This document shows, piece by piece, positions 1-64,000 of a DNA stretch of 64,000 bases. The position numbers were made by a program, and so were the translations under genes. How positions within the stretch are numbered: the first letter of the stretch is position 1; every line of letters begins with the position of its first letter. Origin of the DNA: Hyphobacterium sp. CCMP332. GTDB taxonomy: Bacteria > Bacteroidota > Bacteroidia > Cytophagales > CCMP332. The notes beneath the pieces are model-generated. The model saw nothing but the letters and a program-made list of their open reading frames with translations. It was not told the origin of the DNA and made no database searches. Where the stretch lies: NCBI GenBank assembly GCA_014323545.1, contig CP058647.1, forward strand, positions 2,148,001 to 2,212,000, read 5' to 3'.

Positions 1-629
1 ATTTGCATTTCAGAAATGACATTAAGGAACTGGCTTTTGTCGGAGTAGTGGATCTGTTTGAAAACAGGGGTACATTCCTAAAAAGACCTGTCTTGATTCC
101 ATATGCATTTTTAGGAATTGGAGTTTTTCATCACAATCCAAAAGCAAGAACTCCGGTGGATGAGGGTAATGAATGGGTGTCGCTTAAACCTTTGAATACC
201 GAAGAAAGAACTTATTCATTGATTCAACCTGTTATTCCGCTTGGCCTTGGTGTAAGGTATAAAATAAACAAAAATTTTGATGTCGCTTTTGAAATAGGCT
301 ATAGATATACATTTACCGATTATTTGGATGATGTGAGCGGGCCATATAAAGCACTGGCTAATTTTGATGATCCACTCGCCGCAATGATGTCAAACCGAAC
401 CGGGGAAGTTGCTTCGGCATTTACAGGAGAAACCAGAGACCCTGTTTATAATACAATTTACGGGGGTACAACCGATATCACCGTTGGCGATAAAACATTC
501 CAAATTGCTCAAGGTGTAGATGAAGGTGAAAAAAGAGGAAACTCTTCGGATAATGATATTTATATCGTTTACGGTTTCCATGTGACTTATATCCTCTATA
601 AAGGAATGAGATCTCCAAAATTCAGATAA
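1..629 (+). CDS. DUF6089 family outer-membrane barrel protein (5' truncated)
   Basis: The gene enters from the left edge of the window, so its start is missing; the reading frame is open from base 3 and ends with TAA at 627-629. The 208 visible residues carry hallmarks of the Bacteroidota DUF6089 family: a PYAFLGIGVFHHNP strand-turn segment, an IPLGLGVRYKI strand and the YRYTFTDYLDDVSG motif. Alternating hydrophobic beta-strands suggest an outer-membrane beta-barrel. Its exact role is unknown. Its place just upstream of a second DUF6089 gene, uppS and bamA fits a conserved Bacteroidota envelope cluster. Assignment to the family is fairly secure; function is not. Confidence 0.8.
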   Translation, partial: LHFRNDIKELAFVGVVDLFENRGTFLKRPVLIPYAFLGIGVFHHNPKARTPVDEGNEWVSLKPLNTEERTYSLIQPVIPLGLGVRYKINKNFDVAFEIGYRYTFTDYLDDVSGPYKALANFDDPLAAMMSNRTGEVASAFTGETRDPVYNTIYGGTTDITVGDKTFQIAQGVDEGEKRGNSSDNDIYIVYGFHVTYILYKGMRSPKFR

Positions 630-659
630 TAGCGGAGCAATAATTTCGTTAAGCCAGCA

Positions 660-1367
660 ATGCTGCAAAATTCATTTGATTTTTCAATCTTGAGAAAGTT
701 ATTGATAGTAACGCTTCTGTTATTCACCGCAAATTGTGCTTTGATGGCACAGTCGGGAGAAATAGGAATCGGAGTGGGCAGTACCAACTATCGCGGTGAA
801 ATATCACCGAAATACGATTTTTATTTTCAGCGGCCGGCGGGAATGCTATTTTACAGACATAATTTCAGCCCGATATTTTCATTGAGAGGATCTTTTATGG
901 TGGGGATGCTGTCTGCTACCAATCAGAGATACTCAGATGCCCTTTCTCAATTTCGTCCATTGAAATTTAATGCCACAGTTTATGAGGGGGCCTTAATGCC
1001 GGAATACAATTTTTTTAATTTTCGCGGGAAGAACAATATTCCAAAGGCTACTTTTTATTTTACTGCCGGCCTGGCATTTTACCGATATACTACATCCGCA
1101 CCTCAAATAGAGGCAGGTGGACCTCCTTCCTTCAGTATGGCAATACCCATGGGCTTTGGTATGAAAGCAATGCTGGGGGATCTGACAAATATTGGCCTGG
1201 AATTCGGTGCTAGAAAAACATTTGATGATTACTTCGATGGTGTCAGCGATACCTTTGGAAATGGTATTCAAAGGGGTTTTCGTTATGATTATGACTGGTA
1301 TTATTTTGCCGGGGTATCGATAAGTTATATCATTTATAAAATATCTTGTCCTTATTTCACCTATTAA
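660..1367 (+). CDS. DUF6089 family outer-membrane barrel protein
   Basis: A 235-residue secreted protein with a hydrophobic signal segment (about residues 12-31, ending near ALMAQS). It then shows the pattern seen in DUF6089 proteins: GEIGIGVGSTNYRGE at the mature N terminus, ARKTFDDYFDGVSD near residue 200, and amphipathic strands throughout. This is the second of two tandem DUF6089-like genes and is more diverged than the first (shorter loops). It lies 30 bp after its neighbour and 59 bp before uppS. Probably a small outer-membrane barrel tied to cell-envelope assembly by context; no biochemical role can be assigned. The ATG at 660 places the signal peptide slightly inside the N terminus, so a later start is possible. 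Confidence 0.75.
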   Translation: MLQNSFDFSILRKLLIVTLLLFTANCALMAQSGEIGIGVGSTNYRGEISPKYDFYFQRPAGMLFYRHNFSPIFSLRGSFMVGMLSATNQRYSDALSQFRPLKFNATVYEGALMPEYNFFNFRGKNNIPKATFYFTAGLAFYRYTTSAPQIEAGGPPSFSMAIPMGFGMKAMLGDLTNIGLEFGARKTFDDYFDGVSDTFGNGIQRGFRYDYDWYYFAGVSISYIIYKISCPYFTY

Positions 1368-1389
1368 TGGCATTTTGATGCTAATTCTT

Positions 1390-1397
1390 TAGCTTTG
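1390..1397 (+). promoter_or_regulatory. Candidate -7 promoter box before uppS
   Basis: TAGCTTTG matches the Bacteroidota -7 consensus TAnnTTTG and sits 29 bp upstream of the uppS ATG. No TTTG element lies at the usual ~20 bp further upstream (the nearest is 12 bp away), so this is only half a promoter. Confidence 0.35.
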
Positions 1398-1426
1398 CAA
1401 TCCATTTTGAAAATGCGTCTCTCCAT

Positions 1427-2167
1427 ATGGTCGAAAACTTGAAAGACCGCATATTATCAGACAATTTGCCTCAACACATTGCCGTTATCATGGATGGAAA
1501 TGGCCGTTGGGCGAAACAAAAAGGTGCGCAAAGAATCTTTGGACATAAAAACGCGATAAATGCGGTTAGAGATATTTCTGAAGGTTGTGCAGAGTTGGGA
1601 GTTAATTACCTTACTCTGTATGCATTTTCCACTGAGAATTGGGGACGGCCCAGATATGAAGTAGATGCATTAATGAATTTATTGGTTTCTACCATACGAT
1701 CGGAAACCAAAACACTGATGGAGAACAAAATTAAACTGAATACAATTGGCGATCTGGATCACTTACCAAAAAAATGTCTGAAAGAATTGAACGAAGCAAA
1801 AGAAATAACAAAAGACAATGACAATATGGTATTGACACTTGCGCTGAGTTATTCTGGCAGATGGGAAATACTGGAGGCTGTAAAATCTATGATAAAAGAC
1901 GGAATGAAACCAGAAGAGGTCAATGATGAATCGTTTAGGGCACATTTATTTGATCCTTCACTTCCCGATCCCGAATTACTTATAAGGACTAGTGGCGAAC
2001 TTAGGATAAGCAATTTCTTATTATGGCAACTGGCCTATTCTGAATTGTATTTTACTAATACACTATGGCCCGATTTTAGAAAGAAACACCTTTATGAGGC
2101 TTTGATAGAATATCAGCAAAGAGAAAGAAGGTTTGGTAAAACAAGTGAGCAGCTCAAGGCACATTAG
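1427..2167 (+). CDS. uppS: Isoprenyl transferase (undecaprenyl diphosphate synthase)
   Basis: Makes the C55 lipid carrier for peptidoglycan and other wall polymers by cis-condensation of isopentenyl diphosphate onto farnesyl diphosphate at the inner membrane face. The family signature HIAVIMDGNGRWAKQKG (residues ~17-33) holds the catalytic Asp of the Z-prenyltransferases, and the TLYAFSTENWGRP segment and C-terminal LLIRTSGELRISNFLLWQ give the substrate-binding Arg and Glu residues. The length (246 aa) is normal. It is followed after 4 bp by bamA, the standard Bacteroidota arrangement, so lipid-carrier synthesis and outer-membrane assembly are probably co-transcribed. Confidence 0.95.
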   Translation: MVENLKDRILSDNLPQHIAVIMDGNGRWAKQKGAQRIFGHKNAINAVRDISEGCAELGVNYLTLYAFSTENWGRPRYEVDALMNLLVSTIRSETKTLMENKIKLNTIGDLDHLPKKCLKELNEAKEITKDNDNMVLTLALSYSGRWEILEAVKSMIKDGMKPEEVNDESFRAHLFDPSLPDPELLIRTSGELRISNFLLWQLAYSELYFTNTLWPDFRKKHLYEALIEYQQRERRFGKTSEQLKAH

Positions 2168-2171
2168 AGAT

Positions 2172-4871
2172 ATGCGCAGATCAATTCTTCTAATTACTAT
2201 ACTATTTATTTACTCTATTTCCTGGGCTCAAATTCGATTGGGAGAAAGAAAGGCATTTGATATTTCATATTCCAATCCGGTTGAATATGAAATCGGCGGT
2301 ATAGAAGTAACCGGTGTTTCCAATTTGGATGAAACCTCTCTTATTTCTGTATCAGGGCTAAAGGTTGGAGATAAAATTAACATTCCGGGAGATGAAATTA
2401 GCGGTGCAATCAGAAAACTCTGGAAACAGGGTATTCTCGGCGATGTGAAAATATTGGTGACCAAAGTTGAGGGCAATTTCGTATTTCTTGAAATTCGGCT
2501 TAGCGAAAGACCAAGACTTTCCAAGTTTGGTTTTAGAGAAAAGAAAAAAGGAAAAATTGAAAACCTCAAAAAAGGAGAAGCCGATGAACTGAAAGAAAAA
2601 CTCAATTTGATTAGAGGAAGAATTATAACCGACGCTATCAAGAAAAACTCAGAACGAAAAATCAGAAATTACTATATCGACAAGGGATTTCTGAATGTGG
2701 ACATAAGCAGTAATATCGAAGAGGACCCTATATTAAAAAACAGCGTTGTTCTGAATTTCATAATCGAGAAAAAGGAAAAGGTAAAAATTAAAGAAATCGT
2801 TTTTGAAGGAAACGAAGCAGCTAAAGATTCCAAGTTGAGGAAAAAAATGAAGGGGAATCATGAAAAGGTCAGAATAAGCCTTGGTAAAAATATCAATCGT
2901 GATCTTCTCAAATTGGACAAAATCACATTCAGGACATTATTTAAGAGAGCAAAAGAACTGGAACCTGAGGATTTCCAATATTACATTACTTCTAATCTTA
3001 AGCTTAATTTTTTCAACAATGCCAAATTCAGCAAAGGTGCATTGGAAGAGGATAAAGAAAACATTATTTCCTATTATAATTCACTAGGTTATCGGGATGC
3101 GGAAATCGTCACTGATACTGTTTTTCAATTAAATCCTGAAGAACTTAAAATCCGAATGACGGTGGATGAAGGCAATAAGTATTACTTCAGAAATATTGAG
3201 TGGAGCGGTAATTATATTCATACTGAAGAAGAATTGTCGGCGATTCTCAATGTTAACAAGGGAGATATTTACGATCGTGAGGAGTTGAGCAGAAGATTAA
3301 ATTTCAATCCAAATGGTTTTGACGTCACCTCCCTCTACATGGATGATGGCTATTTGTTTTTCAGCGTTCAACCCATTGAGACAAGAATAATTGGCGATTC
3401 GGTGGATATGGAAATGCGAATTTACGAAGGGGAGCAGGCCACCATCAACGAAATTATAATCAGAGGAAATACCGTAACATCAGACGATGTAATCAGAAGA
3501 GAAATACGAACCTATCCTGGCTATAAATTCAGTCGAAGAGATGTCATCAGAACACAGACCTTTCTAGCTCAGTTGGGATATTTTGACCCAGAAAAAATTG
3601 GAATTAATCCTATGCCTAATCCTATAGATGGTACTGTTGATATTGAATATGTAGTAGAAGAACGGCCGAGTAATCAAATAGAATTATCCGGAGGATGGGG
3701 AGGTGCATTTGGGTTTGTTGGAAGCCTTGGATTGGTGATCAATAATTTCTCAACAAAGAAAATGCTTAAACTGAGCGAATGGAGTCCGCTTCCTAGTGGT
3801 GACGGCCAAAGGCTTTCACTCAGGGCTCAGGCCAATGGCAGAAGATTTCAAACTTACAGTTTGTCATTTACAGAGCCCTGGTTGGGTGGAAGAAAACCTC
3901 ATTCATTAACCGTGAGTTTTACACATTCGAGGCAAAACCTTATCAGCACATTTACCAATGAAAAATTTGGTCATTTCTACATCTCAGGAGTTACACTTGG
4001 TTTGGGCCGCCGTTTGACTTGGCCGGATGACTATTTTGTTTTGAATAATACTGCATCTTTATTATTCTATGATTTGAACAATTTTGGAGTAGGAGGAAAT
4101 CTTAATCTCGACGGAATTGCCAGAAACTTCTCTTTGATAAATACTATCTCAAGAAATTCTGTTGATAACCCAACCTATCCAAGAACGGGCTCTCAGGTTT
4201 CATTAAGTATGATTCTAACGCCTCCTTATTCGTTGTTCAGAGATAACAACAATTTTGAAACTGATGCTGAAAGGTTTAGATGGATAGAATATCACAAATG
4301 GATGATTGACAACTCATGGTACATGAGTTTAGTAGGTAATCTTGTTTTGAACGGTAGAATGCATTTTGGATTTGTCGGCTCTTATAACAAAGACATAGGT
4401 GTTACTCCATTCGAACGATTTACCCTTGGTGGATCGGGCTTGACCGGGTTTAATCCTCTATTGGGAACAGAGGTTATCGGTTTGAGAGGTTATGAAGATG
4501 CCTCACTAAATCCATATTTGTTAGGAGAAAATGTGAGCAATACATCATTTGATCAGCTTACACCCAGTCAACTGGCAACTCCGGGCCTTGCGTTTACTAA
4601 ATACGTAATGGAATTGAGATATCCTTTATCATTGAATCCATCTGCTACTATATATTTACAGACGTTTTTTGAGGCGGGAAATAACTTTGCCTATTTTGAA
4701 GACTTCAACCCCTTTGACTTGTATCGCTCGGTTGGTGTGGGAGCGAGGATTTTCATGCCGGCATTTGGATTAATAGGTGTGGACTATGGTTACGGGCTGG
4801 ATCCGGTACCGGGAAGACAGGGAGTAAACGGTTCTCAATTTCATTTTTCTATAGGGCAACAGATACGATAA
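2172..4871 (+). CDS. bamA: Outer membrane protein assembly factor BamA (Omp85)
   Basis: Core of the machine that inserts beta-barrels into the outer membrane. The protein has a signal peptide (ends near SISWAQ), POTRA-type repeats across roughly residues 40-480 (IEVTGVSNLDETSL, IVFEGNEAAKDSKLRKK, INEIIIRGNTVTSDDVIRRE) and a C-terminal barrel with the Omp85 motif SFTEPWLGG near residue 565. One POTRA unit carries a long Lys-rich insertion (about residues 225-300) of the kind seen in Bacteroidota BamA. I chose the ATG at 2172 (MRRSILL), which gives a clean signal peptide 4 bp after uppS; an in-frame TTG at 2133 would overlap uppS and add 13 residues with no signal character. Two OmpH/Skp genes follow. 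Confidence 0.95.
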   Translation: MRRSILLITILFIYSISWAQIRLGERKAFDISYSNPVEYEIGGIEVTGVSNLDETSLISVSGLKVGDKINIPGDEISGAIRKLWKQGILGDVKILVTKVEGNFVFLEIRLSERPRLSKFGFREKKKGKIENLKKGEADELKEKLNLIRGRIITDAIKKNSERKIRNYYIDKGFLNVDISSNIEEDPILKNSVVLNFIIEKKEKVKIKEIVFEGNEAAKDSKLRKKMKGNHEKVRISLGKNINRDLLKLDKITFRTLFKRAKELEPEDFQYYITSNLKLNFFNNAKFSKGALEEDKENIISYYNSLGYRDAEIVTDTVFQLNPEELKIRMTVDEGNKYYFRNIEWSGNYIHTEEELSAILNVNKGDIYDREELSRRLNFNPNGFDVTSLYMDDGYLFFSVQPIETRIIGDSVDMEMRIYEGEQATINEIIIRGNTVTSDDVIRREIRTYPGYKFSRRDVIRTQTFLAQLGYFDPEKIGINPMPNPIDGTVDIEYVVEERPSNQIELSGGWGGAFGFVGSLGLVINNFSTKKMLKLSEWSPLPSGDGQRLSLRAQANGRRFQTYSLSFTEPWLGGRKPHSLTVSFTHSRQNLISTFTNEKFGHFYISGVTLGLGRRLTWPDDYFVLNNTASLLFYDLNNFGVGGNLNLDGIARNFSLINTISRNSVDNPTYPRTGSQVSLSMILTPPYSLFRDNNNFETDAERFRWIEYHKWMIDNSWYMSLVGNLVLNGRMHFGFVGSYNKDIGVTPFERFTLGGSGLTGFNPLLGTEVIGLRGYEDASLNPYLLGENVSNTSFDQLTPSQLATPGLAFTKYVMELRYPLSLNPSATIYLQTFFEAGNNFAYFEDFNPFDLYRSVGVGARIFMPAFGLIGVDYGYGLDPVPGRQGVNGSQFHFSIGQQIR

Positions 4872-4881
4872 TACATCTCTT

Positions 4882-5415
4882 ATGAAAAAGATCGCATTAT
4901 TTTTATTTTTGGCACCCATTTTGTCGTATGATTTGAGCGCACAGCGTTTTGGCTATGTAGATGCGAATTTTATTCTGACACAGATGCCTGATTATAAAAA
5001 GGCGGAAGAAGAAGTTAATTCGCTCTCCAAAGCATGGCAGGATGAGATTTCAAAAATGAAATCAGAGATTCAGTCCATGTACGATGAGCTAAAAGCTGAA
5101 GAAGTGTTGTTGACAAAGGAAATGGTTGATGAAAGGAAAAATAAAATCAAAGCAAAAGAAGAGGCTTTGAAAGAATATCAGCAAAAAACTTTTGGCTACG
5201 ATGGGCTCTTGTTTTTAAAAAGACAGGAGTTGATACAGCCGGTGCAGGACAAGATATATGAGGCAATAGAAGAAATTTCCAGACAAAAAAAGCTTCATAT
5301 AATGTTTGACAAATCAGGTGATCTGGTGATGTTATATACAGATCCGCGATATGATTATACTGATTTTGTTCTGGAAGAACTCGGATTGAAAGAACCCGAA
5401 GAATTGGAAGAGTAA
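4882..5415 (+). CDS. OmpH/Skp family periplasmic chaperone (copy 1)
   Basis: A 177-residue secreted protein (signal peptide ends near YDLSAQ) of the OmpH/Skp family, which holds unfolded barrel proteins in the periplasm and hands them to BamA. Visible marks: FGYVDANFILTQMPDYKKAE at the mature N terminus, a long Lys/Glu-rich coiled coil (about residues 45-105), and the C-terminal strand KLHIMFDKSGDLVMLYTDP. The protein ends in an acidic EEPEELEE-like tail. It starts 10 bp after bamA and is followed 19 bp later by a paralogue, so the three genes form one operon. Confidence 0.9.
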   Translation: MKKIALFLFLAPILSYDLSAQRFGYVDANFILTQMPDYKKAEEEVNSLSKAWQDEISKMKSEIQSMYDELKAEEVLLTKEMVDERKNKIKAKEEALKEYQQKTFGYDGLLFLKRQELIQPVQDKIYEAIEEISRQKKLHIMFDKSGDLVMLYTDPRYDYTDFVLEELGLKEPEELEE

Positions 5416-5434
5416 AAAACGAAAAATTATAAAA

Positions 5435-5962
5435 ATGAAAAAAATATATCTCATACTATTGACCGTCGCTCTTTTTGGGAGCCAGAATGTTTTTGCACAG
5501 AATCTCAAAATAGGATATGCCAGTCCTAATTATATTTTGGCAAGCATGCCTCAAAGCAAGCAAATTGAATCGCAGCTTGATACCTATGGCAAACAATTGG
5601 AAAATCAATTGGACAATAAGATTAAGGAGTTTGAAGGCAAGTATCAGGCTTATGAGGCAGGTAAATCTACGATGACTGAACTTATCAGAGCTGATAAGGA
5701 GCAGGAGCTTCAAATGATGAATAAATCGATCCAGGATTTTCAGAAAAAAGCCCAGGATGATTTGCAGAAAAAAGAGAATGAGTTGCTTGCACCACTTGTA
5801 GATAAAGTCAACAATGCCATCAATCAGGTGGCTGCCGAAAAAGGATATACCTATATTTTTAGCAGTGATGCAGCATTGGGAGCTTCATTCATTCTACATG
5901 CACCGGAGGGAGATGATGTCTCCGACCTGGTTTTGGCAAAACTCGGAGTTACAAAAAAATAA
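5435..5962 (+). CDS. OmpH/Skp family periplasmic chaperone (copy 2)
   Basis: Paralogue of the preceding gene: signal peptide ending at NVFAQ, then LKIGYASPNYILASMPQSKQ, a Gln/Lys-rich coiled coil (residues ~45-120) and the C-terminal segment KGYTYIFSSDAALG. Two tandem Skp-like genes after bamA are usual in Bacteroidota, where the two copies differ in the coiled-coil tip and may take different clients (inference). An intrinsic terminator lies 8 bp after its stop, marking the end of the uppS-bamA-ompH operon. Confidence 0.9.
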   Translation: MKKIYLILLTVALFGSQNVFAQNLKIGYASPNYILASMPQSKQIESQLDTYGKQLENQLDNKIKEFEGKYQAYEAGKSTMTELIRADKEQELQMMNKSIQDFQKKAQDDLQKKENELLAPLVDKVNNAINQVAAEKGYTYIFSSDAALGASFILHAPEGDDVSDLVLAKLGVTKK

Positions 5963-5970
5963 TTTAATTA

Positions 5971-5992
5971 GCCTCCACACGGAGGCTTTTTT
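5971..5992 (+). terminator. Intrinsic terminator after the bamA operon
   Basis: A perfect 6-bp GC stem (GCCTCC / GGAGGC) with an ACAC loop is followed by six T. It ends three bases before the TTG start of the next gene, so its right arm GGAGG also lies where a ribosome binding site would be. Confidence 0.85.
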
Positions 5993-5995
5993 GTT

Positions 5996-6862
5996 TTGAA
6001 GCAGAAAATAAATCATATCCTGGTAATAGCTCCTGCGGGCAGAATAGATATGCAAGAACTGCAAAAGGGGATAGAATTGCTTCGAAATGCCGGATATAAA
6101 GTTGAAACCGGTGAAAATGTAAATAAAATTCATGGGCCTTTTGCAGGGAGAGATGCTGAGCGCCTGGCAGATCTTCAATGGGCTTTGGACCATCCTGAGG
6201 CAGATGCCATTTGGATGGCCAGGGGTGGATATGGTATTACCAGAATTATTGATAACATTCAAACAAAGGGCTTTTTTTCCAAACCCAAAGTGATATTGGG
6301 TTTTAGCGATATTACAGCACTGTTTCTTGACAGCAGATTTGAAAAGTTTCCTCTTATCCATTCCTCGATGATAGAATCCATGACTAAGGATGAACTTCTG
6401 ATGTTGAAGGATTTGCTAAATAAAAAACAGCAGACTTTGAATTGTAAGTCAAACCGGGAACAATCGTCCTTAAGGGGAGACATTACAGGCGGTAATCTGA
6501 GTTTAATCGTAAATCAACTGGGTATTGTGAATCCGGAATTCTTCAAGAATAAGATTCTTTTTCTTGAGGAAATAGCAGAATACGATTATAAAATCGATCG
6601 TATGATGGTGCAGTTAAAAAGGGCAGGGGTTTTTAATAACATCAAGGCTTTGTTGTTGGGCGCTTTTAGTGAAACCATTAAAGGCCGTTTTCCCATATCC
6701 GGCGTTTATGAATCAATTGTGGAAGAAGCAAAAATTTACGAATTGCCCTGCTTTTACAATTTACCGAGTGGGCACATTCATCCCAACCATCCATTGATTT
6801 TTAATTTACAAACAGAGCTTCAATTCACTTCGGGAGAATTAAACATAAAATATCTGTTCTAA
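5996..6862 (+). CDS. LD-carboxypeptidase (peptidase S66 family)
   Basis: Cytoplasmic serine peptidase of the S66 (LdcA) family, which removes the terminal D-Ala from recycled murein tetrapeptides. The parts of the Ser-Glu-His triad are visible: GFSDITALFL (Ser near residue 103), FLEEIAEYDYKIDRMM (Glu), and LPSGHIHPNHPL (His near residue 264); GGYGIT near residue 76 is the other conserved loop. The start must be the TTG at 5996 because a stop lies upstream in frame at 5969 and the family N terminus (ILVIAPAGRID) begins soon after. Glutamate racemase is the more usual gene at this position in the phylum, so this is a related but different wall enzyme. Confidence 0.9.
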   Translation: MKQKINHILVIAPAGRIDMQELQKGIELLRNAGYKVETGENVNKIHGPFAGRDAERLADLQWALDHPEADAIWMARGGYGITRIIDNIQTKGFFSKPKVILGFSDITALFLDSRFEKFPLIHSSMIESMTKDELLMLKDLLNKKQQTLNCKSNREQSSLRGDITGGNLSLIVNQLGIVNPEFFKNKILFLEEIAEYDYKIDRMMVQLKRAGVFNNIKALLLGAFSETIKGRFPISGVYESIVEEAKIYELPCFYNLPSGHIHPNHPLIFNLQTELQFTSGELNIKYLF

Positions 6863-6868
6863 AGGGTA

Positions 6869-6900
6869 TTTGATTTCTGCTTATTATTTATGTATTTTTG
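6869..6900 (+). promoter_or_regulatory. Bacteroidota promoter of rimP-nusA-infB
   Basis: TTTG (6869-6872), a 20-bp spacer and TATTTTTG (6893-6900) match the -33/-7 consensus TTTG-N19-21-TAnnTTTG in sequence and spacing. Transcription should start near 6906, only ~40 bases before the rimP ATG and just before the 6916-6944 hairpin. Confidence 0.7.
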
Positions 6901-6915
6901 CGGTGTTAAATTAAG

Positions 6916-6944
6916 AGAGGGGACTTCGTGAGTCCCCTCTTTTT
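6916..6944 (+). terminator. Terminator-like leader hairpin directly before rimP
   Basis: AGAGGGGACT (6916-6925) and AGTCCCCTCT (6931-6940) form a perfect 10-bp stem with loop TCGTG, followed by five T (from 6940 on). It lies downstream of the predicted rimP start site and 7 bases before the ATG, so nearly the whole 5' leader is this hairpin. It could end upstream read-through, attenuate the operon, or fold away the start codon. Confidence 0.8.
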
Positions 6945-6947
6945 ATT

Positions 6948-7412
6948 ATGATGCAACTTTCAGAAGAACAAATAAAGAAATGGGTGGAGGAGTTAATCGC
7001 AGATCCTTCTTTGTTTGTTGTTGAAATTGAAATCAAAGGAGATAAGGATGGTAAAAAAAAGATTGCCATATATCTCGACGGGGACAAAGGAATAAGTATT
7101 GATGCTTGCAGTAAGATTTCAAAAAAACTGGGAGCAAAAATGGAAGAAGAAGATTCCGCCATGCTGCAATACAATTTGGAAGTTTCATCATTTGGTGTTG
7201 GCAAGCCTTTAAAAATGCTGCGGCAATACAAAAATAACATAGGAAGAAAAGTTAGGATTGATCTTGGGGAAGGCAAATCTCAGGAGGGAATTCTAAAAGA
7301 AGTAAGCGATAATGCTTTGGTTTTGGAAAAGAAAAAGAAAAAAGATGTTCAAAGTTTAAATTTTGAACTGGATAAAATAAACAGCATACAAGTATTAGTA
7401 TCTTTTAAATAA
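6948..7412 (+). CDS. rimP: Ribosome maturation factor RimP
   Basis: Helps assemble the 30S ribosomal subunit. At 154 residues it has the normal two-domain layout: an alpha/beta N domain (WVEELIADPSLFVVEIEIKG, KIAIYLDGDKGISIDACSKISKKL) and the family motif YNLEVSSFGVGKPLK around residue 85, followed by an SH3-like C domain ending in a Lys-rich stretch and INSIQVLVSFK. Two ATGs lie in tandem at 6948 and 6951; either may be used. First gene of a rimP-nusA-infB operon conserved across bacteria, 5 bp before nusA. Confidence 0.93.
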   Translation: MMQLSEEQIKKWVEELIADPSLFVVEIEIKGDKDGKKKIAIYLDGDKGISIDACSKISKKLGAKMEEEDSAMLQYNLEVSSFGVGKPLKMLRQYKNNIGRKVRIDLGEGKSQEGILKEVSDNALVLEKKKKKDVQSLNFELDKINSIQVLVSFK

Positions 7413-7417
7413 ATAAA

Positions 7418-8659
7418 ATGGACAGCGCAACATTAATTGAGTCGTTTCAGGAATTTGCAAAATTCAAAAACATTGACCGTCCTACAATGATCCACATTTT
7501 GGAGGATGTCTTTAAAACACTCGTTAGAAAAAAGTATGGTTCAGATGATAATTTTGACGTTATCATTAATACCGATAAGGGTGACCTTGAAATCTGGCAT
7601 TACAGAGAAGTTGTAGCGGATGATGCTGAAGACATTGATTTAAACATTCAAATTCCATTGTCCGACGCTAAAAAAATAGAAGAAGATTTTGAAGTGGGAG
7701 AAGAAGTTGCAGAAGAAGTAAAATTCGAAGATTTCGGACGCCGTTTGGTGCTCACCGCACGCCAGACATTAATGCAAAGAATAAAAGATCTTGAAAAAGA
7801 CATTTTGTACCAGAAATACAAAGAGCAGGTAGGAGAGATTGTTACCGGTGAAGTATATCAGGTGCTTCCCAAAGAAATTTTAATGGTAGATGGCGAAGGA
7901 AATGAGTTGGTTGTAAAAAGAAGCGAGCAGATACCAAAAGACAGATTTAGAAAAGGTGATACCATCAGGGCGATTGTCGATAGAGTTGAAATGCTAAATG
8001 GCAATCCGAGAATTTTGCTTTCAAGAACGTCACCAAAATTTCTTGAAAGATTATTTGAAAACGAAGTGCCGGAAGTTTACGATGGCCTGATTCAAATCAA
8101 AAAGGTAGTTAGGGAACCGGGCGAAAGAGCGAAAGTGACTGTGGAGTCTTTTGATGACAGAGTTGATCCGGTTGGTGCATGTGTCGGTATGAAAGGTTCA
8201 AGAATTCACAGTATTGTTAGAGAGCTCGATAATGAAAATATCGATGTCATCAATCATACTGAAAACAAAGAACTTCTGATTCAACGTGCCCTGAGTCCGG
8301 CAAAAATTTCTACCATAAAAATGGATCCGGATGAAGACAGGGTTTCTGTATTTCTCAAACCCGATCAGGTTTCATTGGCAATTGGCAAAGGCGGTCTAAA
8401 CATTAAGCTGGCAAGTAAATTGGTCGGATTGGAAATCGACGTTTTCAGAGAAATCCTTGAAGGCGAAGAAGACGATGTGGACTTGATGGAATTTACAGAT
8501 GAAATTGAAGATTGGATCATCGAAGAATTAAGAAAAATAGGTTTAGATACGGCTAAAAGCGTATTGAAAACAGGAAAAGAAGACCTGCTTAGAAGAACAG
8601 ATTTAGAGGAAGAAACCATTGATGATGTAATCCAAATACTAAGTCAGGAATTTGAGTAA
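7418..8659 (+). CDS. nusA: Transcription termination/antitermination factor NusA
   Basis: Binds RNA polymerase and nascent RNA to control pausing, termination and antitermination. The 413 residues show the N domain (LIESFQEFAKFKNIDRPTM), an S1 domain (about 133-200, GEIVTGEVYQVLPKEILMV), the linker ERAKVTVESFDDRVDPVGACVG (read as two conserved blocks), and two KH domains with the GMKGSRIHSIVRELDNENID and AIGKGGLNIKLASKLVGLEI motifs. The C terminus has one helix-hairpin-helix-like acidic tail and lacks the longer repeats of E. coli NusA, as is normal for Bacteroidota. Sits between rimP and infB. Confidence 0.95.
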   Translation: MDSATLIESFQEFAKFKNIDRPTMIHILEDVFKTLVRKKYGSDDNFDVIINTDKGDLEIWHYREVVADDAEDIDLNIQIPLSDAKKIEEDFEVGEEVAEEVKFEDFGRRLVLTARQTLMQRIKDLEKDILYQKYKEQVGEIVTGEVYQVLPKEILMVDGEGNELVVKRSEQIPKDRFRKGDTIRAIVDRVEMLNGNPRILLSRTSPKFLERLFENEVPEVYDGLIQIKKVVREPGERAKVTVESFDDRVDPVGACVGMKGSRIHSIVRELDNENIDVINHTENKELLIQRALSPAKISTIKMDPDEDRVSVFLKPDQVSLAIGKGGLNIKLASKLVGLEIDVFREILEGEEDDVDLMEFTDEIEDWIIEELRKIGLDTAKSVLKTGKEDLLRRTDLEEETIDDVIQILSQEFE

Positions 8660-8697
8660 AATTTTTTATAGAATAGAAAAAACGGGATATTTGGCCT

Positions 8698-11499
8698 ATG
8701 AGTGAAAAGACCCTCAGAATAAGTAAGGTATCGAGAGAGCTGAACGTTGGGACTTCAACCATTATTGATTTCTTGGCAACAAAAGGACATAAAGTTGATA
8801 ATAGTCCTAATGCCAAAATAAGTATGGAGCAATTCGATTTGCTTCAAAAAGAATTTGAAACCTCACGAGCGGCTAAAGAAGAGGCCTCAGGAATGACCAT
8901 TGGCTCAAAAGTCAAGGTAGATGGGGAAGATGCGTCCTCGAGCCGATCAGATAAATCCGAACCTGAGGATCAAATACTCATTAAAAATGTAGGTGTTTCA
9001 GGAAAGAAAGAAAATTCACAACCCGAAGATGTAATCAGAGCAAAAGCAAGTGTTCAGGGTACCAGAGTACTTGGAAAAATTGACTTAGACAAGAAAAAAA
9101 CAGAAAAGGTAGAAGAGAAGGTTAAGGAAGAAGCCAAGGAAGAAGTCAAAAAAGAAATACCTAAAGAAGAGCCAAAGGCAGAACCAAAAAAGGTTGAAGA
9201 AAAGCCCCAAGCCAAAGAGGAAGAAAAATCGGAAGAAAAGCCGGTAAAAGAAGAAAAGAAAAAAGTAGAACCAAAAGCCGAAGAAAAGAAACCGGAACCT
9301 GAGACGGTAGCCAAGGAAGATGCAAAATCCGAAGCACCAAAAGAGGAAGAGCAGGTGGATGAACCTGGAAAAACTATTTCGGCGAAAGCGGATAAATTAC
9401 AAGGGCTTAAAGTTCTAGGCAAAATTGAATTGCCTAAAAAACCTGAGAAGAAAGGCCCTGAAAAAGTGGCATCTTCTGACGATTCCCATAAAGACAAAGA
9501 TGGAAAACGCAAAAGAAAGAGGATAAGAACAGGCAGTGATAACAGGAAAAAGCCAAAAGAGGTTCAGGGTAAGAAAAGTCAAAAAGAAGAAGTTTCCGAC
9601 AAGGAAATCCAAGAGCAGATTAAGGCCACCATGGCAAAAATTTCCGGAGGAAGTAAGAGTCCTACGGGAGTAAGAGCCAAATACAGAAAAGAAAAACGTT
9701 CTGCCATGGCACAAGCCAGAGAGGAGGCAGCAGAACAGGAAGACACAAAAACACTAAAAGTTACTGAGTTCGTTTCAGCCAATGACCTGGCATCACTTAT
9801 GGATGTCAATGTGAATGATGTAATTTCCACCTGTCTTTCATTGGGAATGTTCGTGTCAATTAACCAGCGACTCGATGCTGAAAGCATTACCATTATCGCA
9901 GACGAATTTGGATACAATGTTGAATTTGTAAGCTCTGAACAGGAATCGGAAGAGGATTTGACTGAGCAGGATCACGATGAAAACATGATCGAACGTGCGC
10001 CAATAGTAACTATAATGGGACATGTTGATCACGGTAAAACATCATTGCTTGATTATATACGAAGTGCCAAGGTAACGGAAGGCGAAGCCGGAGGTATTAC
10101 ACAGCACATTGGAGCCTATGATGTTACATCTAAAACGGGAAAGAGAATCGTATTCCTTGATACCCCAGGTCACGAAGCCTTTACAGCGATGAGAGCCAGG
10201 GGTGCCGCAGTAACCGATGTAGCAATTATTGTTATTGCAGCGGATGACAGCGTTATGCCGCAAACCAAAGAAGCCATTAACCATGCATCCAATGCAGGGG
10301 TACCCATAGTCTTTGCCCTCAACAAAATGGATAAGCCCAATGCCAATCCGGACAAGGTCAAAGAGGAATTGGCAAACATGAATTATATGGTTGAAGACTG
10401 GGGTGGTAAATACCAATGCGAACAGATATCAGCCAAAACCGGCCAGGGAGTTGAAGAACTACTCGAAAAAGTATTGCTCGAAGCAGAACTTCTGGAATTA
10501 AAGGCGGACTCTAAAAAAAGAGGTAATGGAACGGTCATTGAGGCCGAGCTCGATAAGGGAAGAGGCTATGTAGCCACATTGCTCAATGAATCCGGAATAA
10601 TGAAAGTCGGAGATGTAATTCTAGCAGGCTCGCACATGGGTAAAGTTAAAGCCATGTTTGATCACCGAGGAATCAAGATGAATGAAGTTGGCCCTGCAAC
10701 GCCAGCATTGGTTTTAGGACTCAACGGAGCACCGCAAGCCGGTGACAAATTTAATATCATGGAATCTGAGCGTGAGGCAAGAGAAATTGCCAACAACAGA
10801 GCCCAGATACAAAGAGAACAAAGTATTCGAACCAAGAAACACATTACACTTGATGAAATTGGTCGACGATTGGCAATTGGTTCATTTAAAGAATTGAATG
10901 TCATAGTAAAAGGTGATGTGGATGGTTCTGTTGAAGCATTGGCCGATTCACTGTTAAAATTATCTACAGATGAAATCAAAGTTAGTATTATACATAAAGG
11001 CGTTGGTCAGATTTCTGAATCAGATGTTTTGCTTGCTTCTGCGTCAGATGCCGTAATACTTGGTTTCCAGGTACGGCCTTCAGGTACAGCAAGAAAACTC
11101 GCTGAGAATGAAGAGATCGAGATCAGAATGTATTCTATCATTTACGATGCGATCAATGAGATTAAGGATGCCATGGAGGGTATGCTTGAGCCGACGAAAG
11201 AAGAAGTTGTTATCGGTACGGTGGAAATACGTCAGACTTTTAAAATTTCCAAAGTTGGTACTATTGCCGGTTGTTTTGTAAAAGACGGCCTGGTAAAACG
11301 GAAAAGTCAGGTACGTGTGGTGCGTGACGGTATCGTTGTTGCTGATAGCATGATCGATGAGTTAAAACGCCATAAAGACGATGTAACCGAGGTTAAATTT
11401 GGTTATGAATGTGGTATTCGATTGAAAAATTTCAACGACATTAACGAAGGCGATGAGCTGGAGGTGTACGAAGAAAGAGAAATCAAGCGTAAGCTTTAA
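8698..11499 (+). CDS. infB: Translation initiation factor IF-2
   Basis: GTPase that places initiator tRNA on the 30S subunit. The protein is long (933 aa). It has an IF2 N-terminal helix bundle (residues 1-52, [20 protein letters not shown]), then a very charged Lys/Glu/Pro repeat linker (about 60-300), a second N-type domain (~350-405), and the G domain from ~435 with [15 protein letters not shown] (G1), DTPGHEAF (G3) and NKMDKP (G4), then domains II-IV. The linker is low-complexity and likely disordered; long antisense open frames in this region are its mirror image and not genes. Last gene of its operon, closed by a strong terminator. Confidence 0.96.
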
Positions 11500-11528
11500 T
11501 TAAACAAATAATAACAAATACAAAAAAA

Positions 11529-11561
11529 GGGTGATCGAAATGTCGATCACCCTTTTTTTTT
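11529..11561 (+). terminator. Intrinsic terminator after infB
   Basis: GGGTGATCGA (11529-11538) and TCGATCACCC (11543-11552) form a perfect 10-bp stem with loop AATG and are followed by nine T. The stem is preceded by an A-run, so it may also work in the other direction for the pruA transcript arriving on the minus strand. Confidence 0.92.
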
Positions 11562-11595
11562 AATGTCAGAATAAAAACTTACTCAATTCTTAATT

Positions 11596-11610
11596 CCCGC
11601 CACTGGCGGG
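11596..11610. repeat. Short GC-rich palindrome (REP-like)
   Basis: CCCGCC-ACT-GGCGGG is a perfect 6-bp inverted repeat in an otherwise AT-rich spacer between the convergent infB and pruA genes. No T-run follows on either strand, so it is not a classic terminator. The form resembles the CCCGCCAxTGGCGGG palindromes scattered in some Bacteroidota genomes; only one copy is present here. Confidence 0.5.
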
Positions 11611-11624
11611 CAAGTTTAATTCTT

Positions 11625-13253
11625 TTACTCTTCATCCATAAACGGATAGGTAAAGTTCTTCGCCGGAACATAAGTTTCCTTAATCGTTCTTACCGATACC
11701 CATCGGTGCAGATTCTGGGCAGAGCCGGCTTTGTCATTGGTGCCGGATGCTCTGGAACCTCCAAATGGCTGCTGGCCAACCACTGCTCCGGTTGGTTTAT
11801 CATTGATATAGAAATTACCGGCCGCATGCTCCAGCGCTTTGGTTGCTTTATCAATGGCATAACGATCTCTTGCAAATACTGCACCCGTTAATGCATATGG
11901 AGAAGTTTCATCCACTAACTTTAAAACATCATCAAAGGCCGAATTGTAAACATAAATCGTCACAACAGGACCAAAGATTTCCTCGCACATTGTGGTGAAT
12001 TGCGGATCTTCTGTTAAGATAACAGTTGGCTCAATAAAGTATCCTTTACTGTCATCGTAATTTCCACCTGCGATAATCTTAGCCACTTTTGAATTTTTAG
12101 CCTCATCGATAAATTTGGAAATTTTGTCAAATGAGCGTTTGTCAATGACAGCATTAAAGAAGTTTCTGAAATCTTCCGGACTGCCCATTTTAATATTTTT
12201 TAAATCGGCGAGTAAATTTTTCTCAACATCTTTCCAAATGCTCTGATCAATATAAACTCTTGAAGCGGCGGAACATTTTTGACCCTGGTATTCGAATGCA
12301 CCTCTGGTAATGGCCGTAGCTACTTCTTTGGCATCCGCCGAACGATGCGCCAAAATAAAATCTTTACCTCCTGTTTCTCCTACGATTCTTGGATAGGTTC
12401 TGAATTTATCAATATTGGTTCCAATGGTTTTCCAAATATGCTGGAAGGTCTTGGTGCTACCTGTAAAATGTACACCTGCCAGATCGCGATGCTTAAATAC
12501 GATATCACCGGTTGTCGGGCCATCGGTGTAAATGATATTGATAACGCCATCGGGCAATCCCGCTTCCTTCATAATTTCCATAAATACCCAGGCCGAATAA
12601 ATCTGGGTTTCCGAAGGTTTCCATAAAACGGTATTTCCCATCATGGCGGGCGCAGCAGCCAAATTTGCACCAATTGAAGTAAAATTGAATGGTGTTATTG
12701 CTGCAACAAAACCTTCAAGTGGTCTGTATTCTGTTCTATTCCACATGCCCGGTAAAGAATCGGGCTGCTCCAAGTAGATTTCCTGCATGAAATAGGCATT
12801 AAATTTTAGGAAATCTATTAATTCACAAGCCGCATCAATTTCAGCCTGAAAAACACTTTTTGATTGGCCCAACATCGTCGCGGCATTCATTTTGGCCCGG
12901 TAGGGGCCGGCTAATAAATCTGCTGCTTTTAGAAATACACTTACGCGTTGTTCCCAGGGCAAAGCTGACCAGCTTTTTTTAGCATCCAATGCTGCATTAA
13001 TCGCCTGATGAACATGCGTTTCGTCGCCTTTATGAAAATGAGCAAGAACGTGTTTGTGCTCATGCGGCGGAGTAATTTCAATCTTTTTGTCAGTTCTGAT
13101 TTCCTCTCCTCCAATGACCATCGGAATGTCCATTACACTGGATTTTAATTCAGCCAGAACAGATTTGAGTTCTTTTTTTTCCGGGCTACCCGGGGCGTAA
13201 CTTTTTACCGGTTCATTGACCGGGTATGGAATATTTGAAATTGCTTTTGACAT
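11625..13253 (-). CDS. pruA: L-glutamate gamma-semialdehyde dehydrogenase (P5C dehydrogenase)
   Basis: Oxidises glutamate gamma-semialdehyde/pyrroline-5-carboxylate to glutamate with NAD+, the second step of proline breakdown. This 542-residue aldehyde dehydrogenase matches the eukaryote-like PruA type. Visible marks: the catalytic Cys in EYQGQKCSAASRVY (near residue 326), GETGGKDFILAH with the general-base region, the NAD loop HFTGSTKTFQHIWK, and the C-terminal QQPFGGSRASGTNDKAG. It is monofunctional (no PutA proline dehydrogenase domain) and transcribed alone from a promoter just upstream. Confidence 0.92.
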   Translation of the reverse strand: MSKAISNIPYPVNEPVKSYAPGSPEKKELKSVLAELKSSVMDIPMVIGGEEIRTDKKIEITPPHEHKHVLAHFHKGDETHVHQAINAALDAKKSWSALPWEQRVSVFLKAADLLAGPYRAKMNAATMLGQSKSVFQAEIDAACELIDFLKFNAYFMQEIYLEQPDSLPGMWNRTEYRPLEGFVAAITPFNFTSIGANLAAAPAMMGNTVLWKPSETQIYSAWVFMEIMKEAGLPDGVINIIYTDGPTTGDIVFKHRDLAGVHFTGSTKTFQHIWKTIGTNIDKFRTYPRIVGETGGKDFILAHRSADAKEVATAITRGAFEYQGQKCSAASRVYIDQSIWKDVEKNLLADLKNIKMGSPEDFRNFFNAVIDKRSFDKISKFIDEAKNSKVAKIIAGGNYDDSKGYFIEPTVILTEDPQFTTMCEEIFGPVVTIYVYNSAFDDVLKLVDETSPYALTGAVFARDRYAIDKATKALEHAAGNFYINDKPTGAVVGQQPFGGSRASGTNDKAGSAQNLHRWVSVRTIKETYVPAKNFTYPFMDEE

Positions 13254-13269
13254 CGTTTGAAATTTCTTG

Positions 13270-13300
13270 CAAAAGTAAGGTATAGACTACGAAGCCCCAA
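13270..13300 (-). promoter_or_regulatory. Candidate promoter of pruA
   Basis: Read on the minus strand, TACTTTTG (13277 to 13270) fits the -7 consensus TAnnTTTG, and TTGG (13300 to 13297) lies 19 bp upstream in place of TTTG. The predicted start is only a few bases before the pruA ATG at 13253. Confidence 0.45.
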
Positions 13301-13336
13301 CCCATTGCAATTCCTTTTTGAATTACCCGAAATTTA

Positions 13337-14029
13337 CTAGAGATGATTTTTTAGTTCTATTAAATCAGAAATGCTGTGATTCATTTCTACTTTGCAGGCG
13401 CGATTTTCAGGATTGAAATGAATGCGATCCATACCTGAATTAAACGCGCCCTGAATATCGGTTTCGGGATTGTCACCGATCATGATGCTTTCTTTTGCAT
13501 TTGTTCCGGCAATTTTAATGGCATATTCGAATATAGCAGCGTTCGGTTTGGTAATACCTATACATTCGGATGTAATGGTTTCCTTAAAGTATGGTTTTAA
13601 ACCGGAATTCACCATTTTACTTTCTGTGCTTCCCTTGAAGCCATTTGTGATTATATGCATTACATATTTCTCTTTCAAATACTCAAGAATCTCAATGCTG
13701 TTTGGAAGTACATGAGGTTTTTTTGGACAGATTTCTAAAAAAGCATTCTCCATTTTGGCTGCCAGCAACCTGTCTTTAATTCCGAGATGTCCTAATGTTT
13801 TAAAAAATCTAATTTCTCTAAGCTCTTCTTTATTAACCAATCCTTTATTGTACGATCTCCAGAGCTCAAAATTCACTAGGCGGTATACTTCGAGTAATTT
13901 TTCCTGAAGTATATTAAAATTTGATAGCTCAAAAAGGACGTGAAGTTCAAAAAGTGTCTCCTTTGCATTCTTTTCATAGTCCCATAAGGTGTGGTCCAGA
14001 TCGAAAAAAATGTGTTTATAATTTTTCAC
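13337..14029 (-). CDS. HAD family hydrolase, YjjG-like 5'-nucleotidase
   Basis: A 230-residue phosphatase of the haloacid dehalogenase superfamily. All four motifs are visible: HIFFDLDHTLWDYE (motif I, nucleophile Asp near residue 10), HIITNGFKGS (II), GITKPNAAIFEYA (III, Lys) and MIGDNPETDIQGA (IV). The cap sequence and DHTLWDYE start resemble the YjjG/YfnB nucleotidase group that removes non-canonical pyrimidine nucleotides; the substrate is inferred from that resemblance only. Its first 14 bases overlap the end of the upstream ArsR-type gene, implying translational coupling. Confidence 0.85.
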   Translation of the reverse strand: MKNYKHIFFDLDHTLWDYEKNAKETLFELHVLFELSNFNILQEKLLEVYRLVNFELWRSYNKGLVNKEELREIRFFKTLGHLGIKDRLLAAKMENAFLEICPKKPHVLPNSIEILEYLKEKYVMHIITNGFKGSTESKMVNSGLKPYFKETITSECIGITKPNAAIFEYAIKIAGTNAKESIMIGDNPETDIQGAFNSGMDRIHFNPENRACKVEMNHSISDLIELKNHL

Positions 14030-14408
14030 GCATTAGTTTTTTAAGGTTGATCTTGCTTGTAGATAACTCCCGATTAGAATTAAGAACATCACAAGTCTCA
14101 AGATCGTTTTTTAGCAAAGGATCTTTTTCAAAGTAATTGAGCAATTGTGTAATAATTTCTCCAAACTCATCATTCACAGAATAAAGCACCCATTGATCAA
14201 TTCTTTTTGAAGAAACAAGTCCGGAAGTTTTGAGATAAACCAAATGCCTTGAAGTTTTGGCTTGAGTGAATTCAAGCACTAATTCGAGGTCGGAGGTTGA
14301 AAGTGGGCCTTTTTTGAAGAGCAAATTGATAACCCTAACCCTGGCCAACTCAGAAAAGGCTTTAAAAATTTGCGTTCCGACGGATGTGTTAAATTGCTTT
14401 ACTCGCAT
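14016..14408 (-). CDS. ArsR-family winged-helix transcriptional regulator
   Basis: A 130-residue regulator with a winged helix-turn-helix of the ArsR type: FKAFSELARVRVINLLFKKG (helices 1-2), LVLEFTQAKTSRHLVYLKTS (recognition helix) and GLVSSKRIDQWVLYSVND (wing). No ELCVCDL-type metal-binding cysteine motif is seen; the only Cys lies in the C-terminal tail, so metal sensing is unlikely. Overlaps the HAD phosphatase gene and is divergent from the gene at 14478, whose promoter region it shares, so it may control one or both. The ligand is unknown. Confidence 0.82.
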   Translation of the reverse strand: MRVKQFNTSVGTQIFKAFSELARVRVINLLFKKGPLSTSDLELVLEFTQAKTSRHLVYLKTSGLVSSKRIDQWVLYSVNDEFGEIITQLLNYFEKDPLLKNDLETCDVLNSNRELSTSKINLKKLMREKL

Positions 14409-14411
14409 ACT

Positions 14412-14448
14412 CTAATATAAGCCTGACGGCAATAAAATCGTATATTTG
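14412..14448. promoter_or_regulatory. Divergent promoter boxes between arsR-like gene and 14478 gene
   Basis: On the plus strand TATATTTG (14441-14448) matches TAnnTTTG. On the minus strand TATATTAG (14419 to 14412) is a one-mismatch match directed at the ArsR-type gene. No clear -33 TTTG is seen for either. The two boxes are only 21 bp apart, so binding of one regulator could affect both genes. Confidence 0.35.
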
Positions 14449-14477
14449 AAGTTCCTAAATTGAAATATTATTTCTTT

Positions 14478-15095
14478 ATGGCGCTAAGATTGGCTGCATT
14501 ATTTCTTTTTACCATAGTATTTTCTGTTTCGCAAGCACAAGAAGATCGAAAGGTGGTTCAAATTGGTGGATTGATTGTTACAGGTGACAGTGCTTATGGA
14601 GTGCCCGGCGTGCATATTTATGTAGATGGTTCCGGACGAGGAACAACCTCAAATGAATATGGATTTTTTTCATTCCCAACCCTTGTCGGTGATACCTTGA
14701 CGATCTCTGCTGTTTCCTATAAAAAAAGAACCTATGTGGTTCCTGACAATGGAAAAGATCAGATTACAGCTTACATTGAACTGAAGCAGGATACCATTAT
14801 GCTACCTTCCATTAGTATTTATCCCTGGCCAACCGAAGAGTTATTTAAGGAGGCATTCCTTGCCATGAACCAAACCACAGGAGAAGAATTTTTAAAAAGA
14901 GGAACAATGAATGAGAATTTATTGCTAAAAATGCAATATTCTCTGTCTATGGATGCGAGCCTGAACTATGCATTCTACATGAATAATTATGCAGAGATGC
15001 AGGGTAATGAATACATGGCACCAACGCTTTCTTTGATCAATCCTTTTGCCTGGGCCCGTTTTATAAAATCTTTAAAGAACAAAGACGACAATTAA
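14478..15095 (+). CDS. Secreted protein with carboxypeptidase-like regulatory domain
   Basis: A ~205-residue exported protein. The signal peptide (LAALFLFTIVFSVSQAQE) is followed by a CarboxypepD_reg-like beta-sandwich (about residues 30-115) with GVPGVHIYVDGSGRGTTSN and FFSFPTLVGDTLTISAVSY, the fold found at the N termini of TonB-dependent receptors but here not fused to a barrel. The C-terminal half holds Met/Leu-rich helices of unknown role. The ATG at 14478 is preferred because it leaves ~25 nt after the predicted start site; a TTG at 14460 (MKYYFF) is possible. Its stop abuts the stop of the minus-strand helicase gene with no base between. Confidence 0.8.
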   Translation: MALRLAALFLFTIVFSVSQAQEDRKVVQIGGLIVTGDSAYGVPGVHIYVDGSGRGTTSNEYGFFSFPTLVGDTLTISAVSYKKRTYVVPDNGKDQITAYIELKQDTIMLPSISIYPWPTEELFKEAFLAMNQTTGEEFLKRGTMNENLLLKMQYSLSMDASLNYAFYMNNYAEMQGNEYMAPTLSLINPFAWARFIKSLKNKDDN

Positions 15096-18000
15096 TTACC
15101 TGTCGAGAAATCGGTTTACAGCCATCATTGCTTCTGTGTGATTGGTCCAGTATTTTCGACTCAATACAAAAGTATATTCCCAGTTTTTCTTTTGAAGTTC
15201 CATCGGCCGGTAGGCAAACACTTCTTTTGCACTATAACTTTCGTAGAACAAGTCATCATCTGTGAATATCAATTTGGCCGAATCGCCTTCCTTCCAGACC
15301 ATAAGATCTACAAATGGCAAATTTTCTGAATAATTGATTTTTTCTTTATTCAGCCAATTTTTTAAGCGATTTTTCAAATACCAATCCTGCTTAAATCCTT
15401 CTTTTTCGCTAAAATGAGAATCGTATTGGCCGTTTGAGACCTGCAATGCATACTCGAGATAGGACTTTAATAGTTTGGGGCCTTCGTGTTTTAAATCCTC
15501 TGTATTTAATTCCTGTGGTAATATACTTGCCACAATATCTATTTTTTTTCTGGCCCTTGTTATTGCCACGTTTAATCTGTTTTCTCCACCGGCTGCATTT
15601 AAAGATCCGAATTGGTGTCTTAGCTTGCCCGAGGAATCTCTGGCATAAGAAATGGAAAAAATAATAACATCGCGTTCATCGCCCTGAACATTTTCAATGT
15701 TCTTGATAAAAAGATCTTCCGGAATCGGCCATTTTTCATTAATGGAAACTTCCTCAAGCAAATCCTGGATTAAATTCTGCTGGAAGAAATTGAAAGTGAT
15801 GATCCCTATGTTGGTGATGCCTGCTTTCAGATAGTTTTGAACCAGACGTATAACTTCTTCGGCCTCCATCACATTCTTATTACTTTCCCAGATTCCATAA
15901 CTTAAATGATGGTATTTTATTGCCGGATCTGTATTGAACATGGCATTGGGCGAAGGAAGAAAGCGCAGAGAGGAATTATAAAAATGTTTGTTGGAGAAAT
16001 CGATCAGATCTAAACTGGAACTTCGGTAATGCCCTTTGAGCATTGTGGTCATCAAATATCTGCTTCCCAGATCGAGCAAGGAGTCATTCTCCAAATCGGG
16101 GTTTTCTTCTTCCTCAACTTCGTACCTCACCTGGTATAGATTATTGGGCTGCAATTGTTTATTATCACCTAATATAACCACTTGCCGCGCCCTGTAAACC
16201 GCCGGAATTCCTTGTTCGGAAAAACATTGAGATGCCTCATCAAAAATCACCAAATCAAAAATTTCTTCTATTGGAAACATGGCTGAAACCGATTCGGGCG
16301 AGGCCATCCAGCATGGAATTAAATTAAAAAGCTCTTCAAAATGCTTGGATATCAACTGCCTGAGCGGCCAGATCTTTCTTTTTTTATTCACCTGATGCTG
16401 AAGTTCGCGATAACTTACAAGGTTGTTGAGGCGATTGTACTCAAGGGATTTGTAGGTCATTTCCCTGAGGCGCATAAGCAATATATCGCTGCTGGAAGAC
16501 TCTTTTTCCTTGAGTGATTGCTGTAGTTGGACTATCTTTTGATCCAATTCAGAACTGCCTGCCATTCGCAATTCAGGGTATTTTATTTCCAGATGTTCAA
16601 TCCAGGTAAGGGAAAGAGAATTTAACAAGATTGGAATGACCTTGTCGGGATGATCGACTTCTGGCACATCGAGAACTTTTTGTAAAAGTTTTATATCGGA
16701 TCTCGGAAGATCATCTTTCAATCGGTCGAAATAACAGAGGTCTTCAAAATCGGAATTTACGCTTGAAATTAATTTGTCCAGATTTTTTGCAGAGAATAAT
16801 TGCTCTTCGATCTGTTTTTTACTCAAGTGCTTATTCCAAACCTTTAATTTTTCATGAATGATCTTTGATAACTCAATAAGGCCTTCCATTTTTTTATTGA
16901 TATGCTGAAAGGTACTTTCCTTGAATTTGAAATTTTCCCTTACCGTTCTGAAACTTTCTATAATGGCTTTCGCATTTAGTGCTTTTTGCTGTACATCAAA
17001 CCAATCCTGCAATTTTTGTTTCTCTCTTGAGTCTGGCATTTTACTGAGCCAATTTAAATTTCTCAGGAAAGACAAATTATGTTCCAGATTCATCCTGTTA
17101 TTAAGCTTTTGTTCCAGAATATTAAGATTATTGGGATTGAGTTCAAGGCCATTGCTGACCAATACTCTTTTTAGTAAATAGCTTTCTTTGCTGAATAGGG
17201 AATACAGCCACCAGGTAATGATATTTTTTCGTTTGGACAATGCATTATCCAATAGTTTTTGTACATCGACCAACTCCTCAGATTTGGTACTTTGTTCCAC
17301 CCCCTCTCCTGCGAAACAGTCCATAATGATTCTCTGTCTGTTTTGTAATAGCAGGAGGTCTGTTTTATTATCAATGTAATGTCTGAATGATTCAAAAATT
17401 TCTTCGTCCTCAATTATTCTCAAAAAAGCTCTGAGATCTTTTTCGGCATCGAGAATAGATAAATGTTCTTCAAGACTCATTTCTCTGATGGCGAATTGAG
17501 TAATTTTTTCATTGACCTTTTTCTTAAACACCGGGATTTCATTGAGAGTACTCACGATTGTTTTTAAATCAAGTCCGGAGAACTCTTTAAAACTAACCCG
17601 GTCCTTCCACAAATAATCTTCCGCTTCAAATCTGAAGTACATATTGATGTATTGATCCCATGAGGAAAGCTTCTCATCTATTTCATTCATTCGGTAATTG
17701 CTGAATTCTTCATCAAGCTTTACCGATAAATTGTTAAGCTCTGAACGCAGATATAATTCCTTCGCAGAGATACCTGCCTGACTGGTATCAAACAATGCAT
17801 TCTTAAAATCATCCAGATCCTCGGTTAGCTGGTCTATTTGTCGGCAGGCTTTGAGATAATTTCTTTCGAGAAAAATTGAATCAAGGCCATTGTTGATTTG
17901 CTGGTATTCGTAAAGGCTTTCAATTTGTCTGTTTATTTGTTCGTAAATGCTTTTTCGATCATTTTTAAAATCGTGAACCAGGGCACAAAATTTCTCGGCT

Positions 18001-19097
18001 TTAATTTCCTCCAGTCGTTTATAGACTACATCCAGTGCGGCCCTTTTTTGGCATACCAGTAATATCTTTTTGCCGCGTGAGGCAAAATCTGAAATTAAAT
18101 TACAGATGAGTTGGCTTTTTCCAGATCCGGGTGGACCCTGTATAACTATAGAATTGTGTTTTTTTATCGCTTTTAGTGCATTTTCCTGTGAAGCGTCAAT
18201 TGGAAATGGCGTGTAGGTTTCTTCTTCTTTTAGTTTGTTAAGAAATTTCATCCTATAAGGTGAGCCTTCTTGCTGTTCTTCTTCAGGGCTGGGATTTTTA
18301 TCGGCAAAAAAGGCTTCAAGATCACCAAAGCGATTGCTTTCAATGAGTTCGTTATAGTCCGTTACCAGATGTGAGCCCGATTGTGGAAAAATTCCAAGAA
18401 CGGCCTCCGAAAATAGTTTTAATTCACCTGCCTCGTATTTTTTTACAAATTGATCTTTTTGAAATTGACTAAAGGCAATGATCCTTTCCATGAAAAGATC
18501 CTGATTGAAATTGAGCTCTATGGGTGAATCGCGAATAAGTTGATAAAGAGAAGTAAGAAAAGGCCGAATCTCATTGTCAAAATCGTTGAATACGGTTTCC
18601 AGAAAATCATCCTCAATTCGTATCTTATTAAAATAGGAATAGGCCAAAAGAAAACTCTTATTGAATGTTATATTCACTTCCGAACGCGAAAAGAGCATCC
18701 ATTTATTTTCCTTCAGTTCCAGCTTAACCGGAAAGAACAAAAGCGGACAACGCACCATTTGCTCTCCCAATAATTTGCCATGAACAAATGGCCATCCCAG
18801 ATATAAGTCTTTAGCCCCACTTTCTCTAAATATGAAGTTATCTCTTCTTTGAATTTTGGCTAGATTGGCTGAAATATCATTTCTTTTACCCACACGCGGA
18901 TCAATATTTTCCGTTAGGAAATAGGATTTGCCTTTGCTGAGCTGCTCAATAACTTTTAGACCTTCATCTTTTTTTAAGGCATCGATTTTATGAAAATCAA
19001 TATCCTGATAAGCTGTATTTCTGAGAAGAAATAAGGACCTGTTTCTCTGAGATAGATTGGTGAGTCGTTTTAGATATGCCGAAAGGATGCTTTTCAT
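15096..19097 (-). CDS. Large DUF4011-like superfamily 1 helicase with C-terminal Vsr/MTES_1575-like nuclease
   Basis: A 1,333-residue soluble protein. The N terminus (SAYLKRLTNLSQRNRSLFLL and following ~280 residues) resembles the DUF4011-type region found before helicase domains. SF1 helicase motifs follow: Walker A IVIQGPPGSGKSQL (near residue 320), a ~550-residue charged insertion, Walker B LVIFDEASQCFSEQG (~950), motif III VVILGDNKQLQPN (~976) and motif VI NRLNVAITRARKKIDI (~1177). The last ~100 residues (FVDLMVW, FTDDDLFYESYSAKE, YWTNHTEAM) look like a PD-(D/E)xK nuclease of the Vsr/MTES_1575 kind. It stands alone between house-keeping genes. A nucleic-acid repair or defence role is inferred; neither substrate nor activity is known. 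Confidence 0.8.
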   Translation of the reverse strand: MKSILSAYLKRLTNLSQRNRSLFLLRNTAYQDIDFHKIDALKKDEGLKVIEQLSKGKSYFLTENIDPRVGKRNDISANLAKIQRRDNFIFRESGAKDLYLGWPFVHGKLLGEQMVRCPLLFFPVKLELKENKWMLFSRSEVNITFNKSFLLAYSYFNKIRIEDDFLETVFNDFDNEIRPFLTSLYQLIRDSPIELNFNQDLFMERIIAFSQFQKDQFVKKYEAGELKLFSEAVLGIFPQSGSHLVTDYNELIESNRFGDLEAFFADKNPSPEEEQQEGSPYRMKFLNKLKEEETYTPFPIDASQENALKAIKKHNSIVIQGPPGSGKSQLICNLISDFASRGKKILLVCQKRAALDVVYKRLEEIKAEKFCALVHDFKNDRKSIYEQINRQIESLYEYQQINNGLDSIFLERNYLKACRQIDQLTEDLDDFKNALFDTSQAGISAKELYLRSELNNLSVKLDEEFSNYRMNEIDEKLSSWDQYINMYFRFEAEDYLWKDRVSFKEFSGLDLKTIVSTLNEIPVFKKKVNEKITQFAIREMSLEEHLSILDAEKDLRAFLRIIEDEEIFESFRHYIDNKTDLLLLQNRQRIIMDCFAGEGVEQSTKSEELVDVQKLLDNALSKRKNIITWWLYSLFSKESYLLKRVLVSNGLELNPNNLNILEQKLNNRMNLEHNLSFLRNLNWLSKMPDSREKQKLQDWFDVQQKALNAKAIIESFRTVRENFKFKESTFQHINKKMEGLIELSKIIHEKLKVWNKHLSKKQIEEQLFSAKNLDKLISSVNSDFEDLCYFDRLKDDLPRSDIKLLQKVLDVPEVDHPDKVIPILLNSLSLTWIEHLEIKYPELRMAGSSELDQKIVQLQQSLKEKESSSSDILLMRLREMTYKSLEYNRLNNLVSYRELQHQVNKKRKIWPLRQLISKHFEELFNLIPCWMASPESVSAMFPIEEIFDLVIFDEASQCFSEQGIPAVYRARQVVILGDNKQLQPNNLYQVRYEVEEEENPDLENDSLLDLGSRYLMTTMLKGHYRSSSLDLIDFSNKHFYNSSLRFLPSPNAMFNTDPAIKYHHLSYGIWESNKNVMEAEEVIRLVQNYLKAGITNIGIITFNFFQQNLIQDLLEEVSINEKWPIPEDLFIKNIENVQGDERDVIIFSISYARDSSGKLRHQFGSLNAAGGENRLNVAITRARKKIDIVASILPQELNTEDLKHEGPKLLKSYLEYALQVSNGQYDSHFSEKEGFKQDWYLKNRLKNWLNKEKINYSENLPFVDLMVWKEGDSAKLIFTDDDLFYESYSAKEVFAYRPMELQKKNWEYTFVLSRKYWTNHTEAMMAVNRFLDR

Positions 19098-19233
19098 GCG
19101 GTTCTAAAAATAAGAAAAGCGAAAGCCATTGCTCAGATTATTATTGATTGATTTTATAGAATGCTTATTTATTGCAGATTACAAATTGTTTTCCTTCTTA
19201 AAATGAGAAATACTTTTAATCATCAAATTCGCT

Positions 19234-19530
19234 TTATTTTCTTTTAAGTCTTGAAAAAGATTTTTTGACAAATGCCCTAAAAAACGAATACTGGCCAAAA
19301 ATAAATCCATAAAAAAGCAGAAAAGCCATGTAAACCGGCAGGATTAAAATATAGTAGATGATGCTCACATAAAGAGGAAGGTTTTCTGCATCAAATCCAA
19401 GAAAATTGAAAAGTGGTTTTTTTAAGAAGAGAACCGTGAAACCCGTACAGGTAAAGACGATCAAAATCATTACAATCCTGAAAGTCGATTCCACACCCCA
19501 TCTGGATTTCAATTTATCTATCCAACTCAT
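19234..19530 (-). CDS. DUF6787 family small membrane protein
   Basis: A 98-residue protein with two strong transmembrane segments (residues ~17-36 IVMILIVFTCTGFTVLFL and ~47-75 YVSIIYYILILPVYMAFLLF) and a basic C-terminal tail. The N-terminal [14 protein letters not shown] box is typical of the short Bacteroidota DUF6787 family, which has no known function. The ATG at 19530 fits family length; a longer frame to 19575 would add 15 residues unlike the family. It overlaps the rluA-type gene by 17 bp and so is last in the panB-rluA-DUF6787 string. Confidence 0.75.
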   Translation of the reverse strand: MSWIDKLKSRWGVESTFRIVMILIVFTCTGFTVLFLKKPLFNFLGFDAENLPLYVSIIYYILILPVYMAFLLFYGFIFGQYSFFRAFVKKSFSRLKRK

Positions 19531-20233
19531 CTTTAACTTTTGCAAAATGATGGAACAAATTCCAGGTGGATTCATTTGGCAATGGGGCTTCTATATGCAT
19601 TACTTCCTTTTTAACAGGATGTTCGAAAATCAGGGCCTTGGAGTGAAGATGAATGCTTCCGTCGGGATTATTTTTTCCAAAACCGTATTTGACATCGCCT
19701 TTAATTGGGCATCCAATTTTAGCCAGTTGTGCACGAATCTGATGTGGGCGGCCCGTTTTTAATTCGATTTGCCATAAATAAAAACCGCCGGTTCTTCCAA
19801 GAATTTTAAAATCGAGTTCAGCTTTTTGTGCGCCGCTGGTATCTTTCCCATATACATTGACAAAGTTTTTGTTTGTATTTTTTTTCAACCAGTGAACCAA
19901 TGTGCCGGATTCGGTTTCAGGTTTGTCTTTAGTGAGCGCCCAGTAAATTTTTCTTATTTCTCTATCCTTAAATAGCGCATTCATACGCGCAAGACCTTTA
20001 GAAGTTCTTGCCAATACTATTGCTCCACTAACCGGACGATCCAATCGATGTATGACACCACAAAATACTGCACCCGGTTTATTGTATTTTTTTGCAATGT
20101 ATTCTTTAACCAGTTCGGATAGTGGTGTATCCCCTGTATCATCCCCCTGAACCAATATTCCTGCAGCTTTATCTACAGCAATAAGGTGATTGTCTTCATA
20201 AATTACCTTAAAATACCTGGAAGTGTTTTTCAA
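19514..20233 (-). CDS. RluA family RNA pseudouridine synthase
   Basis: Converts uridines in ribosomal or transfer RNA to pseudouridine. The 239 residues hold the RluA catalytic motif [17 protein letters not shown] with the active Asp (near residue 63), plus [11 protein letters not shown] and the RNA-binding [20 protein letters not shown]. No N-terminal S4 domain is present, so it belongs to the short RluA/TruC-like class; the exact target base cannot be read from sequence. Its ATG overlaps the panB stop by 4 bp (ATGA-type), a sign of coupled translation. Confidence 0.9.
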
Positions 20234-21048
20234 TACGACTCTTTGTCTTTAGGGAAATCAAGATTTTTAATGTCCTTGATATAGTTTTTAACGGCATCGC
20301 TCATGACTTTATGCAATTCGGCATACCTTCTGATAAAACGAGGGGCAAAATCAACGGTGATGCCGAGCATGTCGTGACTTACCAGAACCTGTCCGTCTAC
20401 ATCTTGTCCTGCTCCTATGCCAATAACCGGAATTTTTACTGACTCAGCTACTTTTTTTGCCAGTTTTGCCGGTATTTTTTCCAGAACAATGCTGAAACAT
20501 CCACACTCTTCAAGAAGTTTGGCGTCTTCTATTAGTTTCTCAGCTTCGGCTTCTTCCCGGGCGCGGACTTCATAAGTGCCAAATTTATAAATGGACTGCG
20601 GGGTTAAACCCAAATGTCCCATGACCGGAACCCCTGCAGAGAGTATTCTAATAATCGACTCCTTAATTTCGGATCCACCCTCCATTTTTACGGCATGAGC
20701 TCCCGATTCTTTCATTATTCTGATCGCGGAGCGAAGTGCTTCCGAAGAATTTCCCTGATAACTTCCAAAAGGAATATCAACCACAACCAAACATCTGTTT
20801 ATTCCCCTTACCACAGCAGCAGCATGATAGATCATTTGATCAAGTGTAATAGGCAAAGTCGTCTCATGCCCTGCCATTACATTCGAAGCCGAATCACCTA
20901 CGAGTAAAATTTCAATCCCAGCTTCATCCAGAATTCTCGCCATGGAAAAATCATATGCCGTAAGCATTGAAATTTTCTCACCCTTATTCTTCATTTCCTG
21001 AAGTGTATGCGTGGTGACCCTTTTGATATTGTCTTTTGCGACTGACAT
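20230..21048 (-). CDS. panB: 3-methyl-2-oxobutanoate hydroxymethyltransferase
   Basis: First committed step of pantothenate/CoA synthesis: adds a hydroxymethyl group from methylene-tetrahydrofolate to alpha-ketoisovalerate. Family signatures are clear over 272 residues: [18 protein letters not shown], the Mg-binding [44 protein letters not shown] and [16 protein letters not shown]. Length is normal. Leads a minus-strand string with the pseudouridine synthase and DUF6787 genes, and is divergent from the NtrC-type regulator across a 220-bp spacer with the repeats described at 21130. Confidence 0.95.
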
Positions 21049-21129
21049 TTTAGTGAATTAGGATGTAAAACTATTAAGAAGAATTGATACTGCCGATTAA
21101 AGCATGAATTATTAATAATGCACAATATT

Positions 21130-21168
21130 CTGTTCGAAAACAATACAAAATCGAACGAATACGAACAG
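21130..21168. promoter_or_regulatory. Candidate enhancer/operator: CTGTTCG...CGAACAG repeats
   Basis: CTGTTCG (21130-21136) and CGAACAG (21162-21168) form a perfect 7-bp inverted repeat across 25 bp; inside, a further CGAAC (21152-21156) sits exactly 10 bp before the CGAAC of the right arm. The block is ~105 bp upstream of the predicted sigma-54 start site, a usual place for NtrC-family binding sites, and lies in the panB/regulator divergent spacer. Confidence 0.5.
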
Positions 21169-21228
21169 TTTTTATATCTTTATTTCTTTAAGAAGGCTGA
21201 AAATGCTTATGCTTATATATTTCAGTAC

Positions 21229-21244
21229 TGGCATTGTTTTGGCA
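21229..21244 (+). promoter_or_regulatory. Candidate sigma-54 promoter of the NtrC-type regulator
   Basis: TGGCATTGTTTTGGCA fits the -24/-12 layout TGGCACG-N4-TTGCA: GG and GC pairs are at the right distance, TGGCA is intact on the -24 side, and the -12 side is TGGC in place of TTGC. The -12 C (21243) is 26 bases before the ATG at 21269. No TAnnTTTG box is seen in this spacer. Confidence 0.5.
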
Positions 21245-21268
21245 AATGAGCAATTAAAATTATAAGAC

Positions 21269-22648
21269 ATGGCATCTGACAATGAGAAAATCAAGGTACT
21301 GATAATTGATGATGATGAAGATGTACTCCTTGCGGCGAAACTCTTGTTAAAAAAACAGTCAATGGAAGTGGAGATTGAAAAAAATCCAAATAAAATTCCA
21401 TTTCTGCTCAATAACAACAGCTATGATGTGATTCTTCTCGATATGAATTACAGTATGGATACCACAAGTGGCAAAGAAGGCTTTCACTGGTTGCAAAAAA
21501 TACTGGAACTCGATCCTTCATCAGTGGTGATAATGATAACCGCATTTGGTGACGTAAACATGGCAGTGCAGGCCATTAAAGAAGGTGCCACTGATTTTGT
21601 ATTAAAGCCCTGGCAAAATGAGAAATTAATAGCTACTATTAATTCCGCATCCAAATTGAGAAAATCCTTTCAGGAAGTAGAAGACTTAAGACAAACAAAA
21701 TCGGCTTTGATCAAAGACCTGTCTACAGGTTCGGAAATACTGGGACAAAGCAATGCCATGAAAAATGTATTTGCCATAATCAATAAAGTGGCAAAGACGG
21801 ATGCAAATGTTTTGATCCTCGGCGAAAATGGTACCGGAAAAGAATTAATAGCAAGGGAAATTCACAATCAATCACTTAGAAATAAGAATGCCTTTGTAAC
21901 AGTAGATATGGGTGCTTTAAGTGAAACCCTTTTTGAAAGCGAGCTTTTCGGTCATAAAAAAGGCGCCTATACTGATGCCAAGGAAGATCGGCCGGGCAGA
22001 TTTGAAATTGCTCATAATGGGAGTTTGTTTTTGGATGAAATTGGCAACCTGACGGCTCCGCTACAATCTAAACTACTGACGGTTTTGCAAAACAGACAGG
22101 TAACCAGATTGGGAACCAATAAAGCCATTCCAATTGATATACGACTTATTTGCGCTACCAATATGCCTTTGCTCGAAATGGTGGATACAAGTGACTTTCG
22201 ACAAGACCTTTTATACAGAATAAATACGGTGGAAATCCATCTTCCTTCTTTAAGAGAGCGGATTGATGATTTGGAATTATTGGCCAATCATTTTCTTGCG
22301 ATGTATTCTAAAAAATACAGAAAACCGGTTAAAAAAATAATGGCAACCACCATTAAAAAACTTCAGTCCTATCATTGGCCAGGAAACATTCGCGAATTGC
22401 AGCACGCTATAGAAAGGGCTATTATTATGTCTGAAGAAAATGCCTTGCAAGCCGATGATTTTTTCTTTTTGAATCAGAAAAGCGATTCATCTAAAATACC
22501 TATGGATACTTACAATCTGGATGAAATGGAAAAAGTAATGGTTCAAAAAGCGCTTGATAAACACGGCGGAAATATTTCAAAAGCTGCTAAAGATTTAGGA
22601 CTTACGCGGGCATCACTTTACCGCAGATTAGAAAAGCATGGGCTTTAA
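21269..22648 (+). CDS. Sigma-54-dependent response regulator (NtrC family)
   Basis: A 459-residue activator. It has a receiver domain (residues ~8-125; IIDDDEDV acidic pocket, phospho-acceptor Asp in VILLDMNYS near residue 57, and LKPWQN Lys), an AAA+ domain (Walker A GENGTGKELIAR ~188, GAYTDA sigma-54 contact loop, Walker B GSLFLDEIGNL ~255) and a Fis-type helix-turn-helix (residues ~420-457, NISKAAKDLGLTRASLYRRL). The contact loop reads GAYTDA, not the textbook GAFTGA. It overlaps the next gene, its sensor kinase, by 11 bp. The spacer upstream suggests it may be sigma-54-dependent and self-controlled. Confidence 0.94.
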   Translation: MASDNEKIKVLIIDDDEDVLLAAKLLLKKQSMEVEIEKNPNKIPFLLNNNSYDVILLDMNYSMDTTSGKEGFHWLQKILELDPSSVVIMITAFGDVNMAVQAIKEGATDFVLKPWQNEKLIATINSASKLRKSFQEVEDLRQTKSALIKDLSTGSEILGQSNAMKNVFAIINKVAKTDANVLILGENGTGKELIAREIHNQSLRNKNAFVTVDMGALSETLFESELFGHKKGAYTDAKEDRPGRFEIAHNGSLFLDEIGNLTAPLQSKLLTVLQNRQVTRLGTNKAIPIDIRLICATNMPLLEMVDTSDFRQDLLYRINTVEIHLPSLRERIDDLELLANHFLAMYSKKYRKPVKKIMATTIKKLQSYHWPGNIRELQHAIERAIIMSEENALQADDFFFLNQKSDSSKIPMDTYNLDEMEKVMVQKALDKHGGNISKAAKDLGLTRASLYRRLEKHGL

Positions 22649-23993
22649 AAATTTCCGGTTAAATGTAATCATTAGAGTATTAGTGCTTGCGGCTTCTATT
22701 GCAGGTCTCATATATCTAGTTCTTGACACCCAGTATTACGCAACCATGGTGGGATTGGGAATATTCATAATCATTTGGTTGGGTGCGCTGATAAATTATG
22801 TGGAGAAAACCAATAGAGACATTGCCCAATTCCTTAATTCAATCAAATTTGATGATTTTTCCTATTCATTTACAGAAAAAAACATAGGGGGTTCTTTTGA
22901 CAGGCTTAATAAGGAATTTAACTCGGTCATTAGCAAATTCAGGGAGATCCGTGCAGAAAAGGAAGCCCAGTTTCACTATTTAAAAACAGTAGTTCAGCAT
23001 GTAGGAATTGGTTTAATTTCTTTTCGTGCCAATGGTGAGATACAATTGATCAATTCAGCCGCAAAAAAGTTACTCAATGTAATTCCGCTTCGCAGCATAG
23101 AAGATCTTTCGAAATTCAACGAAGAACTAGCTCGAAGAGTGGAAATTTTGGGAAATGGTGAAAAAGATCTGATAAAAATCCAAAATAGAAATACAGATTT
23201 GCAACTATCCATTGCCGCGACTGTCTTTAAGCTAAGAAAAGAAGAATTTAAACTGGTTTCAATACAAAATATTCAAACCGAGCTCGAGGAAAAGGAAATG
23301 GAAGCCTGGCAAAATCTAATCAGGGTCCTGACACATGAAATAATGAATTCCGTAACACCGATCTCATCTCTTGCCTCAACTGTAGATGACGCCATAGTTG
23401 GACATATTACGGATAATCCTAAACCGTTGGAAGTAAATAAAGAAGACCTCGAGGACATGCACATGGCTATCCAGACCATAAAAAGGCGCAGTGAAAGTTT
23501 GATCAAATTTGTAAGTGATTTTAGAAATATGACCAGGATACCATTTCCATCTAAATCACTCTTCCATGTAAAAGATTTGATGGAACACATACATCATTTG
23601 ATGAAACCCGATATCCAAAAAGCAAAAGTTAATTTTGAAATGGAAATAGAACCGGACAACATGTCTTTAAATGCAGACAGGGACCAAATCGAGCAGGTAA
23701 TCATAAATTTATTAAAAAATGCAATTCAGGCATTCGGAGAACAAAAAGAGAAAAATCTATATCTCCGCGCCTGGATGGATGCCTTGTCGAAAATTCACAT
23801 AACAGTAGAAGACAACGGCCCGGGTATAGAAAAGGAAACTTTGGAAAGAATATTTATTCCATTTTTTACCACAAAAAAATCAGGTTCGGGAATTGGTTTA
23901 AGTCTGTCAAAGCAGATTATGAGACAGCATAAAGGGACTATTAATGTCGATTCCATTAAAGGTAAGCGCACAAGATTCACCCTGAGATTTTAA
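22638..23993 (+). CDS. Sensor histidine kinase, NtrY/PAS type
   Basis: A 451-residue membrane kinase that should phosphorylate the preceding NtrC-type regulator. Two adjacent transmembrane helices (residues ~9-55) leave almost no periplasmic loop, so the signal is probably membrane-borne or cytoplasmic. Then come a HAMP-like linker, a PAS domain (~115-205, QHVGIGLISFRANGEIQLIN), the phospho-acceptor His in RVLTHEIMNSVTPIS (~235) and an ATPase domain (QVIINLLKNAIQAF, DNGPGIEKE, FFTTKKSGSGIGLSLS). Overlap of 11 bp with the regulator gene indicates tight co-translation. Confidence 0.92.
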   Translation: MGFKNFRLNVIIRVLVLAASIAGLIYLVLDTQYYATMVGLGIFIIIWLGALINYVEKTNRDIAQFLNSIKFDDFSYSFTEKNIGGSFDRLNKEFNSVISKFREIRAEKEAQFHYLKTVVQHVGIGLISFRANGEIQLINSAAKKLLNVIPLRSIEDLSKFNEELARRVEILGNGEKDLIKIQNRNTDLQLSIAATVFKLRKEEFKLVSIQNIQTELEEKEMEAWQNLIRVLTHEIMNSVTPISSLASTVDDAIVGHITDNPKPLEVNKEDLEDMHMAIQTIKRRSESLIKFVSDFRNMTRIPFPSKSLFHVKDLMEHIHHLMKPDIQKAKVNFEMEIEPDNMSLNADRDQIEQVIINLLKNAIQAFGEQKEKNLYLRAWMDALSKIHITVEDNGPGIEKETLERIFIPFFTTKKSGSGIGLSLSKQIMRQHKGTINVDSIKGKRTRFTLRF

Positions 23994-24060
23994 TTATTAT
24001 AGAAAAATATAGATAGAATTAGATTTTTTAATGAATTTAGCATCAATAAGTTTTTGAAAT

Positions 24061-24306
24061 ATGGCAGAAATATCAGAAATCAAGAAAAAGGTAAACGACA
24101 TTCTAATTAATTCAATCGGTATAGAAGAATCGGAGATTACTGAAGAGGCAAATTTAATTAAGGACCTTGGTATTGATTCTCTGGATTATGCAGAGCTTGT
24201 TATGGAATTCGAACAGAATTTTGACATCAAAATCCCCGATACAGACGCGGAGCAATTGGCAACCGTAGGGCAGATCTACTCTTATATCGAGAAAAACTCA
24301 AATTAA
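24061..24306 (+). CDS. Acyl carrier protein
   Basis: An 81-residue acidic protein with the carrier motif LGIDSLDYAELVMEFE; the Ser near residue 42 would take the 4'-phosphopantetheine arm. Helices I (ISEIKKKVNDILINSIGI), II and III (ATVGQIYSYIEKN) of the ACP fold are evident. It does not sit with fabF or fabD here but alone after a two-component system, so it may be the house-keeping ACP or a dedicated one for another acyl pathway; the window cannot decide. The Tyr after DSLD is a small departure from the usual DSLDTVE. Confidence 0.88.
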   Translation: MAEISEIKKKVNDILINSIGIEESEITEEANLIKDLGIDSLDYAELVMEFEQNFDIKIPDTDAEQLATVGQIYSYIEKNSN

Positions 24307-24321
24307 TTTTTACAGAGATGG

Positions 24322-24339
24322 CAACCTTTGGAGAGGTTG
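24322..24339 (+). repeat. Short hairpin between acp and a TonB receptor gene
   Basis: CAACCT (24322-24327), loop TTGGAG, AGGTTG (24334-24339) form a 6-bp stem, extended by one G.T pair. No T-run follows, so it is unlikely to be an efficient terminator; it may be a repeat or a leader hairpin for the receptor gene. Confidence 0.4.
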
Positions 24340-24380
24340 TTAGTCTATAGTTTAAGAAGGTCAAATTAAACTTATCAATC

Positions 24381-26771
24381 ATGCCGATAAAAGTCATGAT
24401 CGCTATAATTGCGATTTTGGTATGCCCAAATTTTACTATTGCACAGGAAAAATTCACCATTTCTGGTTACATCAGAGACCAGGCCAATGGAGAGGAATTG
24501 ATAGGGGCAACTATTTTGGTAAAAGAGCTTGGTTTAGGTACCGTTTCAAACCCATATGGATTTTATTCTTTAACGCTACCCCGGGGTGAATATATTCTCG
24601 AATTCAATTTTATCGGATATGATAAGATTGACAAGTCGATAGTTTTAGATCATAATATTGAAATGAACCTCGATTTACCCGGTTTAAGCATTATCACGGA
24701 TGAAGTGATAATTGAGGGTACTAAAGAAGATCTTAATGTGACCGATGTGTCGATGAGTAAGGTCGAAATGAACATAGATCAGGTAAAGAAATTACCGGCG
24801 CTATTCGGAGAGGTTGACATCATCAAAACAGTTCAAATGATGCCGGGAGTGGTTTCAGCAGGAGAAGGAACTTCAAGTTATTTTGTCAGAGGAGGTAGCT
24901 CGGATCAAAATCTTATTCTGATTGACGAAGCACCAATTTATGATCCCTCGCATATGTTTGGTTTGTTTTCAGTATTTAATGCAGATGTAATTAAAAGTTC
25001 CGATTTATATAAAGGAGGAATTCCGGTTGAATACGGCGGGCGATTATCTTCAATATTGGACATACGAAGCATAGACGGAAATAATCGCGAAATGGGAGTA
25101 AATGGCGGAGTGGGTTTACTCGCAAGTAGGATTTTGATTGAGGCGCCAATTCAAAAAGAAAAAAGCTCATTTCTTATTGCCGGACGGCGCTCTTATGCCG
25201 ATCTATTTTTAAAGCTTTCAAACAATGAAGACCTCAGAGATGATCAGGTGTATTTTTACGATATCAATGCCAAGGTCAATTTCAGGGCCAATAATAACAA
25301 CCGATTTTTTATTAGTGTTTACAATGGAAGAGATGCACTAAAGTTTGGAAATGATTTTGGATTTGACTGGGGAAATAGAACAGCAACCATTCGTTGGAAT
25401 CACCTTTATAACAAAAGACTTTTTTCAAATACCTCTTTGATCGGAAGCATTTTTGATTACGGTTTGGAATCAAACGGTGATGCCCTCGGATTGGAGTGGA
25501 CCTCCAATATTTCAGAGCTTAGTTTAAAAAATGATTTCAATTATTTCCTCAATACCAATAATACAATCGATTTTGGTTATCAGGTAAGCTGGAAAAGATT
25601 CTCACCCGGAAAAATTGTTCCGGAAGATGAAACCTCCATTTTTAATAAAGTCGAATTGGAAAGAATGTATGCCCTTGATCATGCTTTCTATGTTGGCAAT
25701 GAACAGCGGATTTCATCAAGAATATCCATGTCTTATGGGATAAGATTATCCATTTTTCAAAATTTGGGTAAAACCAGAATCTATGAATATGCCGATCAGT
25801 CGGACAACATAAGCAGCAGGCAGGATAATGTTTTGGATACCATTGATTATGATGATTGGGAAAACATCGTGACTTATATCAATCCTGAACCAAGGTTTTC
25901 TATTCGTTATCTCCTCAATGAATCTAATTCCATAAAAGGCTCTTACAACCGGATGGTGCAGAATGCGCATATCATTTCTTCAGGGACCGTTCCATTGCCA
26001 TTTAATACCTGGAATCCGAGCTCACCATATTTAAAACCACAGATTGCTGACCAGGTAGCTCTTGGATATTTTAAAAATATCAATTCCAATATGTACGAAT
26101 TGTCCGGTGAAATTTTTTACAAGAACATTCAAAACGTGACCGACTTTGCAGATAATGCTGAAATATTCTTCAATTTTCATTTGGCCAATGAATTTCGTCA
26201 AGGAAATTCCGAAGCTTATGGTTTGGAATTATTTGCAAGAAAAAACAAAGGCAAACTAACCGGATTTGCGAGTTATACCTTATCAAAGGCAACAAGAACA
26301 ATAGAAGGGGTCAACAATGGAAAAACCTTTAATGCCAATTACGACCGGCGACACAATTTCAACATAATTGCCACTTATGCATTAAAAGAACGCATAGACA
26401 TTGGTGCAAACTTTACATATTCCTCCGGAAGACCAATTACAATACCCAGCGGTAAATACGAATACTTAAACTATACAGTTCAGCAATACACGGCTCGCAA
26501 TGCATATAAACTGCCCGCTTATCACAGGCTGGATTTGTCATTAACTCTCAATGGAAAAAAACACAACAAGAGAGGAGAAGCTCGTAAAATGACAGATGCA
26601 TGGGTGTTTTCGGTATATAATGTCTACAACAGACAAAACGCTTTTACAATTTATACCGAAACAAAAACAGATGAAGAGGGCAATGTGCTTGGAGATGGCC
26701 GCGAGCTCGTAGCTAAAAAAGTATCTCTATTTGGCATTTTACCATCGGTCACATACAATTTCAGATTTTAA
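24381..26771 (+). CDS. TonB-dependent receptor with carboxypeptidase-like N domain
   Basis: A 796-residue outer-membrane transporter driven by TonB. The signal peptide (ends TIAQE) is followed by a CarboxypepD_reg-like domain (ISGYIRDQANGEELIGATIL, ~residues 28-110), a plug domain (GEGTSSYFVRGGSSDQNLIL, LIDEAPIYDPSHMFG; ~130-240) and a 22-strand-type barrel ending in Phe (PSVTYNFRF). It lacks the DEVVVIGYG segment of SusC proteins. It is followed by a DUF4249 lipoprotein gene, a pair seen in many Bacteroidota; substrate unknown (peptides, metals or siderophores are usual guesses for this class). Confidence 0.9.
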   Translation: MPIKVMIAIIAILVCPNFTIAQEKFTISGYIRDQANGEELIGATILVKELGLGTVSNPYGFYSLTLPRGEYILEFNFIGYDKIDKSIVLDHNIEMNLDLPGLSIITDEVIIEGTKEDLNVTDVSMSKVEMNIDQVKKLPALFGEVDIIKTVQMMPGVVSAGEGTSSYFVRGGSSDQNLILIDEAPIYDPSHMFGLFSVFNADVIKSSDLYKGGIPVEYGGRLSSILDIRSIDGNNREMGVNGGVGLLASRILIEAPIQKEKSSFLIAGRRSYADLFLKLSNNEDLRDDQVYFYDINAKVNFRANNNNRFFISVYNGRDALKFGNDFGFDWGNRTATIRWNHLYNKRLFSNTSLIGSIFDYGLESNGDALGLEWTSNISELSLKNDFNYFLNTNNTIDFGYQVSWKRFSPGKIVPEDETSIFNKVELERMYALDHAFYVGNEQRISSRISMSYGIRLSIFQNLGKTRIYEYADQSDNISSRQDNVLDTIDYDDWENIVTYINPEPRFSIRYLLNESNSIKGSYNRMVQNAHIISSGTVPLPFNTWNPSSPYLKPQIADQVALGYFKNINSNMYELSGEIFYKNIQNVTDFADNAEIFFNFHLANEFRQGNSEAYGLELFARKNKGKLTGFASYTLSKATRTIEGVNNGKTFNANYDRRHNFNIIATYALKERIDIGANFTYSSGRPITIPSGKYEYLNYTVQQYTARNAYKLPAYHRLDLSLTLNGKKHNKRGEARKMTDAWVFSVYNVYNRQNAFTIYTETKTDEEGNVLGDGRELVAKKVSLFGILPSVTYNFRF

Positions 26772-26775
26772 TACC

Positions 26776-27633
26776 ATGAAAAAGCATTTAATAATTTTAG
26801 CAATAATTTCTGCTCTCTTTCTTTCCGCCTGTGAGGAAGAAATTCAATTGGATGTGGATCAAACCGAAATGCAATTGGTAATAGATGGTTTATTAACAGA
26901 CTCATTAAAATATCACGAAATAAGATTAAGCACAAGCAATGGTCTCTATGATAAAAATGGCTTTCCCGCTGTTGATAATGCAAGCGTATCGGTGACAGAA
27001 AAATCAAATGAGGGAATTGAACGCATAATAAATTACGATTTAACCGAGAAGCCCGGACTTTACCGTTCTCAAATAGAATTTAAAGGGACAATTGGCAACA
27101 CTTATGAATTGAAAATCGATTGGAAAGGAGAGACCTATACTGCTGAAGATATACTCCTACCGGTTACAAAAATTGATAGTCTTGTGGCTGAACCGGTGGA
27201 AGAAGACTTCGAACCATGGGATGAATTGATCGATTCGCTGGGAACAGAAACCGGGCCTTTTTATTATATCAAGTTTTACGCTATTGAGCCCGGCAATAGA
27301 GTTGATTTTTATAACTGGCGTTTTTATAGAAACGGTGTATTTAAAAACAATGAGGGTAGGGATGTATATTATGCCTCGGATGAAATAGTTAGAGAGGAAA
27401 TAAATGGCATATATATAACCGGGGTGTATACAAGTGGCGATACGGTATACATGGAGCAATACAGTATTTCAAGAATAGCTTATCTCTATTACTTTGATCT
27501 TGAAACTGTTCTTAACTCAGATGGAGGAATGTTCAGCTCTGCTCCGGCAAATCCGAGAAATAATTTGAGCAATGGGGCTCTTGGCTTTTGGCAAGTTTCT
27601 TCTCTAAAGAATATTAAACTTATCATACCCTAA
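26776..27633 (+). CDS. DUF4249 family lipoprotein
   Basis: A 285-residue lipoprotein: MKKHLIILAIISALFLSACE gives a signal peptide with lipobox LSAC and an acylated Cys, followed by acidic residues that in Bacteroidota favour outer-membrane surface export. The body (VIDGLLTDSLKYHEIRLS, GNTYELKIDWKGETYTAED) is the beta-rich DUF4249 fold, always found beside a TonB-dependent receptor and thought to be its surface partner. The ATG at 26776 is chosen since it starts the signal peptide 4 bp after the receptor stop; an earlier in-frame start would lie inside that gene. Confidence 0.88.
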   Translation: MKKHLIILAIISALFLSACEEEIQLDVDQTEMQLVIDGLLTDSLKYHEIRLSTSNGLYDKNGFPAVDNASVSVTEKSNEGIERIINYDLTEKPGLYRSQIEFKGTIGNTYELKIDWKGETYTAEDILLPVTKIDSLVAEPVEEDFEPWDELIDSLGTETGPFYYIKFYAIEPGNRVDFYNWRFYRNGVFKNNEGRDVYYASDEIVREEINGIYITGVYTSGDTVYMEQYSISRIAYLYYFDLETVLNSDGGMFSSAPANPRNNLSNGALGFWQVSSLKNIKLIIP

Positions 27634-27773
27634 TTTTATTCAATTTGTATCAAAAGAGATCTCATGCGATTTAATTGTCCTTTGCCTTAGGAATTGCAAA
27701 TTCATATTGACAAGGAAGCAATTAGAGCTTATAAATTTATATTAAGCAGGATTTTTTATTAAGATAACATGTC

Positions 27774-27805
27774 TTTGCTCAAATATAAATAGGAAAATAT
27801 TTTTG
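27774..27805 (+). promoter_or_regulatory. Bacteroidota promoter of the PUL
   Basis: TTTG (27774-27777), 20-bp spacer, TATTTTTG (27798-27805): a full match to the Bacteroidota consensus. Transcription should start near 27811, giving a leader of ~70 bases before the susC-like ATG at 27882. The remaining spacer (27634-27773) shows nothing recognisable. Confidence 0.65.
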
Positions 27806-27881
27806 TATATCTGTGTAGTTTTTAGTAGCCTTATATGCAGTTTGATTATTTTTTTGATCAAATAAGTTCTAATTTATACTT

Positions 27882-30875
27882 ATGGGAAAGAAACTACTCT
27901 TAGTGTGTTCCATTATTGTTTATTCCGGAATGCTCTTTTCTCAAAGTTTAAGTGTATCGGGAACAGTAACAACTGAAAATGGTGAGACCTTACCGGGAGT
28001 AAATGTCATAGTTCAGGACACCAATATGGGAACCGTTACCGATATAAACGGCAATTACACTATAGAACTTGCAATGCCCAATGCCACACTTATATTTTCA
28101 TTTATTGGTTTTAAAAATCAGGTAATTCCCGTAGAAGGAAGAACAAAAATTAATGTGACTTTAATCGAAGATATTGGTCAACTTGATGAAGTCGTAGTAA
28201 TTGGATATGGGTCCTTGAAAAAATCGGATATGACAGGTTCTGTTACTTCTGTAAAAAGCAGGGAAATAGTCAAGGCTCCTGCTGCAGATCCGGTTCAATC
28301 TCTTCAGGGAAAAGTTGCCGGACTACAAATACTGAATAGTTCGGGCGCACCTGGTGAAGACTCTTATGTGCGTTTAAGAGGAATTAACACGTTAAACGAT
28401 AATAGAGTATTGTATATAGTTGATGGAGTGATCATTGAAGGGGGTATCAACTTTCTCAATAGTCAGGATATTGAGTCTATAGAAGTATTAAAAGATGCAT
28501 CTGCAAAGGCTATTTTTGGAACACGAGGTGCCAATGGGGTAATAATTGTAACTACAAAAAAGGGTAAAGGAGATGCGAAAATAAATTTGAGTTCTGAGTA
28601 CAGTGTAGAAAAAGTAGCGAATAGAATTGCCCTTATGAACGGACCGCAATTTGCCACACTTTTAAACGAAGCCAATCCGGGAACCTTTAATAATATTGAT
28701 GCTTTGCCAAATATTGATTGGCAGGATCAGATCTTTGAAGATTGGGCACCCCTTCAGAACCATACCGTATCCATTTCCGGTGGATCGGAAAAGATGAATT
28801 ATTATTTTTCCGGAGGGTATTTTGGACAAACCGGAGTCATTCCAAAGTCGGAATTTGATCGCTACACATTAAAATCAAATACGGCTTATCAGGTTAAAAA
28901 GTATTTAAAGATCGGGAGCTCTCTGACGGGTGTATTTACCGAAAGACAAAACCCTCCTAATGTAGTAAATACCGCCTATCGAGCCTGGCCTATTGATGAT
29001 CCCTATAATCCGGATGGAACATTCGGAGAAGTAAGAGGTGCAGGAAATCCATTGGCGGCCATTGAATACACCAATAACGAATCCAAAATATTTCGTATGA
29101 TCGGAAATGTTTACACCGAATTTAATTTTTTGAAGGACTTTAAATTTAAAACGAGCTACCAATTTGATTTGGGCAATTCAAAAAGTAGAAGTTTTACCCC
29201 GGTCTATTTTGTCTCTCCAACACAGCAGGTGGAGGAGAATATTTTAACCATCAATTTCAATGAAGACAGAAGCTGGATTTTTGAAAATACCTTATCATAT
29301 TCAAGGGAATTTAAAGAAAAACATCAAGTGGATGTTGTTTTGGGTTATTCTGCACAGGAAAACAATTCTGAATTTATTTCAGGAACAAGATTAAATCTAC
29401 TGGGAGAGGCAGAAGAGCTTTGGTATTTGAATGCAGGTTCGGCCGATGATCAACGAAATTCGAATGGCGCAGCAACCCGTGCTATAAATTCGATCTTATT
29501 CAGGGCCAATTATGTCTACGATTCAAGATATTTGTTTACCGCAACCGTACGAAGGGATGGGTCATCCAGTTTTGGTGAGAACAACAGATACGGTAGTTTC
29601 CCTGCATTTGCTCTGGGATGGAATGCTTCCAATGAAGACTTTTTCCCTGATATACCTTTAAACTTTTTGAAATTCAGAGCGAGTTGGGGAATAAACGGAA
29701 ATCAGGCCATTCCTTATTTAGATCAATACTCCAGAATAGAATCTAACATTGACGGCGTATTTGGAACTGACGAGACTTTGAATTCCGGTGCTACATTTTC
29801 CGGCCAGCCGGGAAATTCCGACTTAAAATGGGAGGAAACAACCGAATACGATCTGGGCGTAGAACTGGGCGTATTTAAAAGTAGACTCACCGCTACTATA
29901 GATTATTACAATAGATATACAAGAGACATTCTTGTCTTATTGGATTTACCGGGTTATGTAGGGGCCGGAGCCTTTGTGCAAAAAAGATTTAACGCCGCGG
30001 ATGTGCGCAATTCCGGATTAGAGTTTACATTGAATTGGGAAGACAATATTAGAGACTGGAATTATGGCTTGGGATTCAATGGAAGTACAATTAAAAATGT
30101 TGTAGAGGACCTCGGTCAGGGTATTCCAGGAGCTCAGGAAGAAATATTTTCCGGTAATCTCGGCAATGGGCAAAGGGTGACAAGGACTACTGTTGGCGAG
30201 CCTATTGGATACTTTTACGGATATAATATTGTAGGGGTATTTCAAAATCAAGATCAATTAAATTCAACGCCAAGTTTGTCTCAGCAGGGAGTAGGGGATT
30301 TTATTTATGAAGATGTCAATGGTGATGGAGAAATAACACCCGATGATAGAACGATTATTGGTACATGGATACCCGATTTTGTTTATGGTTTTAATGCCAA
30401 TGTAGGTTACAAAGGGATTAATCTATCCTTTGATTTTGTTGGTCAAATTGGCAATCAAATTTACGATGGCAAAGAGGCCAATCGATTTAGTACATTAAAT
30501 TTTGAAGAAAAATACCTGGACCGATGGACCGGTGAAGGTACCTCAAATACCGACCCTCAAGCTTCCCTGAGTGGAATAAACTTCCAACCATCAAATTATT
30601 TTGTGGAAGATGCATCCTTTCTAAAACTGAGAACAGTTACTCTTTCTTATGAAATTCCGAAAAACATCCTTGAAAAAATAAAAATTCAATCAGCATCCAT
30701 ATATTTTCGAGGAACGAATTTGTGGATCAAAACAGATTACAGCGGCTATTCTCCTGAAATAATTAGTAGAAACCCGGATAATACAATTAGTAATTCGGCT
30801 ATTGGGGGTATAATTGATTTTGGATCATATCCAACCACGAAAGTATGGAGTGCCGGATTAAAACTTAATTTTTAA
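27882..30875 (+). CDS. SusC/RagA family TonB-linked outer-membrane transporter
   Basis: A 997-residue barrel that imports oligosaccharides together with the SusD-type lipoprotein encoded next. It has a signal peptide (ends LFSQS), a CarboxypepD_reg-like domain (VSGTVTTENGETLPGVNVIV), the SusC mark DEVVVIGYGS (~residue 105), a plug domain (VRLRGINTLNDNRVLYIVDG) and a large barrel with EDVNGDGEITPDDRTIIG near residue 810 and the C-terminal KVWSAGLKLNF. First gene of a seven-gene plus-strand polysaccharide utilisation locus running to 40220. Confidence 0.95.
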   Translation: MGKKLLLVCSIIVYSGMLFSQSLSVSGTVTTENGETLPGVNVIVQDTNMGTVTDINGNYTIELAMPNATLIFSFIGFKNQVIPVEGRTKINVTLIEDIGQLDEVVVIGYGSLKKSDMTGSVTSVKSREIVKAPAADPVQSLQGKVAGLQILNSSGAPGEDSYVRLRGINTLNDNRVLYIVDGVIIEGGINFLNSQDIESIEVLKDASAKAIFGTRGANGVIIVTTKKGKGDAKINLSSEYSVEKVANRIALMNGPQFATLLNEANPGTFNNIDALPNIDWQDQIFEDWAPLQNHTVSISGGSEKMNYYFSGGYFGQTGVIPKSEFDRYTLKSNTAYQVKKYLKIGSSLTGVFTERQNPPNVVNTAYRAWPIDDPYNPDGTFGEVRGAGNPLAAIEYTNNESKIFRMIGNVYTEFNFLKDFKFKTSYQFDLGNSKSRSFTPVYFVSPTQQVEENILTINFNEDRSWIFENTLSYSREFKEKHQVDVVLGYSAQENNSEFISGTRLNLLGEAEELWYLNAGSADDQRNSNGAATRAINSILFRANYVYDSRYLFTATVRRDGSSSFGENNRYGSFPAFALGWNASNEDFFPDIPLNFLKFRASWGINGNQAIPYLDQYSRIESNIDGVFGTDETLNSGATFSGQPGNSDLKWEETTEYDLGVELGVFKSRLTATIDYYNRYTRDILVLLDLPGYVGAGAFVQKRFNAADVRNSGLEFTLNWEDNIRDWNYGLGFNGSTIKNVVEDLGQGIPGAQEEIFSGNLGNGQRVTRTTVGEPIGYFYGYNIVGVFQNQDQLNSTPSLSQQGVGDFIYEDVNGDGEITPDDRTIIGTWIPDFVYGFNANVGYKGINLSFDFVGQIGNQIYDGKEANRFSTLNFEEKYLDRWTGEGTSNTDPQASLSGINFQPSNYFVEDASFLKLRTVTLSYEIPKNILEKIKIQSASIYFRGTNLWIKTDYSGYSPEIISRNPDNTISNSAIGGIIDFGSYPTTKVWSAGLKLNF

Positions 30876-30880
30876 GAAAT

Positions 30881-32374
30881 ATGAAGACTCTCAGATTGAA
30901 ATATTTCGCTTTTATTTTACTGTTAATTTCGATTTCAGCGTGTAGAGAAGAATTCCTGGAAAGGCCACCACTCGGATCTCTGACCGATGGCACATTTCCT
31001 GCCACATCGGATGAAGCCATAAGCGCTACAAACGGAGTGTATAATTCACTGCGCCAATGGCAAATCAATACGGGCGGATTCCCACTTTTGGATATCATGT
31101 CAGATGAATCCAGAAAAGGGAGTAATCCCGGCGATGGAATTCAGGTAGATGCATTTGATAATTTTTCATACACTCCATCGGAAGAGGCCATTGAAAATTG
31201 GTATAGAACGCTTTATCAGGGAATCAGACGATCTCATTTGGTTATCGAAAGAGTGCCGAATATAGCAGATATAGATGATGCACTTAAAACCAGATTGATT
31301 GCAGAAGCGCGATTTCTGAGAGGATATTTTTATTCGATATTGTACAGAGGATACAGAGACGTACCACTTGTGACTACTTCAGAAGCGCCCAGCGGCTTAT
31401 CTAAAACTGCAGGGGAACAAATATTTAATAATTTGATTGAACCCGATTTATTATTTGCTCTGGAGAATCTTCCATTAAAATCTGATTATTCCGTGGAAGA
31501 GGCGGGAAGGGCTACAAAAGGTTCTGCTGCAGGGCTTTTGGCAAGATTGTATCTTTTCAGAGGAAATTTTGTAAAAGTCGAACAGTATTCCCTGGAAGTA
31601 ATCAACTCCGGGCAATATTCTCTGGAGGATAGTTTTTCCAATGCTTTTTCTGTAATGGGAGAATTCGGTCCCGAATCTGTTTTTGAAGTTGGTGCGTTGC
31701 CGGAAAATAGTTTAGACAGAGGAGGAAATCAGTATGCCAATACCCAGGGTGTTCGAGGAACACCAAATTTTGGATGGGGATTTAACAGACCTTCTTACCA
31801 ATGGATACAGTTTATGGGAAATGATCCGCGTATGGAAGCAAGTATATTTTTCCTGGGAGAAATAATTGATGGTGAGACAATTTTGGGAGATGGTAATACG
31901 CCCGATACCACTTACGTTGGTACAAGCAATGAAATTTTGGAAATTGAAGTATATAATCAAAAAGTTTATGCAACCGGTGAAGGAAATCAGGCAAGATGGG
32001 GACATAATCGACGTATAATACGTTATTCAGATATACTCTTAATGGCGGCCGAAGCCATGAATGAAAATAATAAAGCATCGATGGCATTGCCCTATTTAAA
32101 TATGGTGCGTGAGAGAGCAGATGCAGGGCAAAATATATTACCCAATATTACAACCACCGACAAAAATCAGTTGCGGGATGCCATTCTAGAGGAAAGACAT
32201 AGAGAATTATTTTTGGAAGGATTGCGATTCTGGGATTTGGTAAGAACCGGAAGAGCGGCAGATGTATTAGGGCCTTTGGGATTTGAAGAAGGTAAACACG
32301 AAATATTTCCAATGCCTCAATCTGAAATAGATATTTCACAAGGAACAATTACTCAGGCTCCTGAATGGCAATAA
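30881..32374 (+). CDS. SusD/RagB family nutrient-binding lipoprotein
   Basis: A 497-residue surface lipoprotein that caps the SusC channel and binds glycan. It has lipobox ISAC (Cys near residue 21), the N-terminal EEFLERPPLGSLTDGTF typical of the family, four TPR-like helical pairs (RFLRGYFYSILYRGYRDVPL, GSAAGLLARLYLFRGNF) and the C-terminal family block RHRELFLEGLRFWDLVRTG followed by IFPMPQSEI. It begins 5 bp after the susC-like gene, the invariant SusCD arrangement. Confidence 0.95.
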   Translation: MKTLRLKYFAFILLLISISACREEFLERPPLGSLTDGTFPATSDEAISATNGVYNSLRQWQINTGGFPLLDIMSDESRKGSNPGDGIQVDAFDNFSYTPSEEAIENWYRTLYQGIRRSHLVIERVPNIADIDDALKTRLIAEARFLRGYFYSILYRGYRDVPLVTTSEAPSGLSKTAGEQIFNNLIEPDLLFALENLPLKSDYSVEEAGRATKGSAAGLLARLYLFRGNFVKVEQYSLEVINSGQYSLEDSFSNAFSVMGEFGPESVFEVGALPENSLDRGGNQYANTQGVRGTPNFGWGFNRPSYQWIQFMGNDPRMEASIFFLGEIIDGETILGDGNTPDTTYVGTSNEILEIEVYNQKVYATGEGNQARWGHNRRIIRYSDILLMAAEAMNENNKASMALPYLNMVRERADAGQNILPNITTTDKNQLRDAILEERHRELFLEGLRFWDLVRTGRAADVLGPLGFEEGKHEIFPMPQSEIDISQGTITQAPEWQ

Positions 32375-32430
32375 AGAGCCAGGGTTTAAATAAAGTTTTT
32401 TCTAAAAATTAAATATAAAAACCAATAATT

Positions 32431-33750
32431 ATGAAAATGATAAGAACAAGTTTATGGTCAATATTACTTGTTGCGGCAAGCATGTTGATATTCATTTCCT
32501 GCGGTTCCGATGATGATAGCTCAAGTGGACCTGATGGGGTTTCACTTACTTCATTAATGGCTTCAGGAACGTCCCTAAGCACAGGTGCTGATACAACTGT
32601 GGATTTAAACGGTGCAACATCGGCAACAGATGTGCCTCCTAATTCGGAAATTACAGCAGAATTTTCAAAAGAGGTGAATGCAAGTTCAGTGTCAACTTCG
32701 TCGGTGACAATTTCAGCCGGTGGAAATGCTGTAGATATTCAAGTGACGACCAGCGGAAGTACTGTGATAATTACTCCAACAGGTGAATTACCAAGAGGTA
32801 CTGATCTTACTATTACTTTTGCAGGAAGCATTACAGCTGCTGACGGCGGAGCGCTTGCGGAAACTACAAGATCCTTTAGAACAGATGGAAGAGCGGTTGT
32901 TACACCTCCACTAGCGGGTGATCAACATGCCTACTGGAAATTTGATGGTAACGCTTCTGATGCAATGGGAACTTATGCAGATGGAACGGAAGTCGCTGTA
33001 GATTATCAGACGGACCGTTTTGGAGCGCAATCAAGTTGTGCCTATTTCGATGGGGATGCCAGTATTATTGAAGTTGCCGATGCCGGTAAAATGATGGATG
33101 ATGCAACAGATTTTACCATTAGTTTTTGGGTGAAAACAAATTCTGATGGTCATGTAAATGAAAATGGAGATCCAACAGGGCATTTTGTATTTGGACTTGG
33201 TGCATTTTATGGAATTCAATACGAGATATTCTCAAGTTATCATGGTTCAAAATTTGCAATAAGCTATGAGAACGATTCAATGAATTTCTCAGAAGACATG
33301 TGGTTCCCTGCAAATGCAACAGACAATACCAATGGTGGATGGCAAGGTTGGGACTTTGCAAAGTCTATTGATGAAACAGCAATGGAAGGAATTCTTAAAG
33401 ATAAGTGGGTTCACGTTATCTATTCCTACAATGCTACTGAAAGAAAAGGCTCAATGTATTTCAACGGAGAACTTATGAAAAGCTTCGACTTCGACCTATG
33501 GCCTGATGGTGATCCAAAAAGAAGTACTATTGGGGTAGATTACAGAGGCGCTGAGCCGGATGTTGTAAATGAACTCGCTTTTGGATTCGTTCAATCCAGA
33601 GCCGGAACTTTATGGGATACAGAACCTTGGGGTGGATATGATATCACAACGTCGCAGCACTTCAAAGGTTGGTTAGATGATTTTAGAGTATTTCACGGAA
33701 CGTATTCTGATGCAGATGCTTCAACACTTTATAATGCTGAAAAACCTTAA
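32431..33750 (+). CDS. Ig-like/LamG lipoprotein, probable surface glycan-binding protein
   Basis: A 439-residue lipoprotein (lipobox FISC; the acidic GSDDDSSSG stretch after the Cys suggests surface export). Residues ~60-150 form an Ig-like domain of the Big_5 type (PPNSEITAEFSKEVNASSV ... GTDLTITFAGSI); residues ~165-435 form a LamG/concanavalin-like jelly roll (AYWKFDGNASDAMGTYADG, DDATDFTISFWVKTNSDGH, HFKGWLDDFRVFHG). Third position after SusCD is typical for non-catalytic surface glycan-binding proteins; LamG could also be a catalytic fold, but no active-site motif was recognised. The gene ends in a terminator that abuts the next start codon. Confidence 0.82.
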   Translation: MKMIRTSLWSILLVAASMLIFISCGSDDDSSSGPDGVSLTSLMASGTSLSTGADTTVDLNGATSATDVPPNSEITAEFSKEVNASSVSTSSVTISAGGNAVDIQVTTSGSTVIITPTGELPRGTDLTITFAGSITAADGGALAETTRSFRTDGRAVVTPPLAGDQHAYWKFDGNASDAMGTYADGTEVAVDYQTDRFGAQSSCAYFDGDASIIEVADAGKMMDDATDFTISFWVKTNSDGHVNENGDPTGHFVFGLGAFYGIQYEIFSSYHGSKFAISYENDSMNFSEDMWFPANATDNTNGGWQGWDFAKSIDETAMEGILKDKWVHVIYSYNATERKGSMYFNGELMKSFDFDLWPDGDPKRSTIGVDYRGAEPDVVNELAFGFVQSRAGTLWDTEPWGGYDITTSQHFKGWLDDFRVFHGTYSDADASTLYNAEKP

Positions 33751-33774
33751 TTCATTAGAATTATAATGAACAAT

Positions 33775-33804
33775 GGAGGCTTCTATTTAGAGGCCTCCTT
33801 TTTT
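33775..33804 (+). terminator. Intrinsic terminator inside the PUL, abutting the GH144 start
   Basis: GGAGGCTTCT (33775-33784) and AGAGGCCTCC (33789-33798) make a 10-bp stem (one G.T pair) with loop ATTT, followed by six T. Only two bases separate the T-run from the next ATG at 33807. It should lower expression of the enzyme genes relative to susCD and the binding protein, unless it is read through. Confidence 0.85.
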
Positions 33805-33806
33805 AT

Positions 33807-35771
33807 ATGAAATATATTTCGCTCATAGTACTAGTACTTTTATTCATTTCCTGCAATAAGGATGATGATTCCATAACTGATACACCACAAGCAGGATTAC
33901 TACAACTTTCTTCAGTAAAAATCGGAAGTGAAAATCTTTCGCCTTCAGGTTTAAACGAAAACCAACCTGTCGATGAAGTTGTCTTATTGATTTTTAACCA
34001 GCAACTCGACACTAATTCTGCATTTGATGCGATCACACTAAAAGATTTAAATGAAGCTGAAGTGAGTTCCGATTTCAGTTTTATCAGTAATAATACTTCC
34101 ATTTCCATTCGTCCAGATTCATTACTTAAATATGATTCTGAATATGAATTGGTGATTGGTGAGGTAAAAGCTGCCAGCGGAGATGTCTTTCCCGGAATAA
34201 CCTACAGATTTAAAACAGAGCCCGGCAATTTCGAATTGGTTCTGGCTGAAATAGATGGCGTAAATATGCTTGACAATGCGAGTATCCAAAATATTCCTAC
34301 AGATTTCACAATTGAATTAACATTTTCCGAATCTTTAGACCCTACAACGGACTTTAGTAATTTCTTTTTTCTTGGAAGCCTTCAACCAACTTTTGAGCTT
34401 GATACGGATAAAAAAAATCTAAGATTATCATATAGTAATTCCGAATATCTGAACCGATATAATTTTGTCATTTCTTCAAACTTAAGAAGTGAGCAGGATT
34501 TCAGATTTCAAGGCTTTAGCAAAAACTTTTATACGTCAATTGACAGCACTTATAAATTTCCTTTGATTACTGACGAAGAACTGCTTACCAAAGTTCAGGA
34601 GCAAACTTTTAAATATTTCTGGGATTTTGCCCATCCTGTAAGCGGGCTCGCAAGGGAAAGAAATTCGTCCGGGAATACGGTTACAATAGGAGGCTCAGGA
34701 TTTGGAGTGATTTCTATTTTGGTTGGAATTGAAAGAGGCTTTATAAACCGTCAAGAGGGTATTGACCGTCTGGAAATAATCGTGAACTTTCTTGAAAATG
34801 CTGATAGATTTCACGGTGCTTGGCCACATTGGATGGACGGAAATACCGGCACAACCATACCATTTGGAACAGATGATGACGGCGCTGATTTAGTCGAAAC
34901 GGCATTTATGATCCAGGGATTGCTTACAGTTCGGCAATATTTAAATCCGGGTAATTCACAGGAACAAACGATTATTACTAAGATCACCCAGTTATGGGAA
35001 GCAGTGGAATGGGACTGGTTTACAAAAGGCGGAGAAAATGTATTGTACTGGCATTGGTCACCGAATGTGGCTTGGCAGAAAAATCTTCAAATCAGAGGAT
35101 GGAATGAAAGTCTGATTATCTACGTACTCGCAGCTTCTTCTCCCACACATAGCATTAGCTCAGCGGTATATGATCAGGGTTGGGCAAGAAATGGAGGGAT
35201 GCTAAACGGGAATGACTATTACGGAATTACACTTCCCTTGGGTTATACCATGGGAGGCCCCTTATTTTTTGCTCATTATTCATTCCTTGGTCTCGATCCT
35301 AGAAATTTAAGTGATCAATATGGCAATTATTGGACTCAAAATGTTAACCACAGTTTAATAAATCAAGCGTATTGTATTGACAATCCAAAAAATTATTTAA
35401 TCTATTCAGCAGCTTGCTGGGGGCTAACTGCCAGCGATAATCACATAGGATATTCCGCGCATTCACCAACAAATGATTTAGGCGTAATTACACCTACTGC
35501 TGCAATTTCATCAATTCCTTATACGCCGAATGAATCAATGGATGCCATAAGATTTTTCTACTATTACATGGGCGATAAACTCTGGGGCGAATATGGATTT
35601 TACGATGCATTTAATGCAACAGAAAATTGGTATGCGAATTCTTATCTGGCAATAGATCAAGGTCCAATTGTAGTTATGATTGAAAACCACAGGACAGGTT
35701 TAATTTGGGATTTGTTTATGGATGATCCGGAAGTACAGGCAGGTTTAAATAAACTGGGGTTTAGTTTCTGA
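33807..35771 (+). CDS. GH144-type glucanase lipoprotein with N-terminal Ig-like domains
   Basis: A 654-residue lipoprotein (lipobox FISC, followed by NKDDDS). Residues ~30-240 hold two Ig-like domains of the Big_5 type (QPVDEVVLLIFNQQLDTNSA; NIPTDFTIELTFSESLDPTT). The catalytic part (~250-654) is the (alpha/alpha)6-barrel Glycoamylase family (Pfam PF10091, CAZy GH144): EQTFKYFWDFAHPVSGLARE, GGSGFGVISILVGIERGFI, FHGAWPHWMDGNTG, GPLFFAHYSFLGLDPR and AIDQGPIVVMIENHRTGLIW. Characterised GH144 enzymes are endo-beta-1,2-glucanases. Substrate is inferred from the family and from the GH3 gene in the same locus. Confidence 0.85.
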   Translation: MKYISLIVLVLLFISCNKDDDSITDTPQAGLLQLSSVKIGSENLSPSGLNENQPVDEVVLLIFNQQLDTNSAFDAITLKDLNEAEVSSDFSFISNNTSISIRPDSLLKYDSEYELVIGEVKAASGDVFPGITYRFKTEPGNFELVLAEIDGVNMLDNASIQNIPTDFTIELTFSESLDPTTDFSNFFFLGSLQPTFELDTDKKNLRLSYSNSEYLNRYNFVISSNLRSEQDFRFQGFSKNFYTSIDSTYKFPLITDEELLTKVQEQTFKYFWDFAHPVSGLARERNSSGNTVTIGGSGFGVISILVGIERGFINRQEGIDRLEIIVNFLENADRFHGAWPHWMDGNTGTTIPFGTDDDGADLVETAFMIQGLLTVRQYLNPGNSQEQTIITKITQLWEAVEWDWFTKGGENVLYWHWSPNVAWQKNLQIRGWNESLIIYVLAASSPTHSISSAVYDQGWARNGGMLNGNDYYGITLPLGYTMGGPLFFAHYSFLGLDPRNLSDQYGNYWTQNVNHSLINQAYCIDNPKNYLIYSAACWGLTASDNHIGYSAHSPTNDLGVITPTAAISSIPYTPNESMDAIRFFYYYMGDKLWGEYGFYDAFNATENWYANSYLAIDQGPIVVMIENHRTGLIWDLFMDDPEVQAGLNKLGFSF

Positions 35772-35819
35772 TTAAAACTATTCTGATTTAACTTAATGTT
35801 TGCTTCAAAATAATTGGAT

Positions 35820-37172
35820 ATGAGAGACTTCATTGCTTATTTATTTCTTTTGGCATCAATTCTTTCATGTGGAAATGATGAACAAAAACAGAGTAAGGCA
35901 GATTCTTCAATTTACAAACCTTCAATAAGCGATGATTCGCTGCTAAACCTTATACAATATCAAACTTTTCAATATTTCTGGAAGGGCGCTGAACCCAATA
36001 GCGGCCTGGCTCCTGAAAGAATTCATATGGATGGGGAGTACCCAAAAAATGATGCACATGTAGTAACAAGCGGGGGTTCGGGTTTTGGCTTGATGGCAAT
36101 AATCGTAGGAGTAGAAAGGGGCTTTATCAGTAGAAAAGATGCTGTGAAAAGATATGAAAGAATAATGAATTTCCTTGAAAAGGCGAATCGCTTTCACGGC
36201 GTTTGGCCACATTGGATGGATGGAAATACTGGCGAAGTAGTACCCTTTAGCAAAAAGGATGATGGAGGAGATTTAGTGGAAACGTCATTCTTGGCAGCAG
36301 GACTTTTAACTGTCCGACAATATTTGAATGAGAATGATCCTGATGAAAATAAATTAATAGAAAGAATAAATAAGCTTTGGGAAGAAATTGAATTCAATTG
36401 GTATACCAAAAGAGAAGAAGATGCACTGTATTGGCATTGGTCGCCCAAGTATGAATGGGATATGAATTTCAAAGTAGAAGGGTATAATGAATGTCTGATC
36501 ATGTATGTTCTTGCCGCTTCCTCCCCAACACATTCTATCGACAAAGACACCTATGAAAAAAGCTGGGCTCGAAATGGAGACATAATGAATGATACTGTTT
36601 TTATGGGACTGGAAACTATTTTGGATCATTATCCTGGAAATAACGACCCGGTAGGGCCATTGTTTTGGGCACATTATTCTTATCTGGGACTAAATCCAAA
36701 GAATTTGAGAGATCAGTATGCAAATTACCGGGAACTGAATCAAAATCATGCTATGATACATTATCGCTATTGCATTGAGAATCCAATGGGGCATGATGGC
36801 TATGGTGAAAATTGCTGGGGATTGACTTCGAGTTACTCACCAAAAGGTTATGCGGGTCATCATCCGGGTGAAAAAGACATAGGAGTTATTTCACCAACAG
36901 CGGCCATATCTTCATTTCCTTATACACCTGAAGAGAGTATGGATTTTCTTAGATTCTTGTATGAGGAACATCCCGAGTTAATAGGGGATTATGGGCCTTA
37001 TGATGCATTCAGGCTTTCTGATAACTGGTACCTTCAAAGATATCTGGCCATAGATCAGGGCCCCATTCCAATAATGATCGAAAATCACAGATCAGGCTTA
37101 ATCTGGGATTTATTCATGTCTGCCCCGGAAGTAAGAAAGGGGCTCGAAAAGCTAGGATTTAAATATGAATAG
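35820..37172 (+). CDS. GH144-type glucanase lipoprotein (second copy)
   Basis: A 450-residue lipoprotein (ASILSCGNDEQKQ) holding only the GH144/Glycoamylase catalytic domain (QTFQYFWKGAEPNSGLAPE, GGSGFGLMAIIVGVERGFIS, FHGVWPHWMDGNTGEVV, GPLFWAHYSYLGLNPKN, AIDQGPIPIMIENHRSGLIW). It is a clear paralogue of the preceding enzyme without the Ig-like domains, probably from local duplication. Two linked copies may split endo- and exo-type or surface and periplasmic duties (inference). The ATG at 35820 starts the lipoprotein signal; an in-frame TTG two codons earlier is less likely. Overlaps the esterase gene by 8 bp. Confidence 0.86.
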   Translation: MRDFIAYLFLLASILSCGNDEQKQSKADSSIYKPSISDDSLLNLIQYQTFQYFWKGAEPNSGLAPERIHMDGEYPKNDAHVVTSGGSGFGLMAIIVGVERGFISRKDAVKRYERIMNFLEKANRFHGVWPHWMDGNTGEVVPFSKKDDGGDLVETSFLAAGLLTVRQYLNENDPDENKLIERINKLWEEIEFNWYTKREEDALYWHWSPKYEWDMNFKVEGYNECLIMYVLAASSPTHSIDKDTYEKSWARNGDIMNDTVFMGLETILDHYPGNNDPVGPLFWAHYSYLGLNPKNLRDQYANYRELNQNHAMIHYRYCIENPMGHDGYGENCWGLTSSYSPKGYAGHHPGEKDIGVISPTAAISSFPYTPEESMDFLRFLYEEHPELIGDYGPYDAFRLSDNWYLQRYLAIDQGPIPIMIENHRSGLIWDLFMSAPEVRKGLEKLGFKYE

Positions 37173-37938
37173 AACTGTAATACTGTTATTTATTTGTTTA
37201 TCAGCGAGTGCATTATTTGCTCAATCACCATTCCATTATGCTACCTTCAGGATGGATACTTCAGAATTAAACTACAGAATAATGTATCCTGAAAACATGA
37301 ATAAGGGAGCAAGATATCCACTCGTGTTATTTCTTCACGGTTCGGGTGAACGTGATAATGATAATGAAAAACAGCTGGTACACGGGAGTAAGTTATTTAT
37401 TGAGAATAGGTCTTCGTTTCCGGCAGTCGTGATTTTTCCACAATGCAGAAAAGGGCAAAGCTGGGCAAAACTTGAGCGAGCGGAAACACCGCAAGGTCTG
37501 GAGTTCATTTATCAGTATGGAACAGAACCAAATTCCGCTATGAAAATGGTAATTGGACTATTAGACTCTATTCTGGCATCGGAAATTATAGATAAAAGTA
37601 GGATTTATGTAGGAGGCCTTTCAATGGGAGGTATGGGCACATTCGAAATATTATGGAGAAGGCCTGATATTTTTGCAGCCGCATTTCCCATTTGTGGCGG
37701 CGGAAACCCAGTTTTTGCTGAGCACTATAATAAAAACCTATCCGCCTGGGTATTTCACGGAGCCAATGATGATGTTGTTAAGCCTTCGGAAGTTCTCGGG
37801 CTTGTTGAATCTATGAAGGATAATATTAAAGAAATTAAATTTACATTATATCCTGATGCCAACCATAATAGCTGGGATCCTGCATTTGCCGAGAAGGACC
37901 TTTTGCCCTGGTTGTTTTCAAAATCTTTAAAGCAATAA
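37165..37938 (+). CDS. Secreted alpha/beta-hydrolase, probable carbohydrate esterase
   Basis: A 257-residue exported hydrolase (signal peptide ends SALFAQS) of the PHB-depolymerase/CE1-like esterase group. The triad is visible: oxyanion region YPLVLFLHGSGERD, nucleophile elbow VGGLSMGGMGT (Ser near residue 153), acid in HGANDDVVKP, and His in DANHNSWDPA (~residue 234). Translationally coupled to the GH144 gene upstream (8-bp overlap) and 2 bp before the GH3 gene. In this context it would remove ester groups such as succinyl or acetyl from the glucan; that specificity is inference. Confidence 0.84.
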   Translation: MNRTVILLFICLSASALFAQSPFHYATFRMDTSELNYRIMYPENMNKGARYPLVLFLHGSGERDNDNEKQLVHGSKLFIENRSSFPAVVIFPQCRKGQSWAKLERAETPQGLEFIYQYGTEPNSAMKMVIGLLDSILASEIIDKSRIYVGGLSMGGMGTFEILWRRPDIFAAAFPICGGGNPVFAEHYNKNLSAWVFHGANDDVVKPSEVLGLVESMKDNIKEIKFTLYPDANHNSWDPAFAEKDLLPWLFSKSLKQ

Positions 37939-37940
37939 TT

Positions 37941-40220
37941 ATGAAAATTAAATTTCTGTTAATTTCAGTACTCGTTCTATCTTTTTTGTCCTGCAAAAAA
38001 GAAGATCAAGAAAAAAGTCAAAAAAATATGTTTTTGGATTCGCTAATGGCAAAAATGACGCTTGAGGAAAAGATTGGACAGCTTAATATGGCTACAGCAG
38101 GACACATTGTTACGGGGCAGGCCACCAATTCCGATATAGCTGAGAATATAAGGAAAGGAAATATTGGTGCCCTCCTAAATATCACCAAAGCTGATAATAT
38201 CAGACAAGTGCAAAAGATTGCTGTAGAGGAAAGTCGATTGAAAATTCCATTGCTTTTCGGTCTTGATGTAATACACGGTTATAGAACCATTTTCCCGATT
38301 CCTATAGGATTGTCCTGTTCATGGGATATGGCTTTGATTCAGAATTCAGCTCGAATTGCAGCTCAGGAGGCGAGCGCTGATGGTATCTGCTGGACATTTT
38401 CTCCAATGGTGGATCTTTCACGCGATCCAAGATGGGGAAGAGTAGCAGAAGGGGCAGGTGAAGATCCATATCTGGGAGCAGAAATAGCAAAAGCTATGGT
38501 ATATGGATATCAAGGCGATGATCTTACAAAAAATAACACCTTGCTTTCATGTGTCAAACACTTTGCACTTTATGGTGCTTCTGAGGGAGGGAGAGATTAC
38601 AATACCGTAGATATGAGCAGGGTGAAAATGTTCAATGTATATTTTCCTCCATATAAAGCTGCAATTGACGCGGGAGCAGGAAGCGTGATGACTTCTTTCA
38701 ATGAAGTGGAAGGAATTCCGACAAGCGCTCATAAATGGCTTCTGGATGATGTGCTAAGAAAAAGATGGGGTTTTGATGGCATCATTTTTACCGATTATAC
38801 CGGAATAAGTGAAATGATAAAACATGGTATTGGTGATTTACAGGAAGTCTCAGCCAGGGCAATTAATGCCGGGTTGGACATGGACATGGTGAGTGAAGGA
38901 TATCTTAAGACTCTAAAGAAATCGGTTGATGAAGGCAAAGTAGATGTTTCGCAGATTGAGAAATCATGCAGAAGAATTTTGGAAGCCAAATACAAATTGG
39001 GTCTGTTTGATGATCCCTATAAATACTGCGATCCCGAAAGAGCAAAAACTGAGCTATATACAAATACCAATAGGCAGATTTCAAGAGAAATCGCAGCGAG
39101 AAGCATGGTATTGCTAAAAAATGACAAAGACATCTTGCCACTTAAGGAAAAAGGGAAGATAGCTATAATAGGCCCATTGGGGGATAACAGAGAAAATATG
39201 TGCGGTACCTGGAGCGTATCCGGACAGTTTGATAAAGCCATTTCTCTGAAAGACGGAATTGAAAAAAGACTAGGTGATAAGGTTGAAATACTATTGGCAA
39301 AGGGTTCGAATATAGTTGAGGATCCTGCTCTTGAAAATAGAATAAGCACTTTTGGGAAACCTACATACAGATCTGACCGCCCCGCAGAGGAAATGATTAA
39401 GGAAGCAGTAGATGTGGCGAAAAAAGCAGATGTGATAATCGCCGCAGTAGGTGAAGCCGCGGAATATAATGGAGAGTGTTCGAGTAGATCAGACCTTGAA
39501 TTACCAAATGTTCAGAGGGACTTATTGAAAGCACTGGTAAAACTTAATAAGCCCATTGTGATGGTATTGTTTACGGGCAGACCTTTATCAATAGGCTGGG
39601 AAAAAGAAAATATACCATCGATTCTAAATGTATGGTTTGCCGGATCAGAGGCTGGAGATGCAATTGCTGATGTTTTATTCGGCGATGTAAATCCTTCTGG
39701 AAAGCTTACGATGTCATTTCCACGAAATGTAGGTCAGGTACCTGTTTATTACAATCATAAAAATACCGGTAGACCATTGGAAGGTGAATGGTTTGAAAAA
39801 TTCAAGTCAAGCTACATCGATATCCCGAATGAGCCCTTGTATCCTTTTGGCTATGGTTTGAGTTACACAACTTTCGATTACAGTAATCTAAGGTTAAGTA
39901 GTGAGTCTATAAAAATGGGTGAAGAACTGAATGTCAGCGTAGATGTGAAAAATACCGGTAAAAGAAATGGAGAAGAAGTTGTGCAATTGTATATCCGAGA
40001 TTTGTTTGGAAGCATTACAAGACCGGTGAAAGAATTAAAAGGATTTAAAAAAATAAAACTGGACGCCGGTCAGACAAAAACAGTCGAATTTACTCTTAAC
40101 AATGAGAATCTGTCATTCTACAATTCTGATTTGGAATTCGTAGCAGAATCCGGAGAATTCAAAGTATTTGTGGGAGGAAATTCGGTTGATCTGCTTGAAG
40201 GAGATTTTGTTCTGGAATAG
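37941..40220 (+). CDS. Glycoside hydrolase family 3 beta-glucosidase (BglX-like) lipoprotein
   Basis: A 759-residue lipoprotein (lipobox FLSC) that releases glucose from beta-linked oligosaccharides. It has the GH3 N-terminal TIM barrel (MTLEEKIGQLNMAT; SPMVDLSRDPRWGRVAEGAGED; SCVKHFALYGASEGGRDYN), the catalytic Asp in WGFDGIIFTDYTGIS (~residue 286), the C-terminal sandwich domain (SMVLLKNDKDILPL, GECSSRSDLELPNVQ) and a fibronectin type III-like end (VDVKNTGKRNGEEVVQLYI). GH3 enzymes linked to GH144 in Bacteroides act on sophoro-oligosaccharides; this would be the last step of the locus. Confidence 0.92.
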   Translation: MKIKFLLISVLVLSFLSCKKEDQEKSQKNMFLDSLMAKMTLEEKIGQLNMATAGHIVTGQATNSDIAENIRKGNIGALLNITKADNIRQVQKIAVEESRLKIPLLFGLDVIHGYRTIFPIPIGLSCSWDMALIQNSARIAAQEASADGICWTFSPMVDLSRDPRWGRVAEGAGEDPYLGAEIAKAMVYGYQGDDLTKNNTLLSCVKHFALYGASEGGRDYNTVDMSRVKMFNVYFPPYKAAIDAGAGSVMTSFNEVEGIPTSAHKWLLDDVLRKRWGFDGIIFTDYTGISEMIKHGIGDLQEVSARAINAGLDMDMVSEGYLKTLKKSVDEGKVDVSQIEKSCRRILEAKYKLGLFDDPYKYCDPERAKTELYTNTNRQISREIAARSMVLLKNDKDILPLKEKGKIAIIGPLGDNRENMCGTWSVSGQFDKAISLKDGIEKRLGDKVEILLAKGSNIVEDPALENRISTFGKPTYRSDRPAEEMIKEAVDVAKKADVIIAAVGEAAEYNGECSSRSDLELPNVQRDLLKALVKLNKPIVMVLFTGRPLSIGWEKENIPSILNVWFAGSEAGDAIADVLFGDVNPSGKLTMSFPRNVGQVPVYYNHKNTGRPLEGEWFEKFKSSYIDIPNEPLYPFGYGLSYTTFDYSNLRLSSESIKMGEELNVSVDVKNTGKRNGEEVVQLYIRDLFGSITRPVKELKGFKKIKLDAGQTKTVEFTLNNENLSFYNSDLEFVAESGEFKVFVGGNSVDLLEGDFVLE

Positions 40221-40230
40221 ATTTTTTAAA

Positions 40231-40702
40231 AATTCAAAATTCAAAATTACTTTTTGTTTTTAGAGGAAAGTATAATACTACATAGCAGTTTGATAATATC
40301 TTGGTTAAGCAAACTAAGTTCCTTGTAATCTTTTTGGGAAATTTTCCGACTTTCAACTAATAGGTGCAACCAATACTCTGTTTCATAAGCTTCCTTTAAT
40401 GAAATGGAAAGTTTATGTATAAAATCAGCCCGACTTTCAGCATGTTTGGATTCAGAGATATTTGCTCCAATTGAAGTCCCTGACCTGAGAAGCTGTTTAC
40501 TTAAGACAAATTCTTTGTGACAATTAAGAACATCACAAAGTGAAATTATCTTAAGTGCGAATTCAGTGGACTTATCTTTTACAATGTTTTGCGTCGCCAT
40601 AATGGCGCAATATCATTATTAAAATGATCAGATAAGGGCGTCCATTCGTATAGACCAGTTAAAAATTCGTGGAGAACAATTTTGAACTTTGAATTTTGAA
40701 TT
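40231..40702. repeat. 15-bp inverted repeat framing the four-helix-bundle gene
   Basis: AATTCAAAATTCAAA (40231-40245) recurs exactly, inverted, at 40688-40702 (TTTGAATTTTGAATT). The two arms enclose a 442-bp segment holding one complete gene, and the right arm touches the fabG stop codon. No transposase or target duplication is visible, so a mobile cassette is only a suggestion; the arms are AT-rich words that also arise by chance. Confidence 0.5.
40247..40600 (-). CDS. Four-helix bundle protein (S23/23S rRNA intervening-sequence family)
   Basis: A 117-residue helical protein of the family first found inside 23S rRNA intervening sequences. Marks: STEFALKIISLCDVLN, SKQLLRSGTSIGANISES and DFIHKLSISLKEAYETEYWL. 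The related bAvd proteins assist diversity-generating retroelements, but no reverse transcriptase is seen here. Stand-alone copies are widespread in Bacteroidota and have no settled function. The gene lies within a 15-bp inverted repeat between the PUL and fabG, suggesting an inserted cassette. Its stop lies two to fifteen bases inside the left arm region, so the arm and gene end are practically fused. Confidence 0.85.
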   Translation of the reverse strand: MATQNIVKDKSTEFALKIISLCDVLNCHKEFVLSKQLLRSGTSIGANISESKHAESRADFIHKLSISLKEAYETEYWLHLLVESRKISQKDYKELSLLNQDIIKLLCSIILSSKNKK

Positions 40703-41449
40703 CTAAGTCAACATTCCCCCATCAACCTGCAATACCTGTCCGCTGATATAGGATGACATATCTGAAGCAAGAAACACACAGGCATTCGCTACATCATCAG
40801 GAGTTCCCCCGCGTTTTAGAGGAATGGCATTTTTCCATTCATCTACCATTTTTGGATCAATGGCATCGGTCATTTCCGTTTCAATAAATCCCGGAGCGAT
40901 AGCGTTACATCGAATTCCGCGAGAACCTAGCTCAAGTGCTACTGATTTTGTAAAACCGATGATTCCCGCTTTAGAGGCAGCATAGTTGGCCTGTCCGGCA
41001 TTTCCTTTAATTCCTACTACTGAAGTAATATTTATAATAGAGCCACCGCGCTGTTTCATTAATTGTCGGGTAGCCGCTTTTACGGTATTAAAACACGATT
41101 TAAGATTCACCCGAATGACATCATCCCACATCTCTTCGTTCATGCGCATGAGAAGGTTGTCTTTGGTAATACCGGCATTGTTTACCAAAATGTCAAGCGA
41201 ACCGAATTCTTCAATGACACCATTAATTAATGCTTCTGCCGCACCAAAATCAGCAGCATCTGACTTGTACCCTTTGGCTTTTATACCATGTTTGGAAAGT
41301 GCAGCTTCCAGTTCTTTTGCTTTTTCTTCACTCGAGCGAAAGGTAAATGCAACATTGGCTCCTGCTTCTGCCATTGCCATGGCGATTCCACTTCCTATGC
41401 CTCTTGATGCACCCGTTACGAGCGCTGTTTTATCTTGTAGTAGTTTCAT
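40703..41449 (-). CDS. fabG: 3-oxoacyl-[acyl-carrier-protein] reductase
   Basis: NADPH-dependent reduction of 3-oxoacyl-ACP in fatty-acid elongation. Classic short-chain dehydrogenase, 248 residues: cofactor loop VTGASRGIGSGIAMAMAE (residues ~10-27), DILVNNAGITKDNLL, catalytic Ser in IINITSVVGIKG and Tyr/Lys in YAASKAGIIGFTKS (~153/157), and the FabG-type tail GQVLQVDGGMLT. Monocistronic here and divergent from lpdA. The resemblance to FabG is strong, though other short-chain reductases of like function cannot be fully excluded. Confidence 0.92.
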   Translation of the reverse strand: MKLLQDKTALVTGASRGIGSGIAMAMAEAGANVAFTFRSSEEKAKELEAALSKHGIKAKGYKSDAADFGAAEALINGVIEEFGSLDILVNNAGITKDNLLMRMNEEMWDDVIRVNLKSCFNTVKAATRQLMKQRGGSIINITSVVGIKGNAGQANYAASKAGIIGFTKSVALELGSRGIRCNAIAPGFIETEMTDAIDPKMVDEWKNAIPLKRGGTPDDVANACVFLASDMSSYISGQVLQVDGGMLT

Positions 41450-41575
41450 GTGATTTCAAACTTTGGGCTAAATTATAAAAAACATTAGATAGCATTGAAT
41501 TTGATTAATTGGAAAAATCAATTCAAAAATGAATTTCATAATTGAAAATACAATTCCTAATTATTAATTGATTCT

Positions 41576-41583
41576 TACCTTTG
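41576..41583 (+). promoter_or_regulatory. Candidate -7 box before lpdA
   Basis: TACCTTTG fits TAnnTTTG and lies 39 bp before the lpdA ATG. No TTTG at the -33 distance. The rest of the 172-bp fabG/lpdA spacer is very AT-rich with an imperfect repeat (GAATTTGATT...AATCAATTC around 41498-41525). Confidence 0.4.
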
Positions 41584-41621
41584 CCCCCTCAAATTGATAT
41601 TCATTATTATACATTATAGAT

Positions 41622-43016
41622 ATGGCGAGTAAATACGATCTTATTGTTCTGGGCAGTGGACCCGGTGGATATGTAGCAGCAATCAGGGCTTCTCAGCTTG
41701 GTATGAAAGTAGCAATTGTTGAAAAAGAAAGTTTAGGAGGCATCTGTCTCAACTGGGGTTGTATTCCTACGAAAGCACTTTTAAAAAGCGCCAATGTATT
41801 TGAATACATTCAGCATTCTCAGGATTACGGTATAAAGGTTGGGTCGTCTTCAGTTGATTTTAAAGGTATGATTGGAAGAAGTCGAGGTGTTGCTGATGGC
41901 ATGAGCAAGGGTGTTCAGTTTCTTATGAAAAAGAACAAGATCGATGTCATAATGGGCTTTGGTAAATTGCTTAAAGGTAAGAAAGTCGAAGTCACGGATG
42001 ACAAAAAGAAAAAGACCTCTTACGAAGCCAAGAATATAATTATTGCTACAGGTGGCAGAGCCAAAGAATTGCCTAACCTTAAAATCGATGGTAAGAAAGT
42101 GATAGAGTACAGAAAGGCGATGTCAATGGATACACAGCCAAAATCAATGGTAGTGGTAGGTTCCGGAGCTATTGGTGTCGAATTTGCCTATTTCTATAAT
42201 TCCATTGGGACAAAAGTTACTGTTGTGGAATATCTGGACAGAATTGTGCCAAATGAGGATGAAGAAGTATCAAAGCAGCTGGAGCGAATATATAAAAAAG
42301 CCGGCATGGAAATTATGACTAGTGCGGAAGTGACCGGTGTAGACACCAAAGGAAAAGGTTGCAAGGTTTCAGTCAAAACCAAAAAAGGCGACCAGACAAT
42401 CGAATGCGATGTAGTTCTTTCTGCTGTAGGTGTTGCTACAAACCTTGAAGGCATAGGTCTGGAAGAGGTGGGGATAAAACATGAAAAAGGCCATATCGCT
42501 GTTGATGATTATTATAAAACTTCTGTAGATGGATATTATGCCATTGGTGATATTGTAAAAGGGCCTGCTCTAGCTCATGTGGCTTCGGCTGAAGGCATCA
42601 CCTGCGTTGAGAAAATTGCAGGCCACAGTCCTGAACCGATAGATTATAATAACATACCGGGATGTACCTATTGTAGTCCTGAAATTGCTTCTGTAGGTTA
42701 TACTGAAAAAGCCGCCAAAGAAGCCGGTTATGAAATCAAGGTAGGTAAATTTCCTTTTTCCGCTTCAGGAAAGGCAAGTGCAGCCGGTGCTAAAGACGGA
42801 TTCGTAAAAGTAATTTACGATGCGAAATACGGGGAGTGGTTAGGTGCGCATATGATCGGTGCCAATGTGACGGAAATGATTGCTGAAGTTGTTGCTGCCA
42901 GAAAATTGGAGACTACAGGCCATGAGATTTTAAAAACGATTCACCCTCATCCGACTATGTCTGAAGCGGTTATGGAAGCTACCGCTGCTGCTTACGATGA
43001 AGTGATCCACCTTTAG
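41622..43016 (+). CDS. lpdA: Dihydrolipoyl dehydrogenase
   Basis: FAD flavoenzyme that reoxidises lipoamide in 2-oxoacid dehydrogenase complexes and the glycine cleavage system. 464 residues with the FAD loop LIVLGSGPGGYVAAIRASQ, the redox disulfide GGICLNWGCIPTKALL (Cys near residues 41 and 46), the NAD loop VVVGSGAIGVEFAYFY (~180), and the C-terminal His-Glu pair in HPHPTMSEAVMEA. Monocistronic; the E1/E2 genes are not in this window, so which complex it serves cannot be told. Confidence 0.95.
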   Translation: MASKYDLIVLGSGPGGYVAAIRASQLGMKVAIVEKESLGGICLNWGCIPTKALLKSANVFEYIQHSQDYGIKVGSSSVDFKGMIGRSRGVADGMSKGVQFLMKKNKIDVIMGFGKLLKGKKVEVTDDKKKKTSYEAKNIIIATGGRAKELPNLKIDGKKVIEYRKAMSMDTQPKSMVVVGSGAIGVEFAYFYNSIGTKVTVVEYLDRIVPNEDEEVSKQLERIYKKAGMEIMTSAEVTGVDTKGKGCKVSVKTKKGDQTIECDVVLSAVGVATNLEGIGLEEVGIKHEKGHIAVDDYYKTSVDGYYAIGDIVKGPALAHVASAEGITCVEKIAGHSPEPIDYNNIPGCTYCSPEIASVGYTEKAAKEAGYEIKVGKFPFSASGKASAAGAKDGFVKVIYDAKYGEWLGAHMIGANVTEMIAEVVAARKLETTGHEILKTIHPHPTMSEAVMEATAAAYDEVIHL

Positions 43017-43041
43017 AAACTAGGACTGATTAATTAAGAAT

Positions 43042-43081
43042 GGAGAATTGAGCCAGCTTATTATGGTTTAATTCTCCTTTT
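43042..43081 (+). terminator. Intrinsic terminator after lpdA
   Basis: GGAGAATT (43042-43049) pairs with AATTCTCC (43070-43077) and is followed by four T. The 20-base loop can extend the stem with AGCC/GGTT pairs. Confidence 0.65.
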
Positions 43082-43169
43082 AATTGTCTTAGGAATTATT
43101 GAATTTAATTATGTTTAATGTTAACTATCAAAAACAAACTCCAAACTCTAAACTTTCAACTCTAACCTC

Positions 43170-43604
43170 TTAAATTTCTTTCCCTTCTTTTTTCAGTTTC
43201 TTTTTGACTTTGTTTAATTGTTTTTCGCCAATGTAATCCTCAATTTGCCTTTCGAGATTGATAAAGGTTCCTTTTTTTACCCGGTGATAAGAAACCAAAA
43301 TGATATTGGACATCGTGTGAGCTTCGCTGATTCCCCTTTCTTCAAAAAAATAATACAGGTCAGAATCACCGTCGTTTAAGCCCCAATGACTGCGGATATA
43401 GGCACCAACACTTAAATTGTATGCATGCGCCAAATCTTCTTCTTTATGGCGAATAAAATTATACTGATCTGTTTTCGTTAAGTGTTCATCGAGTGCAATC
43501 ATGCATTCTTTGAGATTTTTCGGAACTTTACCGGTGCTTTGAGCACTTAGATTTGAAAATTGGACAAAAGTCAGGATTAGAAGTATTAATAACTTTTTCA
43601 TCAT
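43170..43604 (-). CDS. DUF6794 family secreted protein
   Basis: A 144-residue exported protein (signal peptide ends NLSAQS). The body has the pattern of DUF6794: PKNLKECMIALDEHLTKTD, AYIRSHWGLNDGDSDLYYFF and a C-terminal ISEAHTMSNIILVSYHR block, then a Lys-rich tail. The family is known from Bacteroidota and has no established function. The gene stands alone on the minus strand and is preceded by a good sigma-54-like -24 element, unusual for a small secreted protein. Confidence 0.75.
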   Translation of the reverse strand: MMKKLLILLILTFVQFSNLSAQSTGKVPKNLKECMIALDEHLTKTDQYNFIRHKEEDLAHAYNLSVGAYIRSHWGLNDGDSDLYYFFEERGISEAHTMSNIILVSYHRVKKGTFINLERQIEDYIGEKQLNKVKKKLKKEGKEI

Positions 43605-43628
43605 TTAAATTTGAATACCACTTTTACT

Positions 43629-43644
43629 AACAAGAAGGGTGCCA
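43629..43644 (-). promoter_or_regulatory. Candidate sigma-54 promoter of the DUF6794 gene
   Basis: On the minus strand (43644 to 43629) the sequence TGGCACCCTTCTTGTT matches TGGCACG-N4-TTGCT except C for G at the seventh base and T for C at -12. The -12 base (43630) lies 26 nt before the ATG at 43604, the same distance as for the NtrC-type regulator gene. Confidence 0.4.
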
Positions 43645-43754
43645 CAATAGCATATTTCGAATTGTAATTTTAAAGTTTCAATTCATTCAAAATTGCACTA
43701 TAAATATATCGAATTTAATAAATATTTGATAATGACTTTTAATTATTGGCCTCA

Positions 43755-44942
43755 ATGATGAGAATGGATCTTTATAGAAACAAATCAAATATCAAAGTAT
43801 TAATACTTGTAATTGCACTTATCATAGGCGCTACATCATTGACTTACACCAACTTTCTGGTAACTAAATTAGAAGAAAGAGAAAAGAAAATCATTGATCT
43901 CTATGCCAAAGCTTTGGAATATGTGGCCAATGCCGATCTGGATGAAAATATAAATTTTATAACATCTGAGATCGTCGAAGTAAACAATTCAATTCCAGTA
44001 ATTCTTACGGATGAAAATGGAATTCCAAGCAGCTCAGCCAATTCCAGAAATATCATTTTTCCAAAAAATGCCTCCGAAGAAAGGAAAATAGAAATCCTTA
44101 AGAAGGAAATAGAGATAATGAAGGAAGAAAAAGAACCCATTCCTGTTGAAGCTTATGGCGTGACTCAGTTTATCTATTATAGAAATTCAAACCTGATATT
44201 TCAATTAAAATGGTATCCATACGTTCAGCTAACCATTATTGGAATATTCGGCGCATTAGCCTACCTGGTGTTTTCTGTAACGAGAAGAAATGAACAAAAT
44301 CGTGTCTGGGTTGGAATGGCTAAAGAAACTGCGCATCAATTGGGAACACCACTGTCCTCACTCATGGCCTGGCTGGAATACTTCAGGTCAAATGAACATA
44401 TAAAAAATGATCCCGCATTAAATGAGATTGAAAAAGACATTCAAAGATTGGAAATGATTACCATGCGTTTTTCAAGCATAGGTTCAGTTCCAAAACTGGA
44501 TCCCTATGATATGGAAGAGGTCGTCAACAATGTCGTTGACTATTTGAAAATACGTCTGAGTTCAAAGGTGTCTTTTGAAGTAATAAGCGATTTGCCAAAG
44601 GGCACCAAAGTAAAACTCAATTATTCACTTTTTCATTGGGTAATAGAAAATATTTGTAAAAATGCGGTCGACGCTATGGAGGGCTCAGGAGGCTTGACAC
44701 TTCATATGGCAATTTCGTCAAATAATCAGGTTTTTCTTGACATCTCTGATACCGGAAAAGGAATACCAAAAAGTGATATAAAAGAAATTTTCAGACCGGG
44801 TTATACCACTAAAAAACGCGGATGGGGTTTGGGACTAACATTAGCCCATAGAATCATAGAGGAGTATCATAGCGGTAGAATATTCATAAAAAATTCAGAG
44901 ATAAATAAAGGCACTACTTTCAGAATTATTTTGAGTGCGTAA
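43755..44942 (+). CDS. Sensor histidine kinase without adjacent regulator
   Basis: A ~395-residue membrane kinase. TM1 (residues ~14-33, VLILVIALIIGATSL), a periplasmic domain of ~125 residues with a Lys/Glu-rich stretch, TM2 (~155-175, IIGIFGALAYLVFSV), then the phospho-acceptor His in WVGMAKETAHQLGTPLSS (~194) and an ATPase domain (WVIENICKNAVDAMEG, DISDTGKGIPKSD, RGWGLGLTLAHRI). The AHQLGTPLSSLMAW H-box is common in Bacteroidota kinases. No response regulator gene lies next to it, so its partner is elsewhere. The first of several in-frame ATGs was chosen; MDLYRN at 43764 is also possible. Confidence 0.88.
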   Translation: MMRMDLYRNKSNIKVLILVIALIIGATSLTYTNFLVTKLEEREKKIIDLYAKALEYVANADLDENINFITSEIVEVNNSIPVILTDENGIPSSSANSRNIIFPKNASEERKIEILKKEIEIMKEEKEPIPVEAYGVTQFIYYRNSNLIFQLKWYPYVQLTIIGIFGALAYLVFSVTRRNEQNRVWVGMAKETAHQLGTPLSSLMAWLEYFRSNEHIKNDPALNEIEKDIQRLEMITMRFSSIGSVPKLDPYDMEEVVNNVVDYLKIRLSSKVSFEVISDLPKGTKVKLNYSLFHWVIENICKNAVDAMEGSGGLTLHMAISSNNQVFLDISDTGKGIPKSDIKEIFRPGYTTKKRGWGLGLTLAHRIIEEYHSGRIFIKNSEINKGTTFRIILSA

Positions 44943-44967
44943 AAAGCTATTCAGAATCGTTTTTACC

Positions 44968-44998
44968 TTTGGATTATTGAATATAAAACTTAGTTTTG
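44968..44998 (+). promoter_or_regulatory. Bacteroidota promoter of atpDC
   Basis: TTTG (44968-44971), 19-bp spacer, TAGTTTTG (44991-44998): full consensus. Predicted start near 45005, giving a leader of ~32 bases before the atpD ATG. Confidence 0.65.
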
Positions 44999-45006
44999 CA
45001 CTCTAA

Positions 45007-46539
<1,533 letters not shown>

Positions 46540-46540
46540 C

Positions 46541-46789
46541 ATGTACATAGAAATACTAACACCGGAGGATAAATTATTTGAGGGAACAGCCAGTTCGGCT
46601 AAGTTTCCAGGTTCTTCAGGCTCATTTGAAGTGTTGGAAAATCACGCTCCACTTATAAGCAGTCTTGACGATGGAATTGTAACGGTTCGATCGCAAAAAG
46701 GTGAATTGAATTTCAGAGTAGATGGTGGCGTAGTAGAAGTACTAAAAAATAAGGTCACCGTCCTGCTGGAAAAAGCGACAGAAATCTAA
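46541..46789 (+). CDS. atpC: F1F0 ATP synthase subunit epsilon (short form)
   Basis: An 82-residue epsilon subunit beginning one base after the atpD stop. Only the N-terminal beta-sandwich is present (LTPEDKLFEGTASSAKFPGS, FEVLENHAPLISSLDDGIV); the C-terminal helical pair that in E. coli (about 138 residues) inhibits ATP hydrolysis is absent. Short epsilon is usual for Bacteroidota, implying that hydrolysis is limited by another means. Confidence 0.93.
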   Translation: MYIEILTPEDKLFEGTASSAKFPGSSGSFEVLENHAPLISSLDDGIVTVRSQKGELNFRVDGGVVEVLKNKVTVLLEKATEI

Positions 46790-46794
46790 TCAAT

Positions 46795-46817
46795 GCCCTG
46801 GATTATTTCAGGGCTTT
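46795..46817 (+). terminator. Terminator after atpC
   Basis: GCCCTG (46795-46800) and CAGGGC (46809-46814) form a 6-bp stem with loop GATTATTT, followed by TTTGTT. The right half lies within the 3' end of crcB on the other strand. Confidence 0.7.
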
Positions 46818-47176
46818 GTTAAAAGATAAGCAGTTGAAGCTGCCAAAATCCCTCCAATTAAACTTGCCGCTATATATGCGCTTGCCATGAGGAAATCTCC
46901 CTGTTTTAGCAAAAAGTAATTTTCATAAGAAAAGGTAGAAAAAGTAGTAAAACCACCACAGAAACCCGCGCTGGCCAATAATATCAAGTCCTGGTTAAGT
47001 GAAGGTTCTTTTTCATTGAAAGTTATTAAAAAACCCAGAAGCAAAGAACCGGCTATATTCACGATAAAAGTAGGCCAAGGAAAGCCCGATGAACCCAGGG
47101 TATAAAAAGTAATACTCAAATAATAGCGGAAGACACTCCCCAGTCCCCCACCTATAAAAACCAATAATAGCTTCAC
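46808..47176 (-). CDS. crcB: Fluoride channel CrcB/Fluc
   Basis: A 122-residue membrane protein with four transmembrane helices; exports fluoride as an inverted dimer. Marks: GGGLGSVFRYYLS at the N terminus, FIVNIAGSLLLGFLI, and the pore motif GFCGGFTTFSTFSYE with the stacked Phe residues. Single gene; no fluoride riboswitch was recognised in the 92-bp spacer upstream. It converges on atpC and its stop lies within that gene's terminator hairpin. Confidence 0.93.
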   Translation of the reverse strand: MKLLLVFIGGGLGSVFRYYLSITFYTLGSSGFPWPTFIVNIAGSLLLGFLITFNEKEPSLNQDLILLASAGFCGGFTTFSTFSYENYFLLKQGDFLMASAYIAASLIGGILAASTAYLLTKP

Positions 47177-47216
47177 ATATCAAGGTTATGAAAATGAATG
47201 TAATTCATCAAATTAC

Positions 47217-47249
47217 TTTGTTATTGTCATATCAAAATTATTACATTTG
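47217..47249 (+). promoter_or_regulatory. Bacteroidota promoter before the 47269 gene
   Basis: TTTG (47217-47220), 21-bp spacer, TACATTTG (47242-47249). Predicted start near 47256, leaving a leader of only ~13 bases before the ATG at 47269. Confidence 0.6.
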
Positions 47250-47268
47250 ATTTCCTTTAAATGATAAA

Positions 47269-48315
47269 ATGTTGAAAGGTTGGCATGAATTAGCATTGTT
47301 AGTATTGGTATTCTGTACCGTTCTCTCATGTAATTTTAATCCTGATGGAGTAAATCCACCAAGTTGGAAATCTAGTTTTATTGGGCCTTTGGCTAATTCA
47401 AAAATCACATTAGAAGACCTTTTGGATTTTGATTCACTGGGGTTTAATTATGAGGTTTCGGCTTCGGAATTGTCCAATCAAATTCCTCCGGGAGGTGCTA
47501 CTTTTCCCCTATTTCCTCCTTTTTCAGTGCCATCTTTACCCCCAGATACTTTTGATATTGCCGAAGGATTTCAATATGCCATTTTTGATTCCGGAGAAAT
47601 TGTTTTTGAGTTTATAAATAACCTGCCTATTACACTTAACTCCGGACAAATAATAAGCGTTTACAGCGTAGTCGGTCCTAACAGGAATCAATTGGGAGAT
47701 AAAATTTTTGATTTCACATTGGAAGATAATCTTGAAGCAGGAGGTCGCGCGACAACCATTTACTCTGATTTCACCGGCCTGGTGGTTTCTTCGCGATTAA
47801 TAATTCAAATTGATACGGTCAGCTCCCCGGGGAGTACCACGCCTGTAACCTTCGACTCCGAAAGCGGTTTTGAACTGACATTCTTTTTTAGAAATATTAA
47901 AGTTCGCGAAGTTGGGGTATCCGCCGGTAATTCCTTTGTACTGGGCGATACTACACCATTTACTTTTAGTTCAGGTACCATCCCCTCAACACTTGAGTCG
48001 GGCATATTGAAATTGCGAATGAGAAATGGAATTCCACTAAATATAGATCTAAACCTTGATCTGTATGATGAGAACATGGATCGATTGGGCAGTTTTATTG
48101 AAGCAGGCCAGAATATTATAAGCGCATCTGATACCTCGACGATCACCGTGGTTGTGGATGAGAATAACCTGGACTTATTAAACAATACTAGTTTTCTTGT
48201 TTCTTCTGTACTATTGGAAGATCAGGCGGTTCAGGGAGATACCGTGATTATCAATTCTGATTCCCTGGTGAGAGCAAAAATTATTGGAGAAGTAGATGTA
48301 GACTTGGTCAAATGA
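47269..48315 (+). CDS. Hypothetical lipoprotein, co-transcribed with DUF5723 gene
   Basis: A 348-residue predicted lipoprotein: signal peptide WHELALLVLVFCTVLSC with lipobox TVLSC, then NFNPDGVNPPSWKSSFIGPL. The body is beta-rich with many Ser/Thr/Pro turns and a proline-rich loop (IPPGGATFPLFPPFSVPSLP, ~residues 72-91). I recognise no domain. It ends with a 4-bp ATGA overlap with the DUF5723 barrel gene, so the two are coupled and may act together at the outer membrane. The opening resembles N termini of other Bacteroidota lipoproteins that precede barrel genes, but function is open. Confidence 0.8.
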   Translation: MLKGWHELALLVLVFCTVLSCNFNPDGVNPPSWKSSFIGPLANSKITLEDLLDFDSLGFNYEVSASELSNQIPPGGATFPLFPPFSVPSLPPDTFDIAEGFQYAIFDSGEIVFEFINNLPITLNSGQIISVYSVVGPNRNQLGDKIFDFTLEDNLEAGGRATTIYSDFTGLVVSSRLIIQIDTVSSPGSTTPVTFDSESGFELTFFFRNIKVREVGVSAGNSFVLGDTTPFTFSSGTIPSTLESGILKLRMRNGIPLNIDLNLDLYDENMDRLGSFIEAGQNIISASDTSTITVVVDENNLDLLNNTSFLVSSVLLEDQAVQGDTVIINSDSLVRAKIIGEVDVDLVK

Positions 48316-49727
48316 AAATAAGATTTACGATACTATTTGCGATTCTAACACCTTTGCTATTATCTGCGCAACACAATATCGGCACCACCTATTGCGAACA
48401 TAATGATCTTAATGCATCGAGATATCAACCCTCTGAACTGGATTTTGGCGATAAAAAATTTCAGATAGGCTTTAATTACGATTTTTTCATTGGCAACAGG
48501 AGCATTGATTATGCGGAATTAAATGCCGCATTTAATGATGATCAATTAACGCAGGAAGACATTCAAACCATTGTGAATGAATCAGATGAAATAAATCAAA
48601 TTGGTCTTGGGCAAAACTACCAGGTTATCGGACTCGGATACCAGTTAAGAACCCGTTCCGGAAAAAAATATGATATAGCATTTACAATTGTCGATAAATT
48701 TTCTGCCACACTTCAGCTTTCGAGAAATTTTTTAAAACTGGCACTTGAAGGCAATAATTCATCCTTTTTCAGAGGTCAGCGTGTGAGTATGGGGGAGACC
48801 AAATTGAGTGCGCTATACACCAGGGCCTATGCCTTTAATATTGCTATGCCTGTTTTTTTTAAAGACAATGATCATAAAGTCAGGATAGGAATCCGGCCAA
48901 AGTTTATTCAAGGCATGGCCGGTGTCAATCCGGAGTCTTCCGAAGTGTTTTTAACCACTGAACAGAACGGTGAATTTATTCAGATGGATTTTAATTATAA
49001 TTATCAAACTTCCGGAATTCAAAATTTTGATCCCTTCAAGGCAAATGGGGTAGGTTGGGGCCTGGATTTTGGTGTTACCGGGTTTATTTCTGAGCACTTT
49101 GAAGTTGCGGCAAGTGTATTAAATCTTGGATCGGTTACATTTAATAATAATGTCAAGACTTATTCAAAAGAAGGCAGCCACCGCTTTGAAGGCATCTTTA
49201 TACCTAATCTTTTGGGCGCTTCACCCGCCAACTTGGATTTTGAAGAAGAATCCAGCATCTATAATCCTGTAGTCACTGAGGACGAATCATTTTCAATGGG
49301 CCTTGGTGCCAGAATTGGTTTGGAATTACAATATAAAACACCCGAAAAGCCCAGAACAAGAAGAGCCATGACTATGGCAAGAAGTATAAAAAAAGGTAAG
49401 GAAAGACAAGCAAAGCAAAAAGAATACGAAGGGAACATTTCAAATACCATATACTTCACATACATCCAGGGGCTGGATGAACAACCTGGCAATACCACAA
49501 GGCCATTTGTTTCTGTTGGATATATGCATGATTTCCACGATTATTTTGATATTGGTGTTTCGGCCGCTTATGGTGGATTTAACAATTTAGCCTTGGGAGC
49601 ATTTTTCGCTGTAAATATTGCCCACCATGTAAAATTTGGACTGAGCTCTGATAATATAAGTGCTTTAATTGTACCAAAAACAGCCACCGGCTTTGACATA
49701 GCGACTAATTTTTCCGTTTCTTTCTAA
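48312..49727 (+). CDS. DUF5723 family outer-membrane protein
   Basis: A 471-residue exported protein (signal peptide ends LLLSAQ) with repeated amphipathic strands and the pattern of DUF5723 (LNASRYQPSELDFGDKKFQI, KANGVGWGLDFGVTGFISE, a C-terminal ATGFDIATNFSVSF ending in Phe), hence probably a large outer-membrane barrel. An Arg/Lys-rich loop (RTRRAMTMARSIKKGKERQ, ~residues 345-365) is unusual in charge. Coupled to the upstream lipoprotein by ATGA overlap. Its stop codon lies in the A-run that serves as the T-tract of the minus-strand RNA terminator. Confidence 0.82.
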   Translation: MKIRFTILFAILTPLLLSAQHNIGTTYCEHNDLNASRYQPSELDFGDKKFQIGFNYDFFIGNRSIDYAELNAAFNDDQLTQEDIQTIVNESDEINQIGLGQNYQVIGLGYQLRTRSGKKYDIAFTIVDKFSATLQLSRNFLKLALEGNNSSFFRGQRVSMGETKLSALYTRAYAFNIAMPVFFKDNDHKVRIGIRPKFIQGMAGVNPESSEVFLTTEQNGEFIQMDFNYNYQTSGIQNFDPFKANGVGWGLDFGVTGFISEHFEVAASVLNLGSVTFNNNVKTYSKEGSHRFEGIFIPNLLGASPANLDFEEESSIYNPVVTEDESFSMGLGARIGLELQYKTPEKPRTRRAMTMARSIKKGKERQAKQKEYEGNISNTIYFTYIQGLDEQPGNTTRPFVSVGYMHDFHDYFDIGVSAAYGGFNNLALGAFFAVNIAHHVKFGLSSDNISALIVPKTATGFDIATNFSVSF

Positions 49728-49855
49728 AAAAAAACCCCGAAGCGTAAACTGCGGGGCTCTAAGATTTGGGGGTGTGTTATTGGAGACCTTTCAAATCCAA
49801 TAAGGGAACGAAGACTATCCCCGCCTTCCTTCACTGACACCCCCTCAAAATCTTG
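49726..49855 (-). ncRNA. Structured small RNA candidate with its own terminator
   Basis: Read on the minus strand, a ~15-bp closing stem (49837-49854 with 49761-49775, one small bulge) encloses a purine-rich strand (AGTGAAGGAAGGC), a 4-5 bp hairpin (GGGGA...TTCCC, 49804-49822) and an 8-bp hairpin (TTATTGGA/TCCAATAA, 49777-49803). After AGAG comes a terminator: CCCCG...CGGGG (49756 to 49735) with nine T. No gene lies downstream on that strand, so it is a free RNA and not a riboswitch. Size and a long closing stem would suit a 6S-type RNA such as 6S-Flavo, but I cannot confirm a family. The rest of the 323-bp spacer (49856-50050) shows only AT-rich sequence and the TTTGTC...GACAAA repeat at 50000-50019. 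Confidence 0.6.
49735..49756 (-). terminator. Terminator of the small RNA
   Basis: On the minus strand CCCCGCAG...CTTCGGGG (49756 to 49735; 5 bp, one mismatch, 2 bp) is followed by nine T at 49734-49726. On the plus strand the hairpin has no T-run, which fixes the direction. Confidence 0.8.
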
Positions 49856-50050
49856 GGTCAATTATTAAATCACTAAATGGTTTTACCCTTTTGGTAATTC
49901 TAAAGTAGTAAAAATCAGGTCTGGGTAAATAACCCTTTTTGGGGGATTTTTAAATTTTTAATTCTTAAATGGCTTAAAACGAGACTTGTCATTTTGAATT
50001 TTGTCAATAAATGGACAAATGAAACATGAATTATTTATCACTTTTATAGT

Positions 50051-50509
50051 ATGAGAATCGCAATAATCTTTTTTTCATTTCTAATTATTTTATTCTCTTG
50101 CAAAGATTCCCAGGACGAAGTGATGGATCCCGGTTTAATCATTGAAGCACCTGATGACAAAATGGAAATTGAAGAAATTCTGGCTGGGACATCTTCGCGG
50201 GCATGGGTAAGTCAAAATTTTAATTTAGAAATATATGGTTCAATAGAATGCAGATCGGATGATATCTTTACTTTTTTCACAGATGGAACATTTGAATACG
50301 ATGGTGGTTCGATGCTTTGCGGAGATTCTGACAATTCGCAGATTGTTACAGGAACCTGGGAAGTAGATTTAAATAATAATCGTATTGTATTCGATAAAGG
50401 CCTGGACACTGAGACAATCGCCAACTATATCACTGTGAAGGAAGATGTATTAAGAGTAATGGGTTCATGGAACAGTCTTAGTATTGATGCCAGCTATATC
50501 AGACAGTAA
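50051..50509 (+). CDS. Lipocalin-like lipoprotein
   Basis: A 152-residue lipoprotein (lipobox LFSC, near residue 18) with an acidic linker and a C-terminal beta-rich part: SSRAWVSQNFNLEIYGSIEC, DDIFTFFTDGTFEYDGGSML, TGTWEVDLNNNRIVFDKG. The TGTW and FTDGTFEYDGG elements match the small lipocalin-like domains common in Bacteroidota lipoproteins. Two Cys (in IECRSDD and MLCGDSD) could form a disulfide. Ligand unknown. It converges on the minus-strand response regulator gene. Confidence 0.75.
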   Translation: MRIAIIFFSFLIILFSCKDSQDEVMDPGLIIEAPDDKMEIEEILAGTSSRAWVSQNFNLEIYGSIECRSDDIFTFFTDGTFEYDGGSMLCGDSDNSQIVTGTWEVDLNNNRIVFDKGLDTETIANYITVKEDVLRVMGSWNSLSIDASYIRQ

Positions 50510-50544
50510 AACGACCATCAAAACCTGGTGCTTAAGTTCTAAAA

Positions 50545-51171
50545 TCAGATCAACTTATTCTTTAAAGCCTTTTCAATTGCTTCTGCCTTTGAGTGTACCT
50601 CCAATTTCAGGTAAATATTTTTTATGTGGGTTCTTATCGTTTCTTTATTTACAAATAACTCATCGGCAATAGTGCTATAGCTCTTACCTTTCGAAAGTAA
50701 TTCGAGTACTTCTGTTTCCCTGGCGGTCAAAGGGGAATGCAGATTTCTTTGAAATGAATTAACCACTTTTCTGGCAATTTGAGTACTCATTGGTGCACCT
50801 CCATGATGAGCATCTTTTATAGCATCCAAAAGTTTTTCCGGTGGGGTATTTTTAGTCATGTAACCGGTGGCACCTGAACACAAAGCATCAAAAATAAGGT
50901 CATCGTCTTCGTGTACAGTTATAACAATTACATTAAGTCTTGGAAATAATCTTCTGATTTTTTTGATCCCCTCGATTCCTGACATACCCGGCAATTCAAT
51001 ATCTACTAGCATAACATCCAGATCATGATTTTCAATGTCCTTGAGTGCGCTTTCACAACTTCCGTAACTTACAATACACTCATAATCATCCGAAGCATTA
51101 ATTAGTAAAGTAAAACCCTCCCTAATCAAATTATCATCCTCAATCATGCCTACTTTTATTTTGCTACTCAT
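50545..51171 (-). CDS. NarL/LuxR-type response regulator
   Basis: A 208-residue regulator. The receiver domain (residues ~5-120) has IEDDNLIREG acidic residues, phospho-acceptor Asp in VMLVDIELPGMSG (~55), and the Lys in YMTKNTPP; the C-terminal LuxR helix-turn-helix (~145-205) reads LTARETEVLELLSKGKSYST and TIRTHIKNIYLKL. It starts 2 bp after the propeller kinase gene and is surely its partner. Together they are a split form of the hybrid two-component systems that control polysaccharide loci in Bacteroides. Confidence 0.93.
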   Translation of the reverse strand: MSSKIKVGMIEDDNLIREGFTLLINASDDYECIVSYGSCESALKDIENHDLDVMLVDIELPGMSGIEGIKKIRRLFPRLNVIVITVHEDDDLIFDALCSGATGYMTKNTPPEKLLDAIKDAHHGGAPMSTQIARKVVNSFQRNLHSPLTARETEVLELLSKGKSYSTIADELFVNKETIRTHIKNIYLKLEVHSKAEAIEKALKNKLI

Positions 51172-51173
51172 CG

Positions 51174-54100
51174 CTATGCAGTTTTAAGATTTTTAGTAAT
51201 TATTGTATTTGGTTTTAATCGGATTAGTGTTCCTTTTGGGACATTTGATTCCACACTAAGTTCAGCCGCTATTTTTCTCGCTCGCTTTTTCATATTCTGG
51301 AGTCCATTTCCGAGATTGTTTTCTGAATGCTGAATGCCAATACCATCATCACTTAATGTTACCATGGGAATGGTGCTGTCTTGAACCTTATTAAAACTTA
51401 GCTCGATATTTTTTGCATTCGAATGCTTTACAGAATTATTAATTGCCTCTTTAAATATTAGTACCAGATGTCTGGCAAAATCAGTGGTCAGAATATTTTC
51501 CTTCAAAGACTCTTCTATACCCGAGACAACAAAATTCACCTCGGTCTCCAGGGTCATTTCATCACCGAAATCCTTCAAACGAATGGCCAATTCGTAAACT
51601 GAATTATTATCGGGATTGATGGTCCAGATAAAATCCCTTGTGCCATTGTATAGTTTTTGCGATTGTTGTCCAATTGAGTGAACCACGCCCCTTATGTCTT
51701 CGGACTGTTCTTTTAATCGTTGTTTCAATATTTCTGTCAAGACATTGATCCTTGTTAAATAATGACCCATTTCATCGTGAAAATCTGCAGCAGCTTTTCT
51801 TCTTACCTTTTCATTCAAATCATTTTGCATCTTTTCAATTTTCAGTACATAACTGATCTTGTCATTAAGCTTTTTGCGATAAACAAGATAGATCAAAACA
51901 GATATCATCAAAATGACTGAAATAAAAAATTCAGCCATCTGCCAAAAAGGAGGAGTAATCGAAAACTGCAATTGGGAACAATGTTCATTCCAAATACCAT
52001 TGTTATTTGATCCACGAACCATTAGTGTATAATTGCCGGGTTGTAGTTGGGAGAAAGAAACTCTCCGTTGATTTCCCAATTGTATCCAGTCTTTGTCAAG
52101 ACCTTCCAATTTATAGGCATATTCATTTTTTCGCGGATTAGTGAAATCGAGGGCTACAAATTCAACTGTGAAATTGTTTTCATCGTTTTTAAAACTCAAT
52201 TCAGGATTATCAAGCAAGTCTCTGAACGAATATATTTCTTTACCAAACCGCTTCACAGAAGTTATATGAACTTTGGGTAAATGTAAATTCACAATAATAT
52301 CTTCGGGATAGAATTGAGTAACTCCTGCGATACTACCAAACATAATTTTCCCATCATTTTTCTGATGGAAAGCCCCGATATTAAACTCATTACTTAAGAT
52401 TCCATCACCTTTTACGAAACTTTTAAATTCTTCGGTTTCGGGATTAAAAGTAATAATACCCATATTTGAACTCATCCATAAATCATTCTTTGTATCGCTA
52501 TAAATTGAATACAAAAATTCATTCGGCAATCCCTGTTCATAGCCATAATATTTAAATATGGCTTTTTGATTTTCAAATCTAAGTTGATTTAATCCATGAG
52601 CTGTAGCAATCCAATAATTGCCATTAGAGTCCTCATGAACATGATTAATATCGTTAGAACAAATGCCATTTGGATTCAATGGATTGTGAAAAAAATGTCC
52701 GAATTCATATTTCCCGTTTTTATTAGATATTCTGTGCAATCCGCCAAATGTTGAAAGCCAAAGATTTCCATGGCTGTCTTCATAGATATTTTTTATAGTG
52801 AATACATTTTTATCATAAAAATCTTCGGGTAGGTAAATAAACTCTTCAAATATTTCTTTTTCAGGCAACCATTGATACAAGCCTTCCCTTGTAGCAATCC
52901 AAAGTATACCATTGCCGGATAAATGAATATCGTAAATGTAATTCGAATACAATCCGAATTCATTTGAATTGTCCATGTTATAAAATTCTATTGAAGCTTT
53001 CTCAAGGTTTCTAAGGTCAGTGTTGTATATATCTATTTTACCCAGTCCATCAACCGTTCCTACCCAAATATTACCATGGTCATCTTCTTCGAAGGCCCTA
53101 ACTTTTGTATTGCTTATATTATTTAGAGGGCTGTTGCTTTTTTGATAATTGTAAAATTCGTTTGTTTTGGAATTTTGAATGCTGATTCCTTTTCTGGTTC
53201 CGTACCAATTATATCCTTTCTGATCAGTATATACCGAAAAAACTGCCGAATTGATAAGGCCTTTCAAATCATTAGCTCTTTGGGCAATATTTTGAAAATT
53301 TCGACCCGATAATGAAAGTTTTTTAACACCGTCAATATCTGTTCCTATCCAAAGAATTTTTTCATCTGAAGATTGATAAAAGGTGGTGTAAGTAATTTCA
53401 CTTTGAAAATTATTACGGATATAATCTTCACTGATAAGATTGAAATTGGTATTTGTTCCGGTTTTTCTTGACAATAATTTACCATCTAATGTTCCTACCC
53501 ATATATTGCCCTCGATATCCTGATTAATGAATTTTATACCATGGGAAAAATCTCCGGGAGAATAAGGATTTAACTTAAAATTAAAATCTGAGATTGCTTC
53601 CTTTGAAATAAAAAGACTTCTGTTACAACCTACCCATAGTCGATTTAGAGAATCGATAAAGACACTTTTCACATTAAAACTTCTCTGAAATTGTTTTTCA
53701 AAAGGGTTGATCAGATTAAAGGTGAACGAGTTATCGGACTCTAATTTCAATCCGATCATGCCCATATCTGTGCCAATTAAATAATTACCATTTTTAATTT
53801 CAGTAATGGTAGATATGAAATTTGAGCTTCCCGGAAGATGTTTGTTTTGGAAAAAGAATTGTTCAATTATATAATCAGTATTTCCTGAAGCGCGAATCAG
53901 ATTTAATCCAAATTCAGTGGCCACCCATATATTTCCCTGACTGTCTTCAATAATTTGATTGATGGCATTATTACTGATACTATTTTCTTTCAGGGGATCA
54001 AATTTGAAATTAAGAAAGCTTTCATCTTCGGGGATAAATAAATTTAAACCACCACCGTTTGTTCCTATCCAAAGCCTGCCTTTACTGTCATTGAGAATAT

Positions 54101-54353
54101 TTGATATAAAATTGGATGAAAGACTTGTGGTGTCAAAAGCCTTGTGCTTGTACACTTTAAAATTGTGCCCGTCGTACCTGTTAAGTCCATCCCAGGTACC
54201 AAACCACATAAATCCGAATTGATCTTTAGTAATAGCGTTAACCTGATTTTGAGACATACCTTCTTCAATTCCCAAATGATCAAATGTATATATTTGAGCC
54301 TTGGACTGAATGGACAGTAGCACAAATGCAAATATTAACGTGCGCAAATACAT
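51174..54353 (-). CDS. Two-component sensor with beta-propeller and Y_Y_Y domains
   Basis: A 1,059-residue membrane sensor. A signal peptide (ends IQSKAQ) is followed by a periplasmic double beta-propeller made of Reg_prop repeats (SKGRLWIGTNGGGLNLF, GNIWVATEFGLNLI, GNIWVGTVDGLGKI and others; residues ~25-690), a Y_Y_Y domain (~705-795, EYAYKLEGLDKDWIQLG), one transmembrane helix (~805-825), a HisKA_3 dimerisation part with phospho-acceptor His in AAADFHDEMGHYLTRIN (~860) and an ATPase domain (IFKEAINNSVKHSNAK, LSDDGIGIQ, GNGLQNMKKRA). No DNA-binding domain is fused; the adjacent LuxR-type regulator supplies it. Probably senses an oligosaccharide or related ligand; which one is unknown. Confidence 0.93.
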   Translation of the reverse strand: MYLRTLIFAFVLLSIQSKAQIYTFDHLGIEEGMSQNQVNAITKDQFGFMWFGTWDGLNRYDGHNFKVYKHKAFDTTSLSSNFISNILNDSKGRLWIGTNGGGLNLFIPEDESFLNFKFDPLKENSISNNAINQIIEDSQGNIWVATEFGLNLIRASGNTDYIIEQFFFQNKHLPGSSNFISTITEIKNGNYLIGTDMGMIGLKLESDNSFTFNLINPFEKQFQRSFNVKSVFIDSLNRLWVGCNRSLFISKEAISDFNFKLNPYSPGDFSHGIKFINQDIEGNIWVGTLDGKLLSRKTGTNTNFNLISEDYIRNNFQSEITYTTFYQSSDEKILWIGTDIDGVKKLSLSGRNFQNIAQRANDLKGLINSAVFSVYTDQKGYNWYGTRKGISIQNSKTNEFYNYQKSNSPLNNISNTKVRAFEEDDHGNIWVGTVDGLGKIDIYNTDLRNLEKASIEFYNMDNSNEFGLYSNYIYDIHLSGNGILWIATREGLYQWLPEKEIFEEFIYLPEDFYDKNVFTIKNIYEDSHGNLWLSTFGGLHRISNKNGKYEFGHFFHNPLNPNGICSNDINHVHEDSNGNYWIATAHGLNQLRFENQKAIFKYYGYEQGLPNEFLYSIYSDTKNDLWMSSNMGIITFNPETEEFKSFVKGDGILSNEFNIGAFHQKNDGKIMFGSIAGVTQFYPEDIIVNLHLPKVHITSVKRFGKEIYSFRDLLDNPELSFKNDENNFTVEFVALDFTNPRKNEYAYKLEGLDKDWIQLGNQRRVSFSQLQPGNYTLMVRGSNNNGIWNEHCSQLQFSITPPFWQMAEFFISVILMISVLIYLVYRKKLNDKISYVLKIEKMQNDLNEKVRRKAAADFHDEMGHYLTRINVLTEILKQRLKEQSEDIRGVVHSIGQQSQKLYNGTRDFIWTINPDNNSVYELAIRLKDFGDEMTLETEVNFVVSGIEESLKENILTTDFARHLVLIFKEAINNSVKHSNAKNIELSFNKVQDSTIPMVTLSDDGIGIQHSENNLGNGLQNMKKRARKIAAELSVESNVPKGTLIRLKPNTIITKNLKTA

Positions 54354-54366
54354 ATTTTAAAATTAG

Positions 54367-54405
54367 CAAATACCTGGTGCAAATTGCTCACCCAATATGG
54401 GTGAG
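54367..54405 (-). promoter_or_regulatory. Dyad and sigma-54-like element before the propeller kinase
   Basis: CTCACCCA-ATA-TGGGTGAG (54387-54405) is a perfect 8-bp inverted repeat 34 bp before the kinase ATG. On the minus strand the right part continues as GGGTGAGCAATTTGCA (54393 to 54378), with GG and TTGCA spaced like a sigma-54 -24/-12 element; the -12 C (54379) is 26 nt before the ATG. Only GG and the seventh-base G fit on the -24 side, so the dyad may instead be a plain operator. Confidence 0.4.
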
Positions 54406-54482
54406 GGGAATTTTTAATGTTTTAAAGCAATTCTAATACCTGTTAAAACAATTTCATATGACTTTTTGGTTTCTTAACTGAT

Positions 54483-56090
54483 ATGAACGAAGATCAAAAC
54501 AAATATAATTTACTCCTGAGTTTGCCTATTTTATTGGCATTGGCGCTAGTGATTGGCATCTTGACCGGCTTAATGATATTTAATAAGGAGAAAAAGATAA
54601 ATCTCTCGCAGGATCCGAATTACAAAAAGTATAAAGAGATAATTAGCCTGATTGAACACGAATATGTTGACAAAGTCAATACAGAAGAATTAACCGAAAG
54701 TACAATAAGAGAAATGCTTTCCAAACTCGACCCGCATAGCAGTTATATACCCTATGAAAACAGGGAAATGAGTGCAATATCATTTGAGAGCAATTATCAG
54801 GGAATCGGTGTAGAATTCAATATAATAAAAGACACCCTGGTGGTTATTGCTCCATTAAATGGCGGCCCCTCGGAAAAATTGGGCATTTTACCCGGAGACC
54901 GAATAATCAAAATCGATAATGAAAATGTGACCAATATTGGCTTGACCAATAAAATGGTTTTTGACCGCTTAAGAGGTCAAAAAGGTTCTGAGGTGAGCCT
55001 GGAAATTATTAGACCTGGAAATAATAACACAATTCAATTCAATATTATTAGAGATGAAATTCCAAGCATCTCTATAATAGCAGCTTACATGCTTGATGAA
55101 ACCAATGCTTATATTAAAATTAGCCGATTTACAGAGAGCACAGCTGAGGAATTTAACGAAAAAATTGGCCAATTAAAATCAGAGGGAATGCAAAATCTGA
55201 TCCTGGATTTGAGAAATAATTCGGGGGGGATATTGTCATCAGCGCTGTTTATTGTAGATGAATTGCTTGAAGACGATAAACTTATTTTATATACAAAAAG
55301 TAAGGTCAGCACAAGAGATTTTGAATACACATCGAGAATAAAGGGAGGGTTTGAAAAAGGAAAATTGATTATACTGATCAATGAAGGAAGTGCTTCTGCC
55401 TCGGAGATTGTTGCCGGCGCCTTGCAGGATCACGACAGAGCTGTTTTAATTGGCCGAAGAAGTTTTGGAAAGGGCCTTGTTCAGTCTTCATTTGATTTAA
55501 ATGATGGTTCAGAGCTGAGAATGACTATTTCCAGATATTATATTCCATCGGGTAGATCCATACAAAAACCATATGCTAATGGAAGGGAAGAATACTTAAA
55601 AGAGTTAATTGAAAGGTACGAAAACGGTGAATTTTTTCATGCAGAAAATATAGAATTTCCCGACTCTCTCACTTTTAGCACCGCTTCGGGTAGAAAAGTA
55701 TACGGAGGAGGTGGGATTATGCCAGACATTTTTGTGCCAACAGATACAAGTTTAAGGAGTAATTTTCTTCTCGAGTTAAATAGTAAAGGACTGCTTTATG
55801 AATTTGCCTTTGATTATTCTAATACTCATCGCAAATACCTGGAAGAGATGGGTGAGGAAAAATTTGTCGAAGACTTTAAAATCAATGAAAAGCTATTAAA
55901 CGATTTGATTGAGTTTGCTGTAAATGAAGGTATAAATTTTAAAAAAGGAGAATTGCAACGATCTGAAGAAATGATTAAGGTTCAACTTAAAGCATTAATA
56001 GCCAGAAACTTATGGAGGGATAATGGATTTTATAAGGTATATAATTGCATAGACCCAAATTTTGAGGCGGCATTAGACGAATTGCAATAG
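54483..56090 (+). CDS. Carboxy-terminal processing protease (peptidase S41, CtpA-like)
   Basis: A 535-residue periplasmic serine protease anchored by an N-terminal helix (LLSLPILLALALVIGILTG). A PDZ domain (~residues 95-185, GIGVEFNIIKDTLVVIAPLN, GDRIIKIDNENV) precedes the S41 core: NLILDLRNNSGGILSSALF, nucleophile Ser in NEGSASASEIVAGALQDH (~residue 303), catalytic Lys in GRRSFGKGLVQSSF (~328). A ~150-residue C-terminal extension is typical of Bacteroidota members. Cleaves or trims periplasmic proteins; specific clients unknown. Confidence 0.93.
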   Translation: MNEDQNKYNLLLSLPILLALALVIGILTGLMIFNKEKKINLSQDPNYKKYKEIISLIEHEYVDKVNTEELTESTIREMLSKLDPHSSYIPYENREMSAISFESNYQGIGVEFNIIKDTLVVIAPLNGGPSEKLGILPGDRIIKIDNENVTNIGLTNKMVFDRLRGQKGSEVSLEIIRPGNNNTIQFNIIRDEIPSISIIAAYMLDETNAYIKISRFTESTAEEFNEKIGQLKSEGMQNLILDLRNNSGGILSSALFIVDELLEDDKLILYTKSKVSTRDFEYTSRIKGGFEKGKLIILINEGSASASEIVAGALQDHDRAVLIGRRSFGKGLVQSSFDLNDGSELRMTISRYYIPSGRSIQKPYANGREEYLKELIERYENGEFFHAENIEFPDSLTFSTASGRKVYGGGGIMPDIFVPTDTSLRSNFLLELNSKGLLYEFAFDYSNTHRKYLEEMGEEKFVEDFKINEKLLNDLIEFAVNEGINFKKGELQRSEEMIKVQLKALIARNLWRDNGFYKVYNCIDPNFEAALDELQ

Positions 56091-56095
56091 CTCAA

Positions 56096-56314
56096 TTAAG
56101 GTTTTGATTTCCTTATAATTATATTTTCTGCTTTCATATTACTTTCAAAATCAAAGGCACTGCCCTCATTATTTACTACAGTAACTTTTGATTTTTCTAT
56201 GCCTAAATTGGAATTTTTTATAAATGCCAGAACAAGCAGAAAATAAAAAAGAATAATTTTGATCCAGAATGGTATATTAAGATTTTTCACAAATCTTTTG
56301 ATTACTAACAACAC
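56096..56314 (-). CDS. Small putative membrane protein
   Basis: A 72-residue open frame with one strong transmembrane segment (residues ~18-32, IKIILFYFLLVLAFI) between basic stretches and a short soluble tail (VTVVNNEGSAFDF). The start would be GTG (56314), 14 bp from the divergent TTG region of the phosphatase gene, and its stop is 5 bp from the ctpA-type stop. It fills the only gap here and its hydrophobic/basic layout looks real, but I recognise no family and the unusual start lowers confidence. Confidence 0.45.
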   Translation of the reverse strand: MLLVIKRFVKNLNIPFWIKIILFYFLLVLAFIKNSNLGIEKSKVTVVNNEGSAFDFESNMKAENIIIRKSKP

Positions 56315-56352
56315 GCTATTTTACGCAATTGATCTCTGAAAGTTTAATAAAA

Positions 56353-56826
56353 ATGAAAATAAAAGTGCTTTTTGTCTGTCTAGGGAATATTTGCCGTTCG
56401 CCGATGGCTGAAGGATTAATGATTTCAAAGATAAAAGCGAGAGGTATCGATCATATTGACGTGGAAAGCGCCGGAACTTCAAATTATCATATCGGAGAAA
56501 TGCCCGATAACAGAATGTTGGAAACGGCGGCACAAAATGGAATTATCCTGGAAAGTAGGGCTAGGCAGTTTTCTATGTTAGATTTTGAAAAGTTCGACTA
56601 TATTATCGCAATGGATAAGAGCAATAAAGCTGATATTTTAAAATTGGCACGAAATGATGAAGAACGCAAAAAGGTTCGTTTAATGCGTGATTTTGATGAT
56701 AAATCGGATGAAAACGATGTACCGGACCCTTATTTTGGAGGCCATAAAGGTTTTGAATATGTTTTCGACATTCTCGAGCGCTCCAGTGAAAACTTACTTA
56801 ATTCAATTCTCGAAAACCGCACCTGA
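56353..56826 (+). CDS. Low-molecular-weight protein tyrosine phosphatase
   Basis: A 157-residue phosphatase with the LMW-PTP loop VLFVCLGNICRSPMAEGLM (Cys-X5-Arg near residues 9-15) and the general-acid Asp in DVPDPYFGGHKGFEYVFD (~residue 124). It may dephosphorylate bacterial tyrosine kinases that control capsule synthesis, though none is nearby. The ATG at 56353 gives the normal N terminus (MKIKVLFVCLG); an upstream in-frame TTG would add 8 residues. Its 3' end overlaps the convergent aspartate kinase gene by 24 bp. Confidence 0.92.
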   Translation: MKIKVLFVCLGNICRSPMAEGLMISKIKARGIDHIDVESAGTSNYHIGEMPDNRMLETAAQNGIILESRARQFSMLDFEKFDYIIAMDKSNKADILKLARNDEERKKVRLMRDFDDKSDENDVPDPYFGGHKGFEYVFDILERSSENLLNSILENRT

Positions 56827-58083
56827 TATAATATATTGACAGGTTTTCAAGGTCCTTTGCTCCAATATTACATTGTAATTATCAATAATTCTTGAGATAC
56901 TTTTATGCTCGTGATTAACAATGGTAATTAAAGATAGGTTTTCGATTTTGTCTATATCGAAGGCATGTTCCAAATTTTTTATCAAAGCATCAATTTTGTC
57001 CCTTCTGTTGTCAATAGCAATGGTCAGTGATATTGCTGAGTTCTGCATTACATTGATTTTGATCAGGTTTTCATTTAAGGCATGAAAGACAAGACCGATT
57101 TGTTCCTCATTGATAAATGTAAAATCCTTCACTTTAAATGAAATCAGTACTTGATTTCTTTTTAGAATGGTTACCGGTAATAGTTTTTTGGCTGGCTCTT
57201 TACTTATAACTGTTCCATCCTGATTCGATTTAATAAATGATTTTACAATCAAAGGTATATTCTTGTTTGCGAGAGGTTTAATTGTTTTGGGATGAATTAC
57301 GGATGCACCGTAATAGGTCATTTCAGAAGCTTCAGTGTAGGAAAGGTTTTCAAACAAAGCAGTATCCTTAAACAATTTTGGATCGGCATTCAAAATACCC
57401 GGAACATCTTTCCAGATAGTTATTGATTCAGCGTTTAAAATATTTCCAAAAATCGCCGCAGTGAAATCCGAACCCTCTCTTCCCAAAGTACTCATTCTGC
57501 CATCCTCAGTAGAACCGATAAAACCCTGTGTAAGATATAGCGCTGCTTGATCTTTTAGATTGAGTATATTTTGTTCGCTCTTTTCCCATTTAATAATACC
57601 CTCTCTGAAATCATTCGTTGTTATCACGAATTTTCTGGCATCCAACCAGCAATTTTGAATGTCCTGGTCTTCAAAATAATTGGATAGTATTTTTGTTGAA
57701 ATCAATTCACCAAATGGAACGATACGGTCGTATTTTTCACTTTCCGAAATGAAACTTTCGGATTTAATGCTGTGGAGAGATTTTTCTAATTGAAAAATGA
57801 AATCCTCGAGTTCATCAATGATTATTTGCTCATTTGCGGATTGCAATCCACGAATTATATTTAAGTGAAATTTTTTAATGTTTTCAAGGTCATTTTTGTA
57901 GTCGAATCCGTCTATGCATTTGTATAAAATTTCCTCCAATGAATTGGTGGTTTTGCCCATCGCCGAGACGACCACCACCAATACTTCATCCTTTACATAA
58001 TGTTCACGGATGATTTGAACCATATTAATTACTGCTTCTGAATCTTTTACAGAAGCACCTCCAAATTTGAAAACCTTATGCAT
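56803..58083 (-). CDS. Aspartate kinase
   Basis: First step of the aspartate pathway to Lys, Thr, Met and diaminopimelate: phosphorylates aspartate. 426 residues with the kinase signature VFKFGGASVKDSEAV, the substrate loop STLGREGSDFTAAIFGN, and AESITIWKDVPGILNADP, then a C-terminal ACT-like regulatory region (FTFINEEQIGLVFHALNENL; INVMQNSAISLTIAIDN). Monofunctional (no homoserine dehydrogenase). The ATG at 58083 (MHKVFKFGG) is preferred over a start 24 bp upstream because it lies just after the predicted promoter box and gives the family N terminus. The ACT part suggests feedback control by an amino acid. Confidence 0.93.
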   Translation of the reverse strand: MHKVFKFGGASVKDSEAVINMVQIIREHYVKDEVLVVVVSAMGKTTNSLEEILYKCIDGFDYKNDLENIKKFHLNIIRGLQSANEQIIIDELEDFIFQLEKSLHSIKSESFISESEKYDRIVPFGELISTKILSNYFEDQDIQNCWLDARKFVITTNDFREGIIKWEKSEQNILNLKDQAALYLTQGFIGSTEDGRMSTLGREGSDFTAAIFGNILNAESITIWKDVPGILNADPKLFKDTALFENLSYTEASEMTYYGASVIHPKTIKPLANKNIPLIVKSFIKSNQDGTVISKEPAKKLLPVTILKRNQVLISFKVKDFTFINEEQIGLVFHALNENLIKINVMQNSAISLTIAIDNRRDKIDALIKNLEHAFDIDKIENLSLITIVNHEHKSISRIIDNYNVILEQRTLKTCQYIISGAVFEN

Positions 58084-58104
58084 ATTCCTAATAAATTCGG
58101 GGCG

Positions 58105-58133
58105 CAAATATAATTCTTTAATAACTATATTTG
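58105..58133. promoter_or_regulatory. Back-to-back -7 boxes for aspartate kinase and fbp
   Basis: TATATTTG occurs on the minus strand (58112 to 58105, toward the kinase) and on the plus strand (58126-58133, toward fbp), 13 bp apart. Predicted leaders are ~15 nt each. Neither has a clear -33 TTTG. The polymerase sites must overlap, so the two genes probably compete. Confidence 0.5.
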
Positions 58134-58151
58134 TGATTGTATTGAAAGCCT

Positions 58152-59138
58152 ATGGAAGAAACTATTGCCAAACGCGTCGGCACAACTTTAGATAGATTTA
58201 TAAATGAAAAACAAGCTGAATTTGCTTTTGCGACAGGAGAGTTATCCCAACTATTAAGAGACATTGCACTTGCAGCAAAAATTACCAATAGAGAAATAAA
58301 CAGAGCCGGGCTTTCAGACATTACAGGTTCATTTAACAAACAGAATGTTCAGGGAGAAGAACAACAACGACTCGACGTGATAGCTAATTACCGTTTCATG
58401 AGAGCCTTGAAAAAAGGTGGAGAAGTGTGTGCGATCGTATCAGAGGAGGAAGAAGATATTAATTTTACCGGGAATGATGACGCGAAATATGTAATAGCCA
58501 TCGACCCTTTGGATGGTTCTTCAAATATTGATGTCAATGTTGCAATAGGAACAATCTTTTCCATTTACAGAAGAAAATCAAATATTGGAGATCAGCCCAA
58601 AATGGATGATGTTTTGCAAAAGGGATCTGAACAAATTGCCGCCGGATATGTCTTGTACGGTTCGAGTACCATGCTTGTTTATACCACCGGCCACGGAGTA
58701 AATGGATTTACCTATGAGCCATCTTTAGGCGAATTCTTTTTATCACATCCAAATATGAACACGCCCGAAACCGGGAGATTGTACAGTATAAATGAGGGTA
58801 ATTATAAAGACTTCGATATTTCACTTAAAAAATACATTGAGCTTTGCAGGGATAGAAAGTATTCTGGCCGCTATATAGGATCTCTCGTGGCAGACTTTCA
58901 CAGAAACTTACTTAAAGGTGGAATTTACATATACCCGGCAACCAGTAATTCACCTGAAGGGAAACTGCGTTTGATCTACGAATGTAATGCACTTGCTTTT
59001 ATTGTAGAACAGGCAGGCGGAATGGCAACCGATGGCAAAAATAGAATACTGGATATAAAACCGACAGACCTTCATCAAAGAGTACCTTATTATGTCGGCT
59101 CAAGTAAAATGGTGGAAGAAGCAATGAAAAATAACTAA
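58152..59138 (+). CDS. fbp: Class 1 fructose-1,6-bisphosphatase
   Basis: Gluconeogenic phosphatase that yields fructose 6-phosphate. 328 residues with the family metal-binding signature [20 protein letters not shown] (~residues 115-134), the IVSEEEEDI acidic segment, [21 protein letters not shown]-type substrate loop ([16 protein letters not shown]) and [20 protein letters not shown]. Length is normal. Divergent from aspartate kinase with overlapping promoters; last 4 bp overlap the stop of the minus-strand gene that follows. Confidence 0.96.
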
Positions 59139-59455
59139 GATTTATATTTCTCTCTCCAAAATATTTTTTCCTCTTCTCTCTTAATTACCAATTCAGCAAT
59201 TTTAATATAGACCTGTTCAGCATCCGCGTTGTTTAGTATTTCCTTTAATTTTAGTTCAGAGACATCCATTCTGTACATGACCGATAAAAATCTTTCAAAA
59301 TCATTTTCGATCATGCCCTCAATTAATTTTGCTAAGGCTTTATGAAAATCTGTTTTAGATTTTACATTTAAGATTTCCTGAATATCATCCGGTATTTCCA
59401 GGCTTTTACACAGTCCACCGGCAATTTTATTTAATTTAGCAATTTGCTTATCCAT
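59135..59455 (-). CDS. Conserved hypothetical small helical protein
   Basis: A 106-residue soluble, mostly helical, charged protein ([57 protein letters not shown]). No domain recognised. The ATG at 59455 is preferred over a TTG at 59464. Its 5' end is 22 bp from the start of the divergent barrel gene and its stop overlaps fbp by 4 bp. Coding character is good (balanced, charged helices), but function is open. Confidence 0.7.
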
Positions 59456-59477
59456 AGCTTCCAATGCTAAATTACTA

Positions 59478-60068
59478 ATGAAAAAATACTTAATTCCGAT
59501 ACTTTCAATATGTTTTTTGAATAGTTCTTTTGCTCAGGAAATAAAGGTAGACGCAATAGCGGGTTTTAATGCCTCACAATTGGATGGTGATAGAATGGCG
59601 GGTTTTAATAAATTAGGCTTATTGCTGGGAGGATCTGCAGGAGTAAATTTAAAGGAAAATTTCAAAGTTGAATTGCGCATTTTATACAGTCAAAAAGGCA
59701 GTCGATTTACGGATAAAGATCCGGTTGATTTAAATTTCAGACTCAATTACCTTGATTTCCCGATGGTTTTCCGATATCGTCTTGATCAAAAATTCTTTGA
59801 ACTAGCCGAGAACATTGAGCTGGAAGCGGGACTACAATTTTCATATTTATTGGAGGCTAAAGAAGGTGATCCTTTAATTGGTTTTGTTAGGTTATACGAT
59901 GCCTTTGAACCTAGGATTTATGGTTTTATTCTCGGTTGCTCTTATAACTATGACAGGTATACTTTCAGATTAAATTTTCAAAGGTCTTTGGTTAGTACCA
60001 ACAAATCCTTGTCATTTCTTGACCGAACATTGAGCTTCACTTTGGCCTATAGTTTGGCTAAAGATTAA
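59478..60068 (+). CDS. Outer-membrane beta-barrel protein (PorT-like)
   Basis: A 196-residue exported protein (signal peptide ends NSSFAQ) of the small 8-strand barrel type. Marks: VDAIAGFNASQLDGDRMAGF near the start, LLLGGSAGVNLKENFKVELR, YSQKGSRF and LNYLDFPMVFRYRL, all typical of the Bacteroidota 'porin family/OMP_b-brl_2' group to which PorT belongs. It is probably a structural or accessory outer-membrane barrel; a direct role in type IX secretion cannot be claimed from sequence. Confidence 0.8.
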   Translation: MKKYLIPILSICFLNSSFAQEIKVDAIAGFNASQLDGDRMAGFNKLGLLLGGSAGVNLKENFKVELRILYSQKGSRFTDKDPVDLNFRLNYLDFPMVFRYRLDQKFFELAENIELEAGLQFSYLLEAKEGDPLIGFVRLYDAFEPRIYGFILGCSYNYDRYTFRLNFQRSLVSTNKSLSFLDRTLSFTLAYSLAKD

Positions 60069-60081
60069 AAAATAAGATCGA

Positions 60082-60633
60082 CTAGCCCTTCTTTTGGGGA
60101 GTAATTGGCTTTTGACTTCCTTTTTTTGAAGAGGCGTTCTGATTTTTTGCTATAGGTGCTTTTTTAGGTTTTGGCTTGCTAACTTTCTTTTTCTCCTCTT
60201 TTTCGGTTGTAGGGGCACTCTTTTCATCTTCCTTAAAGGAAATATTCGGATCCTCTTCCAAAATTAATGAATACCATGCTACCAGTTTTTTGACATCTGA
60301 ATGATATACTTTGTCAGCATCAAATTCAGGCACTATTCCACCCAAAAATGTAAATAATTCACTGCTGTCATCTTTCGAAGAAACCGGTAGTGCATCTGAA
60401 TATTTACTTTTTATTTTTCCATAAACATCTTTTAAAGGAATGGCCCCTTCCTGATCCGTAGTATAAATAGAAATTTCCTTGAGCAAGGATACACGGTGAT
60501 TAGGTCCTAAAACCATTTTTTTTCGTGAATCATTTAATTCTTCAACAATGTAACCGTTTTTAGTTGGTTTTAATATCTTATAAAGCCCTCCTTTACCGGC
60601 TACTGATACGATTTCGTCAAAATTTAACTTCAT
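60082..60633 (-). CDS. DUF5606 family protein
   Basis: A 183-residue soluble protein. The N-terminal ~120 residues form the DUF5606 domain (VSVAGKGGLYKILKPTKNGY, EELNDSRKKMVLGPNHRVSL, VYHSDVKKLVAWYSLILEED), a Bacteroidota-only family. The last ~55 residues are a Lys/Pro/Ala/Ser-rich disordered tail (KPKPKKAPIAKNQNA) like those of nucleic-acid-binding proteins. The SH3-like start (GGLYKIL) hints at an RNA or protein contact. Function unknown. Lies next to engB on the same strand (78 bp apart), perhaps co-transcribed. Confidence 0.85.
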   Translation of the reverse strand: MKLNFDEIVSVAGKGGLYKILKPTKNGYIVEELNDSRKKMVLGPNHRVSLLKEISIYTTDQEGAIPLKDVYGKIKSKYSDALPVSSKDDSSELFTFLGGIVPEFDADKVYHSDVKKLVAWYSLILEEDPNISFKEDEKSAPTTEKEEKKKVSKPKPKKAPIAKNQNASSKKGSQKPITPQKKG

Positions 60634-60711
60634 AGGTCAGATTCTAATGCCCAAAACTAGATGTTTTTGCAAATAGATGAATAAAAAATTTAATACCAAT
60701 AAGAATATCAT

Positions 60712-61314
60712 TTAACTGGTAAAATGTTTTACAAAGTTTATTATTTCATTCTTGCCCCTTTGCCGTGTTGCACTGGTAATAAATATATCGGGCAAATACT
60801 CCCAGGACTTAAGCAATTCATTTTTATAATTTTCAATTTGCTTTTTAGCTTGATTAGTAGATAATTTATCAACCTTGGTAAATACAATAGCAAATGGGAT
60901 TTGTTTTATCCCCAGGTATTCTAAAAACTCCAGGTCAATGTTTTGAGCTTTATGTCGTGAATCAATTAGCACAAAAACACAATAAAGTTTTTTGGCCCCT
61001 TCAAGATAATCCGTAATAAGTCTTTGAAACACTTTTTTTTGCCCTTTGGACACCTTAGCGTAGCCATATCCTGGTAAATCGACAAAATACAATTCTTCAT
61101 CAATTTTAAAATGGTTTATTAATTGGGTTTTGCCGGGTGTAGATGATGTTTTCGCTAGATTTTTTCTATTTGTCAAATAATTAATCAGACTTGACTTACC
61201 TACATTTGACCTGCCAATAAACGCAAATTCCGGAAGGCCATCCTCCGGACATTGTGAAAAATCACTACTACTTTTAACAAACTCTACCTCTTTGAGATCT
61301 TCCACTTTGGTCAT
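60712..61314 (-). CDS. engB: Ribosome biogenesis GTPase EngB/YsxC
   Basis: Essential GTPase for 50S subunit assembly. 200 residues with G1 FIGRSNVGKSSLINYLTN, G2/G3 SSTPGKTQLINHF and FVDLPGYGYAKVSKGQKK, G4 IVFTKVDKLS and G5 ITSATRQRGKNEI. The ATG at 61314 (MTKVEDLKEVEFV) is preferred over an upstream in-frame TTG. Length and motifs are fully typical. Confidence 0.95.
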   Translation of the reverse strand: MTKVEDLKEVEFVKSSSDFSQCPEDGLPEFAFIGRSNVGKSSLINYLTNRKNLAKTSSTPGKTQLINHFKIDEELYFVDLPGYGYAKVSKGQKKVFQRLITDYLEGAKKLYCVFVLIDSRHKAQNIDLEFLEYLGIKQIPFAIVFTKVDKLSTNQAKKQIENYKNELLKSWEYLPDIFITSATRQRGKNEIINFVKHFTS

Positions 61315-61418
61315 TCCTTTCAAATTGAATAAATTAATTATGTAAAATATATAAATTTACGGTGCAATAAATTTACTGCTTGAATATTTGACATGAATAT
61401 TCTAATTAAACCTGTGTT

Positions 61419-63845
61419 ATGAAAGTTAGCTACCCTTCTTATTTCTTAATCATTTTTGTTATTAGCTTTTGTTCTACGATAGCTTTATCGCAAAACAAGA
61501 AAGAAATCCGACAAATAGAACCAGATGCAAAAGAGTTTTTTAGAATTGAGGAATTTCATCGCGCTTTGCCTTTGTATATAAAGCTCGATTCCCTTTCACC
61601 TAATAATGGCCTTTACAATTTTAGAATTGGTGTTTGTTATTTAAACTCATATGATAAAACAAGGGCCTTGCCGTATTTTGAAAGAGCGGTGCGCTTTGGA
61701 TATGAAGAAGAACACCTCGATATGTATTTAGGACGGTCATATCATTTGAGCCAGTACTTTGAAAAGGCCATCGGCTATTACGAAAAATATAAAAAACACC
61801 TTGAAGAAATTGATGAAAGACCGGAAGAGCTCATCCAGGTGACAAAATACATAGAAGAATGTAAGGTTGGAAGTGAATTGGTTAAACAACCTGTAAAAGC
61901 AGATATTGAAAATCTAGGAGCAAAGATGAATTCGATTTATCCGGATTACGTACCTGTAATTTCAGCAGATGAAGAAGTTTTGATCTTTACATCTCGAAGA
62001 CCAAATTCAACAGGTGGCGAGATGGAATTTGAAACAGGCCATTACTACGAAGATATTTATATCTCGGGCAAAAAAGATAAAGAATGGACTCCTCCAATAA
62101 AAATGCCTTATGGTATAAATACAGAAAAACACGATGCGTGTATTGGATTATCTCCGGATGGGCAGAAACTATTTATTTACAGGAGTAATCAATCCTCAAC
62201 ATTCTCAGGAGACATTTATGTTAGTAACTTAAAGGGGAATGTATGGTCGGAACCAGAGCGTATGCCGGAACCAATCAATTCAGATGGATGGGAGCCTTCA
62301 GCAAGTATTACACCTGACGAAAAGACAATTTATTTCACAAGTGACAGAGAAGGTGGATATGGAGGTACAGATATTTACATGGCGAAATTATTGCCTTCCG
62401 GTGAATGGGCAAAGCCAAAAAATCTGGGACCTAAAATTAATACGAAATACAATGAAGACGGGCCTTTTATCCACCCCGACGGCAAAACGCTCTATTTCAG
62501 CTCAAGAGGGCATAAAACCATGGGAGGTTATGATATTTTTAAAACGGTATTAGATGAAGATAGTAACGATTGGTCAGAACCCTTAAATATGGGCTTTCCT
62601 ATTAATACTGCCGATGATGACATCTATTATGTGCTTTCTGCAGACGGAACAAGAGCTTATTTCTCAAGTCATCGGGAAGACACATATGGAGAGAAAGACA
62701 TTTATGTCGCTCATCTTCCTGTAAAATCCATTGCTATCATCCAGTTCAAGGGTCATGTTTTCAGGGATGATACTAAGGAACCCGTGGCGGCAACCATTAC
62801 TGTTACGGATTTGACAACACAGAATATAGTTGGGATTACAAACTCTAACAGTTTTAATGGGAGGTATACTACAATATTACCTCCTCGAAAAAATTACGCT
62901 ATAAATGTTGATTTGCCGGGCTATCTATTTTATTCTGAAAACATTAATATTCCAGAGCAGGTGGAATATTTCGAGGTATCCAAAGAAATATATCTCAAAC
63001 CCTTGAAAACGGAAGGTGGGATGACTACCATGAGAAATATATTTTTCTTACCGGGTGAATCAGAACTTAGAATAGAGTCTCAGATTGAATTAAATAAACT
63101 TTATAGAAAACTGATCGAAAACCCTGAAATAGAAGTTGAGATAGCGGCTCATACGGATAATCAAAACGAGTCTGTTGTGAATAAGCTATTATCGCAGGCC
63201 AGGGCGCAAACCGTTATGGATTATCTTGTCGATAAAGGTATTGAGCCAGATCGATTATTCCCGGTTGGCTATGGAGATGCTTTTCCGATTGCTTCAAATT
63301 TAACTGAAGAAGGAAGAGCAAAAAACCGAAGATTGGAAATAATTACTATCCATGGATTGGATAAGGGCTTGGTTGATAATCCCGATGAACACGGATATTA
63401 TTATCGCAAGGGTATTACTCCATTTGAAGAAGAAGAAGCAGACGTGATAGCCGATGTTAAAAACATGGATTACTTTAAGTCAAAATACAAGGTTGGCGAC
63501 AAACTGGATATCGGTGCAAACGTTATGTTTGAATTTGATTCAGATAAAGTAAGACGTGCTTATTACCCCGTTTTGGATAGTGCAATTAGAATCCTAAAAC
63601 TATATCCAAAAGTAAGTTTTGAACTCGCGGGACACACGTGCAGTATTGGTCCGACGGCCTATAATCAATTACTGTCAGAAAGAAGAGTAAATTCCGTAGT
63701 TAATTATATGAGTGGTAGAGGTATAGATCCGGCGCGACTGGAAAGAAAAGGATATGGAGAATCGCGCCCTATTGTAAGCAATTCAACCATTCAAGGAAGA
63801 CGCAAAAACAGAAGGGTAGAGTTTATTATTAGTAAAATTGAATAA
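61419..63845 (+). CDS. PorE-like protein: TPR, PD40 propeller and two OmpA domains
   Basis: An 808-residue exported protein (signal peptide ends TIALSQ). Order: TPR repeats (~30-140, GLYNFRIGVCYLNSYDKTRA), a WD40-like PD40 propeller (~165-425, EKTIYFTSDREGGYGGTDIY, GKTLYFSSRGHKTMGGYDIF), a carboxypeptidase-like domain (~440-530), then two OmpA C-terminal domains (~540-650 and ~690-808). The same order with one OmpA domain is known from PorE of the type IX secretion system, which binds peptidoglycan. The first OmpA domain keeps the peptidoglycan Asp/Arg pair (AAHTDNQNE, LLSQARAQ); the second has Cys for the Asp (GHTCSIGPT). A role in T9SS or gliding is inference; ordinary OmpA/PD40 proteins of unknown role also exist. 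Confidence 0.87.
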   Translation: MKVSYPSYFLIIFVISFCSTIALSQNKKEIRQIEPDAKEFFRIEEFHRALPLYIKLDSLSPNNGLYNFRIGVCYLNSYDKTRALPYFERAVRFGYEEEHLDMYLGRSYHLSQYFEKAIGYYEKYKKHLEEIDERPEELIQVTKYIEECKVGSELVKQPVKADIENLGAKMNSIYPDYVPVISADEEVLIFTSRRPNSTGGEMEFETGHYYEDIYISGKKDKEWTPPIKMPYGINTEKHDACIGLSPDGQKLFIYRSNQSSTFSGDIYVSNLKGNVWSEPERMPEPINSDGWEPSASITPDEKTIYFTSDREGGYGGTDIYMAKLLPSGEWAKPKNLGPKINTKYNEDGPFIHPDGKTLYFSSRGHKTMGGYDIFKTVLDEDSNDWSEPLNMGFPINTADDDIYYVLSADGTRAYFSSHREDTYGEKDIYVAHLPVKSIAIIQFKGHVFRDDTKEPVAATITVTDLTTQNIVGITNSNSFNGRYTTILPPRKNYAINVDLPGYLFYSENINIPEQVEYFEVSKEIYLKPLKTEGGMTTMRNIFFLPGESELRIESQIELNKLYRKLIENPEIEVEIAAHTDNQNESVVNKLLSQARAQTVMDYLVDKGIEPDRLFPVGYGDAFPIASNLTEEGRAKNRRLEIITIHGLDKGLVDNPDEHGYYYRKGITPFEEEEADVIADVKNMDYFKSKYKVGDKLDIGANVMFEFDSDKVRRAYYPVLDSAIRILKLYPKVSFELAGHTCSIGPTAYNQLLSERRVNSVVNYMSGRGIDPARLERKGYGESRPIVSNSTIQGRRKNRRVEFIISKIE

Positions 63846-63904
63846 ATTAAAGTCTTAGGATTCAAATTGAAATTATAAATCTGATTTTAATTCAAAAAAT
63901 AGGT

Positions 63905-63912
63905 TATTTTTG
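63905..63912 (+). promoter_or_regulatory. Candidate -7 box before the last gene
   Basis: TATTTTTG fits TAnnTTTG and lies 52 bp before the ATG at 63965. No convincing TTTG sits 20 bp upstream. Confidence 0.35.
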
Positions 63913-63964
63913 AAAAGGGTCAATTTTCAGATTGGTCTAAATTCAATAAAATGTTAAGAATTTT

Positions 63965-64000
63965 ATGAGCATACGCTTTTTATTCATTTCGATTATTTTG
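63965..64000 (+). CDS. Start of an exported protein (3' truncated)
   Basis: An ATG at 63965 opens 12 codons (MSIRFLFISIIL) to the window edge: a basic residue then a hydrophobic run, as in a signal peptide. An ATG at 63950 in another frame stops after five codons. The product cannot be identified from so little sequence. Confidence 0.5.
   Translation, partial: MSIRFLFISIIL

Follow-up and report, generated by a model that had tools for sequence, protein, structure and literature searches.

A conserved, terminator-ended structured RNA in an intergenic spacer of Hyphobacterium sp. CCMP332 and its family, probably a trans-acting small RNA

The window analysed here is a 64,000-nucleotide stretch of the Hyphobacterium sp. 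CCMP332 genome (contig CP058647.1, positions 2,148,001 to 2,212,000), and all coordinates below are positions within it. One of its intergenic spacers is flanked by a gene for a DUF5723 protein (48312-49727; PF18990), which converges on the feature studied here, and by a divergently transcribed gene for a small lipoprotein-like protein (50051-50509) in which no Pfam match was found. Past the lipoprotein-like gene lie a LuxR/NarL-type response regulator and then a Reg_prop/Y_Y_Y/HisKA_3 sensor. On the minus strand of the spacer is a putative small RNA gene whose approximate transcript spans 49726-49855, coordinates that had been proposed in an original prediction and that proved correct. The gene order around the RNA, including the convergent arrangement, is identical in both relatives that carry it.

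The nearest minus-strand gene downstream of the RNA is crcB (46808-47176), almost 3 kb away with convergent genes between, which bears out the earlier claim that no gene stands under the control of this RNA. Because the minus strand holds no gene until crcB at 47176, the RNA is not a leader. A riboswitch or attenuator was considered and rejected, as the RNA does not lie in the leader of a same-strand downstream gene. The crcB gene itself encodes a fluoride channel, and the fluoride riboswitch (RF01734) was not called in the window at its gathering score.

The minimum free energy of the minus strand of 49715-49860 is -50.6 kcal/mol, and 1 of 200 dinucleotide shuffles folded as well (z -3.42), in agreement with the predicted structured element followed by a terminator with nine T. 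Within this fold a closing stem encloses two hairpins, and the terminator follows directly, its T tract lying at 49734-49726. At the center is a conserved core of 77 nt (49768-49844, minus strand), which when folded alone gives z -3.0 in the window genome (G000) and -2.6 and -3.5 in two other genomes of the same family (G001 and G002). The core is bounded by the arms of the closing stem, GGGGGUGU (49837-49844) and ACACCCCC (49768-49775), which form eight pairs with 100% of alignment cells paired and differ among the three species by a single change of U-A to U-G. In the window genome, and there only, an outer stem of AAGAUUU (49848-49854) with AAAUCUU (49761-49767) extends the closing stem beyond a UGA bulge. 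Of the 15-bp closing stem first described, the inner 8 bp are thus conserved, whereas the outer 7 bp are confined to the window genome.

The most conserved part of the core is hairpin 2 (UUAUUGGA-UUUGAAAGGUC-UCCAAUAA; 49777-49803, minus strand), whose 27 nt show no change in the three species, loop and stem alike. It corresponds to the 8-bp internal hairpin noticed earlier, and its invariant 11-nt loop (49785-49795) is a candidate site for binding a target or a protein. Hairpin 1 carries most of the core substitutions and can adopt two mutually exclusive forms. Form A (49806-49832) has the stem GAAGGAAGGC/GUCUUCGUUC and the loop GGGGAUA, with a probability of about 0.98 in G000, 0.26 in G001 and 0.03 in G002. 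In form B (49804-49822) the GGGGAUA segment is paired with the UUCCC side; 95% of cells are paired, all pairs but one are invariant, and its probabilities are 0.00, 0.71 and 0.93, respectively. In the window genome hairpin 1 is a stem with 9 of 10 bp formed, but the relatives favor the competing hairpin. Form B fits the alignment slightly better, with 97.9% of all cells paired as compared with 94.3% for form A, a comparison that three sequences cannot decide. A purine strand that had looked conserved proved to vary more than any other stretch of the core: AGTGAAGGAAGGC in the window genome is replaced by AGTGAACGATTGC in one relative and AGCGAACGATTGC in the other.

The intrinsic terminator (49726-49760, minus strand) consists of the stem AGAGCCCCG/CGGGGUUUU followed by T9, and shares positions with the stop codon of the DUF5723 gene, which converges on it. 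Its position is kept in the relatives while the stem sequence has been rebuilt with compensating changes, including two doubly compensated pairs (C-G/G-C/A-U across the three species, and G-C/C-G), and a U tract is present in the minus direction only. Covariation is seen solely in the terminator, the location of both pairs with two-sided changes, and the shuffle controls are weak (for most measures, 24 to 36 of 500). The inner stems show so little variation that covariation speaks neither for nor against the fold of the core.

In each of the two relatives, which are species of a different genus, the core is 91% identical and ungapped (E 8e-25 per genome), and our covariance model (R1) matches G000, G001 and G002 at 104.6-106 bits. 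Over the same locus, the DUF5723 protein is 50% identical to its counterparts in the relatives, the lipoprotein 34-36% and the response regulator 76-78%, and the spacer outside the core aligns poorly between the window genome and the relatives. A neutral spacer would not look so; the core of this RNA gene is therefore subject to strong purifying selection. The original prediction had expected its stems to be conserved in relatives, and they are, the inner ones being mostly invariant. Strong matches in a DNA search were confined to the two other genomes of the family that were examined. The same element is present in two GTDB records of Cytophagales metagenome-assembled genomes, JANQHS010000135.1 (PL24a_bin.2) and JANQSY010000114.1 (IP31a_bin.1), and the name IP31a occurs in a coral-skeleton study (PMC9868349).

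In the genomes searched so far the RNA appears to be confined to the family. A covariance-model search of roughly 670 genomes found no relative beyond the family. Within the order, all three family genomes were positive and none of the 288 others matched convincingly, although fast divergence could hide relatives. No convincing match was obtained in a class-level genome sample searched with the covariance model, or beyond the family when 37 relatives (34 of them outside it) were rescored with laxer filters. Neither blastn searches for homologs outside the family nor inspection of the DUF5723-gene loci of other families recovered the RNA. A 17-mer loop pattern run against 84,980 species, together with a relaxed pattern in viral contigs, returned about 30 extra matches, as many as chance alone would give and none of them accompanied by the remainder of the RNA. 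Two weak model matches (L023 and L024) lie inside open reading frames and were set aside as chance. No known family accounts for the RNA: none of 4227 families matched it at the gathering score in the window, and nothing credible appeared in 49600-50000 at E<=10, RF01685 included. We consider the RNA to be a genuine but uncatalogued family of a familiar kind, the lineage-restricted intergenic sRNA.

Several features upstream of the core bear on how the RNA may be transcribed. The -7 element recognized by sigma-ABfr in Bacteroidota has the consensus TAnnTTTG (PMC7366714), and perfect boxes of this form (TAAATTTG and TATCTTTG) occur at the same place in G001 and G002, 20 nt before the core. These boxes suggest that transcription would start just 5' of the closing stem. 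No good -7 box was found at the equivalent position of the window genome, and because of this absence the 5' end there is placed by inference only; a weaker possibility, TACTTTAG at 49907-49900, would give a longer 5' end. Farther upstream, a box common to the three spacers (AAAATCCCCCAAAA; 49937-49950, minus strand) is a possible operator. In the relatives (at the matching places in loci L040 and L031) this box, AAAnATCCCCCAAA, is the left arm of an inverted repeat whose other arm is GGGGATAG, and the repeat stops 21 nt short of the -7 box, a position at which activator binding might be expected. Transcription could perhaps be controlled through this repeat, and an attractive idea is that the neighboring LuxR-type regulator may control the RNA via the upstream region. 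The word GGGGATAG also occurs, invariant, inside the RNA.

Taken from sequence, the case for an RNA gene lies in conservation far above that of the neighborhood, a closed and branched fold, a compensated terminator in the minus direction, and the lack of both a coding frame and a downstream gene. The original view that the RNA gene stands alone and has a terminator of its own has held up, with the element conserved in relatives, no gene downstream and no match in Rfam. We favor the interpretation, to which we assign a probability of roughly 60%, that the locus encodes a structured RNA of roughly 125-135 nt, transcribed on its own and ended by the terminator, with a regulatory role in trans. 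A trans-acting intergenic sRNA is expected to form its own terminator-ended unit with no adjacent gene controlled in cis, and this is what the sequence contains. The parts doing the work would be the invariant ones, above all hairpin 2 with its loop UUUGAAAGGUC but also GGGGAUAG, and they would either bind a protein or base-pair with target mRNAs independently of Hfq. Hfq was not found in the three family genomes, and Bacteroides is likewise reported to lack it (PMC7366714).

Between these two modes of action, we put target pairing first, with protein binding not far behind because the hairpin 2 stem is as invariant as the loop, something that pairing through the loop alone would not require. 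Exact copies of the 10-nt loop antisense GACCTTTCAA, counted with the RNA's own site included and compared with the reversed control, numbered 8 against 15 in G000, 23 against 13 in G001 and 19 against 7 in G002. The enrichment is not consistent, and no orthologous targets for this antisense emerged across the three genomes. Two intergenic copies of GACCTTTCAA, L095 (G000:C1:2522208-2522217) and L099 (G001:C59:1183-1192), lie 46-47 nt ahead of genes for secreted or lipoprotein-like proteins, as measured to the first predicted start; the encoded proteins are unlike each other and the placement is probably chance.

That the RNA binds a protein instead of pairing with targets, as a sponge or as the scaffold of an RNA-protein particle, is the alternative we take most seriously, though we hold it tentatively. 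Invariance of both stem strands and the loop of hairpin 2 suggests recognition of sequence and shape together, and the failure to find antisense targets agrees with this, but the repeated motif of CsrB-type sponges is missing and no candidate partner protein was identified. We can also imagine that the two exclusive shapes of hairpin 1 and the invariant hairpin 2 make up a functional module of a new class of structured RNA in this Cytophagales family, a proposal that we rate as improbable; such a module might, for example, regulate by switching shape or in dependence on a protein, or might stand in for 6S RNA.

6S RNAs bind the RNA polymerase holoenzyme and serve as template for pRNA, and the original prediction offered a 6S-like RNA as one reading. 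A strongly diverged 6S-type RNA, sequestering the housekeeping RNA polymerase by mimicry of an open promoter, would be similar in size and likewise free-standing with a terminator, and 6S-Flavo (RF01685) resembles the present RNA in being a free-standing, stem-closed Bacteroidota RNA of 100-130 nt. By eye, a likeness to the -7 element TAnnTTTG can be seen in the invariant stretch TGGATTTG. The 6S RNA of this lineage also goes unannotated by Rfam, as RF01685 falls below its cut-off (gathering score 85 bits) in the searched genomes of the order: none of 59 relatives exceeded it, the best score in G000 was 24 bits, and the 45 of 345 sampled genomes of the phylum in which RF01685 was found all lie outside the order. 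Several observations nevertheless argue against this reading. RF01685 does not match 49600-50000 even at E<=10. Its model is a rod without branches, in which internal loops set apart four short stems and the flanks are conserved; the present RNA has neither the rod shape nor those flanks, being branched, with two hairpins inside the closing stem. A housekeeping 6S RNA should be present throughout the order, yet the RNA was found in one family and not in the order's other families, and this restriction disfavors a 6S function. A genome from another family of the order, G012, has a stronger 6S-Flavo candidate, although its 33.2 bits are still below the threshold. We therefore regard a 6S identity as unlikely. 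The G012 match (L065:1501-1624, G012:C77:12901-13024) aligns over the whole model and has matching flanks (CAAC..., CAAGCC and AGGAGUUU); it is possibly a diverged Cytophagales 6S RNA missed by Rfam.

Two further explanations carry very little weight. In the window genome the terminator overlaps the DUF5723 stop codon, and the relatives have retained the convergent order, so that read-through could in principle switch or attenuate antisense transcription into the DUF5723 gene; but the terminator stem, rebuilt in each genus, has no conserved sequence in common with the core, which leaves no sign of a conserved antiterminator pairing, and the minus direction is free of genes for almost 3 kb. It is just as hard to believe that the locus is a conserved DNA site, for protein binding or recombination, or a small protein. 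The core is rich in inverted repeats and one minus-strand frame stays open through it in all three species, but compensating changes have preserved the terminator in one orientation, plasmids contain no match to the RNA, and phages yielded only one chance match of 23 bases. In the open frame, two of the differing codons are synonymous and five nonsynonymous. A small protein was rejected, with mostly nonsynonymous codon differences in every frame of both strands.

A trans-acting regulatory RNA thus remains the preferred reading, and it has parallels in known systems. GibS of Bacteroides thetaiotaomicron is likewise an independent intergenic unit in a genome without Hfq and presumably regulates post-transcriptionally (PMC7366714); the present RNA differs in being highly structured and is not known to be related to it in sequence. 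Orphan structured RNAs restricted to one lineage have come from comparative genomics, as with Flavo-1 (RF01705) and Bacteroides-1 (RF01694) (PMC2864571), each a conserved structured orphan of one Bacteroidota branch like the RNA described here, which, unlike them, has no Rfam family of its own. At present it is a well-supported orphan sRNA known from three sequences. It adds an uncatalogued RNA family to Hfq-less Cytophagales, a group that has relatives from coral skeletons and for which Rfam offers hardly any annotated regulatory RNA, and its mechanism, if found, would inform how small RNAs are used in Bacteroidota that lack Hfq.
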